NCBI GenBank assembly: GCA_005524015.1
Contig: SULG01000034.1
Location: 1-32,465, forward strand
Source: Candidatus Jettenia ecosi
GTDB lineage: Bacteria; Planctomycetota; Brocadiia; Brocadiales; Brocadiaceae
Reading direction: 5' to 3'
Length of the DNA: 32,465 bases
Below the pieces are notes generated by a model that saw only the letters and a program-made list of their open reading frames with translations, did not search any database and was not told the DNA's origin. Of this stretch, positions 1-32,465 are shown one piece after another. How positions within the stretch are numbered: the stretch's first letter is position 1; each line of letters starts with the position of its first letter. The position numbers and the translations under genes were made by a program.

Positions 1-330
1 GGGGGAAATATTTGATATTTTTGATCAGCTTTAGAAAAGGGGGAAATGCATAATCCCCCTTAGTCCCCCTTTAAAAAAGGAGGAAAAGTTTGATATGTTT
101 GATCAGACAAACTTTTCTCAAGAGAAAATCCTCCCCCTTTTTCTAAACTCACCCTTCTTTCCCCCTTTTTTAAAGGGGGGCAGGGGGGATTAGAGAGGAA
201 TATGGGCACACATTGCTCTTTTTCCAAGAAGATACCTCCTTTTTTGTGGAATACTATTCTTAGCTTGATGCGTATGGGGGGTGCCCCTATTTTAATGTAT
301 AGGAATTTCAAACGTATTGCCTCCCCCTGA
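1..330 (-). repeat. Dispersed mosaic repeat, copy A
   Basis: Mosaic of short C-run/T-A/G-run hairpins (for example around 155-182) followed by a conserved segment at 190-275. That segment, read in reverse, closely matches 12029-12125. A further module at 291-311 recurs as its reverse complement at 28495-28515. No gene is convincing here; open frames in this stretch are low-complexity translations of the repeat. From 331 to 458 I see only GC-rich unassigned sequence. Before integration of the element, this stretch would have lain just downstream of the cupredoxin gene now ending at 9772. Confidence 0.75.
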
Positions 331-458
331 ATCCTCCTCACGGAGGGGAACAAGCGCTGTCCCCCGATGGCGGAGGTGAAGGGAGTGGGAACAATGTCGG
401 GAAACCAGGTATTTTAAGTCGTACCACATTCGTAGCCAACCATAAAACATATCAAATT

Positions 459-476
459 GTTTATTTTATGGTAAAT
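459..476 (+). other. Proposed attL core
   Basis: Eighteen-base direct repeat identical to 9770-9787. On the element-internal side it continues to give GTTTATTT-N6-AAATAAAC (459-480), an inverted repeat of the kind tyrosine recombinases bind as core arms. The right copy lacks the second arm because its outer flank is chromosomal. The reconstructed attP would therefore carry the full inverted repeat. Confidence 0.65.
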
Positions 477-495
477 AAACAAGCGTTTACTACGT

Positions 496-590
496 GTTTT
501 GATATGTATTGATATTGTCTTATCTATCTAGTATCCACAAGGCTTTCAGGGGAATTTAATTCTTGTTCTCATTGACTGGTTTTGATATGT
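496..590 (+). promoter_or_regulatory. Candidate integrase/excisionase arm sites
   Basis: The 12-mer GTTTTGATATGT occurs at 496-507 and 579-590. These are direct repeats 83 bp apart (about eight helical turns), just inside the proposed attL. A similar word occurs inverted at 446-456, outside the core. The placement fits arm-type binding sites, but the words are AT-rich and related text also occurs at 1-110, so this is tentative. Confidence 0.35.
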
Positions 591-656
591 TTTTATGACA
601 AGGTACGAACTAGATTCGAACGTAAATTGAATGTAAAACTTAACAAATGGAGATAT

Positions 657-1124
657 ATGCCTATGAAAAAGTTAACAAAGAAAGCTAAGGCGTCTGACAT
701 ACTAGTTAAAGATAAACAACCATCACAGGAGGCACGCCTTCCAAAAATACTCACTAAGGCATCTGCAGCTTATGTGAAGGCTAGAAAAAATGGCAAATCT
801 ATCAAAGATGCTTATAAGATCGCAGGTTTTAAAGGTAATCTGAACGGCAATGCTCCATACGAGGTTGAAAGACGTTTCAGAAACCATATTCAGAGTGAGT
901 CTTCCACATCTGAAGACATTCTACTGTCTGTGAAAGAAATTGCATGGGGTGTTTTAAATTCACGACAGAATACAAAACTGACTAAATTAGAGGAATTTTG
1001 CCTGAAAATAACCTGTGATATGGCAAAAAAAAAGGGAATGAGAAACGTTAACAATTATGTTTGTGATCTTTCAAGCATAGAAGCAAACGAGTTCGACCTT
1101 CCAGACAAGGAACAAGCTGGATAA
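657..1124 (+). CDS. Small basic protein with HTH-like N-terminus, unknown function
   Basis: First gene of the element. The frame is open from 582, but a GGAG at 649-652 favours starting at ATG 657 or the in-frame ATG 663, giving about 155 residues. The N-terminal 15 residues are lysine-rich. The next segment (AYVKARKNGKSIKDAYKIAG) reads like the helix-turn-helix of terminase small subunits and other homeodomain-like phage proteins, but no terminase large subunit is present. The C-terminal half has no recognised motif. It could be a regulator or origin-binding protein. The family is not recognised. Confidence 0.6.
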   Translation: MPMKKLTKKAKASDILVKDKQPSQEARLPKILTKASAAYVKARKNGKSIKDAYKIAGFKGNLNGNAPYEVERRFRNHIQSESSTSEDILLSVKEIAWGVLNSRQNTKLTKLEEFCLKITCDMAKKKGMRNVNNYVCDLSSIEANEFDLPDKEQAG

Positions 1125-1295
1125 GTGGGGAATATTAACCGTATTCACTCCAATTGTATGCAAAACCTGAACTTGAACGAATACTGCATTGGATAAGGGG
1201 TGTCACCCATGCATACCCCCTATAAGGTAGGTCTTTATATCAGATGTTTACTTGATGTCTGTTTGGGTGCGCATAAAATTTTTAGAAATAGGAAT

Positions 1296-1326
1296 ATACA
1301 GGGTTTTAGCATACCTGGTATATAAT
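1296..1326 (+). promoter_or_regulatory. Possible extended -10 promoter for the 1452 gene
   Basis: TATAAT at 1321-1326 is preceded by a TGG at 1316-1318; no good -35 hexamer lies at the usual distance. It lies 36 bp before the structured leader and would transcribe it. The rest of 1125-1295 holds no gene or clear site. Weak call based on sequence match alone. Confidence 0.35.
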
Positions 1327-1361
1327 ATGGTAAAATAAGATCACTGGTAAAACATTTCATA

Positions 1362-1435
1362 ATTAAGGACTAGGGTCTGCAGCCCGAAGAGTCATTTCCC
1401 TAGATGACCTGTCCTTAATCTCTACTACTAGGGCT
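1362..1435 (+). ncRNA. Candidate structured leader RNA with competing pairings
   Basis: A 9-bp closing stem pairs 1362-1370 (ATTAAGGAC) with 1411-1419. Inside are a hairpin closed by 1373-1375 with 1383-1385, and a perfect 5-bp hairpin of 1391-1395 (GTCAT) with 1404-1408. The loop of the latter (CCCTAG, 1398-1403) is perfectly complementary to CTAGGG at 1370-1375, and again to CTAGGG at 1428-1433 just before the ribosome site AAGGGGG. AGCCC at 1381-1385 can also pair with GGGCT at 1431-1435. Such exclusive pairings look like a switch or attenuator acting on the downstream regulator. It matches no riboswitch class I know, and it could instead act as DNA. Confidence 0.45.
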
Positions 1436-1451
1436 ATTTTAAGGGGGCAAC

Positions 1452-2372
1452 ATGAACACACCAAAAGGAATTCATCCCGCATTAAAAAGCTTAATAAACA
1501 TTGGTAACATTCATATTCCTGCCGAGAAGATATGGACTGAAACTAAGGAAGATGTCACAGGAAATAACAAGAAGCTATTAAATATCTTCATAGAGAACCT
1601 GGAAATTGAAATTGAATTGAAATTGATAATTGAATTGAAATTGATAAGAGCATTAACCGGCAGGTTTGTACTTATAACAGGGGATGATCTTTATTTGCTA
1701 GAAGCAGTTGGGGCTTATATTTACTGTATTAAAGGGAAAACAAGTCTTTGTTTGTATAATGTAGCTGGTAAAACAGAAGATGAAGTAAAAGAGGTTTTGT
1801 ACACACCTGTTACTTATCGTGATAGTGATGATAAGATAAAAACAGGAAATGTTATAGATCAGTTGAATGACGGTGTTGCTGTGTTTCTTAATATTTTAAG
1901 TTGTTATGATGATTCTTTTCTAATTAAGTTAGTAAGCGATATACAACATACCAAGAACAATACAGGCATGCTGATTGTTACCACGTTCAGCACCAAAGAT
2001 GAACTGCCTAAATATTTTACTAATTCGTTTGAGGTGGTAAGCCTTAAAACGGAGATCGCACCAGAGATGCAGGGACAAGCCAATTTTAATTGGAAGGTTG
2101 AAGATGATAGAGTTTGTGCCAATGGGAAAGAAGTGTCTCTGACCGAGTTACCAATTAGACTATTTCTTTGTTTGTATGAAAAAAGAGGGAATTTTGTAGA
2201 GAGAGAAATACTTGAAAAATGTTGGAACAGCAGGCCGATGTATGAACATTTTGTACCCGATGCAATAAAAAGCCTGGAGTCTACCTTGAAAAAGAATTTA
2301 GATATTCAAATAGATATATTTAAAGCAAAGAAAAGCGGAAAAACGATTACTGCATACAAACTCCTACCATGA
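1452..2372 (+). CDS. Regulator: degenerate sigma-54-activator-like AAA+ domain plus winged helix
   Basis: 306 residues, start ATG 1452 behind AAGGGGG. Residues about 70-200 follow the layout of the sigma-54-activator AAA+ fold: FVLITGDD stands where the Walker A strand is expected, GVAVFLNIL where the GTLFLDEI strand is expected, and GMLIVTTFST where the sensor strand is expected. The P-loop lysine/threonine and Walker B acids are missing, so ATP hydrolysis is unlikely. Residues about 213-306 (from NWKVEDDRVCANGKEVSLTE) resemble an OmpR/PhoB-type winged helix: L-T-E-L-P-I-R-L-F near the first helix, then REILEKCW, then the recognition-helix region. It probably binds DNA and controls element genes. 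An in-frame 18-bp tandem duplication at 1611-1646 repeats IELKLI. Confidence 0.6.
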   Translation: MNTPKGIHPALKSLINIGNIHIPAEKIWTETKEDVTGNNKKLLNIFIENLEIEIELKLIIELKLIRALTGRFVLITGDDLYLLEAVGAYIYCIKGKTSLCLYNVAGKTEDEVKEVLYTPVTYRDSDDKIKTGNVIDQLNDGVAVFLNILSCYDDSFLIKLVSDIQHTKNNTGMLIVTTFSTKDELPKYFTNSFEVVSLKTEIAPEMQGQANFNWKVEDDRVCANGKEVSLTELPIRLFLCLYEKRGNFVEREILEKCWNSRPMYEHFVPDAIKSLESTLKKNLDIQIDIFKAKKSGKTITAYKLLP

Positions 2373-2377
2373 TTTAT

Positions 2378-2507
2378 CCATCCTGAAAGCCCTTATTTAA
2401 GCGGCATCTCTAAATACCTAATGAGACCTTATAAGGAATAGCCCACCCTGAAAGCCCCTATTTAAGCGGCATCTCTAAATACCTAATGAGACCTTATAAG
2501 GAATAGC
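2378..2507 (+). repeat. 65-bp tandem direct repeat, two copies
   Basis: Units 2378-2442 and 2443-2507 differ at only a few positions near their starts. The array begins just after the stop of the winged-helix gene and ends about 90 bp before the ribbon-helix-helix gene. Each unit contains the palindrome CCTTATAAGG. It may be a pair of operator sites for a neighbouring DNA-binding protein, or a simple duplication. Confidence 0.85.
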
Positions 2508-2599
2508 TTTTAATAAGCTGTTTGTTGAATATAATCCCTTGTAGAGCAAAAGCCATGCGGCTTTGCTTTATAAGGGATTTTTTAATTGAGGTGAAGTAT

Positions 2600-2773
2600 A
2601 TGGATGGTGGATACAAGTTTCTGCAGGGGTTAATACCTATAAAGATGCACAGAGATTTCACACTTTTAGCCAGAGAGTTGCGGAAATCGAGGAGTATGTT
2701 GTTGCGTGAAGCGGTTGAATTCTATCTTAAAAATCAAAAAGGTAAATCTTCACATGAGGGTGATAAGCAATGA
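2600..2773 (+). CDS. Ribbon-helix-helix (CopG/Arc-like) DNA-binding protein
   Basis: 57 residues from ATG 2600, preceded by GAGGTGAA; the frame is open further upstream to 2522, but that part has no ribosome site and no similarity I recognise. IPIKMHRDFTLLARELRKSR followed by MLLREAVEFYLK is the pattern of a short strand, helix A, turn and helix B seen in ribbon-helix-helix repressors. It is placed directly upstream of the primase gene and overlaps the next ORF by ATGA, so it probably autoregulates the replication operon or controls copy number. Confidence 0.7.
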   Translation: MDGGYKFLQGLIPIKMHRDFTLLARELRKSRSMLLREAVEFYLKNQKGKSSHEGDKQ

Positions 2774-2889
2774 ATAACCTTATGGACAAAGAAAAAATCT
2801 TAAATCGTTTAGATATTCCAAACTACTACAAATCCCTTATTCCTTCTTTGAAGGTTAATGGCAAGCCAGAGGCGGAGGTGCAAGGATGA
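2770..2889 (+). pseudogene. 39-aa ORF resembling a truncated CHC2 primase zinc-finger start
   Basis: Not in any long frame, but neatly placed: its ATG overlaps the upstream stop (ATGA at 2770-2773) and its stop overlaps the primase ATG (ATGA at 2886-2889). Its end, YYKSLIPSLKVNGKPEAE, matches the lead-in of CHC2-type primase zinc-binding domains, where LKVNGKPEA is normally followed at once by a CPFH segment. Here it stops after EVQG and all zinc ligands are absent. It is either a relic of a lost zinc finger or a retained leader peptide coupling translation. The resemblance is from memory of the family. Confidence 0.5.
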
Positions 2890-5372
2890 GTGAGGCGGCT
2901 ATTTCGACAGACACTGCAGTCAGTTTCTATAAAAACGCACGCAACAAGACTGGTGTGACCAGCAATCTTCATGTAATAATGGACGGTATCAGGAACGGAA
3001 ATTGGGAAAAGGAGGTCGAGGCAGTCAGGAATGAAAAAGATAAAACAAGACGAAGTCGGTTAAAACAAGGAGTCCCTGCATTCACTCCAAGCGGTGTCTT
3101 CGCCGAGCGTAAGGTAAGCGGGCTGCAATGCCATAGCGGGGTGCTAGCGATTGACTTTGACCTCGAAGACAATCCTCAGCTAGGAGTAGAGCTTGCATCG
3201 GTGCGAGCGACCTTAGAGAAAGATAAATTTTCCGAGTATGTTTCGCTATCTGTTTCTGGTCAGGGCCTCTTTGTTATCATCAAGATAGACGAGGCAAAAC
3301 ATACAGAAAACTTTTTGTATCTTGAACAATATTACAAAGAAACCTACGGATTGGTAATTGATAAATCTTGCAAGGATGTTTCACGGCTGCGTTTTGTATC
3401 GTATGATCCTAACTTATACCACAACAAGGATGCAGAAAAATACTGCGAATCGGCACAGGAGTATACGAAAATGTGCCAACCAGCACAAAAAGATGCGAAA
3501 GCGTACCCGAGCAGCCAGGACGACAACGCCCGCATCATGGCTGATATTGTCAAGAGCGGGAAAATGATCGGCGACGATAGCTATGGCGATTGGGTCACTA
3601 TAGGTTTTGCATTAGCTGCTACCTTTGGCGAGGCTGGCAGGGGTTATTTTCACGCACTCAGTCAACGAGGCGTAAAATACGATGCAGGCGAATGCGATAA
3701 GAAGTATAGCAATTGTATTGAAACAAATCAAGGGAAAGTCAAATTCGGTACTATCGTGCATATGGCAAAGCATGCAGGAGTTGTACTTTCTCAGCCTAAA
3801 CAGGGGGATTGGCCTGAGGGATTAGGAAAGACCAGGAAAAGAAGCAAGGAAATAGTTGGGCTTGGTAGTTTTTGGGTAGTTCTTGAAGAGGGGGATATTG
3901 ACCTGTGCACGGTAACCCTATTCCAGGAATTTCTTCCTGCTAACGGGTTTCGGCGTTACAAAGTCAATCCGAATGATAGCGCATATGTGTATGTGCGGAT
4001 TTCTGGCAGCTTGGTTGAGCCTGTTTTGCCAGTTCAGATAAAGGATTTTGTTTTAGATTACTTAAAAAAGGAAAAGCAAAATGCAGTGAAAGAGGAAAAG
4101 AAAACTCTGAAAAAAGTTTTTCGTAAAGTACAGGCTAGCAGTGGCTTTCTCTTTTCAGAATGGCAAATAAACTCATTGCCCTATGTCACGATTGATTTTT
4201 TAAGGGATACTTTTGACACCTGTTACTTATTTTTCAGTAATGGGGTTGTAGAAATAAAGAAAGACTCGACCTGCCTGCATCCTTACACCAAGCTGCAAGA
4301 GCTGGAAAAGTTTGTTTGGAAGAAAAGTGTAAACCCGCATGTTTTTTGCGAGGCCGACACGCCTAGCATGTTCGCCGAGTTTGTCGCAAATACTTCTTCA
4401 TACGTTTTAACTGAAGACGAACGGGCGGCGGAATCCGCATTAGGAGAAGAGCACCTTCCTGTCGGCGAGCGATGGATGCGCATGTCTGACCTTGAATCAA
4501 AGATAACGGCATTCGGGTATCTGATGCATGGATATAAAGACGTAGCTAGCTGTCCTGTGGTTATTGGATGCGATGCCCAAATCAGTGAAAAGGGCGTGGC
4601 AGAAGGCGGCACTGGCAAGAGCCTATTCCTGGTCCAGGCTTTGTCACAGGCAAAGAATTTATTGCAGATAGATGGACAAACGACTGATCTATCAGACCGC
4701 TTTTGTTTTCAACAAGTGACGCCAGACACGCATATTATAGCGTTCGATGATGCAAATTGGAAGTTTGACTTCAGGACATTGTTCCAGAGAGTGACAGGTA
4801 ACTTTTCAGTTGAGAGAAAAAACGCTATGAAGTTGGATATTCCCTTTGAAGTGTCGCCAAAGATGTGCATAACTAGTAATCATACCTTCAAGGGAGAGGG
4901 GCATAGCTTCACCCGCAGGCAGCATATCATTGAGTTTTCCGATTACTACAAATTACGAACACCGAAAGAGGTGCATAACAAAGCGTTGTTCACCGCATGG
5001 AATTATGAAGAGCGAAATGCCTTTTTTTCTTTTGCGATTCACTGCATCCAGGAGTATTTTGAAAAGGGGTTGGTCGCACCGAAAATCAGGAATTACGAAA
5101 CAAGGAAACTTTTGGATTCTACGCCAGATGGCTTCTCTGAATGGGCAGACTCGAGCATTACTCTGAATAAAGAATTTTTACGCAACGATTTAATCGAGGA
5201 TTACAAGAGCGTAACAGGGGATATTGAAATAAAGCCGAAGGTGTTTACCGAAAGCTTGCTTCGATGGGTGAGGCATAGGGGTTTCACTTATAATCCCAGC
5301 ACGAACGGAAAAAGAGACATAAGGAACGGCAAAACACATGTTTTTATTGCCAAAATCGCTAAAAACAACTAG
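2886..5372 (+). CDS. Primase-helicase: BT4734-like N-terminus, PriCT-2, SF3-type helicase
   Basis: 828 residues; replication protein of the element. The N-terminal ~185 residues fit the BT4734/VirE-N family, probably an archaeo-eukaryotic-type primase fold: acidic pair D90/D92 in AIDFDLED, then SVSGQGLFVIIKI and DVSRLRFVSYDP. Residues about 215-300 (ARIMADIVKSG to VHMAKHAGV) match the PriCT-2 primase C-terminal domain. Residues about 550-700 are a D5/SF3-like helicase with Walker A GGTGKS (574-579), Walker B IIAFDD (617-622), a motif-C-like KMCITSNHT and an arginine-finger-like RRQHIIEF. The start ATG overlaps the stop of the preceding small ORF, so translation is coupled. The origin-like repeats begin 26 bp after its stop. 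Confidence 0.85.
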   Translation: MSEAAISTDTAVSFYKNARNKTGVTSNLHVIMDGIRNGNWEKEVEAVRNEKDKTRRSRLKQGVPAFTPSGVFAERKVSGLQCHSGVLAIDFDLEDNPQLGVELASVRATLEKDKFSEYVSLSVSGQGLFVIIKIDEAKHTENFLYLEQYYKETYGLVIDKSCKDVSRLRFVSYDPNLYHNKDAEKYCESAQEYTKMCQPAQKDAKAYPSSQDDNARIMADIVKSGKMIGDDSYGDWVTIGFALAATFGEAGRGYFHALSQRGVKYDAGECDKKYSNCIETNQGKVKFGTIVHMAKHAGVVLSQPKQGDWPEGLGKTRKRSKEIVGLGSFWVVLEEGDIDLCTVTLFQEFLPANGFRRYKVNPNDSAYVYVRISGSLVEPVLPVQIKDFVLDYLKKEKQNAVKEEKKTLKKVFRKVQASSGFLFSEWQINSLPYVTIDFLRDTFDTCYLFFSNGVVEIKKDSTCLHPYTKLQELEKFVWKKSVNPHVFCEADTPSMFAEFVANTSSYVLTEDERAAESALGEEHLPVGERWMRMSDLESKITAFGYLMHGYKDVASCPVVIGCDAQISEKGVAEGGTGKSLFLVQALSQAKNLLQIDGQTTDLSDRFCFQQVTPDTHIIAFDDANWKFDFRTLFQRVTGNFSVERKNAMKLDIPFEVSPKMCITSNHTFKGEGHSFTRRQHIIEFSDYYKLRTPKEVHNKALFTAWNYEERNAFFSFAIHCIQEYFEKGLVAPKIRNYETRKLLDSTPDGFSEWADSSITLNKEFLRNDLIEDYKSVTGDIEIKPKVFTESLLRWVRHRGFTYNPSTNGKRDIRNGKTHVFIAKIAKNN

Positions 5373-5397
5373 GTATACTATATATTTGTACAGGCAC

Positions 5398-5706
5398 AGT
5401 ACGCAGGAGTACGCAGGAGTACGCAGAACAGTACGCAGAATCGCCCGCAACCCCCTGCAAATGCTCAACAGTACGCACAGTACGCACGATTTCCTACCTA
5501 GCGGGGGGGGGTATAAAAAAGGGGTATAAAAAAGGGGGTATATAAAAAAAAGGGTATAAAAAAAAGGGGGGTGGGGTGTAAATCGCAAAATCGTGCGTAC
5601 TGTGCGTACTGCGTTTTTGTAAACCATTGCTATTAACAGACTTAACCTAGTACACAGAGAAAAAATCGTGCGTACTCCTGCGTACTCCTGCGTACTCCTG
5701 CGTACT
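5398..5706 (+). other. Candidate replication origin: 12 octamer iterons in mirrored arrays around a G/A tract
   Basis: The octamer AGTACGCA occurs six times in forward orientation (starts 5398, 5408, 5418, 5430, 5470, 5479) and six times inverted (starts 5594, 5603, 5669, 5679, 5689, 5699). Outer arrays step by 10 bp, inner pairs by 9 bp. Positions 5470-5492 and 5588-5610 form a perfect 23-bp inverted repeat. Between them (5503-5576) runs of 9, 4, 5, 3, 6 and 4 G alternate with TATAAAAAA-type tracts, giving easy melting and strong strand asymmetry. The site directly follows the primase-helicase gene. This is the layout of an iteron origin with an unwinding element, although origin function is inferred. 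Confidence 0.7.
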
Positions 5707-5758
5707 GTGAGACAAACTTAACATATTTCTGAAATTCTAACTTTTGAAAGGAGATTGC

Positions 5759-6169
5759 ATGTCGGATATTTCTAAATTTTTCGTTAATCCAGAATTAAAA
5801 AAAGCATTTCAGCAATATGCACAGCAAATTACACAGGGGGCACACAAAAAAGATGCAGGCAAGGATGCAGGCAACGATGCAGGCAACGATGCAGGCAAGG
5901 ATGCAGGCAACGATGCAGGCAAGATTGAGCCGCAAGCCATACCATACGAGCTAGCCGAACGAATGGCTATCGAGGGGGAAAACTGCGAGCCAGACCAGGT
6001 GCAGCCTTATATTACCAGTTTTGGTGTTCTGGTGATCCCTTTCAACAGTGATCCTAAATATCATTATTGGAAGCCAGGCGGCCAATCAGTATGCGCCACA
6101 CTCAAAGAACTAGGGCGGTGCGATTTGATCGAAAAGTATACACATCCAGAATACATTAGGGGTAATTAA
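5759..6169 (+). CDS. Unknown protein with DAGK/DAGN tetrapeptide repeat
   Basis: 136 residues from ATG 5759, chosen because AAAGGAG ends five bases before it. The N-terminal helix (FFVNPELKKAFQQYAQQITQG) is followed by a low-complexity linker of six DAGx units (about residues 32-55) encoded by exact 12-bp repeats, then a compact C-terminal domain with YELAERMAIEGENCEPDQVQ. It is the first gene after the origin-like region, in the same direction as the nuclease gene that follows 5 bp later. The family is not recognised; a role in replication or recombination is suggested only by position. Confidence 0.65.
   Translation: MSDISKFFVNPELKKAFQQYAQQITQGAHKKDAGKDAGNDAGNDAGKDAGNDAGKIEPQAIPYELAERMAIEGENCEPDQVQPYITSFGVLVIPFNSDPKYHYWKPGGQSVCATLKELGRCDLIEKYTHPEYIRGN
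5852..5923 (+). repeat. Six 12-bp tandem repeats inside a CDS
   Basis: Six units of GATGCAGGCAAG/C in a row, in frame, encoding alternating DAGK and DAGN. Third-position identity between units points to recent slippage rather than old selection on protein sequence, so copy number probably varies between relatives. Confidence 0.9.
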
Positions 6170-6174
6170 AGCAC

Positions 6175-6651
6175 ATGAAGAAAGCTGACATGACCATAGT
6201 GCAGGATACACGGGAACAGCTTCCCTTGACATTTCCCGAAGCTAAGGTGCAGGTGGCAACGCTCCTTACTGGCGACTATTCCCTTGAGCACTTCGAGGAC
6301 AAGGTTACGATTGAACGTAAATCGCTTCCAGACCTCTTAGGATCGCTTGGGAATGACAGAGATAGATTTATGCGTGAGATACAGAGAATGCAGGCGTTTG
6401 AGTATGCAGGGCTTGTTGTCGAGGCCTCTATGCAGGTGCTATACAAAGGTAATTGGCGGTCTGAGATTACGCCACAATCAGTAATGGGTACACTTCAAGC
6501 ACTGAGCGCAAAGTATGGAATACACGTTTTCCTTGCTGATAATCGGGAACTAGCAGCCAGGACAGTTGAGGGATTGCTATTCCACTTTCTCAGAAAGCAA
6601 TATGAATTACATGAGAGGCTTAAACCTCTCTTAGGAATTACACAAACTTAA
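6175..6651 (+). CDS. ERCC4-fold nuclease
   Basis: 158 residues. DTREQLPL near the N-terminus, then GDYSLEHF and TIERKSLPDLLGSL make up the XPF/ERCC4 active-site signature (GDX-n-ERKX3D), followed by RDRFMREIQRM. The single-domain form lacks a helicase domain, as is usual for phage and mobile-element versions that cut branched or flap DNA during replication and recombination. The start may be ATG 6175 or the in-frame ATG 6190, as no strong ribosome site separates them. It lies 17 bp upstream of the excisionase-like gene in what looks like one transcription unit. Confidence 0.85.
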   Translation: MKKADMTIVQDTREQLPLTFPEAKVQVATLLTGDYSLEHFEDKVTIERKSLPDLLGSLGNDRDRFMREIQRMQAFEYAGLVVEASMQVLYKGNWRSEITPQSVMGTLQALSAKYGIHVFLADNRELAARTVEGLLFHFLRKQYELHERLKPLLGITQT

Positions 6652-6668
6652 CAGGAGAGAAAACCACA

Positions 6669-6872
6669 ATGCAGATAGCAAAGAATGAAGATAGCGAATA
6701 CTTAAACGTAAACCAGGTAGCTACATTTTTAGGTGTATCGGTGGATACCGTTTATTCATGGACAATGCGTAAGTCTATACCTTTTTACAAGTTGGGTAAG
6801 CTTGTGCGCTTCAAGAGGTCTGAACTTATTGCATATATGGACAGCTTAAAGGTCGAGCCATATGGCAGTTAA
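6669..6872 (+). CDS. Excisionase-like HTH_17 (MerR-fold) DNA-binding protein
   Basis: 67 residues with the whole pattern of the helix-turn-helix family of Xis and similar proteins: YLNVNQVATFLGVSVDTVYS, WTMRKSIPFYKLGKLVRFKR, then a short C-terminal helix. The ribosome site AGGAGA lies upstream of ATG 6669. Its 3' end overlaps the methylase start by 11 bp. It is a likely partner of the integrase at the right end, though it could also be an operon regulator. Confidence 0.75.
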   Translation: MQIAKNEDSEYLNVNQVATFLGVSVDTVYSWTMRKSIPFYKLGKLVRFKRSELIAYMDSLKVEPYGS

Positions 6873-7917
6873 CCTAAAATCTCCTATACATCGCATAGGC
6901 GGTAAGTTCTTCCTGAAAGATTGGCTTGTCCAGCACATACCCAAGCATACCCTCTATTGCGAGGTGTTTGGCGGTGCTGGACATGTCCTGTTCGGTAAGA
7001 CGCCTAGTCGGGTAGAGGTCTTGAATGACATTGACAACAACCTAGTGAACTTTTTTCAGGTGATCAAAGACCAGGAGAACCGCCGAAAGCTTATCGAGAC
7101 GCTTCGATACATGCCATATTCCCGGCAGGTTTGGCAGGAGATGCGGGATAAGATTCGAGGTGGAGATGAGAGAGTGAAAAGCCAAAAGCGTCAGTCGATA
7201 GAATTAAGGCTAAAGGAATGTTTTGGATTGTCAGACAGGCAGATTGCTAAAGAACTAGGAGTAAGTGATAAAACAGTAGGGTCAGTAAGAAAGGAATTAG
7301 AAAGCATTGCGGAAATTCCGCAATGCTCCAGACAGACTTCTGACGGACGTATATATCCATCTCAACGTCAGAATCAGAAAACCAATATCACACGTGCAGC
7401 CGAGTGGTTTTACCTTAACCGCTCATGCTTTGGCGGTGATATGCAATCAGGCGGCTTTGCATTACCTTCTACCACCGGCCGTAATACTGCACAGAGTTAT
7501 GCTAATAGCATTGACACCTTCCACGATATAGCCAGGAGAATGCAGGGTGTGACTGTCGAATGCCTGCCGTATGCCGAATGCATCCAGAGGTATGATAGCA
7601 AAGATACGTTATTCTTCTGTGACCCACCATATTTGAATGCAGAAGGGTATTATGGCAAAAAAAACTTTGCGTACGATGACCACAGAGACCTTGCAAACAT
7701 GCTCAACATGGTAAAGGGTCAAGTCATGGTCACGCATTACCAGAATGCCTTTTATGATGATCTATACAAAAATTGGCAGAATTACACCTTTGAGAGCTTC
7801 AAAGGAAGCCACAAAGCGGATGCAGGAGAAGAAAAGCCAGTGACAACAGAGGTTTTATATTGTAACTTTTCACCAGGAGTTAAAACAAGGAGCTTATTCA
7901 GTGAGTTATTACAATGA
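6862..7917 (+). CDS. D12-class N6-adenine DNA methyltransferase with internal HTH insertion
   Basis: 351 residues. The N-terminal part has the D12/Dam AdoMet pocket: SPIHRIGGKFFL, then EVFGGAGHVLF (FGGAG 36-40) and VLNDIDNNLVN. The catalytic DPPY is at 254-257. Between them, residues about 99-172 carry an extra domain: RLKECFGLSDRQIAKELGVS with DKTVGSVRKELES is a clear helix-turn-helix, followed by SDGRIYPSQRQ, a tail known from ParB-like and phage HTH proteins. No partner restriction endonuclease is visible, so it is an orphan modification enzyme, perhaps protecting the element or marking its origin. Confidence 0.85.
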   Translation: MAVNLKSPIHRIGGKFFLKDWLVQHIPKHTLYCEVFGGAGHVLFGKTPSRVEVLNDIDNNLVNFFQVIKDQENRRKLIETLRYMPYSRQVWQEMRDKIRGGDERVKSQKRQSIELRLKECFGLSDRQIAKELGVSDKTVGSVRKELESIAEIPQCSRQTSDGRIYPSQRQNQKTNITRAAEWFYLNRSCFGGDMQSGGFALPSTTGRNTAQSYANSIDTFHDIARRMQGVTVECLPYAECIQRYDSKDTLFFCDPPYLNAEGYYGKKNFAYDDHRDLANMLNMVKGQVMVTHYQNAFYDDLYKNWQNYTFESFKGSHKADAGEEKPVTTEVLYCNFSPGVKTRSLFSELLQ

Positions 7918-7987
7918 TTTCGTTATATGGTATGTATGCTTTGAACTTGTGCGGCTAGCATGCTTCGGGATGTATTGGGCAATGTAG

Positions 7988-8089
7988 TCAAGACGGCTTC
8001 TTTGAATGCCTCTGAGTGTATTTAAACCATGCAAGAAAGATAAGGCAAGATGCAATCACTATGATGTAGATAATTCCAAGACCTGTCAT
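7988..8089 (-). CDS. 33-aa single-pass membrane protein
   Basis: Too short for ordinary gene calling but well supported: ATG (8089-8087) overlaps the stop of the upstream small gene as ATGA, and GAGGAG lies seven bases before it. The product is about one membrane helix (GIIYIIVIASCLIFLAWF) followed by a basic tail KYTQRHSKKPS. Such paired micro-proteins can be holin-like, toxin-like or accessory to a membrane complex; none of these can be chosen from sequence. It lies opposite to all other element genes. Confidence 0.6.
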   Translation of the reverse strand: MTGLGIIYIIVIASCLIFLAWFKYTQRHSKKPS

Positions 8090-8280
8090 TTTTTATTCTC
8101 CTCTTTATCTAAGATAAAGCCAACGAAAAGGGGAACTATAGTAGCTATTATACCAACAATTAATATCCAATATTTTAAATGAGAACTATTCGCCAGTTGA
8201 GCTATCACCAAAGCGGCAAAATCAATTTTGGCTATGTCATAAAAGAATTTAGCAAGATTATTCCTTTGTTTCTCTGTCAT
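8086..8280 (-). CDS. 64-aa membrane protein, DUF6722-like
   Basis: Start ATG 8280-8278 (MTEKQRNNLAKFFYDIAKID); a longer frame reaches a TTG at 8310. It has an amphipathic N-terminus, a first hydrophobic stretch (FAALVIAQL), then a firm transmembrane helix (YWILIVGIIATIVPLFVGFI) and a charged tail DKEENKK. KNLAKFFYDxAKxxFAALVI-type starts occur in a small family of unknown function (DUF6722 as I recall it). It overlaps the next gene by ATGA, so the two are co-translated. They lie between methylase and integrase, where elements often carry accessory or defence cargo. Confidence 0.6.
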   Translation of the reverse strand: MTEKQRNNLAKFFYDIAKIDFAALVIAQLANSSHLKYWILIVGIIATIVPLFVGFILDKEENKK

Positions 8281-8440
8281 ATTGGTAGTGGTATTATACA
8301 CCAGATACAAACAGATAACAAAATATAAAAAGATATAGGAATTAAATACTTGAAATTACATTCATTTATTGATAAGTACGTACGTAGTAAAATCAAGGGC
8401 GTGGACAGACGCATAATAAATATGCCTGAGCAATTGGGCA

Positions 8441-8493
8441 ACAAAAGGCAACGGTTGGAAGTGCTGTCCCACTTTCAATTTGTTGCCTTTTGT
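8441..8493 (+). promoter_or_regulatory. Bipartite inverted repeat upstream of the integrase start
   Basis: Perfect 12-bp arms ACAAAAGGCAAC (8441-8452) and its complement (8482-8493), with a second small hairpin (AAGTG/CACTT) in the loop. It falls just before ATG 8521, inside what would be coding sequence if the integrase began at TTG 8350. This argues for the later start and for a regulatory or recombinase-binding role. Confidence 0.5.
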
Positions 8494-8520
8494 GTTTCTG
8501 GAAAGGACGGTGTGCAATCT

Positions 8521-9729
8521 ATGGCGGTTAGATATCGAAAGTATTTCCAGCAATGTAAGGGGAAAAGAAATAATGGCGACCGATACGGCAAGTTGATTGC
8601 AAAGGGTATTAGCTGTGAAGGTAAACGTAGTAAGAACTGTCCAGAAGGTATACCAAAGGATAAGCCTTGCGGTGGATGGGCAATCGAGTTCAGAGACCAG
8701 CAAGGCAAATGGCAGAGTATTATCAAGCCAGGCTTCACTAAAACGACAGCTAAGGAAGCATACCTTGAGATAATAAGGAATATCCAGCGAGGTCTATTTG
8801 ATCTACCCATCCTGCAAAAGATGCCTAAGGTTACCGTAGAAGCATATGCCAGGAAATATCTTGAACACATCAAGGGCAGCATACCAGAGAACACATTTGT
8901 GAGCAGGCAAACGGCAGCGAATGCTATCATAAGGCGTCTAGGTGACTTTGAGGTTTCCAGGCTTAATATAGTTCTAATACAAAGATTCTGCACAGATGTA
9001 TTGCAGTTAGACCAGGCGAAAGCATCTACCGTGAATCAATATTGTTCTATCCTCAGGCTTGTTCTGGACATGGCTGTGCAGGAAAGAGTCATTAGCACGA
9101 ATCCTATGCAAGGGTTTAAACGGCTAAAGGTGGACGAGACAACTAAGCGTATATTAACGAATGAGGAAATAAGGGCAATCCTTGATGAATCTATATTACC
9201 TATGGGAAGTGACCGCATGGCTATTCTTATTGGTATGCTTACGGGCATCCGACTAATGGATGTCATAGGGCTAGACTGGTCAAACATAGATTTTAATAAC
9301 TTCAGGATCACTTTAATACCACAAAAAACAGGCAGGAGTATTACCTTGCCATTGTCTGGTTACCTGCTAGGTGAATTAAAGAGGTATAAAGAATTAATGC
9401 CTGACAAGGAATACCGCTTATTCTACGATGGCGAACTCAATCTTGTTGCAGGAAGAAAGTTTAGCAGGCGATTTGTAAACCTATTCAAGAGATTAGGCAT
9501 GAATGACATTTCATTCCACAACCTACGTCATACAAATGCCAGCAAGTTTACTGAGGTTATCCAGGACGTTTCTGTTGCATCAAAGCTATTAGGCCACAGC
9601 CACACAGACATTACTATGGGTTATATTCATAAAGACTTTAACTCACAGAAAGAAGCTATTGAGAAGTTCACAAACCATATGCTTTCCCTGCAAGGGTACG
9701 AACCAGAAGCGAATCAAAAAATAGCATAG
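8521..9729 (+). CDS. Tyrosine recombinase / site-specific integrase
   Basis: 402 residues from ATG 8521; the frame opens from TTG 8350, but the extra 57 residues look unlike an integrase and overlap an inverted repeat. The N-terminal part (MAVRYRKYFQQ to IIRNIQRGLF) is an arm-binding-like region, then a core-binding SAM-like domain (VEAYARKYLEHI to ISTNPM), then the catalytic domain with all expected residues: R244 (TGIRLMD), K269, H333 and R336 (HNLRH), H359 (LLGHSHTD) and Y368 (GYIHKDF). It ends 40 bp from the proposed attR and should integrate and, with the excisionase-like protein, excise the element. Confidence 0.92.
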   Translation: MAVRYRKYFQQCKGKRNNGDRYGKLIAKGISCEGKRSKNCPEGIPKDKPCGGWAIEFRDQQGKWQSIIKPGFTKTTAKEAYLEIIRNIQRGLFDLPILQKMPKVTVEAYARKYLEHIKGSIPENTFVSRQTAANAIIRRLGDFEVSRLNIVLIQRFCTDVLQLDQAKASTVNQYCSILRLVLDMAVQERVISTNPMQGFKRLKVDETTKRILTNEEIRAILDESILPMGSDRMAILIGMLTGIRLMDVIGLDWSNIDFNNFRITLIPQKTGRSITLPLSGYLLGELKRYKELMPDKEYRLFYDGELNLVAGRKFSRRFVNLFKRLGMNDISFHNLRHTNASKFTEVIQDVSVASKLLGHSHTDITMGYIHKDFNSQKEAIEKFTNHMLSLQGYEPEANQKIA

Positions 9730-9769
9730 TGTCTTAAGTGTGTGATAGTTAAAGTGTTATAGAAAACTG

Positions 9770-9787
9770 GTTTATTTTATGGTAAAT
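9770..9787 (+). other. Proposed attR core, inside the 3' end of the cupredoxin gene
   Basis: Same 18 bases as attL. Read on the minus strand it encodes the last residues (F-T-I-K) and stop TAA of the cupredoxin gene, so integration leaves that gene intact. Confidence 0.65.
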
Positions 9788-10434
9788 TCCACCTTAGCAG
9801 GGGGACCTGATATAACCTTGATTTGTTGATCTTCCGACTTGCCTCGTTCACTCCATAATTTTACCGTATACTCTCCTGGCGGTACATCGGTAATAGAAAA
9901 ACTTCCATCGTTGCTTACCCTTGCAAAATATGGATTTTGTAAAACCAGGATGTAGGCAAGCATGTCGACATGCACATTGCAACGGATAGAGGCAATACCT
10001 GATTTATGAAAGGTAAAAGATCTTACTTCACCCTTAAGCCACGTTCCTAAATTCATATTGTCCGCTACAACATCCGGAGAATAGACATTATGCTGAACGC
10101 TATCGCTGTTAAGAAAATCAACGGTAGTTCCCTTTACTATGGGGAGTACATGAGGAATGAAGGCCATATTTTTTTGATCCATAACAGCATGTTCTGTTGG
10201 CGGCTCAAAAGTGTTTGGCACATTTTCAATATAAACAATGGCATCTTTTAAGTATTTAGGTTTTTTCGCAGTGATAGCGCCATTGATTACCCCTGAACCG
10301 CTTTCACCGGCGGATATATGATGCAGGTGAATTCCCATTACAAAAAATACAGTAAAAACTAAAATAATCGGGACCTTCATATAAATCCACATATTTTTAG
10401 TGCACATAGATAATCTCCTTATACCATGCTTCAA
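9772..10434 (-). CDS. Exported type-1 copper (plastocyanin/methylamine-utilisation-like) protein
   Basis: 220 residues. One membrane helix or uncleaved signal (VPIILVFTVFFVMGIHL) precedes a cupredoxin domain, about residues 45-165. Copper ligands are visible: H in SVQHNVYSPD and C, H and M in CNVHVDM. A C-terminal segment (GSFSITDVPPGEYTVKLW) is a carboxypeptidase-regulatory-like beta domain. Proteins of this build occur near periplasmic electron-transfer systems. The start is uncertain: in-frame ATGs follow at residues 10, 15 and 19, the last giving a more standard signal peptide. Its 3' end is the integration target of the neighbouring element. Confidence 0.8.
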   Translation of the reverse strand: MKHGIRRLSMCTKNMWIYMKVPIILVFTVFFVMGIHLHHISAGESGSGVINGAITAKKPKYLKDAIVYIENVPNTFEPPTEHAVMDQKNMAFIPHVLPIVKGTTVDFLNSDSVQHNVYSPDVVADNMNLGTWLKGEVRSFTFHKSGIASIRCNVHVDMLAYILVLQNPYFARVSNDGSFSITDVPPGEYTVKLWSERGKSEDQQIKVISGPPAKVEFTIK

Positions 10435-10445
10435 ATGGAATCGAT

Positions 10446-10497
10446 GTAGGGCGAGGCTTTAGCCTTGCAAAGGTGCAAACCTAAAGGTTTGCTCTAC
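10446..10497 (-). repeat. Short hairpin repeat
   Basis: Imperfect inverted repeat with GTAGGGCGAGGCTTTAGCC at the left and the related GGTTTGCTCTAC at the right. It belongs to a widely seen class of small non-coding hairpin repeats beginning GTAGGG/GTAGAG. It sits just upstream of the cupredoxin start. Confidence 0.6.
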
Positions 10498-10543
10498 GGA
10501 AATGAAATTTCCCAACAGTAAACCAGGATATACCATAACCCGT

Positions 10544-10758
10544 AACGCTGTAGTTTTTTGAAAAATAACCCCATAGGGGTGAAATGTTTATAGAAACATG
10601 TGATATACAAAACCTTAGCTCCATCGGAGCGGCATGTGACCTTAACACAGAAAAACATACCGCTCCGATGGAGCTTGATTGTGGCAGAATGATTTGCCTA
10701 TAAACATTTCGCTCCCAACGGAGCTGTTCACGGTGTTTTTTCAAAAAACTGCCATGTT
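10544..10758. mobile_element. MITE-like nested hairpin inserted in an older repeat
   Basis: Terminal inverted repeats 10544-10565 and 10737-10758 agree at 18 of 22 positions, with 14 identical inner bases (AGTTTTTTGAAAAA). Nested inside are two more inverted pairs: GAAATGTTTATAG at about 10580 with its complement near 10700, and AGCTCCATCGGAGCGGCATG at 10617 with its near-complement at 10655. It splits a repeat also found whole at 12327-12411: 10518-10537 matches the left part and 10763 onward the right part. No ORF. The rest of 10435-10858 is unassigned. Confidence 0.6.
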
Positions 10759-10858
10759 CCACAATTCTCATAAAGTTATTTATAGTTAGGGGCAGAGGCT
10801 CTCAATACAAAAAAAAGATACTGTCACAATGAGTCACAAAAGAGATAAAGACATTTAC

Positions 10859-12028
10859 CTATCCTCTATGGAATATATCCAAAAAGAATAATAAGAAATA
10901 CCCAATCAATAAAATAAACCAACTAAAAGTCATGATAAATTCCAGGGTTGTAGAAAAGGACATAGAAAAATTTTCGGAGAGCATGCTGTAAATATCCTCC
11001 AGGGCATCGAGCGTTTTGTTAATATTCGTTTTCCACGCCTCCAGGTGAAGTTTTTTCGCCACGAGATCAAACAACCGTGCTGAATACCAATCCCCGATAA
11101 GTTTGATATTGCGTTCCGTAGCCTCGGATTCCAGGATTGATTTTGTGCGTATTTCTATAATCTCACGCAGCGAGTGCCGGATCTCGCGTGATTTAAGCCA
11201 TGGTATTTTCCTTGCGGTTGTCTTTTGTAAAAGGAGCGCCGCTTTCTCTAGCCGCTCTTCCGATTCGTGTTCCAATACCCGTAATCTCAGTAACTGAAGA
11301 TGGGCAATTTCGAGAAGTTCGATATTACTGGCAAAATCACCACGGGGGTCAAAGATAAAAGTCCCATCCCAGTCTACAATGGTTATGTCATCCTGGGTAT
11401 ATTTAATATTGAATTTAAGTGTTGTATTAATCTCCTCTTCGTCTAAAGGTATTCGTTCTGTTTTGAGAAGCCCTGCGATACTGCTCTTATGTTCTGAGAT
11501 AATGTTCTCAGGATTTCCTTCATAATCAGATACACAATATACGCTGTGTTCCTCATCAAAGTAAGGATCGCATTGATATTCCCCCAAAAAGGCCCTGCAT
11601 TGAATAAGGAGCGCTTGCTTGAGATCAAAGATATGCCTGTCTAATATATCCTCCAAAGCGACAGATGCCTCCACAATGACAATTTTTGGCGGGCAGTATT
11701 TTACGACGAGATCAACTATCCTGTTTTCAATAGATATTTTTTCGCTTTTAACGATCATCTGCTTTGGCATTACATCGGGATACGAAGGAGAGCTCTTGGC
11801 CGTTTTAATATCAACAATCTCGGCAGTGCCGAGATCCATCTTCGTAATTCCCAGGAGAAAGAAGACCAAAGTGCCTTTGACCATACGATTAATCTCCACA
11901 GATAAATTTCCGGTTAGCGATGGAAGGCGATTGTGCGTTCGTATCTCTTGATCCTCTACCGGCGCCTCGGAGAACAGGGTATTATTTTGACAGGGATTAT
12001 ATAGATAACTTAAGCAGAAATGCTCCAT
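10859..12028 (-). CDS. Unknown protein with C-terminal membrane anchor
   Basis: 389 residues with no catalytic motif I recognise. The N-terminal half is mixed alpha/beta with an acidic middle (ITIVDWDGTFIFDPRGDF). The second half is helical with long charged helices (LLEIAHLQLLRLRVLEHESE and following). A transmembrane segment (FSWFILLIGYFLLFFLDIF) ends the protein. The layout recalls RMD1/DUF155 or CorA-like anchored coiled proteins, but I cannot confirm either. The first nine codons lie in a dispersed repeat (12004-12025, shared with 28321-28342), so the true start may be internal, for instance the methionine in RMVKGTLVFF. Confidence 0.6.
   Translation of the reverse strand: MEHFCLSYLYNPCQNNTLFSEAPVEDQEIRTHNRLPSLTGNLSVEINRMVKGTLVFFLLGITKMDLGTAEIVDIKTAKSSPSYPDVMPKQMIVKSEKISIENRIVDLVVKYCPPKIVIVEASVALEDILDRHIFDLKQALLIQCRAFLGEYQCDPYFDEEHSVYCVSDYEGNPENIISEHKSSIAGLLKTERIPLDEEEINTTLKFNIKYTQDDITIVDWDGTFIFDPRGDFASNIELLEIAHLQLLRLRVLEHESEERLEKAALLLQKTTARKIPWLKSREIRHSLREIIEIRTKSILESEATERNIKLIGDWYSARLFDLVAKKLHLEAWKTNINKTLDALEDIYSMLSENFSMSFSTTLEFIMTFSWFILLIGYFLLFFLDIFHRG
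12004..12025 (-). repeat. 22-bp dispersed repeat shared with 28321-28342
   Basis: Twenty-one of 22 bases match the copy just upstream of tadA. Here it encodes residues 2-9 of the 389-aa protein, there it is non-coding. Confidence 0.75.
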
Positions 12029-12250
12029 TTACCCTATATGCATCAAGCTAAGAATAGTGTTCCATAAAAAAGGGGGTATCCCTCTGGAAAAAGAACAACA
12101 TGTGTCCATGTTTCCCTCTAATCCCCCCAACCCCCCTTTAAAAAAGGGGGAAAAGAAAGAAGTTTCTCTTTAAGAAGGAGAGAACAAGGGATTTCCCCCT
12201 TTTTTAAAGGGGGATTAAGGGGGATTACGGGTTAGCTTGATGTATATGCC
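12029..12250 (+). repeat. Dispersed mosaic repeat, copy B
   Basis: 12029-12125 is a diverged inverted copy of 190-275. The C-run/T-A/G-run hairpins at 12124-12220 recur at both window ends. 12195-12250 in reverse matches 32289-32340, including the GCATCAAGCTAA motif. It contains no gene. It lies between the 389-aa gene and the MAT gene, where 12029-12421 is otherwise repeats only. Confidence 0.75.
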
Positions 12251-12273
12251 ATTTACCCATCCCTCAATCCCCT

Positions 12274-12301
12274 GTAGAGGCGCAAAATCTTGCGTCTCTA
12301 C
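12274..12301. repeat. Small hairpin repeat, same family as 21451-21474
   Basis: GTAGAGGCGCAA and TTGCGTCTCTAC form 12-bp arms with one mismatch. It interrupts a longer repeat (the CCCTCAATCCCCT to GAGTTAGGGG frame) that is filled differently at 28560-28620. Confidence 0.65.
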
Positions 12302-12326
12302 AATTGAGTTAGGGGTATGTTCATAG

Positions 12327-12411
12327 CATAACGAAAAACTTTGAATTTCGTATCCATTAACATGAGATTGTAAACCAGGATATACCATAATTCTGATGAA
12401 TGTATCTATAG
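12327..12411 (+). repeat. Dispersed repeat, paired with 28859-28940
   Basis: Shares CATAACGAAAAACTTTGAAT and TTGTAAACCAGGATATACCA with 28859-28940 in the same order and spacing. A third, split copy flanks the MITE at 10518-10537 and 10763 onward. It ends about 10 bp from the MAT stop, so it lies in the 3' untranslated zone. Confidence 0.8.
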
Positions 12412-12421
12412 TTTTACAAAA

Positions 12422-13603
12422 CTAAAAGAGTACATAATGCCTTTCTAAAATCCCGGCCCATAATTGCGGTATTTGATCGAGGCGCTTTTTTATGACGCTT
12501 CTGCACCTCTCTTCCCGCACTTTTTTTGTAAGGTCGGTGTGGATCTTTACGTGTACCATTTGGGGTTCCGTGATCGGCATCCCTATCTGACTTACGAGAT
12601 AGCATTCTGCCTCTGAAATATGAGGATCCTGCGTTAGCTCTGCTGATATTCCGATGGCAACGAGATTATATAATTTACCCGTATGGGTAATAGGATTTTT
12701 TCCTGCTGCAGCCTCAAGAGTCATAGGCCGGTATGGGGTGATTAACCCATTAGGCCTGTTGCCTCTGCCTACCTGACCATCGTCCCCGCATTCAGCGCTT
12801 GTTCCGGTCACGGTTAAATACACAATATCCTTCTCATAGTTATCGGCAGCATTTATTACCACGGTGACTTTGAGAGATGTCCTTTTTCTTACAAAGATCT
12901 GGACATATTCAAGTATGTCTTTTTTTACCTGAAAATATTTTTCCTTGGATGGGATGAACCTTGAGACAAGAGCCATAGCAATGGTAAGGTTTATGTGGTC
13001 ATGTACTCGCATACCCATGATTTTAATGTCTTCGCCAATTACAGGAAATTCTTGTTTCACCGCAGGTGAATTTAAAAATTGTTCGGTTTGATAGACGAGA
13101 GATTCCGTTTCTGTGAAAGGTGAAAAACCAACGCCAATCGAGGTGTCGTTTGCCAGGGGGATTAAGCTTTCGAAAGTTGCCCGCAGGTCTGCGCTCCCTG
13201 TTCTGATCTTCGTTTCAACAATAACATTTTTTTCGGGTTCTAAAAATCTCAACTGTTTACCGAGCCAATGATGAGTTGTCTTTCTTGCAATCTCTTCCAG
13301 AGGCGCTTTTTCATCTCCCAGGGATTCCACTGCCCTGCCTACAGCAATGAATTGCAGGGGGGTTATTACCCTGCCACCGCCGAAATACACCTCGGAGCGC
13401 CCGCCTGCAAGAAGGCACTTATCAATGTTATGGTGTAATACCCTGCCAAATTTTTCTCTATAATATCGGGAGAAGGCAATGCTTAATTCTTCGGCTGCGC
13501 GGTCGCATAACGTGTCGGGATGGCCCAATCCTTTGCGTTCAACAATTTCGGCGGCAGATTCCCGGGAAGGCAAATTTTTCGTTTTCTCTATAAGTATTTC
13601 CAT
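12422..13603 (-). CDS. Archaeal-type S-adenosylmethionine synthetase
   Basis: 393 residues, the full usual length for the archaeal MAT family, which is unrelated in detail to bacterial MetK. It makes AdoMet from methionine and ATP in the cytoplasm. Diagnostic stretches: ERKGLGHPDTLCDRAAEELS near the N-terminus, LAGGRSEVYFGGGRVITPLQ, the glycine-rich SAECGDDGQVGRGNRPNGLI, and RPMTLEAAAGKNPITHTGKL. It lies 13 bp downstream of the UspA gene, probably in one unit. Bacterial holders of this family are scattered, which suggests transfer from archaea. It may add to or replace a normal MetK elsewhere. Confidence 0.93.
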   Translation of the reverse strand: MEILIEKTKNLPSRESAAEIVERKGLGHPDTLCDRAAEELSIAFSRYYREKFGRVLHHNIDKCLLAGGRSEVYFGGGRVITPLQFIAVGRAVESLGDEKAPLEEIARKTTHHWLGKQLRFLEPEKNVIVETKIRTGSADLRATFESLIPLANDTSIGVGFSPFTETESLVYQTEQFLNSPAVKQEFPVIGEDIKIMGMRVHDHINLTIAMALVSRFIPSKEKYFQVKKDILEYVQIFVRKRTSLKVTVVINAADNYEKDIVYLTVTGTSAECGDDGQVGRGNRPNGLITPYRPMTLEAAAGKNPITHTGKLYNLVAIGISAELTQDPHISEAECYLVSQIGMPITEPQMVHVKIHTDLTKKVREERCRSVIKKRLDQIPQLWAGILERHYVLF

Positions 13604-13616
13604 ATCAGATGAAAGT

Positions 13617-14081
13617 TTAAGGCACTATAAGTTCACGTCCGGGGCGTTTAACGCATAAAACCGGGCAGGGGGCTTGTCTCACAACCCTTTCTGCCGTGCT
13701 TCCCAGTAATGCATGGGAAAGGCCTGTTCGTCCGTGGGTTGCGATAGTAATCAGATCAACATTATATTTTTTAGCAGCTTTAATAATCTCAATATGTGGC
13801 GTCCCCCGTGTGATAATGTTTTCAACCTCTATCTTCTCAAGAAACCGTTTTGGCACTAAACGGTGGATGGTCTTTTTCGCTTCCTGTTCCATATTGCTAT
13901 ATATTTGGGAAAGAGGGCTGGCAGCCCCTCCAAGACCTATACTGATATCTAACTTGGGAATCACATGCAGAATATACAGCTTTGACTTCCGTTCCAAAGC
14001 AAGAGCCAGCGCATATTTTAAGGCATGTTTTGCGTACGCAGAGAAATCGGTAGGAAATAAAATTTTTTCAATTTTAATCAT
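13617..14081 (-). CDS. Universal stress protein, UspA family
   Basis: 154 residues, one Usp domain. The opening strand KILFPTDFSAYAKHALKYAL and the ATP-binding end ATHGRTGLSHALLGSTAERV are typical; the first glycine of the nucleotide motif is alanine, the rest (G-9X-G-S/T) is kept, so it is probably an ATP-binding type. It lies between the zinc-ribbon gene and the MAT gene in a minus-strand stress cluster. The exact signal cannot be read from sequence. Confidence 0.9.
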   Translation of the reverse strand: MIKIEKILFPTDFSAYAKHALKYALALALERKSKLYILHVIPKLDISIGLGGAASPLSQIYSNMEQEAKKTIHRLVPKRFLEKIEVENIITRGTPHIEIIKAAKKYNVDLITIATHGRTGLSHALLGSTAERVVRQAPCPVLCVKRPGRELIVP

Positions 14082-14153
14082 GATATCAGCTCCTGAATAA
14101 GGGTTTATAAACTGCCCGGGAATTAAGATCGTAAAATGTATGTATGAAAATAG

Positions 14154-14711
14154 CTATTTCCGTATAACCTTTTTGATAGGTGTGCCGTATTCCCTTCTCC
14201 ACTCTACGCGCATAAATTTCATATTTTCGTGTTTTTTATATTCTACTTCTCCGTCATACGCCTTGAACAAGATAGATCCGATACGCTGCGCCAGGGTGCC
14301 TGTTGTGGTATGTATCTCAATTTCATTATTTTTTTCCTGAATCTTCATGATTCTTTTTAAAGGATTAAACGTCTTTGAGCGCTCATCCTCATGGCGGATA
14401 AGATTCATTATCTCTTGTTTATGCTCCTTGAGAAAATTGCCCTTCAGTTTTACGATGCCACCCGGCACATTTTCTTTTATCTTCTTGCATGCGGGACAGG
14501 TTACCCAGTTGACAGTTTTCAGCGCTTTTTTCTTTTCGTACAGTTTGGGGTCGAGAAACCATTTTTTATTCTGATAAACAGCGGTACAATCCTTACACAG
14601 AGAAACCGATGGCAATCCCTTTCCCTTCGGTGGCAGATAGGGGTCGTTCTCATTAGAAAGCTGACCTCTCGTATGCTTATTAAATCTTGATGCTTTTTTC
14701 ATGATATGCAT
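14154..14711 (-). CDS. Zinc-ribbon protein, BCAM0308/NMD3-like
   Basis: About 185 residues. Four cysteines in two pairs (C39-x2-C42 and C72-x2-C75) form a zinc ribbon. The basic N-terminus and the end of the protein (FMRVEWRREYGTPIKKVI) fit the BCAM0308 family, whose fold resembles the NMD3 N-terminus. These proteins commonly sit beside Hsp20 and Usp genes in anaerobic-respiration and stress clusters, as here; their function is not established. The start may be ATG 14711 or the in-frame ATG 14702; AGAGGAAA precedes both closely. Confidence 0.75.
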   Translation of the reverse strand: MHIMKKASRFNKHTRGQLSNENDPYLPPKGKGLPSVSLCKDCTAVYQNKKWFLDPKLYEKKKALKTVNWVTCPACKKIKENVPGGIVKLKGNFLKEHKQEIMNLIRHEDERSKTFNPLKRIMKIQEKNNEIEIHTTTGTLAQRIGSILFKAYDGEVEYKKHENMKFMRVEWRREYGTPIKKVIRK

Positions 14712-14793
14712 TTTCCTCTTATAAAATATTCCTGATTCTTTACCGATGACATGTTACACCCGTTATGATGCAGGGTAATTTTTATAACCTCTT

Positions 14794-15234
14794 TCAACCT
14801 CCCTTCACAGGAATCTTTTGTATTCCTGATTTCTCACATTTTGGCAAGATAATCTCAAGTATCCCCTTTTTATATTCTGCCTTTACCTGATGGAATTTTA
14901 CTGATGCAGGCAACGCAACAGACCTGGAAAAATATCCGCAACATCTTTCCAGAAGGTGATAGTTCTTTCCTTTTTCTTCTTTATCGGCCCTCTTTTCACC
15001 CTGAATTGTTAACGTATTGCCGATGATTGAAATAGTAATATCCTTTGGTTCAATTCCAGGCGCCTCCATCTTTATCGTAATGCATGTATCGTCTTCAGAG
15101 ACATCCAAAGGAGGCATCAACCCTGTTCCTACGGTTATATCTCCTTCCTGAAAATTACTTAAGAGTTTATTCATCTCATTCCTGAATGCATGTAATAGGG
15201 GTAAATAGGCCAATCTCTTTGTTACAGGCGACAT
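14794..15234 (-). CDS. Small heat-shock protein, Hsp20/alpha-crystallin
   Basis: 146 residues from ATG 15234, chosen because GGAGGA lies eight to nine bases upstream; a TTG at 15249 would fall inside that site. The alpha-crystallin domain runs from about residue 45: PPLDVSEDDTCITIKMEAPG, then ISIIGNTLTIQGEKRADKEE, YHLLERCCGYFSRSVALPAS and KAEYKKGILEIILPK. ATP-independent chaperone that holds unfolding proteins. Between the GH57 and zinc-ribbon genes. Confidence 0.92.
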   Translation of the reverse strand: MSPVTKRLAYLPLLHAFRNEMNKLLSNFQEGDITVGTGLMPPLDVSEDDTCITIKMEAPGIEPKDITISIIGNTLTIQGEKRADKEEKGKNYHLLERCCGYFSRSVALPASVKFHQVKAEYKKGILEIILPKCEKSGIQKIPVKGG

Positions 15235-15275
15235 GAAACATTCCTCCAAAATAGAAAAAAATCCGATGGTATGTC

Positions 15276-16862
15276 TTATTGGTAAATATGGTAATCAATA
15301 TCCGGAAAGATATTATCCTTACTTTCAATATCAGAGAGCCACATATCATCGACAGCGTTTGTCCGGATATCATCATACAGTTTTGTAAAACGGAAGAGGT
15401 GGTCTTTTGTCCTCTTTGCCGCATATTCCGCCATCTTCCCGGTTTTCATGATAAAAGCCCAGTCGCTGCTCTGTGCCAACAGAAGTTCCCGCGCAGCCTG
15501 ATTGAGCGCCCGGTTTTGTAATGAGTTTTCCTGCACGTGCGGATATGTTTTCACCAGCTCGACCATACGATCCGATGCCTTATGGAGGTGACGGTAAATC
15601 CAATCGTTGTTTTCATTCTGCCAATACTCATGATATCCCTTATATCCCCAACTCGAGAGAGAAGGTGTGGAAATCTGATTATCCGGATACATCTCAAGGT
15701 AATCTGATGGGGTAATGAGTGAGATTGTCTTCTGGTGAGATGCAATTTTTCTGAGTAAGGAATTAATCCAGTCAGGCCCTTCAAACCACCAATGGCCAAA
15801 GAGTTCTGCATCGTAGGGCGCCACAATAACAGGCTTCCGGTCCATGACCGATGCAAGATACTCTGCCTGTTTTTCCCGGTTAAAGAGAAAGTTTGCTGCA
15901 TGCTTAGAGGCCTTGTCTAAGGCATTTTCACGCAGATAGGGTTCTTTATGGTTGGTCTTGCCGGTGATCCGGTAATATTTAATGCCTATATTTGAACGCT
16001 TACCATCCCCGTGGAGATAGGGTTTTATGTAATCATAATCAAGGTCAAAACCCACATCCCGGTAAAATTCACGATAGGAGAAATCTCCGGGGTATCCTTC
16101 CTGAGAACTCCAAACCTGTTTGGAGGATTCCGCATCCCTTCCAAAAGCTGCTATACCTGAAGGGCAATAAATAGGGGCGTAAACACCATACCGGGGCCTG
16201 GGAGATGCGAAGAGAAGTCCGTGCGTTTCCAGGATAAAAAAACGGATATTTGCCTCCCTGAGTATCTGTTCTATCGCATGATCGTAAGCACATTCAGGCA
16301 GCCATATGCCCTGCGGCTTTTTACCAAAATGCTTCTCATAATGCTCTGTTGCTACATGAATTTGAGCGCGCAAAGCATTCATATTGTTACCGATAAGGGG
16401 TAAAAAACCGTGGGTAGCAGCACACGTTATTATCTCCAGTTTGCCCATATCCTGGAATTTCCTGAAAGCTTGAACAATATTTTGATGATATTTTTCCTCA
16501 TATACCTGTTTAGCGTTCTTGAAATACGTGTGATACATCTGTGCAAGTTTGTTAAATTCCGGTTGTTGTTTCGTTCTCCGTATCTCTTTTTCAGCCAGCT
16601 CGATCCGTTTATCGATATACCGGATATAGCGGGATTGTAAAAGCGCATCGGTGAGCATAGAAATCAGTGGGGGGGTCAGGGACATCGTTAAACGAAAGTC
16701 AATCCCATCCTCAATCAGTTTATCAAAGACGTTAATAAGGGGAATATAGGTTTCCGTAATAGATTCGAAAAGCCAATCCTCTTCCAGATATTCATGATAT
16801 TCCGGATGACGGACAAACGGCAGGTGTGCGTGCAAAATGAGTGACAGGTAGCCTTTTCCCAT
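15276..16862 (-). CDS. GH57 1,4-alpha-glucan branching enzyme (DUF1957 type)
   Basis: 528 residues, typical of GH57 branching enzymes of the TK1436 group. Conserved regions in order: ILHAHLPFVRHPE (10-21), ATHGFLPL (about 149), GIWLPECAYDHA with the probable nucleophile E190, ILETHGL (210), and PYDAELFGHWWFEG with the probable acid D351. It cuts alpha-1,4 chains and makes alpha-1,6 branches in glycogen-like reserves. The start ATG 16862 follows AAGGAA and lies 22 bp after the DUF4912 gene, a pairing also known in other bacteria. Confidence 0.9.
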   Translation of the reverse strand: MGKGYLSLILHAHLPFVRHPEYHEYLEEDWLFESITETYIPLINVFDKLIEDGIDFRLTMSLTPPLISMLTDALLQSRYIRYIDKRIELAEKEIRRTKQQPEFNKLAQMYHTYFKNAKQVYEEKYHQNIVQAFRKFQDMGKLEIITCAATHGFLPLIGNNMNALRAQIHVATEHYEKHFGKKPQGIWLPECAYDHAIEQILREANIRFFILETHGLLFASPRPRYGVYAPIYCPSGIAAFGRDAESSKQVWSSQEGYPGDFSYREFYRDVGFDLDYDYIKPYLHGDGKRSNIGIKYYRITGKTNHKEPYLRENALDKASKHAANFLFNREKQAEYLASVMDRKPVIVAPYDAELFGHWWFEGPDWINSLLRKIASHQKTISLITPSDYLEMYPDNQISTPSLSSWGYKGYHEYWQNENNDWIYRHLHKASDRMVELVKTYPHVQENSLQNRALNQAARELLLAQSSDWAFIMKTGKMAEYAAKRTKDHLFRFTKLYDDIRTNAVDDMWLSDIESKDNIFPDIDYHIYQ

Positions 16863-16884
16863 ACGCTATATTCCTTAGTAAACG

Positions 16885-17847
16885 TTAAGTTCTTGAAAGA
16901 TTTGCAGGCGATGATATGGCCTCTTTGAGCATTTCCTGCCAATCCTTATGCGCCCTCTCAAATACGGATTCACTGATTCCGAGGCCTACAGGGATGAATG
17001 CCTTTTTGTAAAGCTCTTCAATATACATCCACTCTCTGTCAATTACCTCTGATACGCCTGCAGGAGGAGTCCTGATGATATTGGATCTTGCCAGGATACG
17101 GAATGTTCCATTCGGGGTAAGGAATCCGATATCAACACAAAAGGATGTATCTGGTTTATCCGCGTAAATATACCAGCTCTGCGCGCCGGCGGGAATTTCA
17201 ATATCAAAACAGGTATTGGCGTTATTGCCGTTAAAGATTATATTCGTCACATCATAGACCCTTACTACCATTTTTACATTACGCGCCAGGGCGCCAAGGG
17301 TACTCAACACCGTATCTCTTACGTTCTTCCTTATCTCCCAATAAGTAAAAAGATAGGATGGATCCCGCGCCATTAATACAATCTGATTATCCTGGTAACC
17401 AACCGGAAGCTCTGGTGTAATCTGCGGAGAAAAGACCTTTTTTTCTTCAAGTACGTGTTGAACCTCTTTCTCCCTGTCATATGCTGCCTCATAATCACTT
17501 ACCGGTTTATCCTTACCGGCAACTTCCTGTTCTTGTTGTTTTTCTTCAGGAATACCAGGAAGCTCTGGAATTGCCGGAACGCTTACGGTTTCTTTTTCTC
17601 CGGTTCTGTAAGGGGATTTTTTCAACTCCTCAGAAGGGATTTCCTGCATATCTGGCCACATATCTTCATTAGTAACCCCCCATTCCTGCTCAGGAGCCTC
17701 TCCATGAGATGAGATGTCGGCCATACCAAAAAACCTGTTCCAGATAAGTCTGATGTAATCTTTTACCTTTTTCCAAAGTATCCCGCAAATGGCCTTGATA
17801 ACTTCAAGAGTAAGGAAAAATATCTCTTTTATAATTTTTTTATCCAT
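16885..17847 (-). CDS. DUF4912 domain protein
   Basis: 320 residues. An amphipathic to hydrophobic N-terminus (about 1-40) may associate with the membrane, followed by an acidic, Glu/Pro-rich linker (about 45-140). The C-terminal 170 residues hold the DUF4912 domain: IVLMARDPSYLFTYWEI, then KMVVRVYDVT, SWYIYADKPD and TPNGTFRILARSN. DUF4912 has a beta-sandwich look and often lies next to GH57 genes, as here, so a role in glucan binding or enzyme positioning is plausible. No clear ribosome site precedes the start. Confidence 0.85.
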   Translation of the reverse strand: MDKKIIKEIFFLTLEVIKAICGILWKKVKDYIRLIWNRFFGMADISSHGEAPEQEWGVTNEDMWPDMQEIPSEELKKSPYRTGEKETVSVPAIPELPGIPEEKQQEQEVAGKDKPVSDYEAAYDREKEVQHVLEEKKVFSPQITPELPVGYQDNQIVLMARDPSYLFTYWEIRKNVRDTVLSTLGALARNVKMVVRVYDVTNIIFNGNNANTCFDIEIPAGAQSWYIYADKPDTSFCVDIGFLTPNGTFRILARSNIIRTPPAGVSEVIDREWMYIEELYKKAFIPVGLGISESVFERAHKDWQEMLKEAISSPANLSRT

Positions 17848-18146
17848 AAGAGGAGTAATCCATAATCAAATTCTGATTTTTATCATGAAGTTTTTGCCTT
17901 TATTTAAATAATGGCAAAATACAAACTTAACCGGGATATTCTATTTAAAAAAATTATATATCAAATAACAGCGAACGGTCAATAAAATTCAATGAGAGAA
18001 ATACTCCTGTTGCTTTTTTCCTGATCTGATATTTGAGCTTGACAAAGACTTGCCATTCGGTAATAATCGCACTGCCACGAACAAATAATGAAAATTATAT
18101 TCTGAATAAAATCTTTAATAGCCAGACATCCGGAGGCATTGTATTT

Positions 18147-18986
18147 ATGATACAGCAAATTCTTGTCCCTACTGATGGTTCTGAAAACAGCCTTACAGCC
18201 GCTGATTACGCAATACACATAGCACAACTATTTCATGCCAGTATTCGGGGGCTATTTGTCAAAGACGTAAAGATATTAACCGGTCCTCTGATCCATGATA
18301 TTGGAACAAGTATTGGGGGCGCTGTTCCTTATGGAACATTTAACCAGACTATCCGGGGTGTATTGGAATCGCAGGCAGATGCAGCCCTGAACCTGGTAGA
18401 AGGAAAATGCACCAAGTCTGGGATACCATTTAGCCGGGAGATACGGGAAGGCGTTGTAAGCCGTGAAATTGTTAAATCTGCCGAGAGTTGCGATCTGGTT
18501 GCTATGGGAAGAATGGGAACTCATGCTGAATGGCGCGATGTGTTTTTAGGCACTACGGTGGAATTCGTAGTACGGCAGACCCATAGACCGGTGCTTATCA
18601 CACCGTCCGAATTCAGATCTTTTAAAAGAACGCTGATTGCTTATGATGGAAGCTCCTATGCAGATAAGGCGCTGCGGAGCGGCGCCGAGATAGCAAAGGC
18701 CATGAAGTTGCCTGTAACGGTGGTATGTGTATCAGATAAGAAAGAGGATGCCCTGGAGAAGCTGACACGAGCGAGGACCTTTCTGGAAAGTTACCAGCTT
18801 ACGGTAGAGACGATTACAAAGGGGGGATATGATCATGCAGGTGGGATTCTGGAAGTATGCAATGATGAAACGGATCTCCTGGTTATGGGTGCCTATGGCC
18901 ATTCAAGGATTCAGGAAATGATTCTGGGAAGTACCACCGTAAGGGTAATGAGAGCCACAAGCTGCCCGATTTTATTATGCCGATAA
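18147..18986 (+). CDS. Tandem universal stress protein (two Usp domains)
   Basis: 279 residues from ATG 18147, preceded by GGAGG at 18132; the frame upstream to 18033 is unlike Usp. Domain 1 starts QQILVPTDGSENSLTAADYA and ends GRMGTHAEWRDVFLGTTVEF. Domain 2 starts RTLIAYDGSSYADKALRSG and ends GAYGHSRIQEMILGSTTVRV. Both keep the G-2X-G-9/10X-G-S/T nucleotide motif, best in domain 2. It is divergent from the DUF4912-GH57-Hsp20 run, so 17848-18146 should contain two opposed promoters, though none is clear to me. Confidence 0.9.
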   Translation: MIQQILVPTDGSENSLTAADYAIHIAQLFHASIRGLFVKDVKILTGPLIHDIGTSIGGAVPYGTFNQTIRGVLESQADAALNLVEGKCTKSGIPFSREIREGVVSREIVKSAESCDLVAMGRMGTHAEWRDVFLGTTVEFVVRQTHRPVLITPSEFRSFKRTLIAYDGSSYADKALRSGAEIAKAMKLPVTVVCVSDKKEDALEKLTRARTFLESYQLTVETITKGGYDHAGGILEVCNDETDLLVMGAYGHSRIQEMILGSTTVRVMRATSCPILLCR

Positions 18987-19317
18987 CATAGGTATCTCTG
19001 GATTGTTTCCGTACATCATAAGTACCTGACCACAAGTTTTTGTACATTCTCTTTGTCAGGAGAATATAGAATTCAGGAGACAGAATCCAGAAGACAGGAT
19101 ACACAATGCTTGATGCACGATATTCTATCTTCTGACTTCTGTTGATAACGAGGAATATACAAAAACTTATAGTCGGGTATTTAATTGCTCAAAATAAGAT
19201 GCAAAACTGTGTGAAGTGGTACTTGTTCCATGATTGGCAACTATTTCTCCTCTCCGTGCGACTACAGATAAAATCGCCAAGAGCCTTGTCCTGCATCGGC
19301 TCTGTTTTTGTCATAAA
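18987..19317. other. Gene gap, no gene seen
   Basis: A degenerate AGAATTCAGGAGACAGAA-like repeat with a partial inverted partner occupies about 19062-19140. Frames through this gap have no ribosome sites or known motifs. Confidence 0.5.
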
Positions 19318-19340
19318 GGGGCAGGTTTAAAACCTGCCCC
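19318..19340 (-). terminator. Perfect hairpin downstream of the BNR-repeat gene
   Basis: GGGGCAGGTTT and AAACCTGCCCC with one central base form a perfect 23-bp palindrome, 24 bp past the stop at 19365. There is no T-run on the minus strand, and GGGGCAGGTTT hairpins are also a common dispersed repeat, so terminator function is probable but not certain. Confidence 0.5.
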
Positions 19341-19364
19341 TACTACTACCAAAGGCATCCTGAT

Positions 19365-21113
19365 TTAAGGTATTTTCTGAAACTGGATATTTGCATCCCC
19401 TAAGGTATTATCACTCCAGTTGGTAATAAAACCAGATGTTGATGTTCCTGCGCTATCAGAAGATGGAGCTTCGTAATTTGACATGTAGTGGTCATCGAAC
19501 AAATCATCTTCCCAACCGGTGATGGCCGGAAAAGAACCACTCATTGATGACTGGCTTGTCCAGGTATTTCCACTGTCGCTGGAAATAGCACGCCAAAAAC
19601 GTATGGTAAAGTTCCTTTTTATATCATGTCTGCGATCATAGAACGTGACCAGTATCCTGCCTGTATTCTTTTCCACCGCAATACCTGGCATGAACTGATC
19701 AATTTTTGCATTTGCAGAGTCACTATTCACCTTGATAGGGTCTGTCCAGGTTGAACCTCCATCGGTAGAACGCCTGAAGTAGATGTTGGAAAAGTTGTAA
19801 TAACCGCACTCCCCAAATGAGTCTGGTAATGATGGACCTCTCCCATCCTGGTAGGCCACATAAACATTGCCGTTCTTTGGATTTACTGCCAATCCGGAAT
19901 TATCCATGAAGTTACTGAAATTTCCTTGCATACGAAAGCCGTCACCGCAGCCCACAATATCGGTGACCTGTACCGGAGCTGAAAAGGTATCTCCATTATC
20001 TGTGGATTTTCTTATCTTAATGCGCCGGTTGCCGCATGGAAATGTATCATATTCTTCCCAGGTTACATAAATTGTGCCATTTGGCGCTGGAAGCGGAGAA
20101 AAAGCTACCTGCGAACCCTGAACTGTTCCATAATAGCCAGCAGTGCCAATAACTATAGGCGCCGACCATGCAGCCCCTCCATTAACAGATTTAACGAATT
20201 CGATTGTATCAAGAGAAGGGTTAATGCTGGTGTACGTTACATAAATCGTATCAGTAGCAGCGCTGTTACCAGGTTTTACAGCCATCCATGGCTTATCTAA
20301 TACGTAGCTGGGATAACCGCCAGTAGGTTTTTGAACTGCGGGGACTGCCGATCCAAACGTTTCACCACCATCCAGAGATCTAACAACAGAGATAGCGCTT
20401 TGTATGACGAAACCACCCGAAATTGTTCGCTTATAAAGCGTTGAAGTGCTACTGCAATAGAAACGCTCAGGACTCGCGCACGCTGTTTTAACATCACCCA
20501 TGAGGTCTTGAAATACTATGCCCTGAGGGTTGGGGTAGGGAGTCATTACTCCTTTATCTATGAAAGTTGGCGCGGCGGTTGCGGGGTTGGTTGAACGTGA
20601 CCACCCGATAAAGCTAAAATTTCCGCAAGCTGCAGGATCAATGAATGTACGCACAAAGCTTCCGGAGTCGTTAAAGGCTATAATGGCATTTGTTCCACAC
20701 CATGCAGAGCTCGTTTGGCTTTGAGTCATTCCGGCAAACCTGGATAAGAAATCGTCTGAAGAATTAAAATCACTTCCGGGTGTAAATATGTTGTATTGAG
20801 AGGCCTTCCTCGGAGAACTCCCTTTTTCCATCACTTTTTCCAAAACAGGTTTGAGCTTATCCCATTTTTCTCCAAGCCCAATAAGTCTTTGATTTCCAGC
20901 AGAAAGCAGCTTAACCTTTTCCCCAAGTTGTTCCTTCATGATATTCCCGTAGTTAGCAAGTTGTTCAAGGTGTTCTAATTGGGTTCCCGGAAGAGAGACC
21001 CCAATTCCTTGCTGTGTATGAGTATCGGCGCTATCAACGTGCATATCTGCCAAAACAGAGGCTGTCCCCAATAAACCTGTAATCAAACCGCATACTACTA
21101 TATTTTTCTTCAT
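19365..21113 (-). CDS. Secreted BNR/Asp-box (sialidase-fold) protein
   Basis: 582 residues, start supported by AGGAGGGG. Signal peptide MKKNIVVCGLITGLLGTASV with cleavage near SVLA-D. A helical stretch (about 40-100) precedes a beta-propeller domain holding five Asp-box motifs: RSLDGGETF, SVNGGAAWS, STDNGDTFS, STDGGSTWT and SSDSGNTWT. Asp-box propellers include sialidases but also many non-enzymatic surface proteins. I do not see a full sialidase arginine triad or FRIP motif, so sugar hydrolysis is not claimed. Single gene, own likely terminator. Confidence 0.85.
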   Translation of the reverse strand: MKKNIVVCGLITGLLGTASVLADMHVDSADTHTQQGIGVSLPGTQLEHLEQLANYGNIMKEQLGEKVKLLSAGNQRLIGLGEKWDKLKPVLEKVMEKGSSPRKASQYNIFTPGSDFNSSDDFLSRFAGMTQSQTSSAWCGTNAIIAFNDSGSFVRTFIDPAACGNFSFIGWSRSTNPATAAPTFIDKGVMTPYPNPQGIVFQDLMGDVKTACASPERFYCSSTSTLYKRTISGGFVIQSAISVVRSLDGGETFGSAVPAVQKPTGGYPSYVLDKPWMAVKPGNSAATDTIYVTYTSINPSLDTIEFVKSVNGGAAWSAPIVIGTAGYYGTVQGSQVAFSPLPAPNGTIYVTWEEYDTFPCGNRRIKIRKSTDNGDTFSAPVQVTDIVGCGDGFRMQGNFSNFMDNSGLAVNPKNGNVYVAYQDGRGPSLPDSFGECGYYNFSNIYFRRSTDGGSTWTDPIKVNSDSANAKIDQFMPGIAVEKNTGRILVTFYDRRHDIKRNFTIRFWRAISSDSGNTWTSQSSMSGSFPAITGWEDDLFDDHYMSNYEAPSSDSAGTSTSGFITNWSDNTLGDANIQFQKIP

Positions 21114-21570
21114 GTAATACTTCCCCTCCTGGACAATGATATTATTTTCATATGCTCACACTGTTTACCGTTCAAATAGGTATCATTATATCGCCAACAC
21201 CTCCTTTCATACGTTCAACAGAGATTCCAAATTTACAGCTTGAAAACACCATGAAGCACACGAAGCACATGAAGAATGAGGAAGTTCCAATAAATTCCCT
21301 CCCGATAGGGGATTTAGGGATGTGCTGATACCGTCACATGCTTCGATTCTCATGTAATGCTTACATTGCCGGACGGTTCTTTCTGAACACTCAATGGTTA
21401 CGGTTTTTGGTATTTTCTCTCTCTGCTTTTTATCCGTTCAATATCAGTAAAGACGCAAAACCTTGCGTCTCTACGTCCTTTTTTCTTCGTGCACTTTGTG
21501 CTTCTTTCTTTGTGTACTTCGTGGTTTACCTTTCCTGAAAAATAAACGCTTTTGGCTACAGAAACGTTTA
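21114..21570. other. Gene gap with hairpin repeat at 21451-21474
   Basis: 21451-21474 is the GACGCAAAACCTTGCGTCTC hairpin family seen at 12274-12301. Short ACGAAGCACA-like words recur near 21255 and 21490 in opposite orientation. I see no gene. Confidence 0.5.
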
Positions 21571-22722
21571 TTACCGGATTTGTTTTTCCATAGCTTCCTT
21601 TACCATCTCCCTGTTTTCGTGGGCCTTTACGTAATAATTTGGTTTGATTTCAATAGCTTTTTGAAAAGCGAGAAGTGCTTCCTCGTATTTTTGTTCTCTC
21701 ATGTAGACACATCCTATGTTGTTATATGCTCCCGCTTCATCTCCGCCTTTTTTAAATGCAGTAAAGGCCTCATCGTACCTGTTCAACCTGCATAAGGCCA
21801 AGCCTAAATTGTTGTAAAATATCTGGTTTGCTGGTTCAATCTTTAACGCTGTGGTTAGGGCTTCTACTGATTTTTCATATTCCCCTTTTAAATAATATGA
21901 CATTCCCAGATTGTTATACAGGATACTTGCATTTGGATTAATTTTGATAGCATTATGATATTCGTTGATAGCAACTTCAAATTCTCCCTGGCGATCGTGA
22001 ATTATTCCAAGAAGAGTGTACGACTGCCACCGTTCCGGATCAAGATGTATGGCCTGCCTGAAGTATTCTTTCGCTGTATCAAAGTCGCTTTTGACAATGA
22101 ATACCATACCCTTACCCTCGTAAGCAGGTGCGTTAAGAGGGTCATTTTTCACAATTTCCTCAAACTCTCTCATTGCTTCGTCAGTCAATCCCCTTCTGAG
22201 AAAGAGGCGTCCTGTTTTATTACGTATACCCGTTTGTTTTGGGTCTAAATGAAGGGCCTTATCATACTGGATGAAAGCCATTCCAATATTACCCCGTTTC
22301 AGATAATCGTCTCCCAGTTTCTCATATCCCTCTGCCGTCATTTCAGGTACTTTCTTTGAAATCTCCTTTTCAATATCTATTGAAGTTTCTTGTTTCTGCA
22401 GTTCCATCGCTCTTCTGTATTCGCTCTGTTCTTTGAGAGTATTCTGCTGATTTTTTTGTGTAGCGCATCCAAACATATTACCTGTTATAGTTAACATAAG
22501 AAGAATGATTAGGATGTATATATATCTTATATTCGGATTTGATTTTCCTGTTGATATCTTTTTATGATGAATCATATCTTTACTTGCAAATGCTTTGACC
22601 CTAGTATCTGTTAAATCAGGCATATTTGTTTCTTCTACTTTTCGAATTTTTGATTTTTGTCGAATTATTTGATAGGTATTATCAGGGTTACCTTTAAAAT
22701 GGCTGTCTGTATTGGTTACCAT
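21571..22722 (-). CDS. TadD-like TPR protein, probable lipoprotein
   Basis: 383 residues, start supported by GGAG nine bases upstream. A cytoplasmic-like lead of about 65 residues is followed by a hydrophobic helix (YIYILIILLMLTITGNMFGC) ending in a cysteine in lipobox-like context. The remainder is a run of about seven TPR units (AEGYEKLGDDYLKRGNIGMA; AYEGKGMVFIVKSDFD; SYTLLGIIHDRQGEFE; ILYNNLGMSYYLKGEYE; and others). TadD lipoproteins help assemble the Tad secretin, and a tad locus lies just upstream. The long lead before the lipobox is odd, so the true start may be MIHHKKIS (residue 50). Confidence 0.75.
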   Translation of the reverse strand: MVTNTDSHFKGNPDNTYQIIRQKSKIRKVEETNMPDLTDTRVKAFASKDMIHHKKISTGKSNPNIRYIYILIILLMLTITGNMFGCATQKNQQNTLKEQSEYRRAMELQKQETSIDIEKEISKKVPEMTAEGYEKLGDDYLKRGNIGMAFIQYDKALHLDPKQTGIRNKTGRLFLRRGLTDEAMREFEEIVKNDPLNAPAYEGKGMVFIVKSDFDTAKEYFRQAIHLDPERWQSYTLLGIIHDRQGEFEVAINEYHNAIKINPNASILYNNLGMSYYLKGEYEKSVEALTTALKIEPANQIFYNNLGLALCRLNRYDEAFTAFKKGGDEAGAYNNIGCVYMREQKYEEALLAFQKAIEIKPNYYVKAHENREMVKEAMEKQIR

Positions 22723-22975
22723 ATTGTCATCTCCATTTATGGGTTGAGATTTAACTACGGCATGTTGAACTTATTTCAAGATATTGTTTATGTGAGGACC
22801 TTAATGCTTATTGAGTTCTCCCCAAAAAATGCCGTTTAGGAAGTTGTTAAGACAAATATTAAAGAAGGCCAGACGATCAGATCTGAGGAGCCTAATAGCT
22901 CTACAATGTCGTGAAAGAAAAAAAGTTGCGAACATCAAAAGATATTGTTAAGTGACGGAAGTCCTATAAAGTTTT

Positions 22976-23003
22976 GTGGCTATTGGGTTAACTCAATAGC
23001 CAC
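22976..23003 (+). terminator. 10-bp perfect hairpin ahead of the IS fragment
   Basis: GTGGCTATTG and its complement CAATAGCCAC enclose an 8-base loop and are followed on the plus strand by a CTTCTATTTTTA run. No plus-strand gene precedes it, so it may be an insulating terminator carried at the 5' end of the insertion sequence. Confidence 0.45.
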
Positions 23004-23039
23004 CTTCTATTTTTACTCATAAACAGAGAGAGATGGTCA

Positions 23040-23171
23040 ATGAATAAAAGAAATACTATCATTTCTCAACTGGTGGATTTCTTACTAATGCATGAGTTTC
23101 GTAAATGTGTTCTGCGTTATGGCAATAATTACAAAATAAAAGCTTTTTCATTATATAAATATTGTCAATAG
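23040..23171 (+). pseudogene. Truncated IS4-type transposase N-terminus (DUF4372)
   Basis: 43 codons (MNKRNTIISQLVDFLLMHEF, then RKCVLRYGNNYKIKAFS) match the start of DUF4372-type IS4 transposases, where the sequence usually runs on from KAFS into a tryptophan-rich stretch. Here it turns into LYKYCQ and a stop, and no more transposase follows before the lipoprotein gene at 23206. It is a remnant, too short to be active. The element's left end probably lies between 22840 and 23000, and this stretch has no other gene. Confidence 0.65.
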
Positions 23172-23205
23172 TCCAGATGTGCCTTCTCTGCACTTCTCCC
23201 CAAGG

Positions 23206-23772
23206 TTACTTATTTCTTGTCAGTACTGCTAATGTACTCTGCGGAAATACTAACCCGTAATCGCAAGATGATATTACTGTGCTATCGGATAGATTAATGA
23301 TTCGGGCGGAAATATATATCCCACGAGCTGATTCACCGTAAGTTCCAACCACCACGGCAGACGCATTATGGTTTTTACTAACTGCCTGCAAGTCCCGGCT
23401 CAGAAGAAATTCACCCTTACCTTCTTCCATAAAAACAGATTCGGTTCTGAGCCTTATGTCGATGACTTTATATCCTCTTTGTGATAGCCTTGATGATACA
23501 TGCTCTGCAAGCATTCTTCCGAATGTAGATGATTTAGTTAAATTATTGATATCCACAAATGATGCAACTAATATGGCTTCATTCTGACTTATCTGAAGTT
23601 TTGATTGAGACAACAGCTTATCTGTAATAAGATAGCCTGAACTTACGAGATCACCCGCAAAAATATGGTCAGATGGAGCTGTAGTCGTGGAACTTTCTCG
23701 AAGTGTTGAGCAACCAGCTATGAAATAAAAAGCAATACAGATTGAAATCAGAACTGTCAAACTTTTCTGCAT
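23206..23772 (-). CDS. FlgO-like outer-membrane lipoprotein
   Basis: 188 residues, start supported by GGGAGG. Lipobox FIAGC at the end of a short hydrophobic signal. The body (ILVASFVDINNLTKSSTFGR, MLAEHVSSRLSQRGYKVIDI, and SAVVVGTYGESARGIYISAR) follows the FlgO domain, otherwise tied to flagellar outer-membrane assembly. No flagellar genes are in the window; here it sits beside tad genes, so a surface-assembly role in the pilus system is possible. It is co-directional with the other lipoprotein gene 19 bp upstream. Confidence 0.75.
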   Translation of the reverse strand: MQKSLTVLISICIAFYFIAGCSTLRESSTTTAPSDHIFAGDLVSSGYLITDKLLSQSKLQISQNEAILVASFVDINNLTKSSTFGRMLAEHVSSRLSQRGYKVIDIRLRTESVFMEEGKGEFLLSRDLQAVSKNHNASAVVVGTYGESARGIYISARIINLSDSTVISSCDYGLVFPQSTLAVLTRNK

Positions 23773-23791
23773 ATAAACCTCCCTTTAACGG

Positions 23792-24382
23792 TTAATTATT
23801 CTTCACACTATATCTGACTAAACTAAGGCCGGTAGTCGCTACACTTTCCCAGTAATGGTTACGATCTGTATCGTTTACATAAAAGATTGTATTGTTTCGT
23901 AATAATCTACGCTCATTTTTTAAAAGCTCGTAAGTAATTATTATCTCAGAATGAGGCTTTGTTCTAGAGAAGTCAGTTTCACCTAAGAGAATATACTGGG
24001 GAAAATCAACGAGCATCAACCACAACAAACTGCTGTTATTTCTTCTATCAGCGGCATGAAAAACTGGCTGCACTTCCAAAACCAGTTTGTAAGGGTTGGT
24101 TTCAACTGCAGTGAGAACTAAACCCTGGTGATGGAGTTCTGTTGCCAGAAGCGTTCTCATTGCCTTACCGAATGGTGATTGATCAGCATCAGACATGAAA
24201 ACAGAATCTTTTTCGTTTTCGATTTTGGATTTCACATCTTCTGCTACCTTCTTGGCTAATTTGTTCCAATGCTTACTTGCTTGCATCTTTTTCTGGTAAC
24301 CGAGTAGGTAAGCTGATTCTTTTGGGACTTGTGTGCAAGATGTTAGGAAAAGCAGTACTATGAAAATGGCTATATTTCTCAT
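23792..24382 (-). CDS. Lipoprotein of unknown function
   Basis: 196 residues, start supported by GGAGGA. Signal and lipobox MRNIAIFIVLLFLTSC. The mature part has FGKAMRTLLATELHHQGLVL and a strand-rich centre YKLVLEVQPVF, resembling in layout the FlgO/CsgG-like small lipoproteins that pair with the downstream gene. No enzymatic motif. Translated in one unit with the FlgO-like gene. Confidence 0.7.
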   Translation of the reverse strand: MRNIAIFIVLLFLTSCTQVPKESAYLLGYQKKMQASKHWNKLAKKVAEDVKSKIENEKDSVFMSDADQSPFGKAMRTLLATELHHQGLVLTAVETNPYKLVLEVQPVFHAADRRNNSSLLWLMLVDFPQYILLGETDFSRTKPHSEIIITYELLKNERRLLRNNTIFYVNDTDRNHYWESVATTGLSLVRYSVKNN

Positions 24383-24400
24383 ACTTCCTCCATAATTTTT

Positions 24401-24469
24401 TTGGGCTCTTTGTTTAGGGGTGACTTTATTCTAGCCAAATAGATTTTTTCTTTGGGCTCTTGGGCTCTT
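24401..24469 (-). promoter_or_regulatory. Three direct copies of a 10-mer upstream of the lipoprotein operon
   Basis: TTGGGCTCTT occurs at 24401-24410, 24452-24461 and 24460-24469. The first is 19 bp upstream of the start at 24382. Clustered copies upstream of a two-gene unit suggest regulator binding; the regulator is unknown. The rest of 24470-24875 is AT-rich and holds no gene I can support. Confidence 0.4.
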
Positions 24470-24875
24470 AGAAAGCGGAGATGGAGAGCTAGAATTTTGT
24501 AACATTTGTTTTTACACATCTCAAGTAAAATTTATTCCATAAGGGTTGATAAATCTATTGGTTTGATATACGATTAAACCATAGTTCTTTGAAAGGCTGA
24601 CTCAGCAAAAGATTATTCAAAGAAGTTACGAAGAGTAAGCTATCACGATATTACATCTTGCAAAAAGCATCTATATTTGACCTTTCTCTTAAGAAACCAC
24701 CATCCTTTCTCATTCTAATTATTACATTTAAAAAAGAAAACTCCAATTATCTATAAGTATTTATAATGTAAACAAGAATTTTTCAAACACCCTTAAAAAG
24801 GAAGACTATCTTTTTAACTTACTTCCCCACGTAATTACCTTATTTTCATCAAATATGCTGTTTAAATATAAGCAA

Positions 24876-25844
24876 CTACTTAGCAAATATTCTAAATGCC
24901 TGGATAAGCGCCGGCCCTAAAATTACAATAAAAAGGGATGGGAAAATACAGAGGATGAGGGGAAGTAATAATTTTACGGTTAGCTTGGCAGCTTTCTCCT
25001 CTGCCATTTGATATCGCTGTATCCTCATGGTATCGGAATGGATTCTCAATGCCTGCGCCACGCTGGTACCAAATTTATCTGTCTGGATCAATAAGGTTAC
25101 CAAACTCTTCATGTCGTCCAGGTCGGTCCGGCTGGAGAGGCTCTTTAAGGCATCCGCTCGTGATTTCCCTATCCGCACTTCCATCTGATACAGTCTGAAT
25201 TCTTCACTGATCGCTTCGTTACTTAATCTCATTTCTTCTCCAACCCGATCTATTGCGGCGTCCAGGCCCATACCTGCTTCTGTACAAACAACCAGGAGAT
25301 CAAGTGCATCGGGAAAGCCCTCCAGTATCCTCTCTTTCCTTTTCGCAACCTTTATCCGAAGCCAGAGATTGGGCAAGTTAAATCCGGCTAATGCAAACCC
25401 CAGAAAAAATAGGATAAGAAAAAGAGGATGAACAGGTTTCTGAATAAAGAGTTTGAGAAACGAAAATCCTGCCGGCAACAGAACGGCGCATAAGACTTTG
25501 GTACCGAAAAAAATCATTACCACATTCCTGCTCCGGTACCCGATCGTTAATAACATTTTCTGTATATGGGAGAACTCTTTTTCCTGTTCCGGTTTCGCAA
25601 CGCTTCCAAATGTGCCTGTGATCTTCAAAAAAGATTGTTTAATCCATGTCCGGTAGAGATTAACAATAGTTGTAGTTGATAAGGCATCCCCGCTCTGTTT
25701 CCCGGCAAAACTACGCTCCGTCTGTTTAATTTTTTGCATTAACTTTCGGCGTTCCAGCCATGATCTGATGAAGTAAAAAATAGCTGAAACAAGAAGCGCT
25801 ACCCCAATAAATAGTATGATAGGTATTAATACAGTAGCATCCAC
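24876..25844 (-). CDS. TadC, inner-membrane pilus assembly protein
   Basis: 322 residues beginning at GTG 25844, preceded by AGGAGG. T2SF (GspF) domain, with membrane helices near the N-terminus (VLIPIILFIGVALLVSAIFY), in the middle (LFLILFFLGFALAGFN) and at the end (LTVKLLLPLILCIFPSLFIV). The cytoplasmic domain has FPDALDLLVVCTEAGMGLDA, the TadC-type signature. It works with TadB as the platform for the TadA ATPase. It lies 12 bp downstream of tadB. Confidence 0.9.
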   Translation of the reverse strand: MDATVLIPIILFIGVALLVSAIFYFIRSWLERRKLMQKIKQTERSFAGKQSGDALSTTTIVNLYRTWIKQSFLKITGTFGSVAKPEQEKEFSHIQKMLLTIGYRSRNVVMIFFGTKVLCAVLLPAGFSFLKLFIQKPVHPLFLILFFLGFALAGFNLPNLWLRIKVAKRKERILEGFPDALDLLVVCTEAGMGLDAAIDRVGEEMRLSNEAISEEFRLYQMEVRIGKSRADALKSLSSRTDLDDMKSLVTLLIQTDKFGTSVAQALRIHSDTMRIQRYQMAEEKAAKLTVKLLLPLILCIFPSLFIVILGPALIQAFRIFAK

Positions 25845-25856
25845 TCTCAGGCCTCC

Positions 25857-26822
25857 TTATACCTTTATCTCAATAATCTTTTTCATTACAATAATTCCCA
25901 CAATCATCATAAAAAAAGAGAGGGTAATGAATATCTTTCCGACAGGATCAAGTATTAAAACTCTTATATAATCAGGGTTTATAACCGAGAGGGCAAAAGC
26001 AACGAGAAAAGGGATGGCAATTAACATGATTGCTGATAACTTTCCCTCTGCCGCTAAGGTGCGGATACGGCCATGCAGCTTAAATCTCTCCCGAATGATG
26101 CGGCTGATCTTTTCTAAAATCTCACAGAGATCACCTCCGGTTTCCCTTTGAAGGGTAATAGCAACGGTAAAAAAATTAAGATTTGAACAATCAACACGTT
26201 CTGTAAGGTTTGTTAAGGCCTCCTTAATACCGATCCCAAAATTGATCTCATCAACTACCTTGGCAAATTCACCCCGAATAGGATCATCAAACTCCTGTAC
26301 CACCATCTGCAATCCACTTGAAAGGGCATGCCCGGCTTTCAAAGACCGGGCAATTAAATCAAGGGCTTCGGGTAATTGCCGTTCAAATTTCTTCATCCTG
26401 CTTTTCTTTTTTATGGAGATATAAAAAAAGGGTATGATACCGAGCAGTGGAGTTATAACCAGTGATAACAGGTGGATTTTTATTACACAAGAGATAATAA
26501 AAAATCCGGCAAAAGCCATGACAAATGAGGTCAGAATAAAAACACCGAGGGGATACTGAAGGTTGGACTGCAAGAGAATGCAATCGATTTTCCGGAGAAA
26601 AGGGATGCCCAGGAGTAACCGGTTAAGCCATGGGATATCACTCAGCGGCCTCTTTTTCCTTATAATATCAATAGTCTGGTTTCTGCCAATCCTCGTTGAA
26701 AATTCCCTAATCTGTTCCTGGATTCTTCTCGAATCTGGTCGTCTCTTTCCCGTGAGAAAAAAGATTCCTGTTATGATAAGGAGCATAGCAAAAAATACAG
26801 CGATACTGATAATAAGTTCCAT
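25857..26822 (-). CDS. TadB, inner-membrane pilus assembly protein
   Basis: 321 residues, start supported by AGGAG. T2SF domain containing LPEALDLIARSLKAGHALSS and the partner loop FGIGIKEALTNLTERVDCSN, with flanking hydrophobic helices at the N-terminus, about 95-140 and the C-terminus. Platform protein paired with TadC; order tadA-tadB-tadC is the canonical one. The 155-bp gap to tadA is filled by a hairpin repeat. Confidence 0.9.
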   Translation of the reverse strand: MELIISIAVFFAMLLIITGIFFLTGKRRPDSRRIQEQIREFSTRIGRNQTIDIIRKKRPLSDIPWLNRLLLGIPFLRKIDCILLQSNLQYPLGVFILTSFVMAFAGFFIISCVIKIHLLSLVITPLLGIIPFFYISIKKKSRMKKFERQLPEALDLIARSLKAGHALSSGLQMVVQEFDDPIRGEFAKVVDEINFGIGIKEALTNLTERVDCSNLNFFTVAITLQRETGGDLCEILEKISRIIRERFKLHGRIRTLAAEGKLSAIMLIAIPFLVAFALSVINPDYIRVLILDPVGKIFITLSFFMMIVGIIVMKKIIEIKV

Positions 26823-26891
26823 TTTCCCGCTTCTCCTTTTCTTGTTAAATTTATTGTATAGGAATTTTCATTTTCATGAACCGGGTTTTTG

Positions 26892-26981
26892 GTAGGGCGG
26901 ATTAAGCGATAGCGAATCCGCCTTTTTCTGGAAACAGTAGTGGTGGATTCGGCGTAAAACCAACGCCTTAATCCACTCTAC
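26892..26981. repeat. GTAGGGCGGATTAAGCG hairpin repeat
   Basis: Ends GTAGGGCGGATTAAGCG and CGCCTTAATCCACTCTAC are inverted, with an inner inverted pair (CGAATCCGCC and GGTGGATTCGGCG). It is a widely distributed type of small mobile-looking repeat. Its right end supplies the TAG stop of tadA (26978-26980). Confidence 0.7.
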
Positions 26982-28303
26982 TCATACCTTGTCAACCCTT
27001 TTACAGAATCAAACGTGCCGTCCGGGAGTGGCACGCCGATGGCGTGAAACTTATCAAAAAATTTTGGTAAAATCCGGCTCATTTCAAAGCTTCCTTTTAC
27101 TCTGCCGTTTTCATCTATTCCATGCTGTTTGAAGGAAAAGATCTCTTGCATGGTTATAATATTTCCCTCCATCCCGATAACCTCCTGCAGGCTTACTAAT
27201 TTTCTGCTTCCGTCAACAAGACGAGAAACTTGAATAATAACCTGTATGGCAGAACTAATATATTTCCTTATTGCTTCATTGGGGATGTTAAGTCCGGACA
27301 TAGCTACCAGGGTTTCCAACCGTAATAAAGCATCCCGTGGTGTATTGGCATGTATAGTCGTGAGAGAACCATCATGTCCGGTATTCAGGGCCTGGAGCAT
27401 ATCTAAAACCTCTCCGCCTCTTACCTCGCCAAGGATAATGCGGTCCGGGCGCATTCTCAAACTGTTTTTAACCAGATCCCTCTGGGTAATCTCTCCTTTG
27501 CCTTCAACATTTGACGGTCTTGTCTCCAGACGGACTACGTGCTCTTGTTTTAGCTGGAGTTCGGCAGAATCCTCGATCGTTATAATCCTCTCATGTGAAG
27601 GGATAAACCGGGAAAGAACATTCAGCATGGTTGTCTTTCCTGTGCCGGTTCCTCCTGAAATCAGAATATTTAATTTTGCAGTAACCAGTCCCTTGAGAAG
27701 TTCACCAATCTCCGTGGTCAGTGTTTTCAGGGTAATCAAATCTTCTATCTCTAATGGGATGACTGCAAAACGCCTGATCGATAGCATAGGACCTTCTATG
27801 GCCAGAGGCGGGACGATGGCATTGACACGGGAACCATCGGGTAACCTTGCATCTACCATAGGGCATGATTCATCAATCCGGCGTCCCACCGCCGATACGA
27901 TTCTATCGATAACATTTTTCAGGTGGACATTATCTTTAAACCTCGCTTTGGTAAGTTCTAACCTTCCGTATCTCTCAACGTATATCTGTCTGTACGTATT
28001 AACGAGCACATCGGTAATGGTCGGATCGTGCATGAAGGGCTCCAGAGGACCGAGACCGAGCACCTCATCCTGAACCTCTCTGCAAAACTGCTCCTTCTCT
28101 TCAGCATTGAGGGGAATGGACTTTTCTTCCGATAGTATCCGCTCTATCACCCTTTTTATCTCATACTTTAGCGCTTCCTGGCCGAGAGAACCGATAAGTG
28201 ACAGATCCAAAACCTGTACGAGCCGTTCGTGAATCCTGGTTTTTAGTTCCTGAAATTCGTTTGTTACCAGAGATAGACCCGATCTTTCATGTAATAGTGC
28301 CAT
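26978..28303 (-). CDS. TadA/CpaF, secretion ATPase of the Tad pilus
   Basis: 441 residues, start supported by AAGGAGAG. Type II/IV secretion ATPase: Walker A GGTGTGKT (217-224), Asp box ITIEDSAEL (241-249), Walker B-containing [12 protein letters not shown] (285-296) and His box TIHAN (316-320). The N-terminal part (to about 180) is the usual CpaF helical bundle plus PAS-like half with [10 protein letters not shown]. It powers pilus extension. The last codon and stop (E-TAG) run into the neighbouring repeat. Confidence 0.95.
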
Positions 28304-28957
28304 GTATCTCTCCTTCTATGGATAACTTAAGTAGAAATGCTCGATTGTTATTCTTTTGCTCTTTACGTTAAACTAGGCTTTTTATAGCACCGGCGTAGGG
28401 GCGAACCTTGTGTTCGCCCTTGTCCTGTACGATTCAAAACGTTTATACGTGTTTCCATTTGGGCGAACACAAGGTTCGCCCCTACAACAAAACATTGAAA
28501 TTCCTATACATTAAATCAGGTTGGGTTTTAAATGACAAAATCCAACGACTTTTTACCCACCCCTGAATCCCCTCCCAGGAGGGGACTCTTATACTCCCAT
28601 CTTGAGAGGGGTTAGGGGTGTGTTATAGTATTTCAAGGATGAAACCGAACATATCCTCAACAGAGGAAAGACTACCCCGCCAGTCATTGCGAGGGTCTTG
28701 TCCGAAGCAATCCTTTTCAAGTTTCAGAAGAGATTGCTTCGGAAAAAACCCTCGCAATGACATGTTGAGAGATTCCGTAACGTTCCCTATACCAGCATAC
28801 AACCAAAGACTCATGCACCACATTTTGTTCAGCTTCATCTCTTGGATGCTATAAAGGGCATAACGAAAAACTTTGAATTTCCTCTGCATTCCATGAAATT
28901 GTAAACCAGGATATACCATAATTCTCATGAATTTATCTATTGCGCTTGCAGATTTCT
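28304..28957. repeat. 650-bp block of nested repeats between tadZ and tadA
   Basis: In order: a 22-bp repeat at 28321-28342 (also 12004-12025); a perfect 25-bp inverted repeat at 28395-28419 and 28461-28485 (GTAGGGGCGAACCTTGTG type); a module at 28495-28515 (inverted at 291-311); a G/C-run module at 28560-28620; a REP-like hairpin at 28683-28712 and 28732-28761 (GTCATTGCGAGGG type, about 27 of 30 paired); and 28859-28940 (also 12327-12411). No gene. Confidence 0.8.
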
Positions 28958-30130
28958 TTATTGACTAAACAGGGAAAAGATACCTTTTCCCTTTTTCCTC
29001 TCACCCTTTTCCTGAAAGGCAGAGGCCAATTCTTTAAATTTCTTGTGGATCTCAGTTCCCTGAGCCATGGTGCAAAGAGATTTTCCCTGATTTATCGCAC
29101 TCATCGTGGTCCTGTAGACATTCGGAATACAGCACAGAACTTTTTTATCTATTCCCTTCTCCAGCATATCCAGAGAAATATCAGCATTTTTCACGAAGCG
29201 GTTTACAATAATCCCGGTATTCTCCTGGAGCGGATAACCATATTTCCGAAATGCATCCTGAAGCTTTTTAAGATTGATGATACAGGGAAGGTTTTGTATA
29301 CAGACAAGTAATACGGTATCCGACATCTTCATGACTGCTTTTGCATTATCATCAAGATATTTTCCGCTATCTATGATAATAAAATCAAACATAGTTTGCA
29401 TGAGTTTCAAAAGGGCCTCCAGGTCTTGAGGATTTACGGGGTAATCCTCCGTCAATTCAACGGGGGACGGAAGTATGTAAATTCCGGAAGTATGCCGGGA
29501 AATGATACTCATCAAATAAGTCTCATCCAATCGGGTAATGTTTTTGGCAACCTTTATCCAGTCGAAAACGGATTCTATATTTAACATGGATGATATTTCC
29601 CCGAAAAAGCGGTTCATATCTATAAGAGCTACTGATGAAGTACTCTCTAACTCAGCAATGCTCGTAGCAAGATTGGCAGCAATCAGGGTTGTCCCAACCC
29701 CACCCTTACATCCAAATATATCGATAATCTTTCCCCTTTTCCCTGTTGTACCTGCTGCTTTTTCCTGTTCTCTGAATGATTTTATCTTTACCAGGGCATC
29801 CCTTACCTCTCCTTTATTAATTGGCTGAGGGAAAAATCCCCTGACTCCTACCTTTAAGGCTTCAAGCAAGGTTTCCGGGCTTGTAATCGATGATGTTAAA
29901 AAAATATCCCGGACAGTTCCTGACATTTGAAGATTATTCACCATCTGTAATTCTTTTTTTGGGTTGTCTCCCAGCTCTTGAATCAGGAGGTCATAAGACC
30001 CGTTATTTTTAACCTGTGATGTGGTATGATGGATTTGAAACCCGCCGAGAGATGAAATAATCTCTTCCAGCTCTTCCCGTATTTTTTGATTCTGTATCTC
30101 CAACCTGATAGAAATGATATTCTTTACCAT
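28958..30130 (-). CDS. TadZ/CpaE, ParA-like pilus localisation protein
   Basis: 390 residues, start supported by GAGGAA. Residues 1-115 are a receiver-like domain (VKNIISIRLEIQ; IFLTSSITSPETLLEALKVG; GFFPQPINKGEV), without a clear phospho-acceptor set. Residues about 134-390 are a ParA/MinD-type ATPase with deviant Walker A GCKGGVGTT (140-148), then VALIDMNRFFGEI and DFIIIDSGKYL. Such proteins place the Tad machine at a pole. It lies 10 bp downstream of the TadG-like gene. Confidence 0.9.
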   Translation of the reverse strand: MVKNIISIRLEIQNQKIREELEEIISSLGGFQIHHTTSQVKNNGSYDLLIQELGDNPKKELQMVNNLQMSGTVRDIFLTSSITSPETLLEALKVGVRGFFPQPINKGEVRDALVKIKSFREQEKAAGTTGKRGKIIDIFGCKGGVGTTLIAANLATSIAELESTSSVALIDMNRFFGEISSMLNIESVFDWIKVAKNITRLDETYLMSIISRHTSGIYILPSPVELTEDYPVNPQDLEALLKLMQTMFDFIIIDSGKYLDDNAKAVMKMSDTVLLVCIQNLPCIINLKKLQDAFRKYGYPLQENTGIIVNRFVKNADISLDMLEKGIDKKVLCCIPNVYRTTMSAINQGKSLCTMAQGTEIHKKFKELASAFQEKGERKKGKGIFSLFSQ

Positions 30131-30140
30131 ATAAATTCCT

Positions 30141-31379
30141 CTATTTTACGAGTACCGGTATTTTTGCCAGTATCCCGAAGTTTTTTCCGCCGCTGGTGCC
30201 TGTAGGTGGTATATGTGGATTACAATCCGGTTTGAAATATATACTTTTCTTCTCATAGGGAGCAGGACTTCCATCTACATTTTGTAAGTTAAAATGTGCA
30301 ACAAAGCTATCCCAGCGTTTCTTTCCATCCTTATCGCCGGATGTCCAATCCTCCATCTTTTTGGGGGCATCGTTATATTTAGGATCTTCTTTATCGGTTA
30401 TCCAAACGACATTGACGTTAACAGCGCCAACTACTTCCTCACAGGGACTCACATTATTACCCGGACAGGTTATTACCGGGAGGGTAAGATTCCATAGTAT
30501 TTCCGTTCCCATCTGCTCAATCCAATCATTCCAACACCCGATAATATCATCAAAGGCAGACGCTATTACTCCTCCATTTGTTGCCATGTCCTTGCCAAGA
30601 TAAATCGGTTCCGGATTCCCGTCCCCGCAAACGAGATTTTTTACTGCATTAGCGTTTGTACCGCCCTGGCAGGGATTCTCCTGGTTAAAATCAGTCCACC
30701 CTGTGGTATTTTTATTTTTATCACTATTACTCATGCGACCGACAGTACACTGGTATTGATCGTTCTGGAGAATACTATCTATGCAAATAGCTATAGGCTG
30801 ATCGACATCGCCTGGCTGCAATGTCCCGGCAAATCCAATATACGCCACTGCCTCCTTTTGCAAAGTAAAACCTTGATAACCGAAGACCCTGGCAAAGAAA
30901 GAAGATGCGGGGGATGATTTCCTCCTCGTTATCACCCTGACCGCATTGATGAAATCCGGATCAGCATCTAAATCTCCATCTGATCTGTTTATGAGGTCGA
31001 CAGGATTGAGGGATGCATTTGGGGTAAAGGTGCTGGCAGCAAAACTCCAATGGCCTCTCTGCACATCCCCGGCATTCCCACCCGACCAGTTAACTTCAAC
31101 AGCTTTTCCTTCGCCCATGTTTGCCGTAGCGGTATTGTATGCAATTTGGTTTGCATCCTCATTTACGGCAGTACCGTCTTCGTTGTACAAAAACCTTGCG
31201 CCAGCCAGCGCACCTGCATCGGCTGCGTTTTGCAGTTCGTTTTGCACCACACAGAGATGGCCTATATCAACGGCAAAGGCAGCGAGACCGATGAATATTA
31301 CCATCAACAGGGCAACGATGATAAGGGTGGCTCCCCGTTCATTCTTTAATCTTATATAGAGTTGGAAACGTGTTCTCAT
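30141..31379 (-). CDS. TadG-like protein with Tad domain
   Basis: 412 residues, start supported by AAGGAGG. One N-terminal membrane helix inside the Tad signature (ERGATLIIVALLMVIFIGLA, then AFAVDIGHLCVVQNELQNAA, DAGALAGARF), followed by a long periplasmic region rich in Asn and Asp with several cysteines (SIDSILQNDQYQCTVG; GDGNPEPIY). TadG-like pseudopilins are thought to stabilise or anchor the pilus. It lies between tadE and tadZ in the operon. Confidence 0.85.
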   Translation of the reverse strand: MRTRFQLYIRLKNERGATLIIVALLMVIFIGLAAFAVDIGHLCVVQNELQNAADAGALAGARFLYNEDGTAVNEDANQIAYNTATANMGEGKAVEVNWSGGNAGDVQRGHWSFAASTFTPNASLNPVDLINRSDGDLDADPDFINAVRVITRRKSSPASSFFARVFGYQGFTLQKEAVAYIGFAGTLQPGDVDQPIAICIDSILQNDQYQCTVGRMSNSDKNKNTTGWTDFNQENPCQGGTNANAVKNLVCGDGNPEPIYLGKDMATNGGVIASAFDDIIGCWNDWIEQMGTEILWNLTLPVITCPGNNVSPCEEVVGAVNVNVVWITDKEDPKYNDAPKKMEDWTSGDKDGKKRWDSFVAHFNLQNVDGSPAPYEKKSIYFKPDCNPHIPPTGTSGGKNFGILAKIPVLVK

Positions 31380-31395
31380 GGCTTTTTCCTCCTTA

Positions 31396-31429
31396 AACGA
31401 CTTAAACGGCTTGAACTGTTTAAGTCGTT
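31396..31429 (-). promoter_or_regulatory. Intercistronic hairpin between tadE and the TadG-like gene
   Basis: AACGACTTAAAC (31396-31407) and its perfect complement (31418-31429) enclose a 10-base loop. A further near-copy of the words (CGTTTAAGCCGTTT) extends to 31450 and can pair alternatively. It lies 17 bp before the TadG-like start, next to the ribosome site, so it may set the TadE:TadG ratio. Confidence 0.5.
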
Positions 31430-31446
31430 CAAACCGTTTAAGCCGT

Positions 31447-31860
31447 TTATTCCATTCTCATTATCGTTACGGCTGATAGGGTTTTTCCTCCTCCAAGACT
31501 TGCAATAAAGTTGGGGAGGATCAAAAAATCATAGTCATATGTTACGGTAACCGTAAGGTTATCTCCAGCATCCAAACCGGTTCTTGCAATAGTAGTAATC
31601 GGCGGGTTTGTAGTCCCAAAGGTAATAAGATAGTTCAAACAATAATTGTCTATTATATCCATTATTTCACCGTCTGACATTCTGTCATCGGCCCACACTA
31701 TTCCGGCACGTGCCCCTTCCCTGCTAGCATTGGTGATTACCTGTTTATCATATAAGAGTAAACTGAATTCGATAATCCCAAAAATAAGGAGAATCAATAC
31801 CGGCAAAATAATAGCAAACTCCACAGCGGCTACCCCTTTTTGGTTTCTGAATTTTTTCAT
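31447..31860 (-). CDS. TadE-family pseudopilin
   Basis: 137 residues, start supported by GAGGTGA. Opening KKFRNQKGVAAVEFAIILPV, followed by LILLIFGIIEFSLLLYDKQV and ITNASREGARAG, is the TadE signature: basic leader, Glu after the processed site, membrane helix and REGAR. Processed by a prepilin peptidase, which is not in the window. The rest (to 137) is a small periplasmic domain. Confidence 0.93.
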   Translation of the reverse strand: MKKFRNQKGVAAVEFAIILPVLILLIFGIIEFSLLLYDKQVITNASREGARAGIVWADDRMSDGEIMDIIDNYCLNYLITFGTTNPPITTIARTGLDAGDNLTVTVTYDYDFLILPNFIASLGGGKTLSAVTIMRME

Positions 31861-31877
31861 GATCTCACCTCACGTTT

Positions 31878-32156
31878 CTATCTCATGCTCGTTTGGCCAA
31901 TAGTAACACCCATAGGATATATAGGCGGTGCTGAATGTATTTCAAAACTTTTCCGGTATTTCTCCATGATTATCAGGGCAGCATGACCATCGAGTCCATA
32001 AACCGGATCCAGATTTTTTCCGGCTTCAGGGTTTAACATCTGATTGGATTTGACAAGCTGAAATGAGTTTCCATAATCTTTTTCCACCTGGCTTGTCGCA
32101 CAGCCTGCTAAAGACATACCTGCTAAACTTATTACAATAAGATATTTTTTTATCAT
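31878..32156 (-). CDS. Small Tad-locus lipoprotein
   Basis: 92 residues from ATG 32156; a longer frame opens at 32210, but MIKKYLIVISLAGMSLAGCA is a complete signal with lipobox SLAGC, and GGGGAAAGG lies just before this ATG. The mature part ends QMLNPEAGKNLDPVYGLDGH and AALIIMEKYRKSF, a segment found in small lipoproteins at Tad loci. It is the first gene of the operon in the window and is 17 bp upstream of tadE. Confidence 0.75.
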   Translation of the reverse strand: MIKKYLIVISLAGMSLAGCATSQVEKDYGNSFQLVKSNQMLNPEAGKNLDPVYGLDGHAALIIMEKYRKSFEIHSAPPIYPMGVTIGQTSMR

Positions 32157-32465
32157 ATCCTTTCCCCATTCTTCGCTGGTTCTGTCGTTCCCGATTGAAC
32201 CGGGACACAAGTAAATAAAGCGTATAGATACCTTTATGAGAATTATGGTAACACTTTAGGTAATTACTCAAAATAAGGTTCGCCCTCATATGCATCAAGC
32301 TAACCCGTAATCCCCCTTAATCCCCCTTTAAAAAAGGGGGAAGTCTCCTGATCTCCCTTTTTTAAAGGGGAGAAACCCCCTGATCTCCCTTTAGAAAAGG
32401 GGAGAAATCCCTTGCTCCCCCTTTCTAAAGGGGAACTTCTTCTTCCCCCTTTTTAAAGGGGGGCA
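32157..32465 (+). repeat. Dispersed mosaic repeat, copy C, running off the window
   Basis: 32289-32340 (GCATCAAGCTAACCCGTAAT, then C-runs) matches 12195-12250 in reverse. After it come about five C-run/T-A/G-run hairpins to the window end. TTATGAGAATTATGG near 32234 is the inverted end of the repeat seen at 12327 and 28859. The final bases resemble 160-182, so the window may stop where an assembly could not pass the repeat. Confidence 0.75.

Follow-up and report, generated by a model that had tools for sequence, protein, structure and literature searches.

A candidate translational switch in the int-alpA RNA (RF02996), found ahead of a mobile-element gene in Candidatus Jettenia ecosi

Overview

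A leader RNA on the + strand of Candidatus Jettenia ecosi matches the catalogued Rfam family int-alpA (RF02996), and we consider it probable (roughly 0.65), judging from comparison of homologous sequences, that int-alpA controls translation in cis as a switch: loop 3 would sit either on a decoy strand, leaving the Shine-Dalgarno sequence (SD) exposed, or on the SD, which would then be masked. The leader lies in the window, i.e., the whole stretch of 32,465 nucleotides that was analysed (contig SULG01000034.1). A first-pass annotation had described it as an RNA of no class that could be named; with the RF02996 match at 1363-1433, this description no longer holds.

In the proposed mechanism, a three-way junction of P1, P2 and P3, with conserved joining bases, would present loop 3, for which two downstream partners would compete, i.e., the decoy, a short way past P1, and a closely similar strand at the SD, which most relatives carry in the loop of P4, a small hairpin immediately ahead of the start codon. 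With loop 3 on the decoy, the SD would be free and the switch on; with loop 3 on the SD copy, 30S binding would be blocked and the switch off. The two pairings would alternate in the cell, and sensing may fall to the junction, the conserved bases of which point to a sensor or to a three-dimensional contact that the RNA needs. If this proposal is correct, a catalogued family gains a function, with the likely role of controlling the translation of genes inserted in the operons of phages and mobile elements, and it would explain how inserted genes stay quiet within other operons. Because loop, decoy and SD copy change together, RF02996 also gains a concrete and cheaply testable mechanism.

The leader in the window

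The following features of the leader, and of the gene behind it, are used below.

1363-1433, + strand: int-alpA RNA, RF02996 match of 45.4 bits (gathering cut-off 35.8), model positions 1-71 of 71
1362-1370, + strand: 5' arm of P1, 9 bp with 1411-1419, predicted minimum-energy fold
1373-1385, + strand: P2 hairpin (GGGT / GCCC), arms 1373-1376 and 1382-1385, from the fold and the RF02996 alignment
1391-1408, + strand: P3 hairpin (GTCAT / ATGAC), arms 1391-1395 and 1404-1408, from the fold and the RF02996 alignment
1398-1403, + strand: loop 3, CCCTAG, with two putative competing partners, from permutation tests
1411-1419, + strand: 3' arm of P1, partner of 1362-1370, predicted minimum-energy fold
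1428-1433, + strand: decoy strand CTAGGG, complement of loop 3, 6 bp, -9.0 kcal/mol, covarying in relatives
1442-1447, + strand: SD copy AGGGGG, the weaker loop 3 partner, 6 pairs including two G-U, -7.1 kcal/mol
1452-2372, + strand: putatively controlled gene, 306 aa, its winged-helix (Trans_reg_C) match weak and below the Pfam cut-off

The closed multi-branch fold of the first-pass annotation, with a 9-bp outer stem and two inner hairpins, is present as it was described, and the minimum-energy fold consists of the same three stems. Its stability does not exceed chance (-21.8 kcal/mol; shuffles average -23.4; z = 0.49), with 136 of 200 shuffles at least as stable, and the case for the fold therefore rests on comparison. 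P1, P2 and P3 are kept in the leaders of four relatives with compensatory changes, e.g., GGAC/GTCC to GGGA/TCCC in P1 of loci L017 and L018, which argues that the predicted fold is real and conserved. P4 is almost absent around the SD copy of the window, where it has 2 bp. Given its good decoy, an SD pairing with two G-U pairs and this 2-bp P4, the window copy may be a weakened example of the switch.

Two other modes of control were considered and rejected. The annotation had also allowed for an attenuator, but no intrinsic terminator is found on the + strand in 1125-1480, in which the only terminator-like site is on the - strand. The CsrA motif is a GGA site, and as a general explanation such a site fails because many SD copies lack GGA.

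Family membership and distribution

The RF02996 match was obtained by an Rfam scan of 1340-1480 alone and spans the full model length. An Rfam scan of the whole window missed it, and two genome searches were likewise silent, so that the Rfam counts given here are lower bounds. The int-alpA motif was reportedly first described by Weinberg et al. in 2017. In the family, the joining bases CUAG, CGAAAAG and CCUG are strongly conserved between highly variable stems, and the three-way junction of the window has CTAG, CGAAGAG (one change from CGAAAAG) and CCTG at these places, further supporting its membership.

The RF02996 model scored over its cut-off in 7 of 11 related loci and, when used alone, in at least 20 of the 59 genomes of the window's order, compared with 0 of 14 controls. 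A covariance search of 98 genomes, using a model built from five leaders and matches at E up to 1, found homologous leaders in 33 genomes (26 of 33 in the window's taxonomic family, 7 of 29 in the rest of the order and 0 of 36 outside the order), although the weakest of these matches may be due to chance; the highest count in one genome with this model was up to six matches. The RF02996 family is now placed in anammox bacteria; the source genome holds the hydrazine synthase alpha family (PF18582, E 6e-29), which is present in 0 of the 14 control genomes and makes it very probable that this host carries out anammox. The int-alpA RNA of one related locus (L069) has, about 45 nt away and on the opposite strand, a DUF3800-V RNA (RF02964, 70 bits; 1898-1992, - strand).

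Viral sequences were searched with a pattern that covers the 5' core only (CTAG ... CGAAAAGC ... GCCTG), which gave at least 120 stretches, 80 of which were taken as loci. The Rfam model scored over cut-off in 44 of the 49 virus records tested, nearly all of which carry a single copy. Stretches similar in DNA were found in 19 records, including phages of Edwardsiella, Pantoea, Klebsiella, Enterobacter, Salmonella, Vibrio and Pseudomonas, among others. A phage-type query matched 154 of 5426 E. coli genomes, the match extending over 40% of the query length among the matches listed. The one E. coli genome that was opened shows an integrase, the RNA, a hypothetical gene and an HTH regulator, with the annotated start codon where the model expects it. 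A strict int-alpA pattern had no match in the genome contigs, and one phage query gave no match.

Binding sites typically combine strongly conserved joining bases with stems that vary widely, and the junction might accordingly be read as the operator of a trans-acting protein or as a small-molecule aptamer, for which the pairings would serve only as the expression platform, as in a riboswitch or a protein-regulated leader. We regard this reading, which is compatible with the switch, as conceivable though somewhat doubtful, for no common neighbour gene or shared function is seen behind the RNA, and hence no ligand is suggested.

Pairing of loop 3 with the decoy and the SD copy

The complement of loop 3 is present twice, first in the decoy and then in the SD copy, which usually lies in the loop of P4. 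Both pairings were examined by permutation, in which the fit of an element's own loop 3 is compared with that of loops dealt from other elements. The relatives' set began with 74 aligned matches, of which 8 were left out (two duplicate loci and six weak or opposite-strand matches) to give 66; of these, 14 had a P3 that could not be read and 4 no start codon, and without them 48 remained. Several of the dropped relatives look normal by eye. From the 80 viral matches, a short P3 removed 4 and a missing start 5, leaving 71, one of which (L112) is probably a chance match. Merging of near-duplicates gave 53 viral and 43 relatives' elements. The permutations leave some relatedness in, for which the sole correction is clustering by loop (edit distance > 2, one element each), with 29 viral and 14 relatives' clusters. 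Since the viral search pattern ended before the decoy and the SD copy, that search favoured neither site.

The sequence CTAGGG occurs in the window at 1370-1375 as well as at 1428-1433, and the first-pass annotation took these two strands to be the alternative partners of loop 3. The pseudoknot with 1370-1375 is rejected, as loop 3 shows no preference for its own partner there: dealt loops match the own score in 775 of 5000 permutations for the 53 viral elements and in 2142 of 5000 for the 43 relatives. The CTAG at this site is near-invariant across the family while loop 3 varies. In contrast, the pairing with 1428-1433 gains strong support from covariation, since the homologous leaders compared contain compensatory changes, with loop and downstream strand changing jointly from CCCTAG/CTAGGG in the window to CCTTAG/CTAAGG in L016 and CCTTG/CAAGG in L010. 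The loop 3-decoy score of the viral elements is 15.56 for own loops vs. 9.33 (sd 0.35) for dealt ones (49 elements with distinct loops), and that of the relatives 13.85 vs. 10.29 (sd 0.39; 37 elements with distinct loops). With one element per loop cluster, z is 14.3 for the viruses (29 clusters) and 5.3 for the relatives (14 clusters), the observed score being reached in 0 of 10,000 permutations each. Loop 3 and decoy form 5 or more pairs (including G-U) in 65/71 viral and 41/48 relatives' elements, and fewer than 5 in 13 of the 119 parsed elements (6/71 viral, 7/48 relatives). L042, which was left out of the tests, counts against the loop 3-decoy rule: by eye, its loop 3 does not fit its own decoy, and its halves look like those of other elements, as if recombined.

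The SD copy follows loop 3 as well. Own loops score 12.93 vs. 9.74 (sd 0.32) for dealt ones among the viruses and 12.15 vs. 10.27 (sd 0.32) among the relatives, and with one element per loop cluster z is 8.3 (29) and 4.4 (14), respectively, again with no permutation out of 10,000 reaching the own score in either set; defining the loop differently, in an earlier run, gave agreeing results. Five or more pairs are found in 56/71 viral and 33/48 relatives' elements, and fewer in 30 of the 119 (15/71 and 15/48). From the end of the SD copy to the start codon the median distance is 6.5 nt (n = 50). A triple change is seen between two phages, Enterobacter phage Tyrion having the loop TCGTCA, the decoy TGACGA and the SD copy AGACGAGG, and Vibrio phage PS15B.2 the loop TCGTAA, the decoy TTACGA and the SD copy ATACGAGG. 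P4 was compared with dinucleotide shuffles, and its observed mean was reached by 0 of 1000 sets (43 viral; 39 relatives); its arms vary among elements (GTCATT/GATGAC, GTTAC/GTAAC, TCGTTT/AAACGA, AGGTTT/AAACCT). The Rfam model extends no further than the decoy, so that it covers neither P4 nor the SD copy, nor the covariation of the latter with loop 3. These comparisons revise the earlier view of a switch through mutually exclusive pairings that touch translation initiation: a cis-acting RNA with exclusive pairings is supported by covariation, but the exclusive pair that the permutation tests point to is 1428-1433, as decoy, vs. the SD at 1442-1447.

In the Rha-type phage leaders (e.g., L106 and L123), the SD is not matched to loop 3. 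By eye, the loop 3 complement in a group of Rha-like and related regulator leaders (L106, L123, L134, L144, L147, L159, L171 and L172) appears to overlap the start codon (ATGAACATG, ATGAATATG).

The main rival to the switch is a static leader that displays the SD, in which loop 3 and decoy would form a permanent pseudoknot stacked on P4, with the SD held in an exposed loop, insulated from the flanking RNA, and no switching would take place. The conservation of P4 agrees with such a display, and so does the decoy pairing being the stronger and better conserved of the two (viral z 14.3 vs. 8.3; median duplex energies -8.5 vs. -7.5 kcal/mol). However, a static leader does not explain why the SD copy tracks loop 3 as it does (0 of 10,000 permutations), nor the triple change between Tyrion and PS15B.2, and we consider it unlikely. 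For the switch, the same median energies are near-equal and would fit a poised system. The likeness of decoy and SD copy could come in part from duplication, without selection for alternative pairing.

Genes and transcripts around the RNA

The genes behind the RNA are unrelated to one another and include HNH endonucleases and Rha regulators. For the viruses, 58 proteins were chosen from 73 frames listed, near-duplicates and doubtful frames being left out; among them are 6 Rha and 5 DUF1376 proteins, and single cases include an integrase, AntA and Dam. At least 11 of the 58 genes, with 21 of the proteins inspected singly, match endonuclease families, i.e., at least 10 HNH (E up to 0.01) and one T5orf172. 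For the relatives, 39 proteins encoded behind the RNA were taken, and all 25 families listed have one matching protein apiece. In several loci (L034, L035, L036, L050, L078 and others), the proteins look mosaic-like, several of them with an MNTPKSTP-like start, an EPEMQGQANG-like linker and differing ends.

Among 51 viral representatives, 29 have the RNA starting within 40 nt of the stop of an upstream frame on the same strand, as do 27 of the 60 relatives' matches. This leaves little room for a promoter, suggesting that the RNA often rides on the transcripts of other genes and that control by int-alpA is most likely exerted at translation. The window leader is farther from its upstream frame, with 237 nt between the end of that frame and P1, and may therefore have a promoter of its own.

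As mobile genes of unrelated kinds stand behind it, the RNA looks portable, and since these genes often lie within other operons, the signal for the switch is probably a general one, not the product of the controlled gene. We put forward, tentatively and at somewhat less than even odds, a wider reading of the sequence comparison: int-alpA may be a translational switch that is general and portable, travelling with mobile genes among phages and distant bacteria, with loop, decoy and SD copy co-evolving and with a signal common to most bacteria, such as the translation state, a ubiquitous metabolite or a conserved RNA-binding protein.

Rfam types int-alpA as 'Gene; sRNA', from which a small RNA acting in trans might be expected. 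This is very unlikely, given that a start codon follows at a fixed short distance, that the SD of the adjacent gene tracks loop 3 of the same element and that many copies, starting within 40 nt of an upstream gene, have little promoter room. A structured DNA site, e.g., for an integrase or for element transfer, would suit a location within mobile elements with integrases near some copies, but the G-U pairs in the stems, the fixed position before start codons and the SD covariation make it highly improbable.

Relation to known systems

The window RNA shares with the Rfam family the junction, the conserved bases and the model's terminal AgGG; it differs from the Rfam entry in that the leaders described here behave as cis leaders, whereas the entry is typed as an sRNA gene. 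SAM-II and preQ1-II are translational riboswitches with a pseudoknot at the SD, and they resemble int-alpA in that a loop pairs at or beside the SD. In contrast to them, loop 3 of int-alpA varies freely together with its partners, and no Rfam match to either class is found here.

Structures that mask the RBS are described, in the portions consulted of one review, for the phage homing endonuclease mRNAs of T4 and Aeh1 (I-TevI, mobE, segB) (PMC3014915). As may hold for int-alpA, where at least 11 of the 58 viral genes are endonuclease-like, leader structure limits the translation of a mobile endonuclease in these leaders, but their SD or AUG is, by the same portions, held in an RNA helix (PMC3014915). 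The int-alpA leaders differ by a conserved three-way junction and by one loop with two partners, both common to unrelated genes and hosts.

In the literature searched, no assigned function for RF02996 was found; no paper there names RF02996, one has int-alpA in a table and a sentence, and the excerpts from a search on integrase and AlpA motifs contain nothing on the int-alpA RNA.

The mobile element of the window

Two further genes of the window belong to the same putative element as the leader.

6669-6872, + strand: HTH_17 gene, PF12728, E 3e-15
8350-9729, + strand: tyrosine integrase, PF00589, E 6e-23

By Pfam, the genes 3' of the leader gene encode a PriCT-2/BT4734-type primase, an ERCC4 nuclease, HTH_17, a D12 methylase and the tyrosine integrase. 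From this content, the set from primase to integrase, together with the leader gene, looks like one integrated mobile element. We take the HTH_17 gene to be AlpA/excisionase-like, and the name int-alpA presumably reflects nearness to integrase and AlpA-type genes; in the window, the integrase and HTH_17 genes lie in the RNA's own element, 5-8 kb downstream.

The gene behind the leader (1452-2372) has no endonuclease match in Pfam, which sets it apart from the T4-type homing endonuclease genes. With its protein as query, no relative was found among the genome contigs and viral contigs, and a DNA similarity search gave 0 matches in plasmids and one short, chance-like match in phages. Within this gene, 1610-1645 is a perfect 18-bp tandem repeat that stays in frame. 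Directly 3' of the gene, at 2378-2507, a 65-bp unit is present in two tandem copies that are 97% identical, and several inverted repeats of the CCCCCTTT/AAAGGGGG type are found at 1-192 of the window.

Follow-up and report, generated by a model that had tools for sequence, protein, structure and literature searches.

Is the dense, mirror-ordered repeat array at positions 5398-5706 of this contig the replication origin of the element that carries it, and which protein would read it? The window (the whole 32,465-nucleotide stretch of Candidatus Jettenia ecosi DNA that was analysed) contains 12 exact copies of AGTACGCA in this region. Six forward copies start at 5398, 5408, 5418, 5430, 5470 and 5479, followed by six inverted copies starting at 5594, 5603, 5669, 5679, 5689 and 5699, as the sequence-only reading had reported. 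Across 500 dinucleotide shuffles of this stretch, no 8-mer reached more than 4 copies. Measured by the 7-bp core, the spacings are 10, 10, 12, 40, 9, 116, 9, 66, 10, 10 and 10 bp, giving a 4-2||2-4 layout (Table 1). The 9-bp spacing claimed for the inner pairs is thus correct, whereas the 10-bp spacing claimed for the outer sets holds on the right and not on the left. The inner inverted repeat is present with a length of 24 bp (5469-5492 and 5588-5611) instead of the 23 bp given before, and a perfect outer inverted repeat extends over 32 bp (5395-5426 and 5678-5709). The outer-to-inner gaps measure 40 on the left vs. 66 on the right, the latter housing a degenerate 13th copy. The outer and inner dyads are centred at 5552 and 5540, an offset of 12 bp, and the offset is 11 bp in a related element (L013, see below). 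Thus, the dyads do not share a centre, and their displacement seems to be under constraint in these two sequences. The earlier argument that helical-turn spacing aligns a protein along one face of the DNA is weak, as the outer spacings of L013 are 20, 11, 12 and 12, 12, 19, and it is not supported, with spacings ranging from 8 to 20 among relatives.

Table 1. Coordinates of the array and of the element features in the window.
Feature	Position	Strand	Remarks
attL core GTTTATTTTATGGTAAAT, element left end	459..476	+	direct repeat; homologous repeats flank the L082 element
Conserved element gene, possibly terminase-small-subunit-like (weak)	582..1124	+	homologues at the same end of L013, L016 and L017
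Primase-helicase, proposed initiator	2886..5372	+	BT4734-like AEP, PriCT-2, DUF5906/SF3-like helicase, C-terminal winged helix
Initiator C-terminal domain, predicted winged helix, proposed iteron-binding	5076..5369	+	AlphaFold2 pLDDT 78.5
Left outer iteron quartet	5398..5437	+	spacing 10, 10, 12
Left inner iteron pair	5470..5486	+	9 bp apart
Central A/G-rich, C-free tract	5503..5583	+	proposed melting region
Right inner iteron pair	5594..5610	-	9 bp apart
Degenerate iteron AGTACACA	5649..5656	+	orientation opposite to right arm
Right outer iteron quartet	5669..5706	-	spacing 10
Tyrosine integrase	8350..9729	+	PF00589; 88% identical to integrase of same-site element in G001
attR core	9770..9787	+	direct repeat; overlaps 3' end of host gene 9772-10434 (-)

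The array starts 25 bp downstream of the stop codon (5372) of the primase-helicase gene, in agreement with the placement directly after this gene noted before. The encoded protein of 828 aa matches Pfam PF08800 and PF08707, with DUF5906 below its cut-off, and PHROG 28855 (E=2e-80), and the helicase alignment shows a conserved Walker-type GGTGKS motif. AlphaFold2 predictions of three sequences yielded a usable model solely for the C-terminal 98 residues, the full-length helicase model being poor (pLDDT 35). The C-terminal model has the order of elements of a winged helix, and the nearest of the compared structures are RFX-type and other winged-helix domains, the similarity to the RFX DNA-binding domain being modest (Z 7.4, rmsd 1.9 over 63 residues). 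The best two viral structure matches of the domain are phage primases. Solved structures searched by sequence yielded nothing relevant, and the SaPI and P4 initiator structures were absent from the fold-search matches, an absence that excludes nothing. The P4 alpha protein binds via a winged helix (PMC4234260). In PMC7581432, iteron binding by SaPI Rep and SCCmec Cch2 is placed in the C-terminal domain, a likeness between the Rep of SaPIs such as SaPIbov1 and the predicted initiator.

The array sits between two co-directional genes, and its 3' flank is conserved between the window and L013 as far as the next start codon. Both features would suit an operator array controlling transcription of the replication gene or of the genes after it, the true origin then being elsewhere, and iterons often act as autoregulatory sites too. 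However, the array lies after and not before the initiator gene, exactly where the P4, PICI and SaPI origins lie, and 12 sites in 309 bp, in a mirrored layout conserved across unrelated elements, exceed what normal operators have. An operator without origin function is thus very improbable.

Comparisons within the genus provided evidence on what is conserved in the array. Genome G001 carries two related elements, L013 and L082. The L013 primase-helicase is 67% identical to that of the window overall and 71% in the helicase half, and its array has the same layout. AGTACGC is kept in 24 of 24 copies (12 in each element), and nearly all the spacers are replaced (e.g. AGG by TTTTC and AC by CC). 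Several spacers match across the dyad within each element, yet differ between the elements, which suggests concerted evolution of the two arms; the simplest explanation would be conversion between the arms. The stretch CCCGCAAYCCCYTG.AAATGCT between the left outer and inner iterons (5444-5465 and the matching L013 stretch) is conserved, unlike the array spacers, and is possibly a site for another factor.

The matching spacers are also what a pairing constraint would give if the initiator read the large inverted repeat as a structure and not by octamer sequence, as at a pRN1-type stem-loop (cruciform) origin. The initiators of pRN1 and BIP-1 share the domain order found here (AEP, helical/PriCT-2, SF3, winged helix), their origin lies just 3' of the gene, and a downstream stem-loop origin has been proposed for such proteins (PMC4234260). 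Compared with shuffles, the single strands of the array also have a far stronger folding potential (z -11.0 and -13.8), which follows from the mirror order of the iterons. However, descriptions of the pRN1/BIP-1 origin give a large stem-loop that lacks iterons, whereas the iterons here are invariant in two elements, and a pure stem would allow covariation. The left cluster of L082 is largely unmatched, extrusion from duplex DNA is unlikely with inner loops of ~95 nt, and conversion between the arms could also produce the spacer matches. Recognition as a stem-loop is improbable on this evidence.

L013 and L082 are 98.4% identical over 2,205 bp, including primase residues 1-303, and divergent beyond. 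This shared segment stops within the primase gene, at residue 303, and indicates that the two elements recombined recently inside one genome. Past this residue, L082 encodes a P4-family D5 helicase and carries the octamer AGTACGTT in a different layout, and it has the insertion site of the window element together with the related integrase. Since L013 and L082 have the primase half in common, and the window and L082 the integrase and the site, the comparison indicates that the octamer is linked to the helicase half rather than to the primase half, the integrase or the location. However, AGTACG is common to AGTACGC and AGTACGTT though the helicases are unlike, which counts against a helicase-linked octamer. 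The same comparison bears on whether the array is a partition, incompatibility or packaging (pac) site for another element protein, as the terminase-like gene at the left end of the element could suggest. The L013 homologue of this gene matches phrog_641 (TerS) weakly, at E=0.005 only, and weak TerS-like matches occur in related elements. However, it is the helicase half, rather than the integrase or other shared genes, that the iteron changes with, and the helicase family is the only thing common to the array-bearing relatives, leaving such a site barely credible.

The array lies within a 9.3-kb integrated element bounded by 18-bp att direct repeats. The site after the same host gene is unoccupied in the same-genus genome G002 and is occupied by L082 in G001. 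Besides the integrase, the element encodes an RHH protein, an ERCC4 nuclease and a Dam-type methylase. The element has in common with PICIs an integrase with att sites, and rep/pri followed by the putative ori. No alpA or stl/rpr regulator was found in the element by Pfam or PHROGs, the only candidate gene being CopG-like RHH, and neither capsid genes nor a DNA-ejection-protein homologue were detected in the window element. The related integrative element L016 (genome G020; 3429-5287 and 9856-12295) has a DNA-ejection-protein homologue (E=2.6e-10), with two tandem genes of this kind (phrog_4287), a TerS-like HTH gene and no capsid genes seen; by gene content, it is possibly a phage satellite of anammox bacteria. 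Other repeats in the window are a 12-bp repeat, GATGCAGGCAAS, present in frame ~6 times in the early part of ORF 5744-6169 (5849-5932) and missing from the L013 homologue, an intergenic 65-bp tandem duplication of 97% identity (2378-2507) and a perfect 18-bp tandem (1610-1645).

The layout was also found beside more distant helicases. In the Salinibacter ruber plasmids pSR14 and pSR31, a helicase ~30% identical to that of the window is fused to a different primase half, which matches TOPRIM-type phage and plasmid primases. Directly 3' of the gene come a quartet and a pair, then a ~102-bp centre, and beyond it an inverted pair followed by a right outer set; each outer-to-inner gap holds a single reversed copy. 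The iterons are TGGTCCA (variant TGTCCCA) in pSR14 and TGTCACA in pSR31. The two proteins show 44 differences, with 30 in residues 1-311, 4 in residues 312-750 and 10 in the last 23 residues. No published origin analysis of these plasmids was found in the literature searched. A profile search with the helicase gave nine genomic and many viral loci, and a layout score was computed beside the helicase stop codon in 130 distinct loci. Nine of them score 53-64, whereas no shuffle exceeds 51 and none of the other 121 loci exceeds 48: the window, L013, pSR14, pSR31, L130 (Ignavibacteria), L129 (a Riflebacteria prophage), the viral contigs L297 and L296, and L082. The score was built after the first members had been seen, so the window, L013, pSR14, pSR31, L130 and L297 are not independent of it, and what it adds is the separation from shuffles and from the 121 relatives. 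L082 scores through a left quartet with the right spacing, and its repeats point the other way. The left-arm spacings are strikingly alike in L130 (19, 11, 11, 31, 8), L297 (20, 11, 11, 31, 9) and L013 (20, 11, 12, 41, 9), and a copy at the place of the degenerate iteron of the window is present in pSR14, pSR31 and L130. The right arms of these last three have five clear sites, not six, and the layouts of L129, L296 and L297 are incomplete.

The layout is absent directly downstream of the helicase gene in the 121 lower-scoring relatives, mostly phage contigs, indicating that the helicase family does not need it. The array had been expected neither to occur in unrelated contexts nor to be missing from intact relatives. 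AGTACGC pairs in 59 relatives are confined to the two homologous arrays and one other tandem beside cas genes; the array is present in L013, and none was found near the helicase gene of L019 (31% helicase identity). The tandem beside the cas genes, in genome G039, is unrelated, being a one-directional 9-bp repeat. It consists of at least 6 copies of CTCTGCGTA after a cas1-like ORF (L081, ~9969-10020) and contains AGTACGCA by chance. Elsewhere in the phylum, arrays of mixed orientation lie close to further BT4734 primase genes (e.g. TGGGACG in G009 and AGTGTGC in G094), whereas some such genes have no array nearby. The G009 array (L084, 8974-9390) is mirrored around a TATA-rich centre and lies upstream, not downstream, of a BT4734/D5 primase gene. 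In L016 (GGAAACAT, 7394-7802) and L017 (TATGGCA, 7036-7196), iteron-like repeats also occur within the primase coding sequence, at its 3' end, and two viral contigs, L264 and L265, have a mixed-orientation ATGTTGA array upstream of the helicase (2607-2933). Single-protein scans of genome and viral collections for close relatives gave no matches.

The 81-nt central tract is the longest C-free run in the 32-kb window. The A+T content of 5496-5590 is 59%, with A runs, and that of the L013 centre is 64%; the centres of L129 and L130 are A/T-rich as well. G runs are found in the centres of the window, L013, pSR14 and pSR31 only. A suggested check for G-quadruplexes detected none with loops of up to 7 in the window tract and none in L013 even with loops of up to 15, and a G-quadruplex, matched nowhere at the shorter loop length and not conserved, was discarded.

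Taken together, 5398-5706 is very probably the replication origin of the element, with iterons bound by the C-terminal winged helix of the primase-helicase. The locus combines the features of an iteron origin, namely repeats beside the initiator gene, an A/T-rich region and an initiator with a helicase and a predicted C-terminal DNA-binding domain. Sequence comparison establishes the array, its conserved layout and the link of the octamer to the helicase half, and supports the origin reading well. This reading is favoured because the array follows the initiator gene as in PICI/SaPI and at the P4 crr, because 4-2||2-4 and AGTACGC persist in L013 despite the changed spacers, and because the iteron follows the helicase half between L013 and L082. 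It is further favoured by the Salinibacter plasmids, which share the layout with other iterons and have 10 of their 44 protein differences in the last 23 residues, by the fit of L129, L130, L296 and L297, by the winged-helix model, and by the att repeats and the empty site. After excision of the element, the primase-helicase would bind the iterons via its C-terminal domain and assemble on each arm, giving two helicase assemblies. The A-rich centre would then melt, two helicases would load facing opposite ways, and both strands would be primed for the host polymerase, with theta-type, bidirectional replication. One may speculate that the six iterons per arm (4+2) serve the six protomers of one helicase ring. 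The count is exact in the window and L013 and fits the left arms of most others; however, the five-site right arms and the incomplete layouts weaken the idea of one site per protomer. More broadly, six winged-helix sites per arm for each SF3-type ring, with 6+6 templating a head-to-head double hexamer, could be a conserved design common to unrelated plasmids, prophages and integrative elements of several phyla, its specificity rewritten by changes in the C-terminal wing. We put this forward tentatively, as a conjecture with somewhat less than even prospects, and the 30 differences in the first 311 residues of the Salinibacter proteins count against specificity residing in the tail only.

The sequence-only reading took the mirrored layout as one apparently not described before. 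This does not hold for the general kind, since the published PICI/SaPI plan has, after rep, an AT-rich region with a set of iterons on either side, 'always' present according to PMC6092414. PICI/SaPI origins resemble the present array in short iterons, two sets, an AT-rich middle and the position immediately 3' of rep. The tested origin of the PICI EcCICFT073 has mostly mirrored octamers, GGTAGA(C/T)A, 9-11 bp apart, with single reversed copies between the outer and inner sets. However, its layout is 2-3||2-2, and the window element differs from PICI/SaPI in its helicase subfamily, its BT4734-type AEP and the regulator and capsid genes that went undetected. Phage P4 shares octamer iterons (TGTTCACC) in both orientations, with pairs 9 bp apart, directly 3' of the primase-helicase gene, but it needs both an ori and a crr at separate sites, its primase is of the TOPRIM type and the 4-2||2-4 layout is missing. 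The same mirrored layout is seen in pSR14 and pSR31, which differ in primase half and octamers. The literature searched contained no description of the conserved 4-2||2-4 layout, of its spread over unrelated element types or of specificity swaps. The conserved layout and the natural specificity swaps are thus what is new here.

Ring helicases that load at origins without a loader pose an open question as to how they do so, and it is usually unclear how many sites serve each ring and in what geometry. By sequence, plasmids, prophages and viral DNA from several bacterial groups show the layout again beside related replication proteins, with changes in the site sequence. The near-identical Salinibacter proteins with different octamers, and L013 and L082 in one genome with a shared primase half but not helicase half, are natural swap experiments, through which the recognition code and the idea of one site per protomer can be tested directly. 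The layout may also serve as a rule for finding origins in mobile elements that are as yet uncharacterised, as here in anammox bacteria.
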